Below are positions 1-64,000 of a DNA stretch of 64,000 nt, piece by piece. The notes beneath the pieces were generated by a model, which had not been told where the DNA came from, did not search any database, and was given only the letters and a program-made list of their open reading frames with translations. Position 1 is the stretch's first letter, and each line of letters starts with the position of its first letter. The stretch lies in assembly GCF_031432975.1 (NCBI RefSeq), contig NZ_CP133838.1, positions 3,844,001-3,908,000 of the forward strand, read 5' to 3'. The translations under genes and the position numbers were made by a program. This DNA is from Buttiauxella selenatireducens. Its GTDB lineage: Bacteria > Pseudomonadota > Gammaproteobacteria > Enterobacterales > Enterobacteriaceae.

Positions 1-449
1 TGCCCACATTTCGGGCAAACAGGCAGCACATCCGGGGTATAAATCGCCAGGTGGAAATGGCAGTTCTCACAGACCAGATTCCCAAGCCCCACTACTTCCC
101 CGCTGTGATACACGCCGTGATGATTCAGGTCCTGAAAGACTTCACGCCACTCAAGTTGAGTTTTGTCAGTGATATCCGCCAGTTCCTGCCAGAGACTTTC
201 CTTAATGACGCGCATAAAAACGCTGTCAGTAAATTCGTTCTGGCTTTCGTTGTAGCTACGCGCAAACTCTTCCAGATCACGGCGGACTGCGCGCGTCACT
301 TCATCAACTTCAGTACGCGTCAGCTCCCCGGTTTCGTTCATGCTTTTGCGCGCACTGGCGACCAGTTCATCAATATCACGCTCACCGTTACGTAATCGCT
401 CGGTGAGTGAGGCCACCAGTTCACGGTAAAATTGAGCAACCTTGTTCAT
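1..449 (-). CDS. ybeL: YbeL-like zinc-ribbon protein, 3' end outside window
   Basis: The reverse strand reads MNKVAQFYRELVASLTERLR from an ATG at 449 and stays open to the window edge, so the C-terminus is missing. The N-terminal part is charged and helical. The last visible part carries CENC and, about 15 residues later, CPKC, the two halves of a zinc ribbon. This matches the E. coli YbeL family (DUF1451), which lies divergent from leuS there as here. No biochemical function is established for the family. The opposite-strand ORF over the same stretch has no good start and is a shadow. Confidence 0.9.
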   Translation of the reverse strand, partial: MNKVAQFYRELVASLTERLRNGERDIDELVASARKSMNETGELTRTEVDEVTRAVRRDLEEFARSYNESQNEFTDSVFMRVIKESLWQELADITDKTQLEWREVFQDLNHHGVYHSGEVVGLGNLVCENCHFHLAIYTPDVLPVCPKCG

Positions 450-703
450 CGTCTGCCTGCCTCCATGAAGAGTTTCCTGCATTCTTAGCTCATGTAACCT
501 GCTCTAATAGTAGACCTTAATCCGCTACCACTTTGTTAGTTTGCACACATGCAGCGTAAATAACTGCAAATGAGAAATGGACATGGCAGCTGTTGAAAGG
601 CTGTTTTGCAGCACTCTTATCGGCTATGCTATGCGGATCTGAAACCTAATACGTTAAAAGCTACAACCTGTAGCTGTCTTTCATCACAGGACCACTGGCT
701 GCC

Positions 704-3286
704 ATGCAAGAGCAATATCGCCCGGAAGAGATAGAATCCAACGTACAGCTTCACTGGCAAGAGAAGCGTACTTTTGAAGTAACCGAAGACGAAGGCAAAG
801 AGAAGTATTACTGCCTCTCGATGCTACCCTATCCTTCTGGCCGACTACACATGGGCCACGTACGTAACTACACCATTGGTGACGTTATCGCGCGTTACCA
901 GCGCATGCTGGGCAAAAACGTTCTTCAGCCAATCGGCTGGGATGCGTTCGGTCTGCCCGCTGAAGGGGCTGCGGTAAAAAATAACACCGCCCCGGCACCG
1001 TGGACTTACGACAATATCAACTACATGAAGAACCAGCTCAAAACGCTGGGCTTTGGCTATGACTGGAGCCGCGAGCTGGCGACCTGTACCCCGGAATATT
1101 ACCGTTGGGAACAGCAATTCTTCACTCAGCTGTATAACAAAGGCCTGGTTTACAAAAAAACCTCCGCAGTTAACTGGTGCCCGAACGACCAGACTGTTCT
1201 GGCAAACGAGCAGGTAATCGACGGTTGCTGCTGGCGTTGTGATTCCAAAGTTGAGCGTAAAGAGATCCCTCAGTGGTTTATCAAAATCACCGCTTACGCT
1301 GACGAACTGTTAAACGATCTGGATACGCTGGATCATTGGCCGGATCAGGTCAAAACCATGCAGCGTAACTGGATTGGCCGCTCTGAAGGCGTTGAGATTA
1401 CTTTCGACGTTGAAAACAGCGCCGAGAAACTGACGGTTTACACCACTCGCCCTGACACCTTCATGGGTGTGACTTATCTGGCCGTTGCCGCAGGTCACCC
1501 AATCGCGCAACAAGCCGCAGTGAATAACCCTGAACTGGCTGCCTTCGTTGATGAATGTCGCAACACCAAAGTTGCCGAAGCTGAAATGGCGACGATGGAG
1601 AAGAAAGGCGTTGCTACAGGCGTTAACGCGATTCACCCACTGACGGGCGAAAGCGTGCCAGTTTGGGTCGCAAACTTTGTACTGATGGAATATGGCACCG
1701 GTGCGGTGATGGCTGTTCCTGGCCACGACCAGCGCGACTGGGAATTTGCCACCAAGTACGGTCTGCAAATCAAACCGGTCATTCTGAACGCTGACGGCAG
1801 CGAGCCAGACCTGTCTGCATCTGCCATGACAGAAAAAGGCGTGTTGTTTAACTCTGGCGAGTTCGACGGGCTGGACTTCCAGAACGGCTTTAACGCTATT
1901 GCGGATAAACTCGCAGCAAAAGGCGTGGGTGAGCGCAAAGTTAACTACCGTCTGCGCGACTGGGGTGTTTCCCGTCAGCGTTACTGGGGCGCACCAATTC
2001 CGATGGTCACTCTGGAAGACGGCACGGTGATGCCAACCCCGGAAGACCAACTGCCGGTTATCCTGCCAGAAGATGTCGTTATGGACGGTATCACCAGCCC
2101 AATTAAAGCTGATCCTGAGTGGGCAAAAACCACCGTTGATGGCATGCCTGCGCTGCGTGAAACTGATACTTTCGACACCTTCATGGAATCTTCCTGGTAC
2201 TACGCGCGCTACACCTGTCCGCAGTACGACAAAGGAATGCTGGATTCCAAAGCGGCTAACTACTGGCTGCCAGTTGATATTTACATTGGTGGTATCGAAC
2301 ACGCCATCATGCACCTGCTCTACTTCCGCTTCTTCCACAAACTGATGCGCGATGCGGGCATGGTGACGTCTAACGAGCCTGCCAAACAGCTGCTGTGTCA
2401 GGGTATGGTTCTGGCAGATGCGTTCTATTACACCGGTGTTAACGGTGAGCGTAACTGGGTTTCCCCAGCTGAAGCGATTGTAGAACGTGACGAGAAAGGC
2501 CGTATTATCAAAGCCTCTGACGCACAGGGCAATGAACTGGTCTATGCTGGCATGAGCAAAATGTCGAAGTCGAAAAACAACGGCATCGACCCGCAAGTGA
2601 TGGTTGAACGCTACGGTGCAGATACCGTTCGCTTGTTTATGATGTTCGCTTCTCCTGCAGACATGACGCTGGAATGGCAGGAATCAGGCGTTGAAGGGGC
2701 AAACCGCTTCCTGAAACGTGTCTGGAGACTGGCTTACGAGCACACCAGCCGTGGTGCAGCACCGGCGCTGGATGTTGCCGCGCTGAACGAAGATCAAAAA
2801 TCATTACGCCGTGATGTTCATAAAACCATCGCGAAAGTGACCGATGATATTGGTCGTCGTCAGACCTTTAACACCGCTATCGCTGCCATCATGGAATTGA
2901 TGAACAAACTGGCGAAAGCACCGCAGGAAAGCGATCAAGACCGCGCTCTGCTGAACGAAGCGCTGTTAGCTGTTGTACGTATGCTTTATCCGTTTACCCC
3001 GCACGCCTGCTTCGATATGTGGCAGTCTCTGGGCGGTGAAGGCGATATCGACAACGCACCATGGCCACAGGCTGATGAATCGGCAATGGTCGAAGACTCG
3101 CTGCTGGTAGTGGTACAGGTGAACGGTAAAGTTCGTGGCAAAATCACTGTTCCAGCTGATGCGACGCAAGAACAAGTGCAAGAACGCGCAGGTCAGGAAC
3201 ATCTGGTTGCGAAATATCTTGAGGGTGTGACCGTACGTAAAGTGATTTACGTTCCGGGCAAACTGCTCAACCTGGTTGTGGGCTAA
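704..3286 (+). CDS. leuS: Leucyl-tRNA synthetase
   Basis: An 860-residue class I aminoacyl-tRNA synthetase that charges tRNA-Leu in the cytoplasm; the length equals E. coli LeuS. The HIGH-type motif is HMGH at residues 49-52 and KMSKS is at 619-623. The inserted CP1 editing domain lies between them (TTRPDTFMG and [12 protein letters not shown] are visible), and the C-terminal anticodon-binding and LeuRS-specific domains follow. An AGGA element precedes the ATG. The gene is divergent from ybeL across about 250 bp and is followed after 14 bp by lptE, so leuS-lptE-holA-nadD is probably one transcript. Confidence 0.99.
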
Positions 3287-3300
3287 GCGCAGGAGGAACC

Positions 3301-3918
3301 GTGCGACATCCCTTTGTCAGCTTGTTAGTTACTTTGGCGGTGCTTGTCACCGCCGGGTGTGGTTTTCGCCTGCATGGCACTGCGCAGGTTCCGGATCAAA
3401 TGAAAACCATGATCCTGAACTCGAGTGATCCAAATGGCCCATTGGCGCGTGAAGTTCGCTCACAGCTGCGCCTTAACGGCGTCACGCTTGTTGAGGATAC
3501 CGGTACGGGTGTTCGCAAGGACATTCCGTCCCTTCGCTTGTTGGGTAGTGCAATGGGCCAGGATACCGCATCCATCTTCCAGGATGGGCGTACTGCGGAG
3601 TATCAAATGGTCATGACGGTATCAGCACAAGTGTTGATTCCGGGTGAAGACATCTACCCGATCAGTGTCAAAGTGTATAAATCATTCTTTGATAACCCTC
3701 TGACGGCATTGGCAAAAGACGCCGAGCAAGAGTTGCTGATCAAAGAGATGTACACGGCTGCCGCCCAACAACTTATTCGTAAGTTGATGACGGTGCATGC
3801 TGCTGAAGTTAAAGAGACTCAAGAAGCCGAGAAACCGGTGACTGGCACGACTTCGACTCAAGCCACATCAACAAGCCGTACGTCGACCACGCTTTCGGCT
3901 GCGTCTGGTAGCCAATGA
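3301..3918 (+). CDS. lptE: LPS-assembly lipoprotein LptE
   Basis: An outer-membrane lipoprotein that plugs the LptD barrel and helps insert lipopolysaccharide. The start is GTG with a strong AGGAGG just upstream. Residues 1-20 form a lipoprotein signal ending in the lipobox VTAGC. The mature domain (GFRLHG..., TSIFQDGR, QLIRKL) matches LptE. The tail after residue 165 is low-complexity Thr/Ser and makes the protein 205 residues, a little longer than the 193 of E. coli. The stop overlaps the holA start as ATGA, indicating translational coupling. Confidence 0.97.
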
Positions 3919-4946
3919 TTCGGTTGTACCCTGAACAACTCCGCGCGCAGCTCAATGAAGGGCTGCGCGCGGCGTATCTGCTACTCGGAAACGATCCGCT
4001 CTTGCTTCAGGAAAGCCAGGATTCGATTCGCCAGATGGCGAGCACTCAGGGCTTTGAAGAACATCATACCGTCCAGATTGACGCCAGCACTGACTGGCAA
4101 GATCTGTTCTCAATTTGTCAGGCGCTAAGCCTGTTCGCCAGCCGCCAGACTCTTCTTTTGTTGTTACCTGAAAACGGTCCGAACGCTGCGATTAATGCAC
4201 AGTTCGAAACGCTGGTGTCTCTGTTACACGACGATATTCTGCTGTTGGTGCGCGGTAACAAATTCACAAAAGCGCAGGAGAATGCCGCATGGCTGGGTAA
4301 GCTGGCCGATCGTAGCGTCCTTGTGACCTGCCAGACCCCTGAACAGGCTCAATTGCCACGCTGGGTATCACAACGCGCGAAACAGATGAACCTGACGCTT
4401 GATGACGCGGCTAATCAACTGCTGTGTTATTGCTACGAAGGTAACCTGTTGGCGCTGTCGCAAGCGCTGGAACGTTTATCTCTTATATGGCCTGATGGCA
4501 AGCTTACGCTTCCCAGGGTCGAGCAAGCGGTAAACGATGCGGCACACTTCACCCCTTTCCACTGGGTTGATGCGATTTTGGCGGGCAAAAGTAAACGCGC
4601 ACTGCATATCCTTCAGCAGTTAAGGCTGGAAGCCAGCGAACCGGTAATTTTACTGCGCACGCTGCAACGCGAGTTACTGCAACTGGTAAACCTCAAACGC
4701 CAGTCAGAAACTACACCGCTGCGCACTTTGTTTGACCAGCAACGCGTGTGGCAAAATCGCCGCGCACTGGTGACTGAGGCGCTTAATCGTTTATCTGCCG
4801 ATCAGCTTTATCAGGCAGTTCGTTTGCTGAGCCAAATCGAACTGACGCTAAAGCAAGATTATGGACAATCGGTGTGGGCTGATCTGGAAGGGCTGTCCCT
4901 GCTGCTGTGTCATAAAGCCCTGCCGGAAATTTTCACGCATGGCTAA
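3915..4946 (+). CDS. holA: DNA polymerase III delta subunit
   Basis: The delta subunit of the clamp loader, which opens the beta sliding clamp; 343 residues, the E. coli length. The N-terminal AAA+-like domain includes [15 protein letters not shown], the beta-contact region. Like other delta subunits it lacks a functional Walker A motif. The C-terminal helical collar domain follows (LILRTL-type segment near residue 240). It starts inside the lptE stop (ATGA) and its own end overlaps the nadD start by 8 bp, so the order lptE-holA-nadD is tightly coupled. Confidence 0.98.
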
Positions 4947-5592
4947 CAGCGCATCACGTTTAACGGCCTTGTATGGCGGGACCTTCGATCCCATTCATTA
5001 CGGGCATTTAAAACCGGTCGAAGCATTGGCAAAACAGGTGGCATTGCAACAAGTCACCATCATGCCGAATAACGTCCCCCCGCACCGCCAGCAGCCATTG
5101 GCGAACAGCCAGCAACGCAAAGCCATGGTTGAACTCGCCATCGCCGAAAAGCCGCTGTTTCATCTGGATGACCGGGAACTGCAACGTGAAACCCCGTCGT
5201 ACACCGTTGAAACGCTGGAGCAATTGCGTGCAGAAATCGGAGCGACGCAGCCGTTGGCATTTATTATTGGCCAGGATTCTTTGCTGAATTTGCAACGCTG
5301 GCATCGCTGGGAAACGCTGCTGACCTTATGCCATCTGCTGGTTTGCCAGCGCCCAGGTTACTCATTGACGATGAACACGCCTGCGGAACAACAATGGCTT
5401 GATGCACACCTGACGTCGTCCGTTGAGCAGCTTCATGCGCGGCCTGCGGGTAAAATCTACCTGGCACAAACGCCGATGTATGACATTTCGGCAACCAACA
5501 TTCGCCAGCGCTTAGAGCAGCATCTGCCCTGTGATGACCTGCTCCCCCCTGCCGTGGCTGAATTTATACGCCAGCACCACCTTTATTGCTAA
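4939..5592 (+). CDS. nadD: Nicotinate-nucleotide adenylyltransferase
   Basis: Transfers AMP from ATP to nicotinate mononucleotide, the penultimate step of NAD synthesis. The nucleotidyltransferase signature [11 protein letters not shown] is near the N-terminus and [10 protein letters not shown] near the C-terminus. I chose the ATG at 4939, which gives 217 residues (E. coli 213); the longer frame back to 4861 reads through holA and lacks family sequence. The 3' end overlaps the convergent cobD by 29 bp. Confidence 0.97.
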
Positions 5593-6658
5593 TCACTCGC
5601 CGCAACGCATCCAGTAATTTGTCGTTATCCGCCGGGCTTTTGATTGCCACCCGATAATACCGCGCATCGAGCCCCGGATAATTGGCGCAATGGCGAATCA
5701 AAATATTCTCTTCCAGCAGCAATCGTTGCAGCTCGAAACCGGGAATATCACAGCGCATGAAAATATAGTTGGCCCGTGGCCGCCATACTTTAATCCCAGG
5801 CAATGCGTTTAAGCCATTAAACAGGCGAGGTTGTTCGGCACTCAGCCAGCGGTAGCTTGCCTCAATATACTTATGGTCGTTTAGGATAACTTCTCCGGCC
5901 AGAGCAGCGAATGCGTTAATCGTCCAGGGTTCTCTCTGCTGCCGAATTCGGTTTACCATTTCCGTATCCGCACTCACCATATAACCCAGTCGCAGCCCGG
6001 CAATAGCAAAAAACTTGGTGAGCGATCGCAAAACATAGAGTTTCGGGAAGCGTAATAAATCCGGAATTAAGCCAGCCTCTTCCGGCATAAAGTCGAGAAA
6101 AGCTTCATCCACTATTAAGGAAATACCGTTTTCGCAGCAGCGTTGGGCAATGGCCAGCAGCAATCCGTTGTCCAACATTAGCCCGGTGGGGTTGTTCGGA
6201 GTGCACAAAAACAGACAATCAAGCTCGGGCGTTAATGCCTGAAGAAATGACTCATCAGGTTGCCAGTCATTTTCTTCAGAAAGATGAAAATCGGTGATTT
6301 CACAGCCGGCTCGCGTTAATGCACGACGATATTCAGCAAAGCCAGGCGTTAATAACAAAGCCCGACGAGGTGCAAGATGCTGTACCAGATTAAATATCAG
6401 CTCTGTTTCGCCGTTGCCTGCAAGCACCCATTCTTGCGGGACTTGATGATGACTGGCCAACGACTGGTGCAAAGCGCTGTATTCAACGTCGGGGTAGCGT
6501 TCTGCCAGTGCCAGGTTCTCAACGATCGCACGCTTTAATGAATCAGGCATGCCGAGCGGATTTATATTCGCACTAAAATCGATTAGCGAACTTGCATCGA
6601 CACCCATCACCGCTGCCGCTTCAATGATATTGCCACCGTGCTGGCTGCTAAACGCCAT
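5564..6658 (-). CDS. cobD: Threonine-phosphate decarboxylase
   Basis: A PLP enzyme of fold type I that decarboxylates L-threonine-O-3-phosphate to (R)-1-amino-2-propanol phosphate, the linker of the cobalamin nucleotide loop. It is 364 residues from the ATG at 6658, which has a GGGGGAAG site upstream; the longer upstream reading starts with unrelated sequence. Visible are [13 protein letters not shown] at 156-159, DEAFLDF and the PLP lysine K215 in SLTKFFA. cobD beside nadD and cobC is the Salmonella arrangement; E. coli K-12 has lost cobD here. It is divergent from cobC, and both serve cobamide assembly. Confidence 0.94.
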
Positions 6659-6749
6659 ACTTCCCCCAACAAAACAGACTTCGTAACATGAAGCGCAATG
6701 ATACACTTATGCTAATGCCTGCCACAGCTAACGTTTTTGTGAGGAACGG

Positions 6750-7361
6750 ATGAAATTATGGTTAGTTCGCCATGGGCAATCCCAGGCAAATGTAGACGGA
6801 CTGTACAGCGGCATTTCCGAAACTCCGCTCACCGAACAGGGTATCATCCAGGCACAAGCCGTTGGCAATTTACTAAATCATGTTGAATTTGAAAAAGTGC
6901 TTTGCAGCGAGTTGGGGCGCGCGCAGCACACAATGCAGCTGATCCTTCAGCAACGCCGTGTCCCGGTGATTACCGAACCGCGCCTTAATGAGATGAATTT
7001 TGGCGACTGGGAGATGTGTCACCACCGCGATTTACAGCGTGTTGATGCCAAAAACTATGCCGCCTGGTGCGAAGACTGGCAAAATGTAGTGCCAAAGAAT
7101 GGCGAAGGTTTCCAGCGGTTCGCTAAACGGGTCAGTGAATTTGCTGCATCGCTCTCTTCACAACCCAAAGAAGAGAATCTTCTGATTGTTAGCCATCAGG
7201 GGGTACTGAGTTTGCTGATTGCTACCCTACTCAACATGCCTCCAGCCTCGCTGTGGCATTTTGTGATAGAGCAAGGTGCATGGAGCTGCGTTGAAATTCA
7301 CGATGGCTTCACCACGCTTAGAACCCTTAATAATCGAGCTATTTATCACCCTGTATCATAA
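6750..7361 (+). CDS. cobC: Alpha-ribazole-5'-phosphate phosphatase
   Basis: A histidine phosphatase superfamily member of 203 residues that removes phosphate from alpha-ribazole phosphate or adenosylcobalamin phosphate at the end of the nucleotide-loop pathway. The catalytic histidine is in LVRHGQSQAN near the N-terminus, ELGRAQHT carries the second phosphate-binding arginine, and LIVSHQGVLSLL near residue 150 supplies the second histidine. A GAGGA site precedes the ATG. It is divergent from cobD over about 90 bp and could share control with it. No cobalamin riboswitch was recognised there. Confidence 0.93.
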   Translation: MKLWLVRHGQSQANVDGLYSGISETPLTEQGIIQAQAVGNLLNHVEFEKVLCSELGRAQHTMQLILQQRRVPVITEPRLNEMNFGDWEMCHHRDLQRVDAKNYAAWCEDWQNVVPKNGEGFQRFAKRVSEFAASLSSQPKEENLLIVSHQGVLSLLIATLLNMPPASLWHFVIEQGAWSCVEIHDGFTTLRTLNNRAIYHPVS

Positions 7362-7614
7362 GTTGAATGCGTTACAGTTATCGTCAACCATTGACACTAC
7401 AGTCCAGGCTGTTATGCTCCGCTGCCATAATTTCCTGCCCGCAAGCATGACTTTCCAAAATAGTTTTACAAAAATGGCGATGCAAACCAGGCTACTCGGT
7501 GGGATGATACCCCGCTTTGAGTGCCGCATTGCTGACTTGTCAGTAAGACTGCCCCATCCATTGGGTTAAATGCGGGCTATTTCGAACACACTCTACTTTT
7601 CCCAGGGGGAACAC

Positions 7615-7932
7615 TTGCAGGGTAAAGAATTTCAGAATTTCATCGTCGATAAAATTGACGACCTCAAAGGCCAGGACATCGTTGCTTTGGATGTTCAGGG
7701 TAAATCAAGCATCACTGATTGCATGATTATCTGTACCGGCACTTCTAACCGCCACGTTATGTCTATCGCAGAACACGTCGTAGAATCATCCCGCAAAGCC
7801 GGTTTTGATGCGCTGGGTGTGAAAGGCATTAACGCAACTGACTGGGTCGTTGTTGATCTCGGCGAAGTTATCGTCCATGTGATGCAAGAAGAAAGCCGTC
7901 AGTTGTACGAACTGGAAAAGCTCTGGGGTTAA
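7615..7932 (+). CDS. rsfS: Ribosomal silencing factor RsfS
   Basis: Binds ribosomal protein uL14 and blocks subunit joining in stationary phase or starvation. I placed the start at TTG 7615, 5 bp after AGGGGGA; this gives 105 residues, exactly the E. coli length, which also uses a rare start. The ATG at 7570 would add 15 unrelated residues. Family sequence is plain: [30 protein letters not shown] and [11 protein letters not shown]. rlmH follows after 3 bp. The 250 bp upstream of rsfS holds no gene and probably the promoter. Confidence 0.96.
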
Positions 7933-7935
7933 TAC

Positions 7936-8406
7936 GTGAAGCTGCAATTAGTCGCAGTTGGCACCAAAATGCCTGACTGGGTACAAACCGGCTTTACCGA
8001 GTACCTGCGTCGTTTCCCAAAGGATATGCCATTTGAACTGGTAGAAATCCCTGCGGGAAAACGCAGTAAAAATGCCGATATCAAACGCATTCTCGAAAAA
8101 GAAGGCGAAATGATGTTGGCAGCGGCCGGCAAGGGCAACCGAATTGTCACGTTGGATATCCCAGGGCAACCATGGGATACCCCGCACCTTGCCGTGCAAC
8201 TTGAACGCTGGAAACAGGATGGTCGAGATGTCAGCTTGCTGATTGGCGGCCCGGAAGGTCTGGCCCCTGCGTGCAAAGCCGCCGCAGAGCAAAGCTGGTC
8301 GCTCTCCAATTTGACAATGCCGCATCCTTTGGTGCGGGTGTTGGTGGCTGAAAGTCTGTACCGCGCGTGGAGCATTACGACCAACCATCCTTATCACCGT
8401 GAGTAG
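7936..8406 (+). CDS. rlmH: 23S rRNA pseudouridine-1915 N3-methyltransferase
   Basis: A SPOUT-class (alpha/beta knot) methyltransferase that methylates pseudouridine 1915 in helix 69 of 23S rRNA on assembled 70S ribosomes. It is 156 residues, starting with GTG as in E. coli. The SAM-binding knot is visible as LLIGGPEGL around residues 102-110, and the conserved C-terminal tail is [18 protein letters not shown]. It is coupled to rsfS and followed after 27 bp by mrdA. Confidence 0.98.
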
Positions 8407-8433
8407 ATATCGTCGGGTAGAACTAAGCTTCGG

Positions 8434-10335
8434 ATGAAATTACAGAATTCTTTTCGTGACTATACAGCTGAGTCTGCGCTATTTGTGCGCCGGGCGCTGG
8501 TCGCGTTTCTCGGTATTTTGGTGCTAAGCGGTGTGCTTGTCGCCAACCTTTATAATTTGCAAATCGTCCGTTTCACCGACTACCAAACTCGCTCCAATGA
8601 AAACCGCATAAAACTGGTTCCAATCCCGCCCAGCCGCGGCATTATCTACGATCGCAACGGCACGCCACTGGCGCTCAACCGCACTATTTATCAGGTTGAA
8701 ATGATGCCGGAGAAAGTGGATGACGTGCAGGCGACGCTTGAAGCACTTCGCTCGGTAGTGGATTTAACCGATGACGATATTGCCAACTTTAAAAAAGAGC
8801 GATCCCGCTCGCATCGTTTCACCTCTATTCCGGTCAAAACCAACCTCACCGAAGTGCAGGTTGCGCGTTTTGCCGTTAACCAGTACCGCTTCCCGGGTGT
8901 TGAAGTTAAAGGCTATAAACGCCGTTTCTACCCGTATGGCTCAGCGCTGACGCACGTCATAGGCTATGTTTCCAAAATCAACGATAAAGACGTGGAACGC
9001 CTCGATAAAGACGGCAAGCTGGCAAACTACGCCTCAACGCATGACATCGGTAAGCTCGGAATCGAACGCTATTACGAGGACGTTCTGCACGGCCAGACGG
9101 GTTATGAAGAAGTTGAAGTGAACAACCGTGGTCGTGTGATTCGCCAGCTCAAAGAAGTGCCACCGCAAGCCGGGCATGATATTTATCTGACGATTGACCT
9201 TAAACTACAGAATTACATTGAAACCTTGCTCGCGGGAAGCCGTGCCGCAGTCGTGGTCACTGACCCTCGTACTGGCGGTATTCTGGCGCTGGTTTCAATG
9301 CCAAGTTACAACCCGAACCTGTTCGTCGATGGTATCTCGAGCAAAGACTATACCGGTTTGCTAAATGACCCCAATACACCGCTTATCAACCGTGCAACGC
9401 AAGGGGTTTACCCTCCAGCCTCTACGGTGAAACCGTATATGGCCGTTTCCGCGTTAAGCGCCGGGGTTATCACTCGTAATACTTCGCTATTTGACCCAGG
9501 CTGGTGGCAGTTGCCGGGTTCTGAAAAACGCTATCGAGACTGGAAAAAATGGGGCCACGGCCGCCTGAACGTCACCAAAGCGCTTGAAGAATCTGCAGAT
9601 ACCTATTTCTACCAGGTCGCCTATGACATGGGCATCGACCGCATGGGCGAGTGGATGCGCAAGTTTGGCTATGGGCATTACACGGGTATCGACCTCTCTG
9701 AAGAGCGTTCCGGCAATATGCCAACACGTGAATGGAAACTGAAACGGTTTAAGAAACCCTGGTACCAGGGCGATACCATTCCTGTCGGTATCGGTCAGGG
9801 CTACTGGACTGCGACGCCTATCCAGATGAGTAAAGCGATGATGATTCTGATTAACGATGGCATCGTTCGCGTTCCGCATTTCTTGATGAGCACCGTCGAG
9901 GACGGCAAAAAAGTACCGTGGCAACAACCAGTTCAGCCGCCGGTGGGCGACATCCATTCTGGATTCTGGGAAATTGCCAAAGATGGTATGTATGGCGTTG
10001 CCAACCGTCCTAACGGTACAGCTCATAAATACTTCGCTAACGCGCCGTATAAAGTCGCAGCTAAATCAGGGACAGCACAGGTCTTTGGTCTGAAAGCCAA
10101 TGAAACCTATAACGCCCATAAAATTGCTGAACGCTTACGCGATCATAAATTAATGACCGCGTTTGCTCCTTACGATAATCCACAGGTTTCCGTCACCATG
10201 ATTCTGGAAAATGGCGGCGCAGGCCCCGCTGTAGGCACCATCATGCGTCAAATCCTCGACCATATTATGCTCGGCGATAACAATACGGTTCTGCCTACTG
10301 AAGTACCCGCTGTAGCGAGTGCAGAGGATCAATGA
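8434..10335 (+). CDS. mrdA: Penicillin-binding protein 2 (elongasome transpeptidase)
   Basis: A class B PBP, the DD-transpeptidase of the Rod system that maintains rod shape; 633 residues. There is one N-terminal membrane anchor (about residues 22-45), then a dimerisation/pedestal domain with [12 protein letters not shown], and a transpeptidase domain with the acylation serine S330 in STVK, an SAD motif (ESADTYFYQ) and KSGT near residue 548. It is followed by rodA with overlapping or near-overlapping codons, forming the mrdAB operon. Confidence 0.99.
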
Positions 10336-10337
10336 CC

Positions 10338-11450
10338 ATGACTGATAATCCAAATAAAAAGTCGTTCTGGGATAAAATCCATATCGACCCGCTTTTCCTT
10401 GTGACCATCCTGGCGCTGCTTATCTTTAGTGCGCTGGTTATCTGGAGCGCCAGTGGCCAGGACATGGACATGATGGAGCGTAAGATTGGCCAGATCCTGA
10501 TGGGGCTGGTGGTGATGATCGTGATGGCACAGATCCCTCCCCGTGTTTACGAGGGTTGGGCACCGTACCTGTATATCGTCTGTATCATCTTGCTGGTCGC
10601 GGTAGATGCGTTTGGTGCGATATCTAAAGGTGCGCAGCGCTGGCTGGACCTTGGGGTGGTTCGCTTCCAGCCTTCGGAGATCGCCAAAATCGCGGTGCCG
10701 TTGATGGTTGCTCGCTTTATTAACCGTGATGTTTGCCCGCCGACGCTGAAAAACACCGGTATCGCCCTGATCCTTATTTTCATGCCGACGTTACTGGTTG
10801 CTGCTCAGCCCGATCTGGGAACGTCGATTCTTATCGCCGCTTCAGGTTTGTTCGTACTGTTCTTATCCGGTATGAGCTGGAAACTGATTGGGGTTGCCGT
10901 CCTTCTGCTCGCCGCGTTTATTCCGATTTTGTGGTTCTTCCTGATGCATGATTACCAACGTGCTCGCGTCATGATGCTCCTTGACCCAGAAAGTGACCCA
11001 CTCGGTGCGGGCTATCACATAATTCAGTCTAAGATTGCTATTGGCTCTGGTGGTTTGCGAGGTAAAGGCTGGTTGCACGGAACCCAGTCTCAGCTTGAGT
11101 TTTTACCCGAACGTCATACCGACTTTATCTTCGCAGTACTGGCCGAAGAGTTAGGACTGGTGGGTGTTTTGGTGTTACTGGCGCTCTATCTACTGTTAAT
11201 TATGCGCGGCCTTGTGATTGCGGCTCGCGCTCAAACCACCTTTGGTCGTGTTATGGCCGGTGGACTAATGTTGATTTTATTCGTATATGTGTTTGTTAAC
11301 ATTGGCATGGTTAGTGGTATCTTACCCGTGGTCGGAGTACCTTTGCCGCTGGTGAGTTACGGGGGCTCGGCACTCATTGTTCTGATGGCCGGGTTTGGTA
11401 TCGTGATGTCGATACATACCCACAGAAAAATGTTATCAAAAAGCGTGTAA
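10338..11450 (+). CDS. mrdB: RodA peptidoglycan glycosyltransferase
   Basis: A SEDS-family polytopic membrane protein that polymerises lipid II together with PBP2. From the ATG at 10338 it has 370 residues, the E. coli length. An ATG at 10332 overlaps the mrdA stop as ATGA and is an alternative that adds two residues. About ten membrane segments are visible. The conserved SEDS loop carries AAQPDLGTS, and the C-terminal signature is [20 protein letters not shown]. rlpA follows immediately. Confidence 0.98.
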
Positions 11451-11466
11451 GTGGATGAGGTGGGTA

Positions 11467-12594
11467 ATGGTAAAGCGTTGGCTTGGAGTCTGTGTAGTAG
11501 CTGCATTACTGGCTGGCTGCTCGTCTGATGATGGCGACCAACAGCAAGTGGATCAGCAACCGCAACCGGCTGTATGTAATGGACCGGTTGTTGAAATCAG
11601 CGGCGCAGACCCGCGCTTCGAACCGTTGAATCCTTCGGTAAATCAGGATTACGAAAACAACGGTAAGAGCTACAAAATCGTGCAGAACCCGGCGAATTTC
11701 AGTCAGGCCGGTCTTGCTGCCATTTATGACGCAGAACCGGGTAGTAACCTGACCGCGTCAGGCGAAACGTTTGATCCGTCTGCATTGACCGCTGCACACC
11801 CGACACTCCCGATCCCAAGCTACGCGCGAATCACTAACCTCGCGAATGGCCGTATGGTTGTCGTGCGCATCAATGACCGTGGTCCATATGGCAACGACCG
11901 TGTGATTTCATTGTCTCGCGCCGCAGCAGATCGACTGAACACCTCAAACAATACCAAAGTCCGTATCGACCCGATTCTGGTGGCGCAAGACGGCACCATG
12001 TCCGGCCCTGGTACGGTTTGTACGACGATCGCTAAACAAACTTACGCCCTGCCCGCTCGTCCGGATTTAAACACGGGCATGGGGAGTGCAACTTCTGCTC
12101 CGTCTGATGCCCCTCAGGGTGATGTTCGCGCCATTAGTAACTCCACGCTGCAAAGTGAAGATACAACCGGTGCTCCAATCAACAACAGTGGTTTCCTCGG
12201 CGCTGCAACACCGCTGGCTGCGGGCGTAATTGAGAATGACCAGCCTGACGCTGCCGCAACACAAACTGTGACAGCCACGCCTGTGCAACCAAGCGCGCCT
12301 GTTACCGCGCCGGGTTCAGTTCAGGGCAGCGTACAGTCTGCCGCTCCTGCTGCCACAGCCTCCGGGCATTACGTGGTTCAGGTTGGCGCGGTCAGTGACC
12401 AGACGCGTGCAACGCAATGGCAGCAAAAACTTAGCCAACAATTTGGCGTGCCGGGCAAGGTTTCCAGTAATGGTGCCATGTACCGTGTACAACTTGGGCC
12501 GTTTAGTAGTAAAGGCGAAGCTGCTGCACTACAACAACGCTTGATGAGCGAAGCCCAACAGCAATCTTTCATCACTAACGCACCCGCTATGTAA
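11467..12594 (+). CDS. rlpA: Septal-ring lytic transglycosylase lipoprotein RlpA
   Basis: An outer-membrane lipoprotein with an N-terminal lipobox LLAGC, a double-psi beta-barrel RlpA domain ([35 protein letters not shown]), a Pro/Thr/Ala-rich linker of about 110 residues, and a C-terminal SPOR domain ([11 protein letters not shown]...FITNAPAM) that targets denuded glycan at the septum. I prefer the ATG at 11467, preceded by GAGGTGG, over the one at 11455. In Pseudomonas RlpA is a lytic transglycosylase; activity of enterobacterial RlpA is less clear. It belongs to the mrdAB-rlpA operon. Confidence 0.95.
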
Positions 12595-12604
12595 GTGGTT
12601 GTGT

Positions 12605-12671
12605 CTGGCATCCGTCCTGCGTCAGTTAATGTAAATTTCATTAACAATTGATGCGCAAAGACGGATGCCAG
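12605..12671. repeat. Nested inverted repeat between rlpA and dacA
   Basis: Outer arms CTGGCATCCGTC (12605-12616) and GACGGATGCCAG (12660-12671) are perfect 12-bp complements. Between them GTTAATG (12625-12631) and CATTAAC (12639-12645) form an inner 7-bp hairpin. No long T-run follows, so a simple intrinsic terminator is unlikely. It lies about 70 bp upstream of dacA and just before a TATAGT that could be a -10 element. It may be an attenuator, a processing site or a small mobile remnant; its role is unknown. Confidence 0.6.
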
Positions 12672-12738
12672 CAAAAATCGCTTTTGCTATAGTAAGGCAC
12701 TTTTTTTTATTCCTATCATGGACGTCGTTGTTCTAATC

Positions 12739-13950
12739 ATGAATACAGCCCCTTCTTTTCGTTTTTTTAAACGCCTGGCGCTTAGTACAGCCCTAACTCT
12801 TTCGGCGATGGCTGCTGCACACGCTGACGACCTGAACATTAAAACCATGATCCCAGGCGTTCCGCAGATTGATGCTGAAGCCTACATCCTGATTGATTAC
12901 AACTCCGGGAAAGTTCTGGCTGAATCGAATGCCGATACTCGCCGTGACCCCGCCAGCTTGACCAAAATGATGACCAGCTACGTCATCGGTCAGGCAATGA
13001 AAGCCGGTAAATTTAACGAAAGCTCGATTGTGACTGTTGGACAGGACGCATGGGCTACGGGTAATCCAGTCTTCAAAGGTTCATCTTTGATGTTCCTTAA
13101 GCCGGGTATGCAAGTGCCTGTCTCACAACTGATTCGTGGGATTAACCTGCAATCAGGTAACGATGCTTGTGTTGCTATGGCCGATTTTGTAGCAGGAAGC
13201 CAGGATGCATTCGTCGGTCTGATGAACAGCTATGTTTCAGCTCTGGGCTTGAAGAATACCCATTTCCAGACCGTACACGGCCTCGATGCGGAAGGTCAGT
13301 ACAGCTCTGCGCGTGATATGGCGCTGATTGGTCAGGCGCTGATTCGCGATGTGCCAAACGAATACGCTATCTACAAAGAAAAAGAGTTCACCTTCAACAA
13401 TATCCGCCAGACAAACCGTAACGGCTTGTTGTGGGATACCAGCCTGCAGGTTGATGGCATCAAAACCGGCCATACTGATGCTGCGGGTTATAACCTGGTG
13501 GCTTCAGCAACCGAAGGCCAGATGCGCCTGATTTCCGCAGTACTCGGCGGTCGCACCTATAAAGGTCGCGAAACTGAAAGTAAGAAACTGCTGACCTGGG
13601 GCTTCCGCTTCTTTGAAACTGTTTCTCCACTGAAAGCAGGTAAAGAATTTGCCTCTGAGCCAGCCTGGTTTGGCGACAATGACCGCGCATCATTGGGCGT
13701 TGATAAAGACGTTTACCTGACGATCCCACGTGGCCGCATGAAAGACTTGAAAGCCAGTTATGTGCTTAACACCACCGAACTGCACGCGCCACTGCAAAAA
13801 AATCAGGTTGTTGGGACCATCAACTTCCAACTGGATGGCAAAACTATCGAACAGCGTCCTTTAGTGGTGCTGCAGGAAATGCCGGAAGGTAACTTCTTCA
13901 GTCGTATCATTGATTACATCAAACTGATGTTCCACCATTGGTTTGGTTAA
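12739..13950 (+). CDS. dacA: D-alanyl-D-alanine carboxypeptidase PBP5
   Basis: The main low-molecular-mass PBP; it trims the terminal D-Ala of pentapeptides at the outer face of the inner membrane. From the ATG at 12739 it has 403 residues, the E. coli length. A signal peptide ends AAAHA. The catalytic serine is S73 in SLTK (S44 of the mature protein), followed by SGN (QSGNDAC) and KTG (DGIKTGHTD). The C-terminus [15 protein letters not shown] is the amphipathic membrane-anchoring helix. Upstream in-frame codons to 12718 do not resemble a signal peptide. Confidence 0.99.
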
Positions 13951-14003
13951 TAATTGAACACTTGAAAGTGTAGAAGTCATCCCCATATACTATGAATCAA
14001 AGC

Positions 14004-14028
14004 AACTCCCGCCCTGCTGGCGGGAGTT
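14004..14028 (+). terminator. Rho-independent terminator after dacA
   Basis: AACTCCCGCC and GGCGGGAGTT form a perfect 10-bp stem with a 5-nt loop, followed by ATCATTTTT. It lies between dacA and ybeD. Confidence 0.85.
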
Positions 14029-14060
14029 ATCATTTTTAATGCCGTAACGCTGGAGCTACC

Positions 14061-14324
14061 ATGAAAACCAATCTGAAAGAATTGCTCGAATTCCCGACCT
14101 CCTTTACTTATAAAGTGATGGGTCTGGCGAAACCTGAGCTGGTTGATTTGGTCGTTGAGGTGGTGCAGCGCCACGCACCTGGTGACTACACCCCACAGGT
14201 TAAACCGAGCAGCAAAGGTAATTACCACTCTGTCTCGATTACCATTAATGCGACCCACATTGAGCAAGTTGAAACCCTGTACGAAGAACTGGGCAATATC
14301 GAAATCGTTCGTATGGTGTTGTAA
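14061..14324 (+). CDS. ybeD: YbeD (UPF0250/DUF493) family protein
   Basis: A small cytoplasmic protein of 87 residues, the E. coli length, with an ACT-like ferredoxin fold in the family structure. [20 protein letters not shown] at the start and the [18 protein letters not shown] region are nearly identical to E. coli YbeD. It lies just upstream of lipB, and this linkage is conserved. No reaction has been assigned; a regulatory role in lipoate metabolism is sometimes suggested from position only. Confidence 0.95.
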
Positions 14325-14330
14325 TCTGCG

Positions 14331-14348
14331 CCCGGCCTTCTGGCCGGG
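14331..14348 (+). terminator. Hairpin terminator after ybeD
   Basis: CCCGGCC and GGCCGGG form a 7-bp G+C stem with a TTCT loop directly after the ybeD stop. The T-tract is weak and interrupted (ACTGCCTTTTC), so some transcripts may read through into lipB. Confidence 0.6.
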
Positions 14349-14408
14349 TACTGCCTTTTCTCGCTGTGATATACTCCTTCCACTTTTCAACCTGCCGGAG
14401 ACGATGTT

Positions 14409-15050
14409 TTGTCTCAAGATACTATTCAAATCCGTCAACTTGGCCTGCAGCCTTACGAACCGATTTCGCAGGCAATGCATGACTTCACAGATACCCGAGA
14501 TGAAACCACTGCCGATGAAATTTGGCTGGTAGAACACGAGCGCGTATTTACACAGGGCCAGGCAGGAAAAGCTGAACACGTACTGGTTCCCGGCGATATC
14601 CCTGTCATCCAAAGCGATCGCGGTGGCCAGGTGACCTATCACGGCCCGGGTCAGCAAGTTATGTACGTGCTGCTTAATCTGAAGCGTCGCAAATTGGGCG
14701 TTCGAGAACTGGTCACAATCCTTGAGCAGACCGTGGTTAACACGCTCGCAGAATTGGGAATAGAAGCCTATCCCCGCGCCGACGCGCCAGGTGTCTATGT
14801 TGATGGGCGTAAAATTTGCTCTCTTGGCCTGCGCATCCGCAAGGGATGTTCCTTTCACGGGTTAGCATTGAATATTGATATGGATCTCAGCCCATTTTTA
14901 CGCATCAATCCTTGCGGTTACGCCGGGCTGGAAATGACTCAGGTGAGTTCACTGCGACCAGGCGTATTGCTTGAAGATGTTCAACCTTTGCTCATCAATA
15001 ACTTTATTACATTACTCAATAACCCATCAGTTAAATATATAACCGAATAA
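14409..15050 (+). CDS. lipB: Octanoyl-[ACP]:protein N-octanoyltransferase
   Basis: Moves octanoyl from acyl carrier protein to the lipoyl domains of 2-oxoacid dehydrogenases and GcvH, the first step of lipoate synthesis. It is 213 residues from TTG 14409, matching the E. coli length and its rare start; the GGAG about 10 bp upstream supports this. Catalytic K135 (GRKICSLG) and C169 (INPCGYAG) are both present, as is [12 protein letters not shown] at 71-82. LipA, which adds sulfur in the next step, is encoded 1.5 kb downstream. Confidence 0.98.
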
Positions 15051-15373
15051 TATTACCTGTTTCTATAACTGCACCTCTAACGGTGCGGTTATAAAATAAT
15101 ATATTATTCAGCAGCACTTTACTTTATGGTAAGTTTTGTATAATTTCCCTTGGTTAAATACATGTCCCCTTGCCATATTCATTCAGGAAGGTACCCTCCA
15201 CGCTCAATAATAATGACTTAAACATTTACGCACTGAATAATTAAGTCTCTTCATCACCTCTGCAATATTGTTAGTAATAACTAAATATATAGTTTAGCCA
15301 TAATTAAAATATAATTATTGAATTATACAATTTGAATGTATTTCAGCATGGTTACACCAAGGAGAAAGGTTTC
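15051..15373. other. A+T-rich intergenic region, lipB to ybeF
   Basis: About 320 bp without a gene. Just after lipB, GCACC and GGTGC (15071-15086) form a short hairpin that may end lipB transcription. The rest is A+T-rich (ATATATTATT, ATAATTAAAATATAATTATTG) and presumably holds the ybeF promoter. I see no other structured element. Confidence 0.55.
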
Positions 15374-16294
15374 ATGGAAAGAGATGAGAAAAATCATTAT
15401 CCAACGTTCAAGGCATTACGCGGTATCGACCTTAACTTATTAACCGTTTTCGAAGCAGTCTACATACATAAAGGGATCGTCAATGCGGCGAAGGTGTTAA
15501 ATCTAACGCCTTCAGCGATTAGTCAGTCCATACAAAAATTGAGGGCAACTTTTCCTGACCCACTGTTTATCCGTAAGGGGCAAGGTGTCACACCGACCGC
15601 CTACGCCGCACATTTGCATGAGTATATTAGCCAGGGACTTGAGTCAATTCTGTGCGCGTTAGATGTCAATAATAACTATGATAAAGAGCGTATTATTACC
15701 GTTGCGAGCGCTCCCTCCTCGGGCGCATTATTGATGCCACGAATCTATTCAGTGATTCAGAAAGTAAATCCAAAATTATCTGTTCGGAATGTGCCAATAG
15801 CTGAGAATCAGCTATCACAATTCCAGGCTGATATTGCGCTCGATACCCGTCCTCATCATGGCCCCGGAATCAGTAGCTACAAACTGTATGATGACCACCT
15901 TGTCGCGGTATGCCGTCATGACCATCCGAATGCAGAATTAATTCTCTCCGCTAATAACCATGAGATGAATTATACCTTTTTGATTATGCAGGATGATCTG
16001 GTGGTCGATACTCGCCAATTGATTAACGAGATCTTGCCTAACCGCCAGGTCAGGTTCAGCAGCTATAACTTTTTAGCTATCGCTTCAATGCTTAGCAACA
16101 GCGACCTGATTGGCTTTATGCCATACAAAATATTTGAAATGTTTTCAGGCCCTTTCCAACTTAAAACAGTGGAGCGTGAGAAGTTTTCAACTGTCTCGCT
16201 TGCCACCACCATGCATTTCAACAAACTCAGCACCCGCGATCCAATATTGCAAGAAGTCATCGAGGCCATCATCCACGAATTTGAAGAAGTGTAG
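15374..16294 (+). CDS. ybeF: LysR-family regulator YbeF
   Basis: A LysR-type transcription factor of 306 residues. The ATG at 15374 follows AAGGAGAAAG, a much better site than the upstream frame start at 15332. The N-terminal winged helix-turn-helix is clear (LRGIDLNLLTVFEAVYIHKG, NAAKVLNLTPSAISQSI) and is close to E. coli YbeF. The C-terminal effector-binding half has diverged more. It has the same place between lipB and lipA as in E. coli. Target genes and ligand are unknown; control of the neighbouring lipoate genes is only a guess. Confidence 0.9.
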   Translation: MERDEKNHYPTFKALRGIDLNLLTVFEAVYIHKGIVNAAKVLNLTPSAISQSIQKLRATFPDPLFIRKGQGVTPTAYAAHLHEYISQGLESILCALDVNNNYDKERIITVASAPSSGALLMPRIYSVIQKVNPKLSVRNVPIAENQLSQFQADIALDTRPHHGPGISSYKLYDDHLVAVCRHDHPNAELILSANNHEMNYTFLIMQDDLVVDTRQLINEILPNRQVRFSSYNFLAIASMLSNSDLIGFMPYKIFEMFSGPFQLKTVEREKFSTVSLATTMHFNKLSTRDPILQEVIEAIIHEFEEV

Positions 16295-16299
16295 TCATT

Positions 16300-16329
16300 T
16301 CGACCTCGCAGCGCTCGCTACGAGGTCGA
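16300..16329 (+). terminator. Hairpin after ybeF
   Basis: TCGACCTCG and CGAGGTCGA form a perfect 9-bp stem 6 bp after the ybeF stop. Only TTTG follows, so termination is probable rather than certain. Confidence 0.55.
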
Positions 16330-16493
16330 TTTGCCAATTGTTAACGTAGCAAACCGCACAAACCAACAACTCATTTACAATTCTTTCCCTGTTTTACTGC
16401 TCTGTCAGGCAGATTTATCCCCTTCACTGATGGTATACTTCGCGCGTTATTAAAAAATAGTTGATAAATAAAACATTCTATTAGCCTGAATTC

Positions 16494-16573
16494 GTTATAC
16501 CCAAGTGACTTCAAGAACCAGGTAGGCGGCAAACGTGAGCAGCCCCCTGCTTCCTGAAGAACGACGGGTATAT
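16494..16573. repeat. Short ERIC-like element in the lipA leader
   Basis: The 80-bp element starts GTTATACCC and ends GGGTATA, with inner TGACTTCAAG and CTTCCTGAAG and a GGCGGCAA block. These are the ends of the ERIC family without most of the core palindrome. It ends about 23 bp before the lipA ATG, so it should lie in the lipA 5' leader and could fold in the mRNA. A related short element is at 48534-48622 and full-length ERICs are at 27652 and 51919. Confidence 0.7.
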
Positions 16574-16595
16574 CAGCAACTGGAACACGTACGAT

Positions 16596-17561
16596 ATGAG
16601 TAAACCCATTGTAATGGAACGCGGCGTCAAGTACCGCGACGCCGATAAGATGGCTCTGATCCCGGTTAAAAACGTGGTGACCGAGCGCCAGGAGCTGTTA
16701 AGAAAGCCGGAATGGATGAAGATCAAACTTCCATCTGATTCGACCCGAATTCAGGGTATCAAAGCGGCAATGCGCAAAAATGGTCTGCACTCTGTGTGTG
16801 AAGAAGCTTCCTGTCCTAACCTGGCAGAATGTTTCAACCACGGAACGGCAACCTTTATGATCCTTGGCGCAATTTGTACTCGCCGCTGCCCGTTCTGTGA
16901 TGTTGCTCATGGCCGCCCTGTCGCGCCAGACACCAATGAACCGGCTAAACTGGCACAAACCATCGCTGACATGGCGTTGCGCTATGTGGTTATCACGTCT
17001 GTTGACCGAGACGATCTCCGTGATGGTGGTGCTCAGCATTTCGCTGATTGCATCAGCGCTATTCGCGAGAAGAACCCAACGATCAAAATTGAAACGTTGG
17101 TGCCAGATTTCCGTGGACGTATGGACAAGGCTTTAGAGATCCTTACCGCCACGCCACCAGATGTGTTCAACCACAACCTGGAAAACGTTCCGCGCATTTA
17201 TCGTAAGGTTCGCCCAGGCGCTGACTACAATTGGTCACTGAAACTGCTGGAGCGTTTTAAAGAAGCGCACCCAGACATCCCGACCAAGTCAGGTTTGATG
17301 GTAGGTTTAGGTGAAACGAACGAAGAAATTGTGGAAGTTATGCGCGATCTTCGCCGCCACGGCGTCACAATGCTGACCCTGGGCCAGTATTTGCAGCCGA
17401 GCCGTCATCACTTGCCGGTGCAGCGTTATGTCAGTCCAGATGAGTTCGAAGAGATGAAAGCAGAAGCGCTGGCGATGGGCTTTACCCATGCAGCTTGCGG
17501 CCCGTTTGTTCGTTCTTCATACCATGCGGATCTGCAAGCCAAAGGCATGGAAGTCAAATAA
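16596..17561 (+). CDS. lipA: Lipoyl synthase
   Basis: A radical-SAM enzyme that inserts two sulfurs into octanoyl-protein to give lipoyl-protein; 321 residues, the E. coli length. The auxiliary cluster ligands are C68, C73 and C79, and the radical-SAM cluster ligands C94, C98 and C101 (CTRRCPFC). The C-terminal RSSYHAD carries the serine ligand of the auxiliary cluster. It is the partner of LipB. It is convergent with tatE and separated from it by a two-way terminator. Confidence 0.99.
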
Positions 17562-17605
17562 CGATGTAACAAATTGTTACTTTTGATTTGTGCTACAGGC
17601 AAAAA

Positions 17606-17630
17606 AAACCGGCTCATTAAAGGCCGGTTT
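17606..17630. terminator. Bidirectional terminator between lipA and tatE
   Basis: AAACCGGC and GCCGGTTT form a stem flanked by an A-run on the left and a T8 run on the right, so it can terminate both lipA (rightward) and tatE (leftward). Confidence 0.9.
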
Positions 17631-17661
17631 TTTTTATTGCTCGTCGAAAGCTGAGACGCAA

Positions 17662-17865
17662 TCAGTCTTTGTGCGTAATACGGTCAGTTGTTTCATCCGT
17701 ATTGTTGACAGACTTCGCGCTGGTCTCGTCGTCACTCATGGCTTTCTTGAAGCCTTTGATTGCTGAGCCGAGGTCGCCGCCGAGTGTGCGCAACTTCTTG
17801 GTGCCAAATAATAAAACAATCAGCACACCGACTACCAACAACTTTGTAATACTAATCTCACCCAT
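17662..17865 (-). CDS. tatE: Sec-independent translocase subunit TatE
   Basis: A TatA-family protein of 67 residues, the E. coli length. It has one N-terminal membrane helix ([16 protein letters not shown]) and an amphipathic helix ([20 protein letters not shown]), then a charged tail. It acts with TatBC to export folded proteins across the inner membrane. It is convergent with lipA, as in E. coli. Confidence 0.97.
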
Positions 17866-17993
17866 AGCAACCTTCTATAATCATGCGTGCCGTGAATACG
17901 GCGAATAATACACTGAGACAATTAACGGTCATTTTCACTTGCGATACAATAGCAACCTGTAACAAGTTGAATCAAGTGATGCTCAAAAATTAA

Positions 17994-18782
17994 TCACAGC
18001 AATTGTGGTGAAGCGAAACGCCGGTTTTTCAGTACCGGTAGCATCGCTCGTACATCAGCAAGGTGCTGGCTTTCCAGTTCAGCGTAGATCAGTGCCGGGC
18101 GCTGATTTGCCGCCGCAACAACAACACCCAGCGGATCAACAACCTGGCTGTGACCAATATTTTTATTACCGCACTCACCGGCAGCCACAACATAACTGGT
18201 GGTATCGAGTGCTCGAGCGGCCAGAAGAGTGGCCCAGTGCATTTCTTTATTGGGACCGCGCAGCCAGGCCGCTGGCAGGACTAAAACGTCTGCACCTGCT
18301 AAAGCCAGACTTAACGCCATTTCTGGAAAACGCACATCGTAACAGGTCATCAATCCGACTTTAAAGCCCGCAACATCAATCAAAGGCGGCATACTTTCTC
18401 CCGCATCAACCAGCCGGGATTCCTGTACGTTAAACGCATCATAAAGATGGAGCTTCTGATAACGGGCAATGACCTCACCATCACGGATAGCCAGCAAGGT
18501 ATTGGCCGCCCGTCCAGGTGTGGTTTTGATATGCAGTGTCAGGATCGTAGTCATTTGATCATGGCGGCTCTGTTCGCAAAGCGGCGCGATAAACGCTTCA
18601 TTCACCGTTTGTGCCGATTTTACCGACAAATCCGGATCGTTATCGTCACGCGCCAACACCGCCTCGGGTAGTACCAGCAAATGCGCTCCTGCGTTTTTGG
18701 CCCGCTCCATAAGCCCGATACAGGTCTGTACGTTTTCCTGCCAGTCCTTACTCACCGCAAACTGCCCTACTGCAACTTTCAT
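17994..18782 (-). CDS. ybeM: Nitrilase-family deaminated-glutathione amidase
   Basis: A carbon-nitrogen hydrolase of 262 residues. The Glu-Lys-Cys catalytic triad is E40 (VLPEAV), K110 (RYQKLHLYD) and C147 ([10 protein letters not shown]). Bacterial YbeM/Nit1 proteins hydrolyse deaminated glutathione as metabolite repair. The E. coli K-12 copy is known to be truncated; this one is full length, so the activity is probably kept. It is a single gene, divergent from crcB. Confidence 0.92.
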
Positions 18783-18889
18783 TGTAGTTTCCCAAAAGGT
18801 CGCGAATATTTTTAGTATACCCGGTGTGAAACGCCCCGTGCTGACGTTACACTCATTCTCTTTCGCATTATAAAGAACAGGAAAATATC

Positions 18890-19273
18890 GTGTTGCAGAT
18901 GCTATTAGCCGTGTTTATTGGCGGCGGAACGGGGAGCGTTGCGCGCTGGTTGCTCAGTATGAAACTCAATTCCGTGCATGGTGCCATTCCTGTGGGGACG
19001 TTGACTGCAAACCTGGTAGGCGCGTTTATTATCGGTCTGGGTCTGGCGCTGTTCACCAAAATGACACATCTTGATCCCGTCTGGAAATTGCTGATAACCA
19101 CTGGTTTTTGCGGCGGCCTGACAACGTTTTCGACCTTTTCGGCAGAAGTCGTGTTCCTGCTTCAGGATGGGCGTCTGGCATGGGCGGGATTAAACATGCT
19201 ATTGAACCTCGCAGGCTCACTGATTATGACCGCCATCGCATTTTGGTTAGTTTCTTCGGCATACGGCCACTGA
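18890..19273 (+). CDS. crcB: Fluoride exporter CrcB/FluC
   Basis: A dual-topology, four-helix membrane protein of 127 residues that exports fluoride as a dimer. The family motifs [10 protein letters not shown] and [17 protein letters not shown] (the Phe box and Na+ site region) are present. The start is GTG at 18890 after an AGGAAA element, which gives the E. coli length; an ATG at 18899 is possible. No fluoride riboswitch consensus was found in the 107 bp upstream. Confidence 0.95.
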
Positions 19274-19343
19274 TCCGCAACGCGTTAAGGTTAGCTTAAT
19301 TTTTGTCTGCCACTCTGTTTGAAAAATAGCGTGAGACAAAACG

Positions 19344-19430
19344 ATGAAAGAACGTGTTGCTGAGTGGACAGCGGTGCTGGTAAGCACGCTGATTGTGGTG
19401 TGCTTCGTAAAAATTTACTTATTTTCCTGA
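19344..19430 (+). CDS. Candidate 28-residue membrane peptide
   Basis: ATG to TGA encodes 28 residues: a charged start MKERVAEWT, then a hydrophobic run AVLVSTLIVVCFVKIYLFS that would fit one membrane helix. A weak GAGAC site is about 8 bp upstream. It is followed 10 bp later by the cspE/crcB terminator, as expected for the last gene of a crcB transcript. The composition looks like enterobacterial single-helix small proteins, but I do not recognise a named family. Confidence 0.5.
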   Translation: MKERVAEWTAVLVSTLIVVCFVKIYLFS

Positions 19431-19440
19431 ATTTAAAGCA

Positions 19441-19467
19441 AAAAAAACCCGCCTTGGCGGGTTTTTA
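19441..19467. terminator. Bidirectional terminator before cspE
   Basis: ACCCGCC and GGCGGGT form a stem with an A-run on the left and T5 on the right. It can terminate leftward cspE and rightward crcB transcription. Confidence 0.88.
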
Positions 19468-19485
19468 TATTCTACTGGTAATGAC

Positions 19486-19695
19486 TTAGATAGGCATTAC
19501 GTTTGCAGCAGATGGGCCTTTGGCACCGTTAGTGATTTCAAACTCAACGCGCTGACCTTCAGCCAGGGTTTTGAAACCATTGCTCTGGATTGCAGAGAAG
19601 TGTACGAACACGTCTTTGCTACCATCTTCCGGAGTAATGAAGCCAAAGCCTTTTGACTCGTTAAACCACTTAACGTTACCTTTAATCTTAGACAT
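19486..19695 (-). CDS. cspE: Cold-shock-like RNA chaperone CspE
   Basis: A single cold-shock domain of 69 residues, nearly identical to E. coli CspE. RNP1 is KGFGFITP and RNP2 is VFVHFSAI. It melts RNA secondary structure and antiterminates; it is constitutively expressed in E. coli. The ATG is preceded by AAGGTAA. Confidence 0.98.
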
Positions 19696-19895
19696 CTAAA
19701 TTACCTTTACATGAAAAACGACACAAATGCTGTGTCGAACACCAGTACACCAATTGTGATGGATTTTGTCCAGCCTAGAATTGCTAAAAAGTGAGAAAAT
19801 TTGCTACCTCTTTTAAAAAATGTGCAGCAGCCCGTATTTTCAAACATCAGTTAGCAAACATCTCGGTTTGGATTGATTCCGGCTTGTGCAGAAAA

Positions 19896-20483
19896 TCAGA
19901 ATTGGAAGCGTAGCCAGGCGAAGTAAACGTTACCGTTGTTGTAAGTTCCGGGGATATAGGTCATCTGGAAGGTCGCCGGGCCATATCCGACCGATGCCAA
20001 AGGCAAAATTACCGGAATAGGTATGTAGTTCCAGTTGTCGCGCGCCGTGGCTCCCAGCGTATAACCCAGCCCGAGGTGGAAGTTGTCATCCGTTAACGGT
20101 CGCCAGATTTTTTCCCAGCCGTATCCCCCAATCGGTTCCCATTTATTAAAGGAATCTTTAAACACCATCAGATACAAACCATGCCAGTTCCCACTGTCAT
20201 CCCAGCGGGTCTGCCCAAACCCAATGCCCCATGGCCTTTCGTTATACCGGTCTGTTTTTTCTTTATCGTAGGCGAAGCGGGCATGCCAGGTGATCGCCGG
20301 AACATATAAGTCATAATGTTGCGGTTCATTCCAGGTTTGTGAAACATTGTCAGACAAGGTATTCCAGGCGTCACTCAATACCCCATTTTGATTAGCCATC
20401 GCAGCAGGCGCAATCATTATGGGTGAGATGAAAATAATAAACGAAAAGATAATTTTATTTGCTAGTGACACATTGATTTCCAT
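19896..20483 (-). CDS. pagP: Lipid A palmitoyltransferase PagP
   Basis: An outer-membrane beta-barrel enzyme that transfers palmitate from phospholipid to lipid A, giving resistance to cationic peptides. From the ATG at 20483 it has 195 residues including the signal peptide (E. coli 186). The catalytic histidine region [20 protein letters not shown], the Asp-Ser pair in FKDSFNKW, and the C-terminal strand FAWLRFQF ending in Phe are conserved. The N-terminal stretch is A+T-rich and diverges from E. coli, so the exact start is uncertain. PhoPQ control is known in relatives; no PhoP box was identified here. Confidence 0.94.
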
Positions 20484-20591
20484 TTCTAAATACAAAGTAC
20501 AACTTAACAAATTGTATATTAACCAAACCTAAATAAGCGCCTGGTAAAATCCTAAACATGCCCTCTTTTGCTTATGATTAAGGCAAAAAAA

Positions 20592-20631
20592 TGCCCCAAT
20601 CATTTTCAGAAAATCAAAAATGACTGGGGCA
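20592..20631 (-). terminator. Terminator of the copper efflux operon
   Basis: TGCCCCA-at-CATTTT pairs with AAAATG-ac-TGGGGCA. In the leftward direction the stem is followed by a T7 run. It lies right after the cusA-like stop and insulates pagP. Confidence 0.9.
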
Positions 20632-20639
20632 AGCTTCTC

Positions 20640-23600
20640 TTATTTATGTCTTTTTAGTAATACATACATCGCAGGAATCACCAGCATCGAAAGCAATGGC
20701 GCAGTGATCATCCCGCCAATCATTGGTGCAGCGATACGGCGCATGACTTCTGAACCGGTGCCATCTCCCCACATTATCGGCAACAAACCCGCCATAATCG
20801 TCGCGACAGTCATGACTTTTGGCCTGACACGCAATACAGCACCTTCATGAAGCGCACGCATTAGCATCGGTTTTCCTCCCAACGGTTCGAGCGCTTTATG
20901 CCTCGCAATGGCTTGATTTAAATAAAGTACCATTATTACGCCAAATTCAGCTGCCACTCCTGCTAAAGCAATAAACCCTACCGCTCCGGCAACGGATAAA
21001 TTGTATCCAAGTAGGTAGAGCAACCAGACTCCACCTATTAATGAGAACGGCAATGTCCCCATTATTAATAATGCATCACTCACTCGCGAAAATGTCACGT
21101 AGAGTAAGACGAATATAATTACCAGCGTGAAGGGTAAGACTATTCTTAATTTAGCGCTCGCACGTTCCAGATATTCAAATTGACCAGACCACGATAATGA
21201 AATGCTATCCGGTAATTTTACCTGTTGGTTAACCGCTCGCTGCATATCCTCCACGGCTGATTTTAAATCTCTTCCACGCAAATCAACATAAACCCAATTC
21301 GATAAACGGGCGTTCTCACTTTTCAGCATCGGTGGGCCATCAGTAATGCTGATATCGGCGAGTTCAGAGAGCGTAATCTGGCTGCCATTTGCGGTGATCA
21401 CCGGCAAATTTTTCAGTTTTTGAACGTTATCACGAACTTCTCGCGGGTAACGAACATTGATTGAATAGCGCTCACGCCCCTCGATTGTTTCGCCAATATT
21501 TTGCCCACCAATGAGCGATGCCACCAGCGATTGCAACTCTTTGACCGACACGCCATAACGCGCAGCTTTCAGCCTATCGATATTAATATCCACATAACGT
21601 CCCCCGCCAAGTCTCTCCGCGAGTGCAGACGTCACACCAGGAACCTGCTTCACCACCCGTTCAATTTGCTCAGCCACTTGTTCGATATCAGCAATATTGT
21701 TGCCATTCACTTTGATACCGACCGGGCTTTTGATGCCCGTTGCCAGCATATCCAAACGGTTGCGAATCGGCGGTACCCAAACATTAGCGATGCCGGGGAC
21801 TTTGACTACGCTATCAAGCTCGTTGACTAGCTTGTCCATCGTCATTCCCGGGCGCCACTGGTCGCGAGGTTTAAAGCGAATGGTGGTTTCTATCATTGTT
21901 AAAGGCGCAGGGTCGGTTGCAGTATCGGCACGTCCTGCCTTACCAAACACCGTCGCCACTTCCGGAACTGTTTTGATGAGACGATCGGTTTGTTGCAGTA
22001 AACGCCCGGCCTCACGAGCTGAAATCCCCGGCAATGTGGATGGCATATACAGCAAATCGCCTTCATCCAGCGGCGGCATGAACTCACTACCGAGGCGACT
22101 TAACGGCCACAATGTCGCCAGTAAAACGGCTCCGGCTATCACCAGCGTAGTTTTCGGGCGCGCCAGCACTTTATCCAACAGCGGTTCATAAGCGGCAATC
22201 AGCCAGCGGTTAACAGGATTGGCTTTTTCATCAGGTATTTTCCCACGAATGAAATAGCCCATCAGAACCGGCACCAGTGTAATCCCCAGCCCCGCAGCCA
22301 CGGCCATAGCGTAGGTTTTGGTGAATGCCAGCGGTGAGAACATCCGCCCTTCCTGCGCTTCAAGGGAAAACACCGGAATAAATGACAACGTGATGATCAA
22401 TAAACTACAGAACAACGCAGGCCCGACTTCAACGGCTGCTTGTTCCGAAATGCGCCAATAGTCGGCACTCGTGGGCTGTTTGTCAGGATTGTCATGCCGC
22501 CATTGTTCCAACACTTTGTGCATGTTTTCGATCATCACAATGGCCGCGTCGACCATCGCACCAATCGCAATCGCAATCCCGCCCAACGACATAATATTGG
22601 CGTTCACCCCCTGGTAGTGCATCACAATAAACGCACCCAAAATCCCCAGAGGCAAGGTGATCATCGCCACCAGCGCCGAACGGAAATGGAACAAGAACAG
22701 CGCGCAGATCAGTGCCACGACGATGAACTCTTCCAGCAACTTATGGGAAAGCGTTTCTATCGCATTTTCAATGAGGTGTGAGCGATCATAGACCGGAACA
22801 ATTTCTATTCCCGCTGGCAAACTCTTTTGAATTTGCTGAAGCTTCGCCTTCACCGCATTAATGGTATCCAGCGCATTTTTCCCGTACCGCATGACGATAA
22901 TGCCGCCTGCGACCTCGCCTTCTCCGTTAAACTCAGCCACCCCACGGCGAATTTCTGGCCCCATCCGCAGCGTCGCGACATCGCTGAGCATTATCGGAAC
23001 ACCTTCTCGCGTGGCGATAACCACCTGCTTAAAGTCATTGAGACTTTTCAGGTAACCGGCGGTGCGCACCATGTATTCGGCCTCACCCATTTCGATAACC
23101 GAGCCGCCACCTTCCTGGTTTGCGCTCTGTACCGCATTGATGACCTGTTCATGGGTTATATTCAGCGCACGCATACGTTGTGGATCGAGCACAATTTGAT
23201 ACTGCCGCACCATGCCGCCAACACTCGCGACCTCCGAAACGTTCGGTACCGTTTTAAGCTCAAACTTTAGCGTCCAGTCTTGCAGCGCACGTAAATCCGC
23301 AAGGCTGTGTTTGCCCGTTCTGTCCACCAGCGCGTACTCATACACCCAGCCAACACCGGTCGCATCTGGCCCCAGCGAGGCTTTGGCCTCCGCTGGCAGT
23401 TGTGACTGAACCTGGCTTAAATATTCAAGAACCCGCGAACGCGCCCAGTACGGATCAGTGCCATCTTCAAACAAAATGTAGACATAGGCATCGCCGAACA
23501 TCGAAAAGCCGCGCACGGTTTTCGCCCCCGGCACTGAAAGCATAGTGGTGGTGAGTGGATAAGTGACTTGATCTTCAACTACCTGTGGCGCTTTGCCCGG

Positions 23601-23759
23601 GTAGTTGATACGAATGATCACCTGCACATCCGAGAGATCCGGCAATGCATCCAACGGCGCACGCTGAAGTGACCAAATCCCCCACGCCGCCATCATGATT
23701 GCCGCCAACAGCACCAGCAGCCGATTTTTAAGAGACCAGCGAATGACAGCGGCAATCAT
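20640..23759 (-). CDS. cusA: CusA-like copper/silver RND efflux pump
   Basis: A heavy-metal-efflux RND inner-membrane pump of 1039 residues (E. coli CusA 1047). Two halves, each with one plus five membrane helices, flank large periplasmic loops. The TM4 signature [13 protein letters not shown] is the monovalent-metal type. Metal-shuttling methionines are visible in [26 protein letters not shown] and NRLDMLATG. Its start overlaps the cusB-like stop as ATGA. It is the last gene of the leftward operon. Copper(I)/silver(I) specificity is inferred from family motifs and from the CusF partners. No cusRS lies in the window, and E. coli has nothing here between pagP and dcuC. Confidence 0.94.
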
Positions 23760-25207
23760 TTCATCGCCCCCGTCATTGGCATCAGGTGAGTAATCACCGC
23801 ACCGTGTTCGTCATCCAGGGTGAAGCTAAACATCACACTGTCCCCCACTTTAACGCTTTGCGCGTCGACCGCGGACGTCAGTGCGAAATCCATGGTCATC
23901 GCGCCCCATTTGAGTGCCGCAATCGGCTTGTGGGAAAGCGTAATCGTGTCATCCGTTATTTCTTTCACTACGGCTTCGCCCTGATATTGAACCGTGGTGG
24001 TGGCGGTTTTTTCCTGTGGAAGCGCGCTACGAAGGCTTGCCTCCGAATCAATCAGGAATTGGCCGGACGTGACGACTTTATCGCCCTCTTTCAATCCTTG
24101 TTTAATCTCCACCCACCCGTTTTGAGCGCCACCAACCACGACATTGACAGGGTTAAAATGCCCGTCATCCTGAGTGACTAACACCCGGCTGGCACTACCG
24201 GTTTCAATTAATGCTTCTTCTGGAATAGCCAGCACTGGCGGCAGATTGAGCGGGTTCGCCAGTTTCACCTTAAGGTACATTCCTGGCTTGAGTTTCATTT
24301 GTGGGTTTTCCAGCACGACACGGGCTTTCAGGGTTCGGGTGGAGGTTTCCATATTTGGCAGCAATTCACTGACGCGCCCGAGGAAGGCTTCACCGGGCCA
24401 GTTATCGCTCGATGCCACAATCTCACTTCCTGGCTGCAGCACCTGCGCCTGAGATTGCGGGTAATCGATAACAATCCAGACTTTCTCGAGGCTGGCAATT
24501 TCAAACAATGGCGCGGTTGCCACGACTTGCGCACCTTCGCGCGTCTCCAGTTTGTTGATATAGCCAGCCTGCTTGGCTCTGACTGTCACGCGCGTTTGAG
24601 GTTTACCACTGCGCTCAACCTGGCGAATGATTTCAGCGGGCATGAACTGGAGTTGTAGCCGTTCACGTGCAGCGCTGGTTAACGCACTGTCTCCCAAACG
24701 CCGCACGGCGAGATATTCTTGCTGCGCTGCCGTCCATTCAGGGATCCAGAGTTGTGCCAGCGGCTCGCCTGCTTTTACAAATTGTTGTGGCGCATTAACA
24801 AACAACTTCTCCACCACGCCGCTGGCACTGGCGGGGATAATCTGCACGCTGCGTTCATCGGTTGAGACGGTAGCAAAAGCATCAAATTGATAATTGAGGG
24901 CTTTTTTCTCTACCACTGCCGTTTTTATCCCCAGATTTTGCTGCTGACGAGCGCTGACCGTCACTCCGCCATCTTCGGTGGTTTCATCGGCATAACGAGG
25001 GACGAGATCCATATCCATAAACGGTGATTTACCCGGTTTGTCGAAACGCTGGCCTGGCGTCATCGGGTCATACCAATAGAGAACTTTTCGTTCCGACTGA
25101 GCTGTCGGCATCGTGGTGATGGTGCTCTGTTTACCCGCGTAATATCCCACGCCAAGGGCTGCGGCGACCGCAAGGGCTAACAAAGAAATTTGCGTGATGG
25201 TTTTCAT
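23756..25207 (-). CDS. cusB: CusB-like periplasmic adaptor with fused C-terminal CusF domain
   Basis: A membrane-fusion protein linking the RND pump to the outer-membrane channel. It is 483 residues against 407 for E. coli CusB. Order: N-terminal helix (1-25); a heavy-metal-binding module [10 protein letters not shown]...[12 protein letters not shown] (about 44-72) with the methionines that take metal from CusF; barrel-sandwich, alpha-hairpin and beta-barrel adaptor domains (about 80-390); then an extra domain of about 75 residues. The extra domain reads [20 protein letters not shown] and WGAMTMDF, with the His, Trp, Met, Met ligand set of CusF. It overlaps both neighbours by 4 bp. Confidence 0.93.
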
Positions 25208-26463
25208 GATGGGTTGTTTTCCTGTGGCGTCAGGTAGCGTATAGCGGCCCAGGTTTCAGCCACGGTTTTTTCAGCGTTATGCGCGTTCAGTTCGGTATCC
25301 AGCAGCGTGCGGCGGGCATTGAGTAAGTCAGAGAGAGTCGATTGACCGGAACGATATTGCGCTTCAATCAGTGAAAGACGCTGGCGCTGCAAAGGCAAAA
25401 TCTGGTCCTGTTGGCGCAGCCAGAGCGTTTGCGCAGCCTGGTACTGCGCCACTAATGTGCGAACCAGCGCAACACGTTCCCGGTTCGCGATGGCGAGTTG
25501 GTCATTGGCTTCCATTGAACGGGACATATCCGCCGCCAGGTCTTTGTCCTGGCGCTGTGATTTGAATAGCGGCATGTCCACGGTAAACATCACGCCCGCC
25601 ATGTCATCGTAATCATCCGCACGATGGGCGTAATACACCTCAACGCCGACATTCGGTTTTGCCGCCACTGCCGATTGCGCCGAACGCGCTTTAGCAACAT
25701 CCGCCTCACGCGCAGCCTCAATCACTTCCGGATGCTGGCTGACGCCTTGCTCCAGTACCGCAGGGTCAGCAGGCAAACGTTGGTAGCGCGGCAAATTACC
25801 GCTGACCGAGTCAATATTTTCACCTGTCAGTCGCAGCAAACGTGTCTGCGCCAGAACTACATCGCGCTGCGCGAGCGTCACTTTGTCCTGCATGTCTAAA
25901 AGCGTCATGCGGATATCCACCACGCTTGATGCTGGAGTGCTGCCGCTGGCCACCGTCGCCTTCTGCACGGCGACCTGGCGTTCGGTTTCGGCTACCAGTT
26001 TCTGTGCCGTCGCCAGCACTTTTTCTGACAACGCCAGATCCAACCAGGCCTGCGCGGTCGTTCGAAGCAACTCCGCTCGAATGACTTCCGCTTTCGCCGC
26101 ACTACTGGCTGATTGCGCCAGAATAGTTTCAGCTTTACGGTCGCGTTTTTCCTCGCTGACGTAATCCTGCATGATGCCAATACGCTGCATGGTCATGCCT
26201 TCACGGGTAAATCGATGGCTGTTGTTGCCCTCAATCGGGACGTTTTCAATACCAAATTTCAATTTAGGATCGGGTAACTCGCGGGCAGAATCAGCCATAG
26301 CACTCAGCGCATTGCTCTGATTGCGGTTGGCGGAAAGTTCTGCTGAATAGTGCTCAGCGGCGGCCAGGGTCTGTTGCAGGCTGAACTCTGCCGCATTTGC
26401 GGCGAAGACAGGCACAGCAAGCAGCACCCCACCGAGCCATAAGCTCAGGGAATGTTGTCTCAT
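25204..26463 (-). CDS. TolC/CzcC-type outer-membrane factor of the copper efflux operon
   Basis: An outer-membrane channel protein of 419 residues with a signal peptide ending NAAEF-type sequence and two repeats of long coiled-coil hairpins (OEP family; AEHYSAELSANRNQ..., AIANRERVALVRTLVAQY, QYRSGQSTLSDLLNARRTLL). It has no lipobox, unlike E. coli CusC, and looks more like CzcC-type channels. The second of two adjacent ATGs (26463) has the better spacing to GGGGGAA. Role: exit duct for the CusBA-like pump, inferred from operon position. Confidence 0.9.
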   Translation of the reverse strand: MRQHSLSLWLGGVLLAVPVFAANAAEFSLQQTLAAAEHYSAELSANRNQSNALSAMADSARELPDPKLKFGIENVPIEGNNSHRFTREGMTMQRIGIMQDYVSEEKRDRKAETILAQSASSAAKAEVIRAELLRTTAQAWLDLALSEKVLATAQKLVAETERQVAVQKATVASGSTPASSVVDIRMTLLDMQDKVTLAQRDVVLAQTRLLRLTGENIDSVSGNLPRYQRLPADPAVLEQGVSQHPEVIEAAREADVAKARSAQSAVAAKPNVGVEVYYAHRADDYDDMAGVMFTVDMPLFKSQRQDKDLAADMSRSMEANDQLAIANRERVALVRTLVAQYQAAQTLWLRQQDQILPLQRQRLSLIEAQYRSGQSTLSDLLNARRTLLDTELNAHNAEKTVAETWAAIRYLTPQENNPS

Positions 26464-26474
26464 CATTTCCCCCG

Positions 26475-26834
26475 TTACTTAGTCGGGGTAACTGAGGCGA
26501 GTTGGTAACCTTCAGCCTGTTGGCTGAAAGTGAAGTCCACCGCGTCACCGGCTTTAACCACGGGCAATGATCCGCTTTCAGGCAGGCTGAACGTCATCGT
26601 CATGGCGGGCCAGTTAAGGGCAGTGATAGGTTTGTGGGCAATAGAAATGGAATCGGCAGTGGTTTTCTTCACGACGCCCTGGCCATGATAAATTTCAGCC
26701 GCCATGTGATTTTCCATGGGCATGGACATCGCCATGTCATGGGACATTTCGGTCGACGCAGCATGAGCCACAGTGATGAAAGCAAATACGGACAGCGCAA
26801 TAGCTGAAAGAGAACGAGCAGAAAAAATAGACAT
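26475..26834 (-). CDS. cusF: Periplasmic copper/silver chaperone CusF
   Basis: 119 residues. A signal peptide ends VAHAA, then comes a Met/His-rich segment (MSHDMAMSMPMENHM) and an OB-fold CusF domain. The ligand set H-x7-W-x2-M-x-M is present in AHKPITALNWPAMTM. It carries Cu(I)/Ag(I) in the periplasm to the adaptor. A second copy of the domain is fused to the adaptor. The gene order F, outer-membrane factor, B, A differs from E. coli cusCFBA. Confidence 0.93.
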   Translation of the reverse strand: MSIFSARSLSAIALSVFAFITVAHAASTEMSHDMAMSMPMENHMAAEIYHGQGVVKKTTADSISIAHKPITALNWPAMTMTFSLPESGSLPVVKAGDAVDFTFSQQAEGYQLASVTPTK

Positions 26835-26919
26835 AAAAATCTCCAGAACTTAAGTCAAAGGACGGCGAAACGCCGGAATGCCCTAAATCGAAAAGGCATG
26901 AACCAAGACAGTGCTGGAG

Positions 26920-27369
26920 TTATTCTCTAAAACGACAAAACCGAATCGTGGCGGGAGGGCCTGTTGCAGGCGGTGATATTAAGGCAACGGACGATACCGT
27001 TTCATTACATTCAGGGACCACTAAAGCCAGAGTATTTGCCGTCGGCAAAGCAGCCAAAGAAGTGTGGCCGTTATCCTTTTGCATCACATCAGGAATACAG
27101 TGTTTCTCACACAACATTCCTTTCGTTTTCGCCAAATCTCGTGTGCTGTTCATCAGCATATGATCGCTATGCTGAATGGAAAGTGACTGCAAACTGATGT
27201 TTACCGGGCAGTCATGCGATGCCACTGCGACCTGGCTGTTGACAAACAGCCAGCCGAACGCCATCAGCAGCATCAAAAGATGCTTTCTGAAAAAGCGCAA
27301 ACGGCTTGTCGACCAGAAAGTGGATTGCAAAATAGTGGCCTCAAATAAACGAGGCGCCAGTATAAGCAT
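26920..27369 (-). CDS. Uncharacterised envelope protein leading the copper operon
   Basis: 149 residues, preceded by GAAAGG. A long charged N-terminus is followed by a hydrophobic segment (HLLMLLMAFGWLFVNSQVAVA, about 30-50) that is a signal or anchor. After it come paired cysteines and histidines (SHDCPVN, CEKHCIPDV, VPECNE) and a conserved-looking tail PPATGPPATIRFCRF. I do not recognise a characterised family. Small Cys/His proteins with such tails occur beside metal-efflux genes, so a role in metal sensing or binding is a reasonable inference. It lies 85 bp upstream of cusF on the same strand. Confidence 0.7.
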   Translation of the reverse strand: MLILAPRLFEATILQSTFWSTSRLRFFRKHLLMLLMAFGWLFVNSQVAVASHDCPVNISLQSLSIQHSDHMLMNSTRDLAKTKGMLCEKHCIPDVMQKDNGHTSLAALPTANTLALVVPECNETVSSVALISPPATGPPATIRFCRFRE

Positions 27370-27586
27370 CAGGCCTTTCTATTTTGAAGAGATTTTTAAT
27401 GGCTTTACATTTACACACAGGCAATGAATTAACAATTGCGTAATATATTTTTAATTAAATAGCCTCCAAATGGTTATTAATAGAACGATCAACTGTGTAA
27501 ATAAATAACGCATATCAATAAGTAAATGTCATAATTGCAACACTGCCTACAAAAGTATGATGGCAGTCTCACGAAGCTTGCTAAAT

Positions 27587-27600
27587 TTGATGCTTATCAG
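27587..27600 (+). promoter_or_regulatory. Probable FNR site for dcuC
   Basis: TTGATGCTTATCAG matches the FNR consensus TTGAT-N4-ATCAA at 9 of 10 positions. dcuC is an FNR-activated anaerobic gene in E. coli. A class II site here would place the start of transcription near 27635, just before the ERIC element, with only a weak -10-like CAGATT. Confidence 0.6.
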
Positions 27601-27651
27601 AAATCGCCGCCTTTGATTCAGGCAGATTGACACCGCTTTCGCAGACGGCTT

Positions 27652-27779
27652 TATACCCATCATACTTCAAGCTGCTTATGCGTTGGCTGCATCAGCTCAC
27701 CCCAGTCACTTACTTGAGTAAGCTCCAGGGGATTCACTGCTTTGCCGCCTTCAAGCAACTTGAATTATTTTGGGTATAT
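27652..27779. repeat. ERIC element (full length)
   Basis: 128 bp bounded by TATACCCA and TGGGTATA, with the core CTCACCCCAGTCACTTACTT and GTAAGCTCCAGGGGATTCAC, which match the two classical ERIC primer regions. It lies between the probable FNR site and dcuC and so should be in the dcuC 5' leader. Confidence 0.93.
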
Positions 27780-27865
27780 AACCGTTATTTTTTATTTTTC
27801 TGGCATGGCGTTACGTTCAGGTGCGGCCAACAGATGCCGAGTACCAAACGCAACAGGGGGCTTTA

Positions 27866-29248
27866 ATGCTGACAACGATTGAATTACTTATTGGGGTTGT
27901 AGTGATTGTTGGTGTAGCTCGCTACATCATCAAAGGCTACTCCGCCACCGGCGTATTATTCGTCGGCGGCTTAACGTTACTGATTATTAGCGCCCTGATG
28001 GGCCACAAAGTATTACCAGCCAGTGCTGAAAGCACCGGTTACACAGCAACCGATATTGTCGAATATATCAAAATCCTGCTGATGAGCCGCGGTGGCGATC
28101 TCGGCATGATGATCATGATGCTGTGTGGTTTCGCCTCTTATATGACGCATATTGGCGCGAACGACATGGTCGTAAAGCTCGCGTCAAAACCGCTGAAACT
28201 CATTAACTCACCTTACATTCTGATGATTGCCGCGTATTTCGTGGCGTGCCTGATGTCACTGGCGGTCTCTTCTGCGACCGGTCTGGGTGTATTGCTGATG
28301 GCAACGTTGTTCCCGGTGATGGTGAACGTCGGTATTAGCCGTGGTGCTGCGGCTGCAATTTGTGCCTCCCCTGCTGCAATCATCCTGTCTCCGACTTCTG
28401 GCGACGTGGTGCTGGCTGCGAAAGCGGCTGAAATGACACTGGTTGATTTTGCCTTTAAAACCACCGTGCCAATTTCCATTGCTGCCATCATTGCGATGGC
28501 GATTGCCCACTTCTTCTGGCAACGCTATCTGGATAAAAAAGAGAACATTAGCCATGAAATGCTAGATGTCAGCGAAATCCAGACTACCGCGCCTTCTTTC
28601 TATGCCATTCTGCCGTTTACACCAATTATTGGTGTGTTGATTTTCGACGGTAAATGGGGTCCACAGCTGCATATCATTACTATTTTAGTTATCTGTATTC
28701 TGATTGCGGCAATTATTGAATTCTTCCGTAGTTTCAATACGCAGAGTGTTTTCTCCGGGCTGGAGGTTTGTTACCGCGGTATGGCTGATGCCTTCGCAAA
28801 CGTGGTGATGCTGTTGGTGGCAGCGGGCGTGTTCGCTCAGGGCCTGAGCACCATCGGCTTTATCCAGAGCCTGATTTCCATTGCGACATCATTTGGCTCC
28901 GCAAGTATCATTCTGATGCTGGTGTTGGTCGTGCTCACGATGTTGGCCGCAATGACCACCGGTTCAGGTAACGCGCCGTTCTACGCATTTGTTGAGATGA
29001 TCCCGAAACTGGCTCACTCCTCTGGCATCAACCCTGCGTACCTTGTGATTCCTATGCTGCAAGCGTCCAACCTGGGCCGTACCATTTCTCCGGTTTCCGG
29101 CGTCGTTGTAGCGGTAGCGGGTATGGCGAAAATCTCACCTTTCGAAGTGGTTAAACGGACTTCAGTACCGATTGCGGTTGGTCTGATTGTGGTGATTATC
29201 GCCACCGAGATCCTCGTACCATCCTCTGCAATCGTTGTGGGCGGCTAA
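27866..29248 (+). CDS. dcuC: Anaerobic C4-dicarboxylate transporter DcuC
   Basis: An inner-membrane transporter of 460 residues (E. coli 461) with about 12 membrane segments; it exports succinate during fermentation. The sequence is near-identical to E. coli DcuC through most of its length (e.g. MLCGFASYMTHIGANDMVVK). I placed the start at ATG 27866, 5 bp after CAGGGGG; the upstream in-frame ATG at 27821 adds unrelated residues. It is convergent with dpiA. It fits the adjacent citrate fermentation genes, whose end product is succinate. Confidence 0.97.
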   Translation: MLTTIELLIGVVVIVGVARYIIKGYSATGVLFVGGLTLLIISALMGHKVLPASAESTGYTATDIVEYIKILLMSRGGDLGMMIMMLCGFASYMTHIGANDMVVKLASKPLKLINSPYILMIAAYFVACLMSLAVSSATGLGVLLMATLFPVMVNVGISRGAAAAICASPAAIILSPTSGDVVLAAKAAEMTLVDFAFKTTVPISIAAIIAMAIAHFFWQRYLDKKENISHEMLDVSEIQTTAPSFYAILPFTPIIGVLIFDGKWGPQLHIITILVICILIAAIIEFFRSFNTQSVFSGLEVCYRGMADAFANVVMLLVAAGVFAQGLSTIGFIQSLISIATSFGSASIILMLVLVVLTMLAAMTTGSGNAPFYAFVEMIPKLAHSSGINPAYLVIPMLQASNLGRTISPVSGVVVAVAGMAKISPFEVVKRTSVPIAVGLIVVIIATEILVPSSAIVVGG

Positions 29249-29261
29249 ACCCACTCGTCAT

Positions 29262-29945
29262 CTAAAAGGTCGCCCGATAAGTACGCTGTGGGCGACCTAC
29301 TTTGCCATAGACAATTTCCGCCATGATGAGTTGGCAACTTGCACAAAACTCCAGGTAACGCCTGGCAGTAGTGCGGCTTAGTTTTAACACCTCCGCCACC
29401 GTTTCAGCCGTATGCCGAGCATCGTGGTCGGTAAACAGTAACTGCACTTTCTCAAGCGTCAGTTCATCAATTCCCACCGGTAAAACCTCTTTTTGCTCGC
29501 CACGCGCGTAAGCGTTGAACATATCGTCAATCTGCCGCTGACTGGCACTGGCGTTGCTCGCCAGCATCTGCATTCTTTGTTTGTAACGCGTCAGAGTTTG
29601 TTCAAGGCGCTCATAGGCGATAGGTTTCACCAGATAATCAAATACGCCACCACGCACAGCATCCGAAACCGTGTCCATATCGCTTGCCGCCGTGGTAAAC
29701 ACCACGCCGCCGGGGTAGCGGTTCTGCACTAGCTCATGCAGCAATGTGATCCCTTTGCCATCGGGTAAATGGTTATCCAGTAAAATGAGATCGGGTTTAA
29801 ACCGCTCAATCATCATTCTTGTTTGTACCAAATTCCCTGCCAGCCACACCTGCCCACAGCCTGGCATTTGACGAATAAACTCCGCGTGCATTTCTGCCAA
29901 CGCCGTTTCATCTTCAACAATCAGAATTGTTATTGATTGAGTCAT
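29262..29945 (-). CDS. dpiA: Response regulator DpiA (CitB)
   Basis: 227 residues. An N-terminal receiver domain carries the phospho-acceptor D57 (LLLDNHLPDG), T-A switch (TTAASD) and K105-type (LVKPI); a C-terminal helix-turn-helix of the CitB/DcuR type follows (ETVAEVLKLSRTTARRYLEF). When phosphorylated by DpiB it activates the citrate genes; in E. coli it also binds A+T-rich replication origins. Its start overlaps the dpiB end by 32 bp. Confidence 0.96.
   Translation of the reverse strand: MTQSITILIVEDETALAEMHAEFIRQMPGCGQVWLAGNLVQTRMMIERFKPDLILLDNHLPDGKGITLLHELVQNRYPGGVVFTTAASDMDTVSDAVRGGVFDYLVKPIAYERLEQTLTRYKQRMQMLASNASASQRQIDDMFNAYARGEQKEVLPVGIDELTLEKVQLLFTDHDARHTAETVAEVLKLSRTTARRYLEFCASCQLIMAEIVYGKVGRPQRTYRATF
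29267..29298 (-). terminator. Terminator overlapping the 3' end of dpiA
   Basis: AGGTCGCCC and GGGCGACCT form a 9-bp stem inside the last dpiA codons; leftward it is followed by TTTT. It probably ends dpiBA transcription, convergent with dcuC. Confidence 0.65.
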
Positions 29946-31578
29946 TGCTCTTTTTCACTTTCGGAATAAAAACAGAAAATAAAGAACCACTGGGCTCATT
30001 GTCTTCCAGGGTAATTACCCCGCCACAGCGAGTGACATAACTGGCAATCAGATACAATCCAATGCCATGTGCATCCTTGTTCTCGGTTTTGGTGCTGACA
30101 CCTTGTTCAAAAATAACTTCACGTAACGCCTCTGGCACCCCACAGCCTTGATCGGCGACTTCAATAATGACGTCCGTACCTTCATCACTTAAATAGAGGT
30201 CAACAATCTTATGGTTCTGGGCGCTTTTCAGGCTGGCATCGAACGCATTATCTAATAAATTGCCGACAATCGCCGAAAACTCCGCGCTATCCAGCCCATC
30301 CGGAAGCGCCAGTAAACGGCTTCCAGGTACGATATTTAATTCCAGGCCCAATTCATGCGCCCGCTGCGACTTGCCAAACAACAGCCCCGCAACATGCCGG
30401 TCATTAAACGAGCCACGCAGAGTGTCGATGAGTGCCTGTTGCGCCTGAGATTCTCCCTTTACCATTTCCAGCGCACGGTCATACTCCTTCATTTGCAGCA
30501 GCCCGCTGAGTGTCGACATCCAGTTCAGATGCTCGTGGCGCAACGTCCGCAGGCTCTCAACATATTGTTTAATCTGCGTAAGCTGCGCATTCAATGTGCT
30601 GATTTCATCTTTACTGCGGAAGCTCACAATCGCACCTGCTGGGGATGCATGCCCGGAATGAATGACGCCTCGATTGGCAATCACACTCAATCCGTTAAAT
30701 GTACACATCACATCCTGACGCGCTTCGTCGATCTTCTCGGTAAAAAATCCTGCCGGATGCACAACTTCAGCAATCGGTTTCCCCAACCACTGCCTGCCAG
30801 GGGAGCGCAAGCCAAGCATTTTACGCGCGTTACGATTAATTGCAGTGATGAGACCCGCGCTATCTACTGCAATCAATCCTTCATATACCGATCCGAACAA
30901 CGCCTCTTGTTGACGAACCACACGCGCAATTTGGCGAGGTTCCATGCCCAGCATCTGCCTGCGAATATGGGAAGCAAAAAGCCAGGACAGCAGCATCAGA
31001 ATAATCAGGATAACCACGAACACGCCAGCCAGCGGCAGCAGGAAATCCAGGCGCCAGCTTTCAATTCGGCTCACCAAATAACCTAGCGATACCACGCCAA
31101 TCACCTTCCCGCTCTCGTCAAAAACCGGGGTTTTTGCCCGCATAGCCATACCAATGGAGCCTTCTCCGGTAATAAAGTAGCTTTCCCCTCTTTCCAGAGC
31201 GCCGGGTTTTGTCCATTGCATGGGATAGCCAATTTTTGCCGGATTCGGGTGATAAAGGCGGATGGAATGGCTATCGCCGATCACCACATAATCAAAATCC
31301 GAACCGGTAGAGATTTTACCCACGATCGCGGCCAGACGCTGGCTGTCTCTATTCTTAACCGCAATGATCAGGCTGTCATTTGACGCGATAATCCGCGCCT
31401 GGTTCATGGCCATATCACGAACGTGATTAAACAGATAATCTTCAAAACTGGCGGATAAATACTTACCTAAAGCGGCAATCAATAAAGTCGACACCAGCAG
31501 AAGCAGCAAGAAAATTCTTAATGGAAAGGCAATCTGATGAAAAAAACGCATTACGCTAACCCTTTCCTTTCCATGCAT
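29914..31578 (-). CDS. dpiB: Citrate sensor histidine kinase DpiB (CitA)
   Basis: 554 residues. A first membrane helix (about 18-38) and a second (about 180-203) flank a periplasmic PAS/PDC citrate sensor with VIGDSHSIRLYHPNPAKIG. A cytoplasmic PAS (about 223-320) is followed by the phospho-acceptor H348 in RHEHLNWM and an ATPase domain with NLLDNAFDAS and GIGLYL. It senses citrate and phosphorylates DpiA. The start could be ATG 31578 or ATG 31551; both have acceptable upstream purines. It is divergent from citC. Confidence 0.96.
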   Translation of the reverse strand: MHGKERVSVMRFFHQIAFPLRIFLLLLLVSTLLIAALGKYLSASFEDYLFNHVRDMAMNQARIIASNDSLIIAVKNRDSQRLAAIVGKISTGSDFDYVVIGDSHSIRLYHPNPAKIGYPMQWTKPGALERGESYFITGEGSIGMAMRAKTPVFDESGKVIGVVSLGYLVSRIESWRLDFLLPLAGVFVVILIILMLLSWLFASHIRRQMLGMEPRQIARVVRQQEALFGSVYEGLIAVDSAGLITAINRNARKMLGLRSPGRQWLGKPIAEVVHPAGFFTEKIDEARQDVMCTFNGLSVIANRGVIHSGHASPAGAIVSFRSKDEISTLNAQLTQIKQYVESLRTLRHEHLNWMSTLSGLLQMKEYDRALEMVKGESQAQQALIDTLRGSFNDRHVAGLLFGKSQRAHELGLELNIVPGSRLLALPDGLDSAEFSAIVGNLLDNAFDASLKSAQNHKIVDLYLSDEGTDVIIEVADQGCGVPEALREVIFEQGVSTKTENKDAHGIGLYLIASYVTRCGGVITLEDNEPSGSLFSVFIPKVKKSNDSINNNSDC

Positions 31579-31698
31579 CCCTCGATTCTTATTTAAGCCT
31601 CGAAATCAATACCGTGGATTTAGCCAAATGTAATAAATTTGTATCTAAAACAGGGCGGAAAAATAAAATTAATCGTCACAGATTTAGAACATTAAATC

Positions 31699-31760
31699 AA
31701 TTAAACAAATAAAAACCACGTCACAAATCGCAAAGAAACTAATTAAACAAATAAAAACCA
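31699..31760. repeat. Two direct repeats, probable DpiA sites
   Basis: AATTAAACAAATAAAAACCA occurs exactly at 31699-31718 and 31741-31760, spaced 42 bp (about four helical turns). They are A+T-rich, as described for DpiA targets. Assignment to DpiA is inferred. Confidence 0.6.
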
Positions 31761-31788
31761 TTAAGTCTATTTAAGTCACGTAACCCTT

Positions 31789-31804
31789 TGTGAAATAGCT
31801 CAAA
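31789..31804 (+). promoter_or_regulatory. CRP-like site upstream of citC
   Basis: TGTGA-AATAGC-TCAAA matches the CRP consensus TGTGA-N6-TCACA in the left half fully and the right half partly. Its centre is about 150 bp before citC. Confidence 0.45.
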
Positions 31805-31948
31805 ACCTTCTCAACAAATACCCCTTACGATCTCCCTTGCTGTACTAAAAAAATCGAAAAGCTCAATTGAAAATAAAACGTTATAAGTTGCAACAAATAA
31901 CCACAATTGTTTTCAGCAAGCCTTCCCAGTATCAGGAAACCGGAATTC

Positions 31949-33022
31949 ATGTTTGGTAATACCGTATTAGCCCAGGTTAAACGTGCCGATAATATAAAAA
32001 TGGCAGCTATTACACGCTTTCTGCGTGAAAACGATCTGAGCATCGATACGACAGTGGACGTGTTTATTACCGTCACCCAAAATGATCGGCTTATCGCTTG
32101 CGGAGGGATTGCAGGGAATATCATTAAATGTGTGGCTGTCGATGAAACCGTACGCGGTGAAGGTATCGCTCTCACCCTTGCCACAGAATTAATTAACCTC
32201 GCCTATGAGCGGCAATGCCCTCACCTGTTCATTTACACCAAAACACAAAACGAAGCGCTCTTTAAGCAGTGCGGTTTTTATACCATCACCAGCGTGCCCG
32301 GCATGATGGTTTTGATGGAAAATAGCGCGACACGCCTGCAACGCTACGCCAGCTATCTCACCACATTGCGCCAGGCTGGCGATAAAATTGGCTGCATCGT
32401 GATGAACGCCAATCCATTTACTCACGGGCATCGCTATTTAATCCAAAAAGCAGCGGAGCAATGTGATTGGTTGCATGTTTTTCTGGTGAAAGAAGACACC
32501 TCACGTTTCCCTTATGAAGACCGCCTCGCACTGGTTCGTACCGGCACCGCCGATATTAAAAGACTCACCGTTCATCGCGGCTCTGAGTACATCATTTCGC
32601 GTGCGACATTTCCTTGTTATTTCATCAAAGAACAAGGCGTGCTCAACCACTGCCACACCGAAATAGACCTGAAGATTTTCCGCCAGTTTCTGGCTCCCGC
32701 TTTAGGGATAACACACCGCTTTGTCGGTACAGAACCCTGGTGCGCCGTCACCGCCGCATACAACGAAGATATGCGCCATTGGCTACAAACTCCCTCACTG
32801 CCTGTTCCCCCCATTGAGCTGGTTGAAATTGAGCGCCTGCAATATCACGGCATGGCGATTTCCGCCTCCTGGGTACGCAAGCTGCTGGTGAAAAAAGACT
32901 TTTCGTCGATCGACAAACTTGTTCCCGAAGTGACGCGCGACTACCTGGAAAGCATGTTCGTCGCTCGCCCTGCCCACTCCGTTAACGGGAAACTTGAATC
33001 CACATTAACAGGTGAAAAATGA
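31949..33022 (+). CDS. citC: [Citrate (pro-3S)-lyase] ligase
   Basis: Activates citrate lyase by ATP-dependent acetylation of the thiol on the CitD prosthetic group. It is 357 residues from ATG 31949, where [15 protein letters not shown] matches E. coli CitC; the upstream frame start at 31907 adds unrelated residues. The N-terminal half has a GNAT-like fold ([15 protein letters not shown]). The C-terminal half is a nucleotidyltransferase with [13 protein letters not shown] (HxGH) and [10 protein letters not shown]. It is first in the rightward citCDEFXGT operon and overlaps citD as ATGA. Confidence 0.97.
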
Positions 33023-33315
33023 AAATTACGCATGCAGCCGTCGCCGGCACCCTGGAATCAGGCGATGTGATGATCCGCATCGCCCCACTAGAGAATCAGG
33101 AAATAGACCTGCAAATAAGCAGCAACGTTGAAAAACAGTTTGGCGACGCCATTCGCGCCACCGTGCTGGAAATCCTCCATCGCCATCATATTCAGGGAGT
33201 TCAGTTGATTCTGGATGACAAAGGTGCGCTGGACTGTATTCTCCGCGCCCGCCTGGAAACCCTGTTGGTGCGCGCAAGTGATGTAAACAGCCTGCCATGG
33301 GAGGAAAAAGCATGA
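33019..33315 (+). CDS. citD: Citrate lyase acyl carrier protein (gamma)
   Basis: A 98-residue carrier with the prosthetic-group serine S14 in GTLESGD, which takes the triphosphoribosyl-dephospho-CoA made by CitG and attached by CitX. It overlaps citC and citE by 4 bp each. Confidence 0.97.
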
Positions 33316-34208
33316 CTCCTGAACAAAAAAACCGCACCCGCCGCAGCATGCTCTTTGTTCCGGGCGCCAACGCTGCAATGGTGAGCAACGCCTTTATTTA
33401 TCAGGCCGATGCTCTGATGTTCGACCTTGAAGACTCGGTCATCCTGCGGGAAAAAGATGCGGCGCGTCGCCTGGTTTACCACGCACTTCAACATCCGCTT
33501 TATCAGGACGTGGAAACCATCGTGCGCGTGAATCCGCTCGACTCTGAATATGGCGTAGCCGATTTGGAAGCGGTTGTACGCGGTGGTGCAAATATCGTAC
33601 GCCTGCCAAAAACTGATACGGCACAAGACGTTATCGACATTGAAAGCGAAATCGTGCGAATTGAAGCCGAATGTGGCCGTGAACGGGGTAGTACCGGATT
33701 ACTGGCGGCAATCGAATCACCAATGGGTATTACTCAAGCGGTTGCCATTGCGCATTCATCATCACGCTTAATCGGTATCGCGTTGGGCGCGGAAGACTAC
33801 GTCCGTAACTTGCGCACAGAGCGTTCTCCTGAAGGCACTGAGCTGCTATTCGCCCGTTGTTCCATCCTGCAAGCTGCGCGTTCCGCAGGCATTCAGGCCT
33901 TCGACACCGTCTATTCCGACGCCAATAACGAAGCCGGTTTCCTGCACGAAACGGCGCACATAAAACAGCTTGGCTTTGATGGCAAATCGCTTATCAACCC
34001 CCGCCAGATTGAGTTGCTGCACAACCTCTACGCCCCGACTCAAAAAGAAGTCGACCATGCAAACGCGGTTGTCGAAGCCGCCGAGGCGTCTGCACGAGAA
34101 GGTCGCGGCGTGGTTTCTCTGAACGGAAAAATGGTCGACAGCCCGGTTATCGAACGTGCTCGTCTGGTGTTGTCTCGCGCCGCACTTTCCGGCATTCGTG
34201 AAGAATAA
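33312..34208 (+). CDS. citE: Citryl-ACP lyase, citrate lyase beta subunit
   Basis: Cleaves citryl-ACP to oxaloacetate and acetyl-ACP. It is 298 residues from the ATG overlapping the citD stop (the frame start at 33297 is inside citD). It belongs to the HpcH/HpaI aldolase-like TIM-barrel family: [43 protein letters not shown] and [10 protein letters not shown] are visible, with Mg-binding acidic residues. Confidence 0.97.
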
Positions 34209-34217
34209 GGCTAAAAA

Positions 34218-35732
34218 ATGACTCAGAAACAGCAACGCATTGCCGCCTGGGCCCTACGCAGTGAAAGCGAACTGCCCGCTTATAAAAACACCTCAAAACT
34301 GAATTTACAGACGCAAAAGCCGCGTAATAAAAAATTATGTACTTCGCTTGAGGAAGCGATTCGTCGCTCTGGCTTGCACGACGGCATGACCATCTCTTTC
34401 CACCATGCCTTTCGTGGGGGCGATCTGACGCTCAATACTGTCATGGCAACCCTCGCCAGTATGGGTTTCAAAAATCTGACGCTGGCGTCAAGTTCACTGA
34501 GCGACTGCCACGCCCCGTTGGTCGAACACATTCGCAATAACGTCGTATCGCACATTTACACCTCCGGTTTGCGCGGCCCGCTGGCCGAAGAAATCTCGCG
34601 CGGTTTGTTGCCAGAACCGGTGCAAATCCACTCACATGGCGGACGCGTTCATCTGGTTAACAGTGGTGAGCTAAAAATTGACGTTGCCTTCCTTGGTGTG
34701 CCGTCTTGTGACGAATTTGGCAATGCCAATGGCTACACGGGCAAAGCCTGCTGTGGCTCGCTGGGTTATGCCAAGGTCGATGCCGAAAACGCCAGCCAGG
34801 TGGTATTGCTGACTGAAGCATTGCTGCCCTATCCACATAATCCGGCCAGCATTATGCAAGATCAGGTCGATTTCATTGTGCAAGTTGAGCAGGTTGGCGA
34901 TGCCGATAAAATCGGAGCCGATGCCACGCGCATGACATCAAATCCCCGCGAGTTATTAATCGCCCGCAGTGCCGCCGACGTCGTGGTTAACTCGGGTTAT
35001 TTCAAACAAGGTTTCTCCCTGCAAACCGGCACCGGCGGTGCCTCACTTGCGGTGACGCGTTTTCTGGAAGACAAAATGCGCAGCCGCAATATTCAGGCAG
35101 GTTTTGCCCTCGGCGGTATCACCGCAACGATTGTCGATTTGCATGAAAAAGGGCTCATCAAAAAACTCCTCGATGTGCAGAGCTTTGACCGCTGCGCGGC
35201 GCAGTCGCTGGCTCGCAATCCCAATCACATTGAAATCAGTGCCAACCAGTACGCCAACTGGGGTTCAAAAGGTGCTTCCGTCGACCGTCTTGACGTAGTG
35301 GTACTGAGCGCGCTGGAAGTCGACACGCAATTCAACGTCAACGTGCTCACCGGTTCTGACGGCGTGTTGCGCGGAGCATCTGGCGGCCATTGCGATACCG
35401 CCGTCGCCGCAGAGCTTTCAATCATCGTTGCACCACTGGTTCGCGGCCGTATTCCTACGTTGGTTGACGAAGTGACGACCTGCGTTACGCCGGGCTCAAG
35501 CGTGGATATTTTGGTTACCGATCATGGTATTGCCGTCAATCCTGCACGCCCTGAATTGGCTGAACGGCTCAAAGAGGCGGGAATGAAAATCGTCTCCATC
35601 GAATGGTTGCGTGAACGTGCGGAAATATTAACCGGCCAGCCCCGCGCCATCGAGTTTACCGATCGCGTGGTTGCAGTGGTGCGTTACCGCGATGGGTCAG
35701 TGATTGATGTCGTTCGTCAGGTGAAGGAGTGA
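34218..35732 (+). CDS. citF: Citrate lyase alpha subunit (CoA transferase)
   Basis: Exchanges acetyl for citrate on the ACP thiol. It is 504 residues of the CitF family: HDGMTISFHHAFRGGDLTLN, HSHGGRVHLVNSGEL, GGHCDTAVAAELSIIVAPL, and the C-terminal VDILVTDHGIAVNPARPEL typical of acetate CoA-transferases. It lies 9 bp after citE and 3 bp before citX. Confidence 0.97.
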   Translation: MTQKQQRIAAWALRSESELPAYKNTSKLNLQTQKPRNKKLCTSLEEAIRRSGLHDGMTISFHHAFRGGDLTLNTVMATLASMGFKNLTLASSSLSDCHAPLVEHIRNNVVSHIYTSGLRGPLAEEISRGLLPEPVQIHSHGGRVHLVNSGELKIDVAFLGVPSCDEFGNANGYTGKACCGSLGYAKVDAENASQVVLLTEALLPYPHNPASIMQDQVDFIVQVEQVGDADKIGADATRMTSNPRELLIARSAADVVVNSGYFKQGFSLQTGTGGASLAVTRFLEDKMRSRNIQAGFALGGITATIVDLHEKGLIKKLLDVQSFDRCAAQSLARNPNHIEISANQYANWGSKGASVDRLDVVVLSALEVDTQFNVNVLTGSDGVLRGASGGHCDTAVAAELSIIVAPLVRGRIPTLVDEVTTCVTPGSSVDILVTDHGIAVNPARPELAERLKEAGMKIVSIEWLRERAEILTGQPRAIEFTDRVVAVVRYRDGSVIDVVRQVKE

Positions 35733-35735
35733 ATC

Positions 35736-36287
35736 ATGCCGATGTATATCTCCAGCGCCACTCACGCCGTCGTCAATTTGCCGGAGTTGCTGGCCTCCCG
35801 TGAAGCCAGGCAAACCCGGCAGCAGGAATGGCTCACTCAGCATGGCGCTACGCTTATCTCCCTGACGGTGGTGGCACCTGGCCCGGTAAAAGACAGCGTT
35901 CTGACCCGGCGCATTTTTAATTACGCGCTAAGGGCAATACGGCAACTTGCAGAAGACTCTGGCTGGGAAATCAAGAGACAGAGCTGCTTATCACCTGCAA
36001 CGGGGCCGGAAGCGTTACTGGCCATCAACGCACCGGCGAATCTGGTCAAGCAGGCTGCCATTGAACTTGAGCAACGGCATGTGCTGGGCCGCCTGTGGGA
36101 TATCGATGTCCTCACGCCACAAGGGAAGATCCTGTCGCGCAGTGATTTTTCGCTTCCCGCACGCCGCTGCTTAGTGTGCACGCAAACCGCTGCGGTATGC
36201 GCAAGGGAACGCGCGCACCCACAGGCGGAATTGCTCAATCGAATGGAGGCATTACTGCATGATGCAGATAGCTCAGCCTCACGTTGA
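35736..36287 (+). CDS. citX: Apo-citrate lyase phosphoribosyl-dephospho-CoA transferase
   Basis: Attaches the prosthetic group to CitD S14. It is 183 residues, the E. coli length. Conserved are [24 protein letters not shown] and the Cys-rich [16 protein letters not shown]. The 3' end overlaps citG by 29 bp. Confidence 0.95.
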
Positions 36288-37155
36288 TTGCGCCGGGGTT
36301 CCGGAAGAAATCGTCGCTCATTACAGCGAACTCGCCTTCCGCGCGTTATTGGTGGAGGTGAATTTAACGCCAAAGCCCGGCCTGGTCGACAGGCATAACT
36401 GCGGTGCCCATAAAGATATGGCGCTGGAAGATTTTTATCGCAGTGCCAATGCCATTCGCCTGTTTTTGCCGCGCTTTATTCAAATGGGTGCGGCGATGGC
36501 ATCACGCCCTGAATGCGAAACCCTTAAAAATTTACGTCCCATCGGCATCGAATGCGAAGCCGCTATGTTCCGCGCAACGGCTGGCGTAAACACGCACAAA
36601 GGCAGCATTTTTTCACTCGGATTACTGTGTGCCGCAATAGGGCGTTTACATCAGCAACAGCGTTCCACAACGCCTGCGGCGATTTGTGAAACCGTTGCGG
36701 CCTTTTGCCATGGGATAACCCGACGAGAGCTTCAGCAAAACAACCTTCAAGAGACTGCCGGACAACGGCTTTTCCGACAATCCGGGCTAACCGGGGCGCG
36801 CGGGGAAGCCGAAGCGGGTTATCCGTTGGTGTTAACTCGTGCGCTGCCGCATTACCACTCGAAACTGGCTCAGGGAACCACTCCTGAACTGGCCTTGCTC
36901 GACACGCTACTGGTGTTGATGGCGCACAACGGCGATACCAACGTTGCTTCACGCGGAGGCATCGCTGGCCTGAGCTGGCTGCAACAGTGTGCCCACATGC
37001 TGCTACGCAACGGCGGTATCCAGCAGCCTGAAGACCTGGGTCATTTGTACGATTTCGACGCCGCCTGCATAACGCGCAATTTAAGTCCTGGAGGCAGCGC
37101 CGACCTGCTGATCATTACCTGGTTTTTATCCCAAATCTCGCCCTACACACCTTAA
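36259..37155 (+). CDS. citG: Triphosphoribosyl-dephospho-CoA synthase
   Basis: Makes the citrate lyase prosthetic-group precursor from ATP and dephospho-CoA. It is 298 residues (E. coli 292). Conserved blocks are [47 protein letters not shown] and [11 protein letters not shown]. It overlaps citX, indicating coupled translation. Confidence 0.96.
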
Positions 37156-37192
37156 TTATCAATCATAAAAATGTCTTACTGGAGAATCAGTT

Positions 37193-38656
37193 ATGTCTGT
37201 TTCAAAAGATAAAATATGGAAATTGCTGGCCCCGTTGCTGGTGATGGCAGTGATGCTGCTCATCCCAGTCCCTGACGGCATGCCACCGCAGGCATGGCAC
37301 TATTTTGCGGTATTTGTCGCGATGATCGTCGGGATGATCCTCGAGCCCATTCCAGCCACCGCCATCAGTTTTATCGCGGTGACCATCTGCGTTATCGGCA
37401 GCGATTATCTGCTGTTCGACGCAAAAGAGTTAGCCGACCCGGCTTTCGACTCAGGAAAACAAGCCCTGAAATGGGGGCTTGCGGGCTTCTCCAGCACCAC
37501 CGTCTGGCTAGTGTTCGGCGCGTTTATCTTTGCGCTGGGATATGAAGTCACCGGGCTTGGCCGCCGTATCGCGTTATTCATGGTGAAATTCATGGGTAAA
37601 CGTACGCTGACGCTGGGTTACGCGATTGTCATCATTGATATTCTGCTCGCTCCGTTTACGCCGTCAAATACCGCACGTACCGGCGGCACCGTGTTCCCGG
37701 TTATCAAAAACCTGCCGCCGCTGTTCCAGTCTTTCCCTAACGACCCCTCGTCCAAGCGTATCGGCGGTTACCTGATGTGGATGATGGTGATAAGTACCAG
37801 CCTCAGCTCGTCGATGTTTATCACCGGTGCCGCGCCCAACGTATTGGGGCTGGAGTTTGTCAACAAAATTGCTGGCATTCAGATTAGCTGGATGCAATGG
37901 TTCCTGAGCTTCCTGCCGGTCGGGATTATTTTGCTTATCGTCGCTCCGTGGCTCTCTTATGTCCTCTACAAACCAGAGGTCACGCACAGTGAAGAAGTTT
38001 CAGGCTGGGCGAAAGACGCGCTGCAAGAGATGGGCAGCCTCACGCGCAAAGAGATAACGCTGATTTGCCTGGTACTGCTGAGCCTTGGGCTGTGGGTGTT
38101 TGGCGGTGAAATGATTGATGCGACTGCGGTTGGTCTGCTGGCGGTTTCCCTGATGCTGGCGCTGCACGTCGTGCCCTGGAAAGACATCACCAAATACAAC
38201 AGCGCATGGAACACATTAGTTAATCTCGCCACTCTGGTTGTAATGGCAAGCGGTCTTACCCGCTCTGGTTTTATCGACTGGTTTGCCAATACCATGAGCT
38301 CCCACCTGGAAGGTTTTTCGCCTAACACCACGGTTATCGTGCTGGTATTGGTGTTCTACTTCGCGCACTACCTGTTTGCCAGCCTGTCCGCGCACACCGC
38401 CACCATGCTTCCCGTTATCCTGGCCGTGGGGAAAGGTATTCCGGGCGTGCCCATGGAACACCTGTGCATTCTGCTGGTTCTTTCCATCGGAATCATGGGC
38501 TGCCTGACACCTTACGCAACGGGTCCAGGGGTCATTATTTATGGCTGTGGCTACGTAAAATCGAAAGACTACTGGCGCCTGGGCGCAATTTTCGGCGTGA
38601 TTTTTATCACCATGCTGCTGTGCGTTGGCTGGCCGATTCTGGCGCTGTGGAGTTGA
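37193..38656 (+). CDS. citT: Citrate/succinate antiporter
   Basis: A DASS-family inner-membrane carrier of 487 residues with about 12 membrane segments. It imports citrate in exchange for succinate during anaerobic growth. Characteristic are LAPFTPSNTARTGGTVFPV and SLSAHTATMLPVILAVG (the two SNT-type substrate/cation motifs). It is last in the cit operon, with a GGAGAA site and a strong terminator after it. Confidence 0.96.
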   Translation: MSVSKDKIWKLLAPLLVMAVMLLIPVPDGMPPQAWHYFAVFVAMIVGMILEPIPATAISFIAVTICVIGSDYLLFDAKELADPAFDSGKQALKWGLAGFSSTTVWLVFGAFIFALGYEVTGLGRRIALFMVKFMGKRTLTLGYAIVIIDILLAPFTPSNTARTGGTVFPVIKNLPPLFQSFPNDPSSKRIGGYLMWMMVISTSLSSSMFITGAAPNVLGLEFVNKIAGIQISWMQWFLSFLPVGIILLIVAPWLSYVLYKPEVTHSEEVSGWAKDALQEMGSLTRKEITLICLVLLSLGLWVFGGEMIDATAVGLLAVSLMLALHVVPWKDITKYNSAWNTLVNLATLVVMASGLTRSGFIDWFANTMSSHLEGFSPNTTVIVLVLVFYFAHYLFASLSAHTATMLPVILAVGKGIPGVPMEHLCILLVLSIGIMGCLTPYATGPGVIIYGCGYVKSKDYWRLGAIFGVIFITMLLCVGWPILALWS

Positions 38657-38677
38657 TTGATAGAAATGCTGAATACA

Positions 38678-38701
38678 AGCGCCTCGCGAGGCGCTTTTTT
38701 T
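38678..38701 (+). terminator. Terminator of the cit operon
   Basis: AGCGCCTCGCGAGGCGCT is a perfect palindrome followed by a T7 run, 22 bp after the citT stop. Confidence 0.9.
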
Positions 38702-38743
38702 ATGTTTAAATAAGGAATCATCATCTAACAAAATGAGTAAGGC

Positions 38744-39547
38744 ATGAAATTTATCTGCCAAACCACGCTACTTACCCTCGCGTGTGCCGCCAGTTTCCAC
38801 TCCATGGCTGAAGATTTGCAACCTAAACAATATGGCGATTTCGATCGTTATGTATTGGCGCTTTCATGGCAAACCGGCTTTTGCCAGAGCATGCATGAGC
38901 GCAATCGAGACGAACCTGCTGAATGCAAAACCCAGCAGGAACAAAATGATAAACGCGCATTTTTGACAGTGCATGGGCTGTGGCCGGGGTTGCCAAAATC
39001 CGTCGCATCACGCGGCGTGGATGAAAAACGCTGGATGCGTTACGGCTGCTCAACTCGCCCAGTGCCAAACATGGCGGAAGTTCGCGGTTCACAAAAGTGC
39101 CAGGCGCCAGCACCTGAATTATCCCCCGACATCGCCAGTAAACTCGCCGGCGTCATGCCTGGAGCAGGCGGGAAATCGTGTCTGGAGCGTTATGAATTTG
39201 CCAAGCATGGTGCCTGTTTCGGCTTTAACCCCAATGCGTATTTCGGCACCATGGTGCGCCTGAATAGTGAATTCAAGCAAAGCGCTTTCGGAACCTTCCT
39301 CGCAGAAAACTACGGCAACGTCGTGACGCGAAAAGCGTTCAATAAGGCGCTGGAAAAAAGCTGGGGTACCGAGGCGGTGAAGGCAGTAAAACTGACCTGT
39401 AACGGCAATCCGGCCTATCTGACAGAGATGCAAATCTCGCTTGATGCCGGGAAAATTAACGGCCCACTGAACGAAAGCGCATTTGCGGCACAAAAAAATC
39501 CTGGCAACTGCGCGAAGCAATTCCGCCTGGATGCTGTCGGGTATTAA
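38744..39547 (+). CDS. rna: Ribonuclease I (periplasmic, T2 family)
   Basis: A broad-specificity periplasmic endoribonuclease of 267 residues with a signal peptide ending HSMAED. The two T2 active-site blocks are LTVHGLWPG and EFAKHGACFG, and several disulfide cysteines are present (FCQSM, ECKT, YGCS, KCQ). In E. coli rna is followed by rnk; here rnk is 10.8 kb away. Confidence 0.97.
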   Translation: MKFICQTTLLTLACAASFHSMAEDLQPKQYGDFDRYVLALSWQTGFCQSMHERNRDEPAECKTQQEQNDKRAFLTVHGLWPGLPKSVASRGVDEKRWMRYGCSTRPVPNMAEVRGSQKCQAPAPELSPDIASKLAGVMPGAGGKSCLERYEFAKHGACFGFNPNAYFGTMVRLNSEFKQSAFGTFLAENYGNVVTRKAFNKALEKSWGTEAVKAVKLTCNGNPAYLTEMQISLDAGKINGPLNESAFAAQKNPGNCAKQFRLDAVGY

Positions 39548-39604
39548 TTAGAGATTTTTCGTGGGCGGCCAGGCAAGCCGCCTTCTGCCAAAATCACATC
39601 CTAT

Positions 39605-39895
39605 TCATGAAGTATGACTAGCCTGCCACTCCTCAACCATCTCGTCTGTTACCTCTTTTTTATAGCAAATCGGCGCATAACCGCCTTCTTTACTCCATGC
39701 GCTGCGGCCGCCGCATTGCCGACCATTACGCATACTGTTATAGGGGCATGGGCAATTTCCGGGATATGACTCAATAGAAGCGTCAATAATTTGCTGTTTG
39801 ATTTCGTCTTTGCTTGAGCTGGCATTGGCTGGGTTTACGGCGCTGAAAAGGGCGGCGACGGCAAAAAGCAGCGAAGGGATAGCTTTGAATTTCAT
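39605..39895 (-). CDS. Small secreted cysteine-rich protein, function unknown
   Basis: 96 residues with a clear signal peptide (cleavage likely after NPANA) and AAGGAAG before the ATG. The mature part has a helix (SSSKDEIKQQIIDASI) and a compact Cys/Gly core YPGNCPCPYNSMRNGRQCGG plus SAWSKEGGYAPICY with four cysteines, then an acidic tail. I recognise the CPCP-YNSMRNGR-CGGRSA pattern as a conserved hypothetical type but know no function. It lies at the left edge of the block that separates rna from rnk. Confidence 0.75.
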   Translation of the reverse strand: MKFKAIPSLLFAVAALFSAVNPANASSSKDEIKQQIIDASIESYPGNCPCPYNSMRNGRQCGGRSAWSKEGGYAPICYKKEVTDEMVEEWQASHTS

Positions 39896-40195
39896 GTAAG
39901 CACTTCCTTGCGAGTTGTATTAAGTATGTTTTCGGACAAAACCTTACTCCCGACACCCCTTCACTTATCCATTCAAGCTCACAAATCAATAACTTAACAA
40001 TAAATTTAGCACTGCTAATATTTTAACTATTCAAATCCCATTACTCCTTTGTCATATGTTTTCACGATAAGCAGACCTCAATCACACTTTGCCATTCATG
40101 AATTATTTATCCAGTTATTGCATTATTTGTCTGGTAAACAAGTTGAATTTTTAACCGCCATAATCGCAACACGAAAATCATTCTGGAGAAAAACC
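39896..40195. other. Intergenic region before fryB
   Basis: 300 bp between the divergent small secreted protein gene and fryB. It is A+T-rich and presumably holds both promoters. I see no clear operator palindrome or gene. Confidence 0.5.
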
Positions 40196-40525
40196 ATGGC
40201 GAAGAAAAAACTGATTGCACTGTGCGCATGCCCGATGGGACTGGCACACACCTTTATGGCGGCTCAGGCACTGGAAGATGCTGCAACCGAGGCAGGCTAT
40301 GAAGTAAAAATTGAAACTCAAGGCGCTGACGGCATCCAGAATCGCCTGACCGCACAAGACATTGCGCAGGCTGACATCATCATCCATGCCATCGCAATCA
40401 CCCCTGAAGATAACGAACGTTTTGAAACCCGTGACGTATACGAAATTACGCTACAGGACGCGATTAAAAACGCAGCAGGAACGTTGCGTGATATCGAAGA
40501 GATGATTGCAGCAGAACAACAATAA
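40196..40525 (+). CDS. fryB: Fructose-type PTS EIIB component FryB
   Basis: 109 residues, very close to E. coli FryB (108). The phospho-accepting cysteine is C12 in CACPMGLAHTFMAA. It passes phosphate from FryA to the sugar entering through FryC. TGGAGAA precedes the ATG. The gene order fryB-fryC-ypdF-ypdE-fryA is the same as in E. coli, where the cluster lies near glk, not here. The transported sugar is unknown. Confidence 0.95.
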   Translation: MAKKKLIALCACPMGLAHTFMAAQALEDAATEAGYEVKIETQGADGIQNRLTAQDIAQADIIIHAIAITPEDNERFETRDVYEITLQDAIKNAAGTLRDIEEMIAAEQQ

Positions 40526-40549
40526 TAATCAAATCAATGGGGTTATGAG

Positions 40550-41796
40550 ATGGCAATTAAAAAACGGAGTGCGACAATCGCCTCCACACCACAAGGTGAT
40601 ACCCTGGCACTAAATCCTGCTCCCGCCAATCGTTCGAGTTTTTGGGGGAGTTACCGCAACATGTCATGTCCGGCATTTCACGTATGGTGCCGACACTGAT
40701 TATGGGTGGGGTTATCCTCGCCATCTCACAACTTATCGCCTACGTTTGGCTCGAAATCCCGCCCGACACCGGCATCATGGACGCACTCAATAGCGGAAAA
40801 TTTAGCGGTTTTGATCTTTCTGTACTCAAATTTGCCTATCTCACCGAGTCGTTTGGCGGGCTGCTATTTAGCTTCGCGATCCCAATGTTTGCGGCATTTG
40901 TCGCTAATTCCATCGGCGGCAAACTGGCCTTCCCGGCGGGCTTTATCGGCGGACTCGTATCCACCCAGCCGACACTGCTACTCAGTTTCGATAACGCCAC
41001 TCTACAGTGGGTAGCGTCTAAGCCGGTTCCCTCAACATTTATCGGCGCTCTGATTATCGCCATTGCCGCCGGTTATCTGGTGAAATGGCTGAATACCAAA
41101 ATCAATCTGCCGCAATACTTACTGGCATTTAAAAGCACCTTCTTGATTCCTATCCTCTCCGCGTTATTTGTGATGCTAGCGATGTACTACGTGATCACGC
41201 CAATTGGTGGTTGGATCAACGCCGGTATGCGTCACGTGTTGCTGGCAGCGGGAAGTGCGGGTTCATTGATGTATGCCATTGGTTTATCCGCCGCAACCGC
41301 CATCGATCTCGGTGGGCCAATCAACAAAGCCGCCGGTTTTGTGGCACTCGGTTTTACCACCGATCACGTGCTGCCGATTACCTCCCGTGCCGTGGCAATC
41401 GTGGTACCGCCAATTGGACTCGGACTTGCCACACTGATTGATCAGCGCCTCACCGGCAAACGCCTGTTTAGCCCGCAGCTCTATCCGCAAGGTAAAACGG
41501 CCATGTTCCTGGCATTTATGGGTATCAGCGAAGGGGCGATTCCGTTCTTGCTGGAAAACCCACTGGCGACGCTGCCCGCCTACATGGTAGGTGCCATTGC
41601 CGGTTCCACCACCGCGGTCGCGCTGGGCGCCGTGCAATGGTTCCCTGAATCTGCCATTTGGGCATGGCCACTGGTGACCAATCTGGGCGGTTATATCGCA
41701 GGTATCGCAGTGGGCGCGATTATCACCGCATTGTTGGTGGTGTTGATTCGCAACAGCATGTACCGCCGTGGGAAGTTGGCGATCGATTCTTTGTAA
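40550..41796 (+). pseudogene. fryC: Frameshifted PTS EIIC component FryC
   Basis: The ATG at 40550 opens MAIKKRSATIAS, matching E. coli FryC, and runs to a stop at 40697-40699. The rest of the protein, from GELPQHVMSGISRMVPTLIM to the end, is in the -1 frame and stays open to 41796. The break is at TTTTTGGGGGA (40639-40649): one more G would restore SFWGELPQ. All later parts are intact (GGPINKAAG, GISEGAIPF). It may be a real single-base deletion, a sequencing error in the homopolymer, or slippage. A TTG at 40642 could restart, without a good binding site. Confidence 0.85.
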
Positions 41797-41808
41797 GGCA
41801 TACGAATC

Positions 41809-42894
41809 ATGACGTTACTTGCAACACTTAAAAGCTGGCTTCAGGAACAAAAACTGGACGCGGTGCTGATCTCCTCGCGGCAGAATAAGCAGCCTCATTT
41901 GGGTATTTCAACCGCATCCGGATATGTGCTGGTGACCCGCCAGCACGCCCATATTCTCATTGATTCTCGCTACTACGCGGATATAGCCGAACGGGTTCAA
42001 GGTTATCAACTGCATTTGCTGGATGCAACGCACAGCATCAACACCATTATCAATCGCCTCATCAAAGAAGAAGGGTTGAGACATATCGGTTTTGAAGGTT
42101 GCCAGGTCAGTTGGCAAACAGGAACTCAGTGGCGAGAAACGCTGAACTCCGAACTGCATAGCATTACGCTTGACGGTTTGCGCCAGATTAAAACCGCCGA
42201 TGAAATTCAGACAATAAAAGCTGCCTGCCAGATAGCCGACCAGGCCTGCGAACATATTCGTCGCTTCATTGAACCCGGCATGCGCGAAAGAGAAGTTGCG
42301 GCAGAGCTCGAATGGATGATGAAGCAACTCGGTGCAGAAAAGGCATCGTTCGATACTATCGTTGCCAGTGGCGCGCGCGGTGCGCTTCCACACGGTAAAG
42401 CATCTGAAAAAATAATAGAAAGCGGTGAATTCGTCACACTTGATTTTGGTGCTCAATACCAGGGCTACTGTTCAGATATGACGCGCACTTTTTTAGTCGC
42501 CGGAAAATACCTTCAACCCGAGAAACATCCACTGTTTGATATTTACCAGACCGTGCTGGAATCCCAGCTAGCAGCGATTGACGCCATTCGTCCGGGCATT
42601 CCTTGCCAGGTTGTCGATAACGCCGCACGAAGTGTCATTAATGCTTCCGGGTACGGTCACCATTTTGGCCACAATACCGGTCATGCCATCGGCATTGAAG
42701 TCCATGAAAACCCTCGTTTCTCGCCATCCGATACCACACTCCTTAAACCAGGTATGTTGCTCACCGTTGAGCCCGGTATTTATCTTCCAGGTGAAGGCGG
42801 TGTGCGCATTGAAGATGTGATTCTGGTGACCGAAACAGGTTGTGAAGTGCTGTATACCATGCCAAAAACGCTGCTGTTTACTGGAGTCGCCTGA
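41809..42894 (+). CDS. ypdF: Xaa-Pro aminopeptidase YpdF
   Basis: An M24 (creatinase/aminopeptidase fold) metallopeptidase of 361 residues. After an N-terminal domain (1-125) the catalytic pita-bread domain has metal ligands in [19 protein letters not shown] (two Asp), [13 protein letters not shown] (His), [11 protein letters not shown] (Glu) and [10 protein letters not shown] (Glu). It cleaves X-Pro and Met-X N-termini in E. coli. It is encoded between PTS genes, as in E. coli. It overlaps ypdE by 1 bp. Confidence 0.94.
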
Positions 42895-43934
42895 TGGATT
42901 TGTCACTCTTAAAAGCGTTAAGCGAAGCGGATGCCATCGCCTCCTCAGAGCAGGAAGTGCGCGATATCTTGCTACAACAGGCGCGCCACTTCGATAAAGA
43001 AGTGCAGTTTGATGGGCTTGGCTCGACGTTGATTCGTCTTAATCAAGCTGCGGGCCCGAAAATCATGATCTGCGCGCATATGGACGAAGTCGGTTTTATG
43101 GTGCGCAGTATCAGCCGTGAAGGCGCCATCGACGTCATCCCCATCGGTAATGTCAGAATGACCGCTCGAACATTGCAACCGGTGCGCATCACGACTCGTT
43201 CAGGAAACAAAATCGCCGGTTTGCTGGACGGCGATAATAACCGGGGTGAAATCAGCAATCTGCGCGTTGATATCGGTGCAATAAGCGCAGAGGAAGTCGA
43301 GCTGGCAGGAATTAACCCCGGCGACACCGTCACATTTAATACGCCATTTAGCCAACAACCCAACGGGCGCGTTATGGGTAAGGCTTTCGACGACCGTCTG
43401 GGCTGCTGGCATTTGCTGGAATTACTGCGCGATTTGCACAGTGCAGAACTGGAAGCAGAAGTCTGGTTGGTTGCGACCTCCAGCGAAGAAGTGGGTTTAC
43501 GCGGTGGGCAAACAGCTACGCGCTTGCTCAACCCCGATGTTGCACTGGTGCTGGACACCGCCTGTTGGGCGAAGAACTTTGATTATGGCCCTTCCAACCA
43601 CCGCCAGATTGGCAAAGGTCCGATGCTGGTGATGTACGACAAAACGTTGATCCCTTCTCCACGGCTGACTCAACTCATTGAACATGTGGCGCGTGAAAAT
43701 TCGATTCCGTTACAACGTGATATGTTCAGTAATGGCGGTACCGACGGCGGCAGTGTCCACCTTTCCGGTTGTGGTATTCCCACTGTGGTACTTGGGCCCC
43801 CCACCCGCCACGGCCACTGTGCAGCCTCCATTGCCGATGAAAAAGACTTAATGCACACCCATCAACTTCTGGTGGCGCTGATTCATCAGTTAAGCCGCCA
43901 AACCGTAGATCGCCTGAAGGATTTCTCGCGTTGA
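42894..43934 (+). CDS. ypdE: M42-family aminopeptidase YpdE
   Basis: A co-catalytic metallo-aminopeptidase of 346 residues. Metal and catalytic residues are visible in [11 protein letters not shown] (His, Asp), [11 protein letters not shown] (Asp), [11 protein letters not shown] (Glu-Glu), VLDTACWAK (Asp) and RHGHCAAS (His). Such enzymes form large tetrahedral complexes. In E. coli YpdE acts on the products of YpdF. Confidence 0.94.
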
Positions 43935-43957
43935 TGTTCTGCGAACTGGAGTAGTTT

Positions 43958-46453
43958 ATGCTCAAAATTGATTTTATCTGCCCGTTGCCAAACGGCCTGC
44001 ACGCACGCCCAGCCTGGGAATTAAAAGAGCAGTGCGCTCCCTTTGCCAGCGAGATGACTTTTATTAATCACCGTTTGAATCAGCAAGCTGACGCGAAAAG
44101 CTCGTTGGCACTGATCAGTACGGGCACACTGTTTAACGACCCTTGCAGCCTGGAAATTAAAGGCATTGATGAAGAGAAAGCCTGGCGAATCCTCGAGCCT
44201 TATATTCAGCAGCGTTTTGCCGATAGCGACAGCGAAATTCAGGCTGAAATCCCAGACCATAGCCGCCCTCTTCCTCGTTCGTTACTGCGCCTCAACCCTA
44301 CGTTGATTTACGGCAATGGCATCGCTCCGGGTGTTGGAGAAGGACAGTTATTAATTTTCCGTTCTACCAGCCTTGAAGCCTATCGCAACCAACCCGCTAG
44401 CGTGCAGGACAACACGTTACTTGAGCACAGTCTGGCTACACTCGCCGAGCAACTTAATCAGCAACTCCTGGTGCTGGACGGTCAGAGTAAACCGATTATT
44501 AACGCCCATTTGTCGCTCATTCAGGATAATGAGTTTGGCGGGAACATTCGCCGCCAAATGGCGCAGCATCGCATGAGTCTGGGCGCGGCAGTGCTCGAGA
44601 ATATGCATACGGTGTGTCAAAAACTTTCGCAATCAGCCAGTGAATACCTGCGTGAACGCGTTTCAGATATTCAGGATATTACGGTTCGTCTGCTGCAAAT
44701 TGCCTATCCACACGTCACAGTGAGCAAAGGGATCACGCTGGTTGAACCGACCATTCTGGTTGCCGATGACATCACCCCCAGCCAATTTTTAAGCCTCGAT
44801 AAAGCGTTTTTGCAAGGCATGGTACTGGCGAAAACGGGACGCACCTCGCACACATTAATCCTCGCGCGTGCCGCAGGTGTTCCCGTGTTGAGCGGCATAG
44901 AGACCGCGCAAGTACAGTATCTGGCGGCCGAATTCGTGATCATCGATGCTAATGGTGGCGTGTTAGTCACACAGCCCGATGACGCCGTGCGCGGGTATTA
45001 TAAAGTCGCGCGCAATTTGGCCGAACGGCAACATCAGCTCCAGCTTGAAGCCGCGGGTTTAAAAGCACTAACCGCAGACGGCGTCGCGATCGAACTGTCC
45101 GCCAATATTGGCAGCGCACTGGAAGCCCCCGCGGCCTTTGCCAATGGCGCAGAAGGTGTCGGCCTGTTTCGCACCGAAATGCTCTTTATGGACCGCGACA
45201 GCGCCCCCGATGAGCAGGAACAATTCGAAGCCTATCAACAGGTTTTGTTAGATGCAGGCGACAGACCCGTGATTTTCCGCACCATGGATATCGGCGGTGA
45301 TAAAAAAATCAGTTATCTGAATATTGGCGAAGAAGAAAACCCATTCCTTGGCTACCGCGCCGTGCGAATTTACCCTGAATTTACCGATTTGTTCACCCAC
45401 CAGCTACGCGCTATTTTACGTGCCGCCGCCTGGGGAAAGGCACGCCTGATGATCCCGATGGTTCATACGCTGGATGAAATCTTGTGGGTAAAACAACAGC
45501 TGAAAAACGCGATTGCCGCGTTAAAAGAAGAAGGCTTACGTCACGCATCGTCGATTGAACTAGGGATTATGATTGAAGTGCCTTCGGTCTGTTTTATCAT
45601 CGACCATTTCTGCGATGAGGTGGATTTCTTCAGTATCGGCTCCAACGATATGACCCAATATCTGTATGCCGTAGACCGCAATAACCCGCGAGTTGCACAC
45701 CTTTACAACCCAATCACACCCTCATTTTTGCGGATGCTACGCCAGATAATCGAGGTGGCACACAAGCGCAACCGCTGGGTCGGGATTTGCGGGGAGTTAG
45801 GAGGAGAAACTCGCTATCTACCGCTGTTACTTGGCCTGGGGATCGACGAATTCAGTATGAGCAGCACGCGCATTCCTGCAGCAAAAGCGCTGCTGCGCCA
45901 ACTGGATTCAGCCGCCTGCCGCAAACTGGCAGCCCAAATTTGCGAATGCCGTTCTGGCGAACAAATTGAACAGCAGTTGGATGCATTTGCATTACCGCAA
46001 CACCATAAACCCCTGCTGGCGCTGGAAAATATCATTATTCCTGCCGCCTTCACGCGCAAAGAACAGGTGATTCAATATTTGTGTGGCAACCTGGCGATTC
46101 AGGGACGCACCCACAATCCACAGGAATTGGAAGAAGATATCTGGGCGCGCGAAGAAATTGTTACCACCGCCGTCGGTTTCGGCGTCGCCATCCCGCATAC
46201 CAAATCCCAGCATATTCAGCACTCCAGCATCAGCATTGCGCGATTACCACAACCTATTGACTGGGAATCAGAGATGGGCGAAGTCGAGTTAGTGATTATG
46301 CTCACGCTCGGCGCAAACGAAGGGATGAATCACGTGAAAGTCTTTTCGCAACTGGCGCGAAAACTGGTGAATAAAACGTTCCGTCAGGCGTTATTTGCCG
46401 CGAACAGTGCGGAAGAAATGTTGGCATTACTGGAAAACGAGCTGCAATTTTAG
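43958..46453 (+). CDS. fryA: Multiphosphoryl transfer protein FryA (HPr-EI-EIIA)
   Basis: 831 residues, the E. coli length. The HPr-like domain has H15 in NGLHARPAW. The enzyme I domain has its phospho-histidine H298 in GRTSHTLILARAAG, followed by the PEP-binding TIM barrel (EGVGLFRTEMLFMDR, GSNDMTQYLYAVDRN, GICGELGG). The EIIA domain of fructose type has H747 in GVAIPHTKSQH. It carries phosphate from PEP all the way to FryB without the general PTS proteins. Its end overlaps the convergent araC-type gene by 4 bp. Confidence 0.96.
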   Translation: MLKIDFICPLPNGLHARPAWELKEQCAPFASEMTFINHRLNQQADAKSSLALISTGTLFNDPCSLEIKGIDEEKAWRILEPYIQQRFADSDSEIQAEIPDHSRPLPRSLLRLNPTLIYGNGIAPGVGEGQLLIFRSTSLEAYRNQPASVQDNTLLEHSLATLAEQLNQQLLVLDGQSKPIINAHLSLIQDNEFGGNIRRQMAQHRMSLGAAVLENMHTVCQKLSQSASEYLRERVSDIQDITVRLLQIAYPHVTVSKGITLVEPTILVADDITPSQFLSLDKAFLQGMVLAKTGRTSHTLILARAAGVPVLSGIETAQVQYLAAEFVIIDANGGVLVTQPDDAVRGYYKVARNLAERQHQLQLEAAGLKALTADGVAIELSANIGSALEAPAAFANGAEGVGLFRTEMLFMDRDSAPDEQEQFEAYQQVLLDAGDRPVIFRTMDIGGDKKISYLNIGEEENPFLGYRAVRIYPEFTDLFTHQLRAILRAAAWGKARLMIPMVHTLDEILWVKQQLKNAIAALKEEGLRHASSIELGIMIEVPSVCFIIDHFCDEVDFFSIGSNDMTQYLYAVDRNNPRVAHLYNPITPSFLRMLRQIIEVAHKRNRWVGICGELGGETRYLPLLLGLGIDEFSMSSTRIPAAKALLRQLDSAACRKLAAQICECRSGEQIEQQLDAFALPQHHKPLLALENIIIPAAFTRKEQVIQYLCGNLAIQGRTHNPQELEEDIWAREEIVTTAVGFGVAIPHTKSQHIQHSSISIARLPQPIDWESEMGEVELVIMLTLGANEGMNHVKVFSQLARKLVNKTFRQALFAANSAEEMLALLENELQF

Positions 46454-47322
46454 AGAAATCGATCGCGGTACTCACCCGGCGTGACGCCAAATTCCCGTTT
46501 AAACAGGCGACTAAAATAGTCGCCATCCGGATAACCACAGCGTCGCGCCACTTCATCGATAGTCAGATGATATTTCTGCAAAATCATTTTTGCTTTCCCC
46601 ATCCGCACCCAACGTAAATAGTCAACAAACCCCATATTTCCCTGCTGCTGAAATAGCCGTGAAACATGATTTGGGGTGATGTTAAACAAGGTCGCGGTGT
46701 TTTCGCGCGTGACATCGCGGGCATAATTATCCTGAATCCAGGTGCACATACTCTGGTAAAGAAACGGCCCGCGCGCCAATTTTTCAACGGTCGGTTCAGT
46801 CAGAATTTTACGACAACATTGTAATAAACTCAGGCACAGCGGCTGGATAATCGCCTGATCGTCAGGGTTTGCACCAAGGCTTGTTAATGCCTGAAGCAAA
46901 TGCACCAGTTCACCGCGATTGTGATGAGGGATTTCGCATTTACGCACCCGCTGAAACCCCTGCTGCCCGGCACGTTTATCATGAAACGTCAGGCTTAAAT
47001 ACGCCGGCGCAAACACAATGCCCAGTAGCAGCACATCTTTGTGCCATGCCGGTTGATTAACGCCGTTGGCCGGAATAAACAACATATCCCCTTGTGCCAA
47101 CGCCTTTTGATCCGCTTCCAGAACATTACCGTATTCACCGCGCAACACGACTTCCAGGCGAGGAAATTTAACGCTGTAGCTGCCCGCAGGCGCACTCACT
47201 TGCGTTCGTGCAAACCAGCAACGCTTCAACTGACCAGGGTTAAGCACCACGCCACTGAGGAGTTCAGCAAAAAAACGCTGTTCGACAGGGTGAATCTTTG
47301 CGGACATGACGGGGAAATCCAT
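46450..47322 (-). CDS. AraC-family regulator (YpdC-like) of the fry cluster
   Basis: About 290 residues. The N-terminal half is a cupin-like sensor (FPRLEVVLRGEYGNVLEADQ, GDMLFIPANGVNQPAW). The C-terminal double helix-turn-helix is VTRENTATLFNITPNHVSRLFQQQG and IDEVARRCGYPDGDYFSRLFKREFGVTPGEYR. The ATG at 47322 or 47307 may be the start; a TTG at 47328 is less likely. E. coli has an AraC regulator, ypdC, at this place in the cluster, so it probably controls fry genes. Ligand unknown. Confidence 0.85.
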   Translation of the reverse strand: MDFPVMSAKIHPVEQRFFAELLSGVVLNPGQLKRCWFARTQVSAPAGSYSVKFPRLEVVLRGEYGNVLEADQKALAQGDMLFIPANGVNQPAWHKDVLLLGIVFAPAYLSLTFHDKRAGQQGFQRVRKCEIPHHNRGELVHLLQALTSLGANPDDQAIIQPLCLSLLQCCRKILTEPTVEKLARGPFLYQSMCTWIQDNYARDVTRENTATLFNITPNHVSRLFQQQGNMGFVDYLRWVRMGKAKMILQKYHLTIDEVARRCGYPDGDYFSRLFKREFGVTPGEYRDRFL

Positions 47323-47459
47323 TAACAAATGAAGCTCAAGCCTACCCGAGCATTTTGTGCAGTTAAACCACCATAAATACGGAAGTCAAAAAACAATCAG
47401 TTCACTATTAGTTCCGTATTTCTGGTCATATGCTTTGCATATCTAATGCGGAGGTAATG

Positions 47460-47609
47460 ATGAATACGACAAAAAGCTTTTTAAAACAGTTGAAAACTCA
47501 GTTTGAACGCGAAGGCCAGGCGCACAAATTATTAGGTTTGATTTGGCTTTCACCGCAACAGCGCTACGAAATCTTAAAAGAGATTATGTTACCGGTGGCC
47601 GGAAATTGA
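47460..47609 (+). CDS. Small hypothetical protein, 49 residues
   Basis: The ATG at 47460 lies 5 bp after a perfect GGAGG; another ATG at 47457 is too close to it. The product is MNTTKSFLKQLKTQFEREGQ, then AHKLLGLIWLSPQQRYEILK and EIMLPVAGN: basic, amphipathic and probably helical, without a membrane segment or signal peptide. I recognise no family. It is divergent from the araC-type gene and convergent with the hydrolase gene, whose terminator lies just after its stop. Confidence 0.6.
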   Translation: MNTTKSFLKQLKTQFEREGQAHKLLGLIWLSPQQRYEILKEIMLPVAGN

Positions 47610-47620
47610 AGACGTTAAAA

Positions 47621-47646
47621 GGCGGGTGATACGACGCTCACCCGCC
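47621..47646 (-). terminator. Terminator of the hydrolase gene
   Basis: GGCGGGTGA and TCACCCGCC form a perfect 9-bp stem with an 8-nt loop. Leftward it is followed by TTTT. It lies between the hydrolase stop and the small ORF and may serve both. Confidence 0.75.
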
Positions 47647-47652
47647 AGGACG

Positions 47653-48483
47653 TTATCCTTTCAAGAACTCCAGTAAATCCGCATTTACCCGGTCTTTCTC
47701 GGTGGTACAAATGCCGTGCGATCCACCTTGATACACTTTGAATATCGAGTCCGGCAATGTCGCCGCCGTGACTTTCCCGCAGGTTTCAAACGGTACAATC
47801 TGATCATCATCGCCATGAATAACCAGCGTTGGGATGGTCATTTTCTTCAGGTCTTCGCGCAAGTCAGTTTCAGAAAACGCTTTAATACAATCGTATAACG
47901 CTTTGATCCCTCCCTGCATGCCCTGCTCGACAAAACTTTCCCTTACGCCTTCCGAGATTGTCGCCCCCGGACGGTTATAGCCATAAAATGCCAGGGTTAG
48001 CTCTTTGAAAAAGTCAGCCCGATTGGCACGCACACCTTCACGAATCCCATCAAACACATCAATGGGAACACCGTCAGGATTGAAATCAGTTTTCACCATG
48101 ATCGGCGGTACAGCACTGATTAACACGGCTTTTGCCACGCGTTGGGTGCCATGGCGCCCAATGTATCGCGCCACTTCACCACCGCCAGTGGAATGACCCA
48201 CATGGATAGCCTCTTTCAGATTCAAATGCGCGGTCAACTCCGCCAGATCGTCAGCATATTGATCCATATGATTTCCTTCCCAGGATTGCGATGAGCGACC
48301 ATGCCCACGCCTGTCGTGAGCAATCACGCGGAATCCTTTCTGGCCCAGGAAAAACATCTGATCTTCAAACGCATCTGCTGTTAGCGGCCAGCCGTGGCTG
48401 AAAACGACCGGTTGCCCTTCTCCCCAATCCTTAAAATAAAGAGAACTGCCGTCCTTTAACGTGAGTTTGTCGTAATGGCTCAT
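47653..48483 (-). CDS. Alpha/beta hydrolase, non-heme chloroperoxidase type
   Basis: 276 residues with the alpha/beta-hydrolase fold. The nucleophile is S98 in GHSTGGGE, the acid is in HGDDDQIVP (near 227) and the histidine is H257 in GGSHGICTT. The oxyanion motif is SHGWPL and HDRRGHGRS is typical of the bacterial cofactor-free haloperoxidase/perhydrolase group. The natural reaction may be ester hydrolysis; perhydrolysis is usually a side activity. It is cytoplasmic (no signal peptide) and monocistronic. Confidence 0.88.
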
Positions 48484-48533
48484 GATATCTCCTCTTCAGG
48501 TGATGACTGCACAAGGCGCATAAGTGATACGTG

Positions 48534-48622
48534 CATAAACCCAACAGATTTCAAGAGACAGGTAAGCGGTGAACGAGTGTGCCGCTAACGCACCTGCGAC
48601 TTGAAAGATGAGGGGTATATAG
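48534..48622. repeat. Short ERIC-like element
   Basis: The element runs from GCATAAACCC to GGGGTATATAG and contains GATTTCAAGAGACAGGTAAGCG and, near the right end, CGACTTGAAAGATG. It shares terminal and subterminal motifs with the ERIC family and with the copy upstream of lipA, but lacks the full core. Confidence 0.6.
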
Positions 48623-48763
48623 AGGGTAATGCAATTTTTTCATCAGGCAGGTTGATTTGGAGTCATCAATTCGTCAGCGAGTGTTAATGAGGGTTTATTT
48701 TGATAGTTTGACCTTGCTCCCAAAACGCCAATAAACAGGGTTCAGGCCATTCCCGAGTGGTCG

Positions 48764-48793
48764 ATGTTACCAGTATCATGTTACCGGTATCAG
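48764..48793 (+). promoter_or_regulatory. Two overlapping GntR-type operators
   Basis: ATGTTACCAGTATCAT (48764-48779) and ATGTTACCGGTATCAG (48778-48793) each resemble the GntR operator known from the E. coli gluconate genes (ATGTTACC-G-TATCAT type). They overlap by 2 bp, 14 bp centre to centre, and lie 60-90 bp before the permease start. Confidence 0.75.
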
Positions 48794-48854
48794 AAATGTA
48801 GTGAATAATGCAAATGCTTTATTCACCTATAAATTCGGCGTAGAGGAAAAACAA

Positions 48855-50231
48855 ATGACCGAAATAACAGCACATCTTGGCGCAGGGACCCTTCTAGGGA
48901 TTGCAGCCTGTGCAGTTGTACTCCTACTTATCCTTATCATGCGCTTCAAAGTGCATGCTTTTTTGGCTTTAACCCTTGTGAGTGTCGTCGTCGCCCTGGT
49001 GACAGGCGTGCCGTTCGATAAAATTGTCCCAACTATTTTGGGCGGTTTTGGTAGCACACTGGCGGGCGTTGCGCTGCTGGTGGGTCTTGGCGCAATGATT
49101 GGCCGCTTGCTTGAAATTTCTGGCGGGGCAAAAGTACTTGCCGACACGCTAATCGGAACGTTTGGCTCGCATCGTGCTCCACTGGCGCTCGGTGTGGCAT
49201 CGTTGCTGTTCGGCTTCCCAATCTTCTTTGATGCGGGCCTGGTCGTCATGCTGCCGATTATCTTCAGTGTGGCAAAACAATTCGGCGGTTCTACGCTGAA
49301 GTACGCATTGCCTGCTGCGGGTGCATTTGCAGTCATGCACGCCCTGCTGCCACCGCATCCAGGTCCGGTTGCTGCCAGTGAATTGCTGGGTGCAAATATC
49401 GGTCTGCTGGTGATTGTTGGCCTGATTATCGCGATTCCGACCTGGTATCTCGGCGCGTATCTGTTTGGCCTGTACGCCGGTAAAAAATTCGACGTTAAAT
49501 TGCCTTCTTCTTTCCTGGGAAGCATGGAAGTCGATGCAAACCATAAGCCACCAGCATTTGGCACCGTATTAGCGATTCTGCTGCTGCCACTGGTACTGAT
49601 TTTCCTCGATACTGGCCTGAATACAGCGACCGTGCTCGGTTGGGTCAGCGGCGATAATACCGTGATTCAGTTACTGCGGATGTTGGGCAAAACCCCTATC
49701 GCACTGCTGATTACCGTCTTCTTCGCGCTTGCCGTCTTTAGTGGTAGCCACAGCCGCCAGCATCTGGAAAAAGTGTGTGATGGCGCACTTGGCCCAATCT
49801 GCGGCATCATTTTGGTGACTGGCGCGGGTGGTATGTTTGGTGGCGTTCTGCGTGCAAGTGGCATTGGTGATGCTCTGGCGGGTGTGTTATCCGATACCGG
49901 TATGCCAGTCATTGTTGCCGCGTTCGTTATCTCTACCGCACTGCGTGTCGCGCAAGGTTCTGCAACGGTCGCTCTGACTACCACTGCCGCGTTGATTTCT
50001 CCAATGGTTGCCGTGACACCGGGTTTGAGCCAGTTTGACCTGTGCTTCATCGTGGTGGCCATTGCAGGTGGTGCGACCGTTCTGTCTCACGTGAACGACT
50101 CTGGCTTCTGGTTGGTTGGTCGTTTCCTCGAAATGGACGAGAAAACCACCCTGAAAACCTGGACCGTCATGGAAACATTGATCGGGTCTATCGCCTTCCT
50201 GTTCGCGCTGGTAGGTAGCATAATCCTGTAA
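48855..50231 (+). CDS. Gluconate-family (GntP) permease
   Basis: An inner-membrane symporter of 458 residues with about 12-14 hydrophobic segments. The ATG at 48855 follows GAGGAAAAA; the longer frame from 48801 is poorer. Family blocks are GVALLVGLGAMIGRLLEISGGA, FDAGLVVMLPIIF, LPPHPGPVAAS, LVTGAGGMFGGVLRASGIG, ALRVAQGSATVALTTTAAL and HVNDSGFWLVGRF. I cannot assign it to one E. coli paralogue (GntT, GntU, GntP, IdnT, YgbN). The GntR-type operators upstream favour gluconate or a related sugar acid. Confidence 0.88.
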   Translation: MTEITAHLGAGTLLGIAACAVVLLLILIMRFKVHAFLALTLVSVVVALVTGVPFDKIVPTILGGFGSTLAGVALLVGLGAMIGRLLEISGGAKVLADTLIGTFGSHRAPLALGVASLLFGFPIFFDAGLVVMLPIIFSVAKQFGGSTLKYALPAAGAFAVMHALLPPHPGPVAASELLGANIGLLVIVGLIIAIPTWYLGAYLFGLYAGKKFDVKLPSSFLGSMEVDANHKPPAFGTVLAILLLPLVLIFLDTGLNTATVLGWVSGDNTVIQLLRMLGKTPIALLITVFFALAVFSGSHSRQHLEKVCDGALGPICGIILVTGAGGMFGGVLRASGIGDALAGVLSDTGMPVIVAAFVISTALRVAQGSATVALTTTAALISPMVAVTPGLSQFDLCFIVVAIAGGATVLSHVNDSGFWLVGRFLEMDEKTTLKTWTVMETLIGSIAFLFALVGSIIL

Positions 50232-50304
50232 ACTGTGCTGTTATTAAAATGTGACTGAAGTCGCTTTAAAGTAAGCGTTAAGCTCAGTATCATCAACACA
50301 GACC

Positions 50305-50331
50305 AAACCCTCGCTCATTGAGTGAGGGTTT
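50305..50331 (+). terminator. Terminator after the permease
   Basis: AAACCCTC-g-CTC pairs with GAG-t-GAGGGTTT, followed by TTCTTTT. It separates the permease from rnk. Confidence 0.85.
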
Positions 50332-50391
50332 TCTTTTGTAAGGTCCGTCATCAGACACAAGAGTGCCTGTTTTTTTTACATGGAGAGAATT

Positions 50392-50802
50392 ATGTCCAGA
50401 CCAGCCATTATCATTAATGAACTTGATGCCGAGCGTATCGACCGACTGCTGGAGCAACCACAATTTGCCAACCAGCCAGTCGCTCAGGCACTGAATATAG
50501 AACTGGACAGAGCAGAAATGCGTAAGCCTGAAGATATGCCGGCAGACGTCGTGACCATGAACAGCCGCGTGAAATTCCGCGATCTGGCCTCAAAAGAGGA
50601 GCATGTTCGCACGCTGGTTTACCCGGTAAACTTGACCGATAGCGACAACCAACTTTCTGTGATGGCACCCGTTGGTGCGGCACTGCTGGGTTTGCGTGTC
50701 GGTGCAACAATCAACTGGACGTTACCGAACGGTAACCAGACGCATCTGGAAGTGCTGGAACTGCAATACCAGCCGGAAGCTGCGGGCGAATACCACCGTT
50801 AA
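50392..50802 (+). CDS. rnk: Regulator of nucleoside diphosphate kinase
   Basis: A GreA/GreB-related protein of 136 residues, the E. coli length. The N-terminal coiled coil is short ([15 protein letters not shown]...). The C-terminal FKBP-like domain is highly conserved: [36 protein letters not shown] and [18 protein letters not shown]. It binds RNA polymerase weakly and affects Ndk levels. The ATG at 50392 follows GGAGAG. Confidence 0.97.
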
Positions 50803-50808
50803 TGATTG

Positions 50809-50829
50809 CCCCCTTCATCGCGAAGGGGG
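50809..50829. terminator. Hairpin between rnk and the LacI-type gene
   Basis: CCCCCTTC and GAAGGGGG form an 8-bp stem with loop ATCGC between the convergent stops. There is no T-run on either side, so termination is tentative. Confidence 0.45.
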
Positions 50830-50832
50830 ACG

Positions 50833-51849
50833 TTATGCTGATTCCCGCAACACCAACTCTCCAGAAATAATAATCTTCTGTGACGGCAAAGCCGGCGTTT
50901 TTATCTTATTCACAATCAGCGTTGCAGCTTGTCGCCCGGCTTCTTCGCTGGATGCTGAAACATAGGTAAACCGGGGGGACGTGAGATTAATGTGCATCAT
51001 ATCTTCGAACCCAATCAGTGAAACTTGTTGGGTCAAAAACACATCTTTACCGACGGTTCGGCCAACCTGCTGAATCCCATTCAGGCAGCCAATAATGGCT
51101 GATGGCGAATGGCAAAGCATGGCAGTAATTTTGCTATTTTTTTCCAGTAATTGCCGGGTTAAACGGGCCGCAGCCTCGGTGTTATTTTCGCAAACGGGCG
51201 CCCACTCTTCGCGAAACGGCAGATCGTATTGCGCGAGTGCATTGCGATAACCGAGTAAACGTTCTTCGCGAATCAGGTTGGTCGCCGTGCCGCCCAAATA
51301 GGCGATATTTCGATGGCCACGGTCAATCAGATAACGCGTTGCCTGGTGTCCCGCCTGGCGATTATCACGCCCAATCACATCCCGCCCACTGGTTACTGTC
51401 GATTCAGCAATGATAACGGTCGGCAGTGGACATTCGGCAATCAGGGCCGGTATGGAAGCTAATCGGTGATTGGCATCAAGATAAATAACCCCCGCCACGC
51501 CTTGCTGGCTGAACGAAGTTAAACATTGTTGTAACTGCTCGACATCGTTTTGCGGGTGCCCAAGAAAAACCATATAACCTTGTTTTTCCAGATAATTAAC
51601 CACACTTGCCATGACGTTGACGCAAAAGGAATCATTGAAATCCCTGATAATCAGGCCAATGAGATTTGAAGTGCTGGAACGCAGATTAGCCGCTGCCACA
51701 TTATGAACATAGCCAAGCTGTTTAATTGCAGCATTGACCTTGTCGATGGTCGCATCAGAGATCTTTCCTTTTTGACGCAGCACCAGTGAAACAGTGGAGA
51801 CAGAAACACCTGCCAGTTGCGCCACATCAATAATATTGACCTTTTTCAT
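50833..51849 (-). CDS. LacI-family regulator of the adjacent PTS gene
   Basis: 338 residues. The N-terminal helix-turn-helix is IIDVAQLAGVSVSTVSLVLRQKG with the minor-groove hinge AAANLRSSTSN. The periplasmic-binding-protein-like effector domain follows. It resembles MalI of E. coli, which represses a PTS EIICB gene in the same way. It is transcribed leftward, downstream of the PTS gene, from which it is separated by an ERIC element. A palindrome with AACGTT centres upstream of the PTS gene is its likely operator. The inducer is unknown. Confidence 0.88.
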   Translation of the reverse strand: MKKVNIIDVAQLAGVSVSTVSLVLRQKGKISDATIDKVNAAIKQLGYVHNVAAANLRSSTSNLIGLIIRDFNDSFCVNVMASVVNYLEKQGYMVFLGHPQNDVEQLQQCLTSFSQQGVAGVIYLDANHRLASIPALIAECPLPTVIIAESTVTSGRDVIGRDNRQAGHQATRYLIDRGHRNIAYLGGTATNLIREERLLGYRNALAQYDLPFREEWAPVCENNTEAAARLTRQLLEKNSKITAMLCHSPSAIIGCLNGIQQVGRTVGKDVFLTQQVSLIGFEDMMHINLTSPRFTYVSASSEEAGRQAATLIVNKIKTPALPSQKIIISGELVLRESA

Positions 51850-51918
51850 CCCGTTCCTGTCACCGATAATCCATAAAATTCAGCCCCCTGCAACATACAG
51901 CTCTTTGCCTGGCTCCGC

Positions 51919-52032
51919 TATAGCATTCGAGTTGCAGAAAGGCGGCAAGAGAACTTAGCCCCAGGAGCTTACTTGAGTAAGTGACTGGGGTAAGTGAACG
52001 CTGCCAACGCATCTGCAGCTTGAATGATGACG
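51919..52032. repeat. ERIC element between PTS and regulator genes
   Basis: The core CCCCAGGAGCTTACTTGAGT and AAGTGACTGGGGTAAGTGAA are the classical ERIC centre, flanked by GAGTTGCAGAAAGGCGGCAA and GCATCTGCAGCTTGAATGAT. The outer TATACCC ends are degenerate. It lies between the stop of the PTS gene and the start of the regulator, within 10 bp of the PTS stop. Confidence 0.9.
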
Positions 52033-52039
52033 CGGAGAG

Positions 52040-53545
52040 TTACTTTCCAATCATCGTCGACATCGTCTGAGCGATAAACTGTGCTCTGGCACCGAAAATC
52101 ACCTGAATACCTGAATCGCCGACAAACACCACGCCGCGTGCACCGAGGCTGTTAAGCCCATCTTTATCAACCTGATCGCTCTTCTCCACTTCCAGGCGCA
52201 AACGCGTAATACATGAACCGACAGAGTTGATGTTCTCAGCGCCGCCCAGCAAACCAATGATATCGCCAGCCAGTTCGGTGTCTGTTTTGTCATTCGCATT
52301 CGCGGAAACGTCTGCACGGCCCGGGGTTTTTACATCAAAACGGCGAATCACATAGCGGAAAGTGAAGTAGTAAATCAGCGCCATTGGCACACCGACGATA
52401 ACTGCCGACAGGAAGTTGGTCTGGTAACCGTTGAACGAAGGCAAAATCCCAAATGAAATGTAGTCAATCATCCCCGCTGAAAACGACTTGGCGATATGTG
52501 CATGCAGTAAATACATACACATATAAGACAGACCAGCCATAATCGCGTTAAAGACATACAGGATTGGTGCGACGAAAATAAAGGTAAATTCAACCGGTTC
52601 AGTAATGCCCGTCAGGAAACAGGTCAGTGCCGCAGAGAACAGAATACCGGAGGCAATTTTCTTATTTTTGGTGTTCGCTTCGTGATACATCGCCAGACAC
52701 GCCGCAGGCAATGCAAACAGCATCAGCGGGAATTCACCTTGCATGAATTTACCGGCGTTGTGGTAACTGTCACTGCTGAATGATTTCACGCCCTCTTCGA
52801 GCATTTTGAACCAGATGGTTTGGTCGCCGTGAATCACCTGCCCGGCATTCGTAGTGTATTCACCAAATGAATACCAGAACGAGGGATACCAGATATGGTG
52901 CAAGCCAAGCGGTATCAGCGCGCGTTCCACCAATCCGAAGATAAAGGTTGAAAGCGCCTGGTTATCACCGTTCACAATCACCGACAGCGAATCAATACCG
53001 GACTGAATGTAAGACCAGATCCACGGTAACACCATGCCCAGCAGGAAAGATAAGAATGCCGTGGCGATAGCAACAAAACGCTTACCAGAGAAGAAACCGA
53101 GGAATTCAGGCAACTGCATGGTGTGGAATTTGTTATAGCACCAGGCCGCGAGAATACCGGAAATCAGGCCGCCAAATACGCCCATCTGCAAGGTCGGAAT
53201 GCCCACCACCATGGCAAACTTTCCGCCTGACGCCGCCATTTCTGGCGTGATATGCATCACCGTGCCAATCGTCATATTAATAATAAACACCGATACCGCC
53301 GCCGACAGCGCAGCAATACCCGATTCTGCCGCAAGCCCTACCGCCGAACCGATAGCGAACAGCATTGGCAGGTTGTCGAAAATCACCCCGCCCGCGTTCA
53401 TCATCAGTGGTAAATGGAATTTATCGCCAAAGGCCAGTAACAGACCCGCAGCAGGAAGTAGCGAGATCGGCAGCATTAAAGCACGCCCTATCATCGACAA
53501 CTTAGATAACGATTTCGTAACGCTCGAAAGCAAACTCATAGACAA
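52040..53545 (-). CDS. Glucose-family PTS EIICB permease
   Basis: 501 residues. The EIIC domain spans about 1-390 with around ten membrane segments; LPISLLPAAGLLLAFG, ERALIPLGLHHIWY and GITEPVEFTFIFVAP are family signatures. A linker at about 395-420 leads to the EIIB domain with its phospho-cysteine C445 (GSCITRLRL). No EIIA is nearby, so it probably uses the general glucose EIIA (Crr). It is related to PtsG, MalX and NagE; the sugar is unknown, and with the neighbouring beta-galactosidase a glucoside or galactoside-derived sugar is conceivable. Confidence 0.92.
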   Translation of the reverse strand: MSMSLLSSVTKSLSKLSMIGRALMLPISLLPAAGLLLAFGDKFHLPLMMNAGGVIFDNLPMLFAIGSAVGLAAESGIAALSAAVSVFIINMTIGTVMHITPEMAASGGKFAMVVGIPTLQMGVFGGLISGILAAWCYNKFHTMQLPEFLGFFSGKRFVAIATAFLSFLLGMVLPWIWSYIQSGIDSLSVIVNGDNQALSTFIFGLVERALIPLGLHHIWYPSFWYSFGEYTTNAGQVIHGDQTIWFKMLEEGVKSFSSDSYHNAGKFMQGEFPLMLFALPAACLAMYHEANTKNKKIASGILFSAALTCFLTGITEPVEFTFIFVAPILYVFNAIMAGLSYMCMYLLHAHIAKSFSAGMIDYISFGILPSFNGYQTNFLSAVIVGVPMALIYYFTFRYVIRRFDVKTPGRADVSANANDKTDTELAGDIIGLLGGAENINSVGSCITRLRLEVEKSDQVDKDGLNSLGARGVVFVGDSGIQVIFGARAQFIAQTMSTMIGK

Positions 53546-53598
53546 TCCCCTGGTGTTGACGCCGCCATCGCGTTTTATTGATTTACGCGTTTTTATGC

Positions 53599-53631
53599 TA
53601 GGTAGAACGTTCTAGTATAACGTTCTACCTA
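53599..53631. promoter_or_regulatory. LacI-type double operator upstream of the PTS gene
   Basis: TAGGTAGAACGTT (53599-53611) and AACGTTCTACCTA (53619-53631) are perfect 13-bp inverted arms. Within them TAGAACGTTCTA (53603-53614) is itself a perfect palindrome and TATAACGTTCTA (53616-53627) a near copy, 13 bp apart. The central CG is typical of LacI-family operators. Its centre is 70 bp before the PTS start. Confidence 0.8.
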
Positions 53632-53866
53632 TACTGACGAAACGAATTTTTCCCGGCAACAAAAATCTGAGTTGTAGCCATACTGTTATCGAATATTTGA
53701 AGTCGCGCAGGTTTTAACCTGTTTTTTGTAGGGGATTAAAAACCTAAACTGGAGGGATTCAGACGGTCACTTGCCTGGTAGGCAAGCGTCAATCGGCATT
53801 CGATGAAAGCACCGTAAACAGGCGCACCATCCCCCTCCGCGTATCAGAAAGGGGGATGGTGTTCGC
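53632..53866. other. Region between the GH42 gene end and PTS operator
   Basis: The rest of the 320-bp gap. It has a 12-bp-arm hairpin CACCATCCCCCT / AGGGGGATGGTG (53825-53861), probably the terminator of the leftward beta-galactosidase operon. No gene was seen. Confidence 0.5.
53825..53861 (-). terminator. Probable terminator of the beta-galactosidase operon
   Basis: CACCATCCCCCT (53825-53836) pairs perfectly with AGGGGGATGGTG (53850-53861), 6 bp beyond the GH42 stop in the leftward direction. The following T-tract is poor. Confidence 0.6.
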
Positions 53867-55924
53867 TTAGGATTGGGCTAAAAAGACTTCCACGCCGAAA
53901 GCTGGAAGGGAATATTGGTGCCCGTTAATCCCCTCGCTATTCAACAATGGTTCCAGCAAACGATTTTCTTCTGCCAACTCAAGAGTCAGCGCCTGGTCGC
54001 TAAAGTTTTGGACAAAAAGATACTCGTGCCCGTCGCCCTGCCTTGCGGTCGCCACAGCGCCTACAGGAAGTGACATCGACGTACAGGCATTCACCCCGTG
54101 TTGGCTTGCAATATGCTGGTAAAAATCATGCAGGAAATCCCCGTCGGTTCTTGCCGCGACATACCAGGCTTGCCCTTTTCCGTACTGGTTACGGGTGATT
54201 GCTGGCCTGCCCTGGTAGAAGTCATGTTGATAGACCCCCAGCACTTCCGCCGTTTCTGCATGAATCAAATCGCAAAGTTCTACACATTTGTATTCGCGAA
54301 CCTGGCTATTCCACCCCGACGTGGTGATACCGATTTGATTCGTTTCACCGTCATACAGGCTGTCAATTTCTTCTGACCAGATGCCTAAAACTTCGCGCAA
54401 CGGTCCAGGGAAACCATTGGTGTAGCAGAGATCGTCAGCATTAACGATCCCCGACCAGTAAGTCGCAATAAACACGCCGCCAGCCGCAACGAACGTATTC
54501 ACTCGTTCTGCAAAGTCTTCATTGACCATGTAAAGCATCGGCGCAACCAGCACCCGATAGCGGCTGATATCAGACTGCTGAGAAACAATATCGACCGGAA
54601 TGTTTTGCCGCCACAACGCCTGATAGTGCTGTTGCACGGTTTCTTCAAACTTGATGCCACAGTTTCGCGGGCCTGCGGAGTCGTTCACTGCCCAACGGTT
54701 ATCCCAGTCGTAGACCATCGCCACATCAGCTTGATAGCCGGTTCCCGCCGCACCCGCCAGTTTCTCCAGCGCAACGCCAACCTGCTTCACATCCCGCCCG
54801 ACACGCGTATTTACATGCCCAACGTGATCGACCACCGCACCGTGGAATTTTTCAATCGAACCACGGCTTTTCCGCCACTGGAAATATTGAACAGAATCAG
54901 AACCATGAGCCACAGCTTGTAGCGCCGAAAGCTGATGCATCCCTGGCTTTTTTAACTTACTGACGGCTTGCCAACTGGTTGTGCCAGGCGTGGACTCCAT
55001 CAGTAAGAACGCCAGCCCAGGTTTAAGGCTTCTCATCAGGTCAAAAGTGAAAGCCGTGCTGGAGGCGAGATCCTGCTGATCGCGCGTCTGATGCCATTCG
55101 GGATAGCTGTCCCAGGAGATAAAATCGACTTCCTCCGCCAGACGCCAATAATCGTAATCGTAAAACACGCCATGGAAATTCGTGGTCGCGGGCAACGACG
55201 GATTAAAAGGCTTAACGGCCTGAATCTCATGACGACAGAACAGGGCAACCTGTTCGCTCACAAAGCGCCGCCAGTCGATATTCAGCGCATGAACCGACTG
55301 CTCACCCAGCGGCCCAGGCGAATGAATCTGGTTCCAGCTTGAATATTCATGGCTCCAGAATGAGCTCCACCAGCGCTGGTTTAAGTTATCCAGCGTCTGA
55401 TACTTATTCTTCAACCAGTCACGGAAACTCTGCTGGCAAATCTCGCAATGGCAATCCCCGCCATATTCATTGGAGATATGCCAGGCCAGCACGGCCGGAT
55501 GGTGCGAATAACGTCTTGCGAGCTGTTCGTTAATATTCTTTGTCAAACGCAGATACGCAGGTGACGAATAACAATGGTTGTGCCGCTCGCCGTGCAGGTT
55601 TTTAGTCAGATCTTTATTGGTCCGCAAAACTTCTGGATATTTTTCACTGACCCACGCGGGCCTGGCACCGCTTGGGGTTGCCAGAAAAACAGAGATCCCG
55701 TTGGCATACAGTTTATCCAATATATTATCCAGCCATGCGAACTGGTAATTCCCTTCTTCGGGCTCAAGTTTTGACCAACTAAATATCCCCACCGACATCA
55801 CGTTGCATTTTGTTTCTTTCATCATCGCGATATCTTTTTCTAAAATATCAGGCTGATTCAGCCACTGGTCGGGATTGTAATCTGCACCGTGTAAAAAATT
55901 CAATTTCGGAAATAACTTACTCAT
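53867..55924 (-). CDS. Beta-galactosidase, glycoside hydrolase family 42
   Basis: 685 residues, the usual GH42 length. The TIM barrel carries acid/base E153 (HISNEYGGDCHC) and nucleophile E310 (LLMESTPG). Structural zinc ligands are likely C118, C158, C160 and C163. A trimerisation domain (about 400-610) and a C-terminal beta domain follow. No signal peptide is present, so the substrate must be taken up first. It is co-transcribed with the LacY-type permease (11 bp apart). GH42 enzymes often act on galacto- or arabinogalacto-oligosaccharides as well as lactose. Confidence 0.95.
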   Translation of the reverse strand: MSKLFPKLNFLHGADYNPDQWLNQPDILEKDIAMMKETKCNVMSVGIFSWSKLEPEEGNYQFAWLDNILDKLYANGISVFLATPSGARPAWVSEKYPEVLRTNKDLTKNLHGERHNHCYSSPAYLRLTKNINEQLARRYSHHPAVLAWHISNEYGGDCHCEICQQSFRDWLKNKYQTLDNLNQRWWSSFWSHEYSSWNQIHSPGPLGEQSVHALNIDWRRFVSEQVALFCRHEIQAVKPFNPSLPATTNFHGVFYDYDYWRLAEEVDFISWDSYPEWHQTRDQQDLASSTAFTFDLMRSLKPGLAFLLMESTPGTTSWQAVSKLKKPGMHQLSALQAVAHGSDSVQYFQWRKSRGSIEKFHGAVVDHVGHVNTRVGRDVKQVGVALEKLAGAAGTGYQADVAMVYDWDNRWAVNDSAGPRNCGIKFEETVQQHYQALWRQNIPVDIVSQQSDISRYRVLVAPMLYMVNEDFAERVNTFVAAGGVFIATYWSGIVNADDLCYTNGFPGPLREVLGIWSEEIDSLYDGETNQIGITTSGWNSQVREYKCVELCDLIHAETAEVLGVYQHDFYQGRPAITRNQYGKGQAWYVAARTDGDFLHDFYQHIASQHGVNACTSMSLPVGAVATARQGDGHEYLFVQNFSDQALTLELAEENRLLEPLLNSEGINGHQYSLPAFGVEVFLAQS

Positions 55925-55935
55925 GACTGCCTCCG

Positions 55936-57168
55936 TTATGCTAACGACTCTCTCTCCTGAGAAAGGGTAATGACCGGGTCTTTTCTATTGCGTAGAGAGA
56001 ACACTGAGAACAGCGTAAAGAGCCCTGAAATAATGCCAAGAATGATATATGCGTTGGCAAAACCAATGGTGTCGTACAAATAGCCGACAACAGGTGAATA
56101 AACCGTGGTTGCAATGGATGCAGCAAACAGCACGAGCAAATAGATGGTGGATGATAATTTATGGTCGAAGTTCTGCGAGATAAATTTAAATACCGAAATT
56201 AAAATTAGCGGCTTTTCAATCGCGTGCATCATTTTAACGGCAGCAATCCACACCGGCCCAAGCGGTACCGCAGAACCCAGAATGCGCACTGACATTATCG
56301 TCCCGGCAATCACTAGCGCCCATTTTGCCCCGACGCGATTGACGAACCATGGCATCAGACCGAGGAATAACGTTTCGAAACAGACCTGCACCGAGGCCAG
56401 CGTGCCATACCATTTATTCCCCTCATCAACACTTGAGAACTGTAAGGAGAAATACTGGGCAAATTGCTGATCATAGGTGTCATAAATTTGCGTAACGAAC
56501 AGCGTAAATATGATAAGCATCCAGAACTGTTTGTTTTTTGCCAGTTCAAAAACGTGTACCGCTTTTAATGACGAAGTCATTTTCTCTTCTTCGAGTGTGA
56601 CTTCAATTTTGGTCATCATGAAACACACAGCGGCTAATACAATCGCAATACTCGCCAACCAGAATGAGAGATTTGGGTTATCGTTAATATTGCGCCCCAC
56701 AATATACGCTGCGGCAGCCCAACCTAAAGATCCCCACATTCTCACCCGTCCATATTCGAATGAATAACGACGAGAAATTTTATCGATATAAGAGTCAATC
56801 ACGCCGCAACCAGAGTTGAAAATAATCCCCAGATAGATGCCACCTAATACAGCCCCTAACCAGAAAGAACTCACCAGAAGCGGCGCATAAACATAAATAA
56901 AGAATGGCCCAATCGGCAGCAGCAACGCGATGATCAGGAAGATTAACGATTTTTTAGTACCGAACTTGTCTGAGATAAAGCCAAAAAACGGCTGCATCGT
57001 CAGTGCGATAAAGGCATTAATCGCATACAACCAGCCCGTTTTGGTGGCACTGATCCCCAGATGCTGTGTCGTCCAGATAACAAAAAAGGCCATCGTCGAC
57101 GACCAGGCAAACAAATAAAGAAAATCGAAAATGCTTAAAAGAATGTAGTTCCTTTTGCCGGTAACCAT
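55936..57168 (-). CDS. LacY-type oligosaccharide:H+ symporter
   Basis: A major-facilitator permease of the OHS family, 410 residues from the ATG at 57168, which follows AGGAAG; a GTG at 57207 and an ATG at 57183 are weaker. About 12 membrane helices. LacY-like functional residues are kept: GRVRMWGSLGWA around the R144 position, the arginine in GTIMSVRILGSA (R302 position) and His/Glu in MMHAIEKPLIL (H322/E325 positions). It probably imports lactose-like galactosides for the GH42 enzyme. Confidence 0.92.
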   Translation of the reverse strand: MVTGKRNYILLSIFDFLYLFAWSSTMAFFVIWTTQHLGISATKTGWLYAINAFIALTMQPFFGFISDKFGTKKSLIFLIIALLLPIGPFFIYVYAPLLVSSFWLGAVLGGIYLGIIFNSGCGVIDSYIDKISRRYSFEYGRVRMWGSLGWAAAAYIVGRNINDNPNLSFWLASIAIVLAAVCFMMTKIEVTLEEEKMTSSLKAVHVFELAKNKQFWMLIIFTLFVTQIYDTYDQQFAQYFSLQFSSVDEGNKWYGTLASVQVCFETLFLGLMPWFVNRVGAKWALVIAGTIMSVRILGSAVPLGPVWIAAVKMMHAIEKPLILISVFKFISQNFDHKLSSTIYLLVLFAASIATTVYSPVVGYLYDTIGFANAYIILGIISGLFTLFSVFSLRNRKDPVITLSQERESLA

Positions 57169-57514
57169 CTTTTTCTTCCTCATGAAGGAACAGAGTCGGT
57201 GCTTCACTGAATACGCAGTGAATAGCGTTCTTTTTTAGGGTTTAGTTTACGCTGCTGTGTTGGGTTAATGTGGTTAACCCAAAAATGTACGACGTTCACA
57301 TCAGTGAGTTACATAAAATACCTGGCAAATCGTTCAAACAACCATCAGAGATGTAAACTGCAATCAACATCACATAACAAAATTTTAAACATGGCAAAAG
57401 GTGAAGCAGATCTCAAAATTCGGCCATGTGAACGTATGACATTTTGATATAGTGGACATTCCGGGCAGGAAGAAACGGACCCGATTAGGCCGGATGATAA
57501 CGTAAGGATTGAGG
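57169..57514. promoter_or_regulatory. Divergent control region of the galactoside locus
   Basis: About 345 bp between lacY-type and lacI-type genes, no ORF. It has the strong inverted repeat at 57260-57282, a partial CRP half-site TGTGA (57426-57430) and TATAGT (57451-57456) that may be a -10 for the regulator. Confidence 0.6.
57260..57282. promoter_or_regulatory. Operator for the LacI-type regulator
   Basis: TTGGGTTAA and TTAACCCAA are perfect 9-bp inverted arms separated by TGTGG. It lies about 90 bp before the permease start. Binding by the divergent LacI-type protein is inferred. Confidence 0.7.
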
Positions 57515-58519
57515 GTGAATAAAAATAGAAATGCAACGCTGGAAGATGTTGCCCGCCATGCCGGTGTCTCCTACCAGACGGTTTCTCGGGTGCTCAACAA
57601 ATCGGTGAATGTCGCCGAGAAAACGCGTCTTCGCGTTGAGCAAGCCATCGAAGAATTGCGCTATGTGCCTAACCGTTTGGCGCAACAGTTAGTCGGTAAG
57701 CGCACGCTAACGTTAGGACTTATTACCACGTCCCTGGCCCTGCACGCACCGTCACAAATCGCCGCCTCCGTCAAAATGCACGCCCGTGAAGCGGGTTATC
57801 AGGTGCTGATTTCGATGATTGATGAGAACGACGAGACGGCGATTCAGCAATCCATCAATGACTTCAAATCTCAATTTGTCGAAAAAATCGTTATCAACGT
57901 TCCACTTGAAACCCCACTCGCCAGAGCGATAGCCCAGCAGAATAAAGATGTCACCTGCCTGTTTCTCGACGTAGCTCCAGACAGCGGCGTGTTTCACGTT
58001 ATCTTCGACCCGGCGAATGGCACTCAGGAAAGTGTTAAGCGCTTAAGCGAACTCGGCCACAAAAGCATCGCGCTGCTGCCTGGCCCGCAATACTCGATTT
58101 CTGCACAGTTGCGTCTGGCGAGCTGGTTAAAAAGCCTCGAGGCATTCGGCTTAACGCCCTCGGCAATCATTTTCGGCACATGGGATGCACAAAGCGGGTA
58201 TGACGGCGCGCAGCAACTGATTAACGATAAGGTTGAATTCAGTGCTCTACTGGCAGGAAACGATCAGATGGCACTGGGCGTGCTGAGCGCGCTACATCAG
58301 GCTCAGATAGCGGTGCCGCAGCAGGTTTCTGTCATTGGTTACGATGATAGCTACGAAAGCGCATTCTTCACCCCTTCACTCACCACGGTGCGGCTGGATT
58401 TGGATACTCAGGGAAAAGAAGCGGTTGCCAGAGTGCTGGCCGCCACGCAGGGAAAGACGCCTGACAATTGCATTCTTCCAGCTGAATTTGTATTGCGTGA
58501 TTCGATTACAGGACGATAA
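57515..58519 (+). CDS. LacI-family repressor of the galactoside locus
   Basis: 334 residues from GTG 57515, 6 bp after AAGGA; TTG 57509 is an alternative. Helix-turn-helix: TLEDVARHAGVSYQTVSRVLN, the same recognition helix pattern YQTVSRV as E. coli LacI, followed by the hinge PNRLAQQLVG. The effector domain has LLPGPQYSISAQLR and GNDQMALGVLSAL. There is no C-terminal tetramerisation tail like that of LacI. It is divergent from the permease-GH42 operon and probably represses it. Confidence 0.92.
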   Translation: MNKNRNATLEDVARHAGVSYQTVSRVLNKSVNVAEKTRLRVEQAIEELRYVPNRLAQQLVGKRTLTLGLITTSLALHAPSQIAASVKMHAREAGYQVLISMIDENDETAIQQSINDFKSQFVEKIVINVPLETPLARAIAQQNKDVTCLFLDVAPDSGVFHVIFDPANGTQESVKRLSELGHKSIALLPGPQYSISAQLRLASWLKSLEAFGLTPSAIIFGTWDAQSGYDGAQQLINDKVEFSALLAGNDQMALGVLSALHQAQIAVPQQVSVIGYDDSYESAFFTPSLTTVRLDLDTQGKEAVARVLAATQGKTPDNCILPAEFVLRDSITGR

Positions 58520-58529
58520 CGCAGAAGGA

Positions 58530-58555
58530 AAACCCTCGCCCAAAAGCGAGGGTTT
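58530..58555. terminator. Hairpin between the LacI-type gene and ybcJ
   Basis: AAACCCTCGC and GCGAGGGTTT form a perfect 10-bp stem, 10 bp after the regulator stop and before the convergent ybcJ stop. The T-tract is short (TTT) in both directions, but leftward TTTTCCTTC follows the stem. Confidence 0.65.
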
Positions 58556-58566
58556 AGGCGGGAAGC

Positions 58567-58779
58567 TTACGCTTGAACGGTAATGCTCAGGCTTTCGAAG
58601 CTCACCGTCTGACCTGCAACAATTTTGCAGCGTTTGCGAGTTTCGACTTCGCCATCTACCTTCACCAGCCCTTCGGCAATCACCGCTTTCGCCTGTGCGC
58701 CGCTTTCACACCAGCCTTCCAGCTTCAGCAGATCGCATAATTCAACGTGTGGGTGTTTACCTAATGAGAAGGTCGCCAT
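58567..58779 (-). CDS. ybcJ: S4-like RNA-binding protein YbcJ
   Basis: 70 residues, the E. coli length, with an alpha-L (S4-type) RNA-binding motif: CDLLKLEGWCESGAQAKAVIAEGLVKVDG, then ETRKRCKIVAGQTVSF. The ATG at 58779 has GGAGAG upstream; the frame start at 58800 would run into folD. It follows folD with 1 bp between stop and start, forming the folD-ybcJ operon of E. coli. Its RNA target is unknown. Confidence 0.95.
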   Translation of the reverse strand: MATFSLGKHPHVELCDLLKLEGWCESGAQAKAVIAEGLVKVDGEVETRKRCKIVAGQTVSFESLSITVQA

Positions 58780-58780
58780 T

Positions 58781-59647
58781 TTACTCTCCATCGACATCAT
58801 GATATTCCTCGCAAGCCTGCAAGGTATTCTGGATAAGAGTGGCGACGGTCATTGGGCCAACGCCACCCGGAACCGGCGTAATATACGAGGCTTTGGCTGC
58901 GGCTTCATCATAATTTACGTCGCCGACCACTTTGCCGCTCTCCAGACGGTTAATCCCCACGTCCACCACAATCGCCCCTTCCTTGATCCACTCGCCTGGA
59001 ATAAAACCAGGTTTGCCGACTGCGACAATCACCAGATCGGCGTTCTCGACGTGTTGGCGCAGGTTTTTGGTGAAGCGATGGGTCACGGTAGTGGTGCAGC
59101 CCGCCAGCAGTAATTCCATGCTCATTGGGCGGCCAACAATGTTAGATGCGCCAATCACCACGGCGTTCAGGCCATAGGTATCAATGCCGTAACGCTCAAG
59201 CAGCGTGACGATACCGCGCGGTGTGCAAGGACGCAGACGCGGCGCACGCTGGCACAGGCGGCCAACGTTGTAAGGATGGAAACCATCCACATCTTTATCC
59301 GGGTCGATACGCTCCAGAACTTTTACGTTATCGATGCCCGCAGGCAGTGGCAACTGCACCAAAATACCGTCGATTTCGTTATCTGCGTTGAGCGTATCAA
59401 TCAGCTCCAGCAGTTCTGCTTCAGAGGTGGTGTCAGGCAAATCGTAGGAGCGAGAAATAAAGCCGACTTCTTCACAGGCTTTACGTTTGCTACCGACATA
59501 AATCTGCGAAGCAGGGTTCTCTCCCACCAGCACAACTGCCAGTCCAGGAGCACGTTTTCCAGCGGCAATTCGGGCTTTCACTTTTTCAGCAACTTCAAGC
59601 CGTACCTGCTGCGCAATCGTTTTACCGTCAATAATCTTTGCTGCCAT
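58781..59647 (-). CDS. folD: Methylenetetrahydrofolate dehydrogenase/cyclohydrolase
   Basis: A bifunctional NADP-dependent one-carbon enzyme of 288 residues, the E. coli length. Conserved blocks: [20 protein letters not shown] with the catalytic YVxxK lysine, [46 protein letters not shown] and [18 protein letters not shown]. It is adjacent to argU, as in E. coli. Confidence 0.99.
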
Positions 59648-59845
59648 CAGTCAGATGATTCCGTCTGTAATCAAAAAGGGAGGGGATTGTTTCTATTTTG
59701 TCAGAAGCGCGGCTCGCTGTCAGGCATTGTTAAGCGTTTATGCTCAATAGTCGCGCAGGCAGTTGAAAAGCCATTGACTAGAAAGGTACTGACCGTATAA
59801 TCCGAGCGTTCCAAACGTAGTACGATACAAAACTGCACTTTCAGT

Positions 59846-59922
59846 GCGCCCTTAGCTCAGTTGGATAGAGCAACGGCCTTCTAAGCCGTAGGTCACAGGT
59901 TCGAGCCCTGTAGGGCGTACCA
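59846..59922 (+). tRNA. argU: tRNA-Arg (anticodon UCU)
   Basis: A 77-nt cloverleaf: acceptor GCGCCCT/AGGGCGT, D arm GCTC/GAGC, anticodon stem ACGGC/GCCGT with loop CTTCTAA (anticodon TCT), T arm ACAGG-TTCGAGC-CCTGT, and encoded CCA. It decodes AGA/AGG codons. Base pair 1-72 is G-U rather than G-C as in E. coli argU. argU is a known integration site (DLP12 in E. coli), and foreign-looking DNA starts just downstream here. Confidence 0.97.
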
Positions 59923-60348
59923 TTTAAATCAATGCGTTACGCAAACCCCTTCAGCAGTAATCACACAAAACAAAAATTCATGTAACGACTGGTGTAAGTA
60001 AATTCCATCAACATTTATCAATGCAAGTGTGAAGTAGCGAGCATCTCAACATGATGCTTTGCACTGATGTCACTCATTCACCCAATCAACTTCAAGCACT
60101 CAAACTAAAATGTACCCACAGATGCCATCGCAGAAGCCTTTGTGCCAGAGATAATGAAAGCGTCGCACGTTATGAATTCTCTGGAGCATGCTTTTACGCA
60201 TGGGCACCTTACACCACCAAATAACCTCACAGCTTTGTGAGGGACGTTAATCCGTTGAGATACGACTGAATGTGATTTCTATTGAACTTTAACCTACTGA
60301 TGTTCATAATGATCGGTTGCATAAATCAAGCAACAAGGTCGCACAGTT
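59923..60348. other. Gene-free region between argU and the methyltransferase
   Basis: About 425 bp. I found no integrase start, no second copy of the argU 3' end, and no convincing ORF. A 43-codon open stretch (60109-60240) has no ribosome site. The region likely contains the junction between chromosome backbone and island, plus the promoter of the downstream gene. Confidence 0.5.
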
Positions 60349-63300
60349 ATGAGTCAGTCCGCTTATGAAACTATACAAGAAAAACGTCTGAGACCTTGGC
60401 AGGGAGAAGAAGAAGTTCGATATATCTGGAATAAGGCCATCGAAGATGCGACCGGGCTGCATCTTAATGCTGAGAGAGACCGTAATGACGCTAGCTTGAA
60501 TCATGTCATTATTGAATACAAATCTCCGGGTTTTTTTAACGGCAAAAAAGATAGTCCTGCTTTCAAAAATGCCATGCAAGAACGCCTGTTACCTTATATT
60601 CAAAAAAAATCTGCTAAAACGGGAATACCAGAATCAGATTTCATCGGGATCGCTATTGATGGCGAGCACATTTGTTTCGCTCAAGTTGTTCACGGTGTCA
60701 TCAAAACGCAACATCTCATGCCCTTCTCTCCTGAATCTGTGGAGATGGTGCTGGATGCATTTCGTTCTGATACCCGCAAGGGATTAACAATTGAGAATTT
60801 ATTGGCTGATTTTGGACACGGTTCTCCGAATGCAAGAGCTTTTATGCAACACCTGTCTGATGGTTTAAGTCACTATTTAAACGCAGCAGGTCATAATAAG
60901 ATAAAAATGCTCTTTGAAGAATGGCGAACAATGTATGGGCAAGTTGCTGATATGTCTATTTCTCAGGCCGATGCAATCAACAAAGAACTAGCATTTGATT
61001 GGAAAGGTTGTAGTAGGGATTCAATTTCAGCACGGCTATTTGTTATCCATACATATAACTCAATGTTGATTAAGCTTCTTGCTGCTGAAATCATTGCTGC
61101 TCATGGTTTAACATCAACTGAACAACCAGCACAAAGCATGGCAGCATTGAAAAGTGATACGCAGATGCTTGATTTTTTGGATCAAGCCATTGAGCATTCA
61201 TTGCTGTTCAAAGAGGCCGGAATTAACGGGTTTGTCGAAGAAGCAATATTTAGTTGGTACCTTGATTTAGGAAAAGACAATGTAGTTGCAGGTTTATTAC
61301 CCGCTCTTCGTCGCTTACTTTCCATGCTCTCTCTATATCGACTAGACAGATTAGAACGAACCCGAGATGTGTTACGTGATTTATATCAGGGACTGGTCCC
61401 GGGTAAATTACGTCAGAGCCTTGGAGAATTTTACACCCCTGATTGGCTAGTAGATTTCACTCTCGCAAAGGCTGCTGATCATGACGTTTTACAGCAACGA
61501 GTACTGGATCCGACCTGCGGTTCAGGTGCTTTCTTACTGGCTGTAATACGGAAGAAACGTGAACTGGCAAACAGTGCAAACTGGGATGCCCGTAAGACCC
61601 TGAACTGCCTTTGTGAAAGTGTCTGGGGCTTTGATCTTAATCCATTAGCTGTGCAAACCGCACGAGTAAATTTTCTGATCGAAATTGCCGATCTTCTTGC
61701 ACTGTGTCCAGGCATTGAGTTTGAAGTTCCTGTTTTGATGGCTGACGCTATCTATTCACCTGCGGCCTCGCCAGACGATGCAACATCAGTAGTTGAATAC
61801 AAAATTGGTAGCCAAGTAGCAAAACTGGATATTCGATTACCAGCAGAACTAGCCTTAAATCGTGAATTACTCGATAGCGTATTCGAGCGCATGGGACAGG
61901 ACGTTGAACAGGGGCTTGAATATGTTGAGTCGAAGAAAAAAATCTTGGTTTACAAACTGATCGAACCACAAAAACTTGAACAGTGGGAAGAACCTTTACG
62001 CTACACATACGATCAAGTTCTTAATCTTCATAAAAAACAATGGAATGGGATTTGGTTTCGCATTGTCAGAAACTTTTTCTGGTCAGCCACTGCCGGTCAA
62101 TTTGACCTTATTATTGGCAATCCGCCTTGGGTTCGTTGGTCAAAGCTTCCAGACCTCTATCGTGAACGAGTAAAACCAACTTGCGAAGATTACGGTATTT
62201 TCTCAAAAACTAAGCGCCATGGCGGAAATGAGCTCGATATTTCAGCCATGATTACTTATACCGTATCAGATAAATGGCTGAAAAACGGCGGTAAACTTGC
62301 GTTCGTGATAACAGGATCATTATTTAAAAACCCATCATCAGCTGGGTTCAGGACATTCAAGCTTGAGCCAAAACGTAGTGATTCGTTGCATCTACAACCA
62401 CTCTCAGTGGATGACATGAAAGCTCTGAAGCCCTTCGAAGACGCAAGCAATCATACGACTATAGCTATCTTCCAAAAGACACCGACCGAAGCTAAATACC
62501 CTGTGACCTACCAGGTCTGGAAAGCTTGTGCTGGTGCGAAACGAGCTATTAAATCAAATCAATCACTTGACGTAGTGCTAACCCAAATACAATCGGAACA
62601 AAAAGAGGCTTTTCCCGTTGAGGAACCGGGATCACCTTGGGCAATTCTAACACCAGGAAGATTTGCATCGATTAAGTATTTGTCTCGCCAATGCTCATGG
62701 ACTAAAGGCCGTAAAGGGATCACAACTGATCTCAACGGGGTTTATTTTGTACCCGTCTTACAGAGCAACGGCAGTTTGGTTCAGATTCAAAGCCGTCCTG
62801 AAGCTGGTCGTAAAAATATCGGTCCTCAGAGACAAGCGTGGATTGAACCTGATCTGCTCTATCCACTTATTAAAGGAGCCGGGGATTTTGAAGAATGCTA
62901 TCTAAAACTAGATGCCCCAACCAATACTACTGAACGGCTTTATACTTTCGTCCCAAATACTGGCATATCATACTCAGATTATGCCGCAGCGGACAATGAA
63001 TTATATTCACCGAAACTAAAGAAGACAGCGGCTTGGTTTAAATCATATCAATTAATATTGCTTGACCGTTCAACATATCGGCTACAGATGAAAGGAGCAC
63101 CTTTTCACGCAATTTATAATGTTGGGGAATATACATTTAAGCCATGGAAAGTAATTTGGCCTGAAATGGCATCGTCATTCTATGCTGCGGTTGCAGGCGA
63201 AGCTGAAGTACCCATCGTTGGTACTCGTCCGTACATTCCTGACCACAAAGTTTACTTTGCCTCTTTTGATGATAAAGAAACTGCATGCTTTTTGTGCGGT

Positions 63301-63543
63301 TTACTAAACTCCTCTACGGTACAGGAATGGATTAACGCACATAACGTTTCAATTCAAATTGCCGATATCTTCAAGCATTTAGACCTCCCCAAGTATGATC
63401 CTTTAAATAAAGATCACAATAGAATGATTGAACTGGTTATGGCAGCTCATAGCGAACATAATAAATCATCACGCAAGAAATTGATTATAGAGATAAAATC
63501 CATATCTGATTTGCTGCTAACCGCATGGAGTAATACGTTTTAA
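60349..63543 (+). CDS. Single-chain type IIG-like restriction-modification enzyme
   Basis: 1064 residues. The N-terminal region (1-100) has a PD-(D/E)XK-like site: D47 and E56-x-K58 in NDASLNHVIIEYKSPG. A helical region (about 130-340) follows. The N6-adenine methyltransferase core has LGEFYTP (358-364, motif X), VLDPTCGSGAFLL (385-397, motif I), GFDLNPLAVQTARVN (motif II) and IIGNPPWVRW (588-597, motif IV). About 110 extra residues lie between motifs II and IV. The C-terminal third looks like a target-recognition domain (ILTPGRFASI, SFDDKETACFLCGLLNS). No signal peptide. A stand-alone methylase of a larger defence system is the alternative. A+T-rich relative to the neighbours. Confidence 0.8.
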   Translation: MSQSAYETIQEKRLRPWQGEEEVRYIWNKAIEDATGLHLNAERDRNDASLNHVIIEYKSPGFFNGKKDSPAFKNAMQERLLPYIQKKSAKTGIPESDFIGIAIDGEHICFAQVVHGVIKTQHLMPFSPESVEMVLDAFRSDTRKGLTIENLLADFGHGSPNARAFMQHLSDGLSHYLNAAGHNKIKMLFEEWRTMYGQVADMSISQADAINKELAFDWKGCSRDSISARLFVIHTYNSMLIKLLAAEIIAAHGLTSTEQPAQSMAALKSDTQMLDFLDQAIEHSLLFKEAGINGFVEEAIFSWYLDLGKDNVVAGLLPALRRLLSMLSLYRLDRLERTRDVLRDLYQGLVPGKLRQSLGEFYTPDWLVDFTLAKAADHDVLQQRVLDPTCGSGAFLLAVIRKKRELANSANWDARKTLNCLCESVWGFDLNPLAVQTARVNFLIEIADLLALCPGIEFEVPVLMADAIYSPAASPDDATSVVEYKIGSQVAKLDIRLPAELALNRELLDSVFERMGQDVEQGLEYVESKKKILVYKLIEPQKLEQWEEPLRYTYDQVLNLHKKQWNGIWFRIVRNFFWSATAGQFDLIIGNPPWVRWSKLPDLYRERVKPTCEDYGIFSKTKRHGGNELDISAMITYTVSDKWLKNGGKLAFVITGSLFKNPSSAGFRTFKLEPKRSDSLHLQPLSVDDMKALKPFEDASNHTTIAIFQKTPTEAKYPVTYQVWKACAGAKRAIKSNQSLDVVLTQIQSEQKEAFPVEEPGSPWAILTPGRFASIKYLSRQCSWTKGRKGITTDLNGVYFVPVLQSNGSLVQIQSRPEAGRKNIGPQRQAWIEPDLLYPLIKGAGDFEECYLKLDAPTNTTERLYTFVPNTGISYSDYAAADNELYSPKLKKTAAWFKSYQLILLDRSTYRLQMKGAPFHAIYNVGEYTFKPWKVIWPEMASSFYAAVAGEAEVPIVGTRPYIPDHKVYFASFDDKETACFLCGLLNSSTVQEWINAHNVSIQIADIFKHLDLPKYDPLNKDHNRMIELVMAAHSEHNKSSRKKLIIEIKSISDLLLTAWSNTF

Positions 63544-63591
63544 CTGGTTAATCTGCCAAAACGTAGAAATTTAGCCACTATCATTTTCTCT

Positions 63592-63623
63592 AATCACCTG
63601 CTCTAAAGCGCAGGTGATTTTTT
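63592..63623 (+). terminator. Terminator after the methyltransferase gene
   Basis: AATCACCTGC and GCAGGTGATT form a perfect 10-bp stem followed by a T6 run. The next gene therefore needs its own promoter. Confidence 0.9.
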
Positions 63624-63795
63624 ACTATGCTTATTTGACTTGAGGCTCGTCTCATGAAAAACGTTAACATTTAAAGTTATCGTCTTGTCGTTACGAAATT
63701 TTTGGCTTACGGATCACACGAATCATAATTATCAAAGCGTATACTCTGAGTTGTAACCACATAAGAGATAAGTATAAGTTTAACAAGGATTCATT

Positions 63796-64000
63796 ATGCT
63801 CCGAGCTGAATTTTTGCGCTTTTTGCAGACATTAAACACCGTAGGCATACCAAACGAAGTTCGAAAAATTGCGAATTTGGTATTGGCAAACCTAGATGCA
63901 ATAGAACCATTAGGTACTAACCAAGGGCAACGGGTTAAGCGTGTAGTAGCTCTAGCGCAAACTAACTGGGATTCACTTAGTTCAGAAATCCAACCACTAC
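63796..64000 (+). CDS. Unrecognised gene, 3' end outside window
   Basis: The ATG at 63796 has AAGGAT 5 bp upstream and is open for 68 codons to the window end. The product begins MLRAEFLRFLQTLNTVGIPN, followed by EVRKIANLVLANLDAIEPLG and a helical basic stretch QGQRVKRVVALAQTNW. No signal peptide or known motif is visible. It is soluble, probably helical at the N-terminus. Its place after a type IIG-like gene suggests a defence island partner (for example a helicase or nuclease), but nothing in the visible part proves it. Confidence 0.7.
   Translation, partial: MLRAEFLRFLQTLNTVGIPNEVRKIANLVLANLDAIEPLGTNQGQRVKRVVALAQTNWDSLSSEIQPL

Follow-up and report, generated by a model that had tools for sequence, protein, structure and literature searches.

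An argU island of Buttiauxella selenatireducens with a Type IIG restriction-modification gene and a Rad50-like ABC ATPase resembling a distant cousin of RloC

At its right-hand end the window (the whole stretch of 64,000 nucleotides that was analysed) enters an argU island that lacks an integrase, contains a small T6SS Hcp cluster and probably serves defence through two separate modules, one a Type IIG restriction-modification enzyme and the other an RloC-like single-gene RNase device. The features are given below on the window scale, or in the extended locus L009 where this is named.

59846..59922, forward strand: argU, tRNA-Arg(UCU), the integration site (ARAGORN; sole tRNA within the window)
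59878..59941, forward strand: left attachment core, 64 nt, a perfect repeat starting in the argU anticodon loop
60349..63543, forward strand: Type IIG restriction-modification enzyme, 1064 aa (PADLOC PDLC03630; Pfam Eco57I and N6_Mtase)
60487..60522, forward strand: PD-(D/E)xK-like nuclease motif, D47...E56-Y-K58
61507..61533, forward strand: methyltransferase motif I, DPTCGSGAF (387-395)
62119..62130, forward strand: methyltransferase motif IV, NPPW (591-594)
63592..63629, forward strand: intrinsic-terminator-like hairpin and T run, 3' of the Type IIG gene
63699..63795, forward strand: upstream region of the ATPase gene, conserved with five other ATPase copies
63796..64000, continuing to L009 8409 (window scale 66408), forward strand: predicted ABC ATPase gene, 870 aa
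L009 8736-9200: STM2901-family gene, beyond the ATPase gene and inside the island
L009 9194-9520: DUF1493 gene, beyond the STM2901-family gene
L009 9543-10028: Hcp gene, followed by the right core
L009 10399-10462 (window scale 68398-68461), past the window end: right core, identical to the left

An accessory island with defence-type genes had been predicted beside argU, and this was borne out when the sequence was extended to the right and searched for a repeat of the argU 3' end, which yielded the perfect 64-nt partner that closes the island. In the whole-genome view, the argU region of the window proves to be where an 8,520-bp island (core to core) begins on the left, bracketed by perfect 64-bp direct repeats. 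Comparison of argU loci in relatives, as had been proposed, revealed an empty site in the conspecific genome G300, where a single core with one mismatch was read off the sequences; an exact 45-nt core occurs in two copies in the genome under study (G000) and in one copy in G300. By its repeats and by the empty site in a relative, the segment is a tRNA-borne accessory island. No integrase was found between the cores among ORFs of at least 90 aa judged with profile searches; the earlier statement that none adjoins the tRNA therefore stood, and the suggestion that one might lie at the far end did not. Because the integrase is absent, mobility of the island would belong to the past or be supplied in trans.

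As was originally noted, the DNA becomes A+T-richer right after tRNA-Arg(UCU), with a G+C content of 37-44% in 1-kb windows inside the island versus 51-54% over the 2 kb that precede argU, although G+C alone is weak evidence because other stretches of the window also drop to 43-46%. Codon use is likewise out of the ordinary, third-position G+C being 0.29 in the ATPase gene, 0.35 in the methyltransferase gene and 0.40-0.41 in the three small genes, whereas the 36 ORFs that lie to the left of argU and reach 200 aa or more have 0.48-0.67. This deviation speaks against an unlikely history, itself compatible with the functional reading, in which G000 did not gain the segment recently and G300 lost it through recombination between two older argU cores. 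Such a loss is suggested by 147 nt immediately inward of the left core that resemble the sequence after argU in genome G301 (73%) and by 143 nt there that resemble the outer flank of an argU prophage in G295 (68%); however, 10 of the 12 flanks examined gave no match, several seem mutually unrelated by eye, and neither defence gene has a DNA match in 11 other genomes of the genus.

The 1064-residue reading frame, for which nuclease-like and complete adenine methyltransferase motifs had been claimed, contains both: D47, E56, K58, DPTCGSG (387-393) and NPPW are invariant in an alignment of the protein with four homologues. PADLOC PDLC03630 matches it over nearly its full length (E 3.1e-239, residues 20-1043), and Pfam Eco57I and N6_Mtase pass their cut-offs. 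With a PD-ExK motif and an N6-adenine methyltransferase in one chain, and with nothing found that sets it apart, the protein is, as judged from its sequence, an ordinary Type IIG enzyme of a known kind. The strong terminator reported after this gene was recovered as a hairpin with a T run at 63592-63619, inside the span listed above, in a scan that returned 19 such sites versus 7.6 expected.

The second gene is indeed cut by the window, with 68 codons inside it, and is predicted from the extended locus to encode a Rad50/SMC-like ABC ATPase of 870 residues with a CPAC zinc hook (C369-P-A-C372) and a helical C-terminal domain; it likely has its own promoter. The Walker A lysine, the CPAC cysteines, the ABC signature, the DD of Walker B and residues R756, E760, W833, N837 and H841 are present in each of the 31 sequences aligned, a set that counts one protein twice, in two versions that differ at an end residue. 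The N-terminal 80 or so residues, a helical segment, have no Pfam match and contain four invariant residues, including the start methionine, across 13 sequences. The profile and structure searches proposed for the cut gene thus recognised an ABC ATPase with a zinc hook and gave no assigned defence system, since PADLOC-DB 2023, Pfam and NCBIfam hold no system assignment for the family. In the open-licence literature no published functional test of the ATPase was found, and six homologue accessions appear in no paper.

Members of the family occur in Pseudomonadota, on plasmids, in prophages and in islands, and on at least one Bacillota plasmid; their neighbours vary, and the family is rare (3 of 369 genomes of the class, its own included). 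This rarity argues against the rival view, which we consider unlikely, that the ATPase serves DNA repair or the maintenance of plasmids or prophages, in the manner of SbcC/Rad50, and not defence. A fold search with the full model does give Rad50 and SMC proteins as its top significant matches, with Lamassu chains also among these, and the SbcC-like phrog_77 matches at E 1.9e-14, but an SbcD/Mre11 gene is annotated beside the ATPase in none of 21 records. In 6 of these 21, three being one prophage type, SOS-type genes (UmuD/C, DinI, SOS peptidase; some pseudogenes) are found no more than 5 kb away, and 19 of the 25 plasmid records with the ATPase are typed conjugative. Control by the SOS response was nevertheless rejected, as no LexA-like site stood above mononucleotide shuffles in 29 upstream regions scanned with the enterobacterial consensus, the best site per region being matched by at least 27 of 200 shuffles.

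As a candidate defence protein, the 870-aa ATPase looks like a distant cousin of RloC, which PMC2610378 and PMC3874168 describe as an anticodon nuclease activated by DNA breaks, the former giving its C-terminal triad as R-x3-E-x36-52-H. In both, an ABC head with DD in Walker B is split by a coiled coil with a CxxC hook and leads into a C-terminal domain with an invariant R-x3-E...H. Seven of seven RloC-type PF13166 proteins contain R-x3-E...H, CxxC and IDDP, and the only invariant columns of their C-terminus are N, R, E, S and H. A full-length profile comparison of the 870-aa family with PF13166 proteins gave a probability of 98.2 (E 6.1e-14), in which H841 falls on the RloC-type histidine but R756 and E760 do not fall on the R and E of the RloC-type proteins. 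The two groups differ in the E-to-H spacing, which is 68-92 in the 870-aa family (31 of 31) versus 36-52 in the published RloC description and 38-43 across the seven PF13166 proteins in which it was measured, and in the extra N-terminal segment. The ATPase also scores only 19.5 bits on Pfam AAA_13 (PF13166), below the cut-off of 36, and matches PADLOC PDC-S06 partially (6.5e-10, best stretch 610-700), whereas the same profile gives 9e-235 to 3.1e-286 for the four RloC-type proteins scanned. Searched as a profile against the PDB, the RloC-type alignment gave no match at 1e-10. ABC-HEPN fusions are described as a class in PMC3710099, including the APECO1_4465 group, which occurs in prophages, and the ERFG_01251 group; the plan of an ABC ATPase with a C-terminal HEPN domain is putatively shared with the 870-aa family. 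The AAA ATPase of the APEC O1 P2-like prophage, identified by position, is of the PDC-S06 type and barely alignable, with two notable BLASTP pieces, one over the P-loop region (E 0.007) and the other an 11-residue YxNxG(T/S)H stretch (E 0.24). The ERFG_01251 group may be the same family.

The C-terminal tail of the ATPase is probably RNA-cutting. Among 14 diverse members its sole invariant columns are the R, E, W, N and H named above, which form W-x3-N-x3-H and, instead of the classical HEPN motif Rx4-6H, the R-x3-E...H arrangement of the PrrC/RloC branch. The C-terminal model has a pLDDT of 83.3 and a pTM of 0.80; in the full model, pLDDT is below 50 at residues 841-845. In the PDB, Foldseek ranked Csm6, an HEPN RNase, first, and of its eight best chains four, from three entries, are HEPN-titled; the best E of this list is 0.16, and 0 of 395 matches reach E 0.001. 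An HEPN fold is thus only indicated by structure ranking, the likeness not being statistically significant. The best match in a viral structure library (E 0.13) was an unnamed protein, with nothing usable. HEPN identity by sequence was rejected: Pfam found no HEPN domain in the C-terminal 150 aa, a profile search of the PDB came up empty (best E 0.15), and profile comparison of the C-terminus with that of the RloC type gave a probability of 1.4.

The earlier suggestion that the methyltransferase and the second gene may be partners in an undescribed system was not supported. The upstream region of the second gene is conserved; by annotation this Type IIG enzyme is absent from all 21 inspected records with the ATPase, and the 870-aa ATPase is absent from five records with the enzyme, two of which, from E. 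coli, contain a different SMC-like ATPase. The two match lists share neither a plasmid (25 ATPase and 23 Type IIG records) nor an E. coli genome (19 and 3). This lack of co-occurrence disfavours an obligate two-gene system, and it is very unlikely that the ATPase is a Lamassu- or MADS-like sensor whose obligate partner, the Type IIG protein, acts as modifier or nuclease. The genes do adjoin on the same strand of one island, yet the Type IIG terminator and the ATPase upstream region lie between them. Partial profile matches link the ATPase to LmuB (4.9e-24) and mad3 (1.1e-21) and the Type IIG protein to mad2 (7.1e-17). LmuB is SMC/Rad50-like, with a zinc hook in many cases according to PMC10586767, and the fold also matches; the 870-aa ATPase differs in having its own C-terminal domain and no recognised LmuA or LmuC beside it. 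Lamassu membership was rejected, as LmuA was not seen among the PADLOC matches listed for five island proteins (best 25 of 57 and best 25 of 31 for the two large ones) and no partner recurs in the 21 annotated records. MADS membership was rejected because the matches listed contain no multi-gene mad operon, only mad2-, mad3- and mad8-like matches in two proteins. A restriction-modification or restriction gene adjoins the ATPase, or lies behind one ORF of less than 100 aa, in 4 of the 21 records, but its type differs each time and 17 records have none there, so such adjacency was rejected as a rule; no enrichment is claimed, as 4 of 21 has no background rate. Two of the five Type IIG records place the homologue near the SMC-like ATPase of an ABC-three-component system, which slightly raises the odds of a single system; the one tested shares ABC motifs with the 870-aa ATPase (BLASTP E 1e-6) but ends soon after Walker B, without a C-terminal domain of the 870-aa type.

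Taken as two separate modules, the Type IIG enzyme would methylate its own sites and cut unmodified invading DNA, an activity expected from its family. The Rad50-type ATPase, by analogy with RloC, may dimerise through its zinc hook and sense DNA ends; ATP turnover would then free the HEPN-like C-terminal RNase (R756, E760, H841) to cut RNA, perhaps tRNA, so that translation stops as a defence outcome. A broader reading, which we regard as improbable, is that the 870-aa proteins form a DNA-end-sensing RNase defence lineage of their own, to which a neighbouring restriction enzyme of any type supplies the trigger: the ends left when it cuts phage DNA would switch on the ATPase and the HEPN-like tail would shut down translation, in a layered arrangement with interchangeable restriction-modification systems. 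For the gene left unrecognised at the window edge, a testable claim with named residues can now be made, and if the ATPase is a break-activated RNase, DNA-damage-gated translation shutdown would be broader than RloC and PrrC.

The right part of the island was observed to hold an orphan T6SS Hcp cluster.

A repeat search of L009, a 20-kb locus spanning the right end of the window on the complete 5.22-Mb chromosome (where the window occupies 3844001-3908000; window position = L009 position + 57999), found one perfect 64-nt direct repeat, the core, in copies 8,520 bp apart:

Left core: L009 1879-1942, from the anticodon loop of argU to 19 nt beyond the tRNA.
Right core: L009 10399-10462, a perfect repeat of the left core.

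The island originally predicted beside argU was borne out by this second copy of the argU 3' end and by the same-species genome G300, which lacks the segment and has its left flank joined directly to its right flank at a single core with one mismatch; both ends are now closed. The source genome (G000) may have gained the segment, or G300 may have lost it. The 45-nt tRNA part of the core was counted in 12 genus genomes: G000 and G295 have two copies each, and the remaining 10 a single copy. Pfam searches identified phage genes (Phage_integrase, terminase, portal) between the two G295 cores, with a tyrosine integrase adjoining the core:

G295 phage segment between argU cores: L073 2524 to L074 8961 (G295:C1 about 2300979-2323461).
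G295 tyrosine integrase: L073 2627-3883, Pfam Phage_integrase at 1.3e-12.

These enclosed phage genes and integrase show that integration at argU does take place within the genus. The G295 integrase is a candidate to act in trans on the G000 cores. The argU-folD neighbourhood points to an enterobacterium as the source, but not to E. coli, whose listed records match this stretch at about 82% identity. In 39 of 40 such E. coli records, the matched stretch carries, besides this tRNA, an annotated site-specific integrase, these 40 being the best-scoring records and so probably related. As first noted, no integrase lies beside the G000 tRNA; the suggestion of one at the far end did not hold, with no integrase among the island ORFs of at least 90 aa between the cores. 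By eye, sequence beyond the argU core differs among many of the genus-genome loci compared (L042, L044-L049, L051, L052, L061, L073, and L074), in line with frequent integration at this site. Bearing on gain or loss, 147 nt inside the left core are similar to the G301 flank and 143 nt to that of G295, with no likeness in the other 10 of 12 genus-genome flanks. Near the right core, a 52-aa stop-to-stop frame (L009 10226-10384, minus strand; window scale about 68225-68383) without a Pfam match looks like the end of a truncated gene.

The gene cut by the window, unrecognised in the original prediction, encodes an 870-aa Rad50/SMC-like ABC ATPase (gene 2), with Pfam SMC_N, AAA_23, and AAA_21 above cut-off, fold matches of the full-length model to Rad50, SMC, and Lamassu, and only partial matches in PADLOC (best LmuB, 4.9e-24). 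At 1e-30, 25 of the 72,556 plasmid records have a relative, which in 23 of them covers at least 80%. Of 5,426 E. coli genomes, 19 have one, 17 of them again with coverage of at least 80%. In the class set (3 of 369 genomes, 1e-60) and in the family set (3 of 295, 1e-40), the source genome is one of the three. One family copy (G028:C1 1919979-1922579) has several stops and one stop-free stretch at 77% identity, and is a degraded gene. Five loci came from genome_contigs and 26 from viral_contigs, of which 11 were aligned (L077-L080 and L082-L088; L081, L089, and shorter matches were left out); none was found among 50,697 phage records at 1e-20. Gene 2 represents a rare, mobile, RloC-like ABC-ATPase family, and is the part of the island worth following. 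No paper describing this family was recognised in a search of open-licence literature; the main text of PMC13092281 contains none of the words RloC, Rad50, and SMC, and HEPN passages there concern other systems.

RloC is an ABC ATPase that has a zinc hook of the form CX2C and, as its catalytic triad, R-x3-E-x36-52-H (PMC2610378); it is switched on by linear DNA with ATP and in cells by DNA breaks (PMC3874168), and shares with PrrC an RNase domain of the HEPN type (PMC3710099). Across 31 aligned gene 2 sequences, two of them one protein differing in its end residue, K116, C369, C372, S629, G631, D656, D657, D663, H690, R756, E760, W833, N837, and H841 were present in all. When the C termini of 14 family members, some with as little as 13% identity, were aligned, the invariant columns were R, E, W, N, and H only. 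The corresponding set is N, R, E, S, and H only in seven PF13166 stretches of RloC type, taken from family genomes (7 of 149 have one); all seven carry CxxC and IDDP. A full-length profile comparison matched gene 2 to the RloC type (probability 98.2, E 6.1e-14) with histidine upon histidine, but without superposing the R/E pairs, and comparison of the C termini was clearly negative (probability 1.4). The E-to-H spacing of 68-92 in gene 2, as against 36-52 in the RloC triad, and the failed profile cut-off place it outside RloC as defined. Gene 2 is nonetheless built like RloC and probably works like it. AlphaFold2 models gave pLDDT 83.8 and pTM 0.63 at full length and pLDDT 83.3 and pTM 0.80 for the six-helix C terminus. 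In Foldseek searches of the PDB with the latter, Csm6 ranked first and ranks 4, 5, 6, and 8 (three entries) were titled HEPN; the best E was 0.16, and none of 395 matches reached 0.001. On this ranking, a HEPN-like fold is probable.

Some 100 nt directly ahead of gene 2 in L009 are conserved in five other copies that have different genes annotated upstream; three of these copies (L010, L025, and L026) also look similar further upstream. Of 21 annotated records (15 plasmids and 6 E. coli chromosomes), 4 had a restriction or R-M gene adjoining the homologue or separated by one ORF of <100 aa, with no type recurring among the four (Mrr-like, Pac25I/XcyI, BsuBI/PstI, and MvaI/BcnI). A fifth had a solitary DNA methyltransferase 1.3 kb away; in a sixth, a restriction endonuclease is annotated ~3 kb away amid conjugation genes. 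No enrichment is claimed because plasmid annotation is incomplete and there is no background rate. An SOS-type gene lay within 5 kb in 6 of 21 records, and by annotation the Type IIG enzyme of gene 1 is present in none of the 21. In three E. coli loci (L023, L118, and L119), the homologue sits at a prophage tail-fibre end, between remnants of an SOS peptidase and a DNA invertase.

The 1064-aa enzyme (gene 1), in which a nuclease motif and methyltransferase core had been noticed, retains D47, E56, K58, DPTCGSG, and NPPW invariantly with four homologues. It matched the PADLOC Type IIG profile PDLC03630 over almost its entire length (3.1e-239), with Pfam Eco57I and N6_Mtase exceeding cut-off, and is, as judged from sequence, an ordinary Type IIG enzyme with a methyltransferase of known kind. 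Homologues occur in 23 plasmid records at 1e-60, 3 of 5,426 E. coli genomes, and, among 369 class genomes at 1e-100, the source genome only; the five records examined had recombinases, transposases, or integrases among the neighbours. Both E. coli records also have an ABC-three-component system nearby, the ATPase of which, in the one tested, is SMC-like and has only ABC motifs in common with gene 2. In these records (L067, PapM-32-1; L068, A3), enzyme and system lie in an integrase-bearing island adjoining ssrA; in A3 the middle system member appears split into two shorter frames.

The right part of the island carries STM2901-family, DUF1493, and Hcp genes, a small T6SS-type cluster with no link seen to the defence genes besides the common island. 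At 1e-15, 32 of the 119 family genomes have STM2901 relatives, and G000 has three. Elsewhere in G000, another Hcp-like DNA match and another STM2901-family match lie ~3 kb apart (G000:C1 1933193 and 1936716), suggesting that the Hcp-STM2901 linkage is recurrent.
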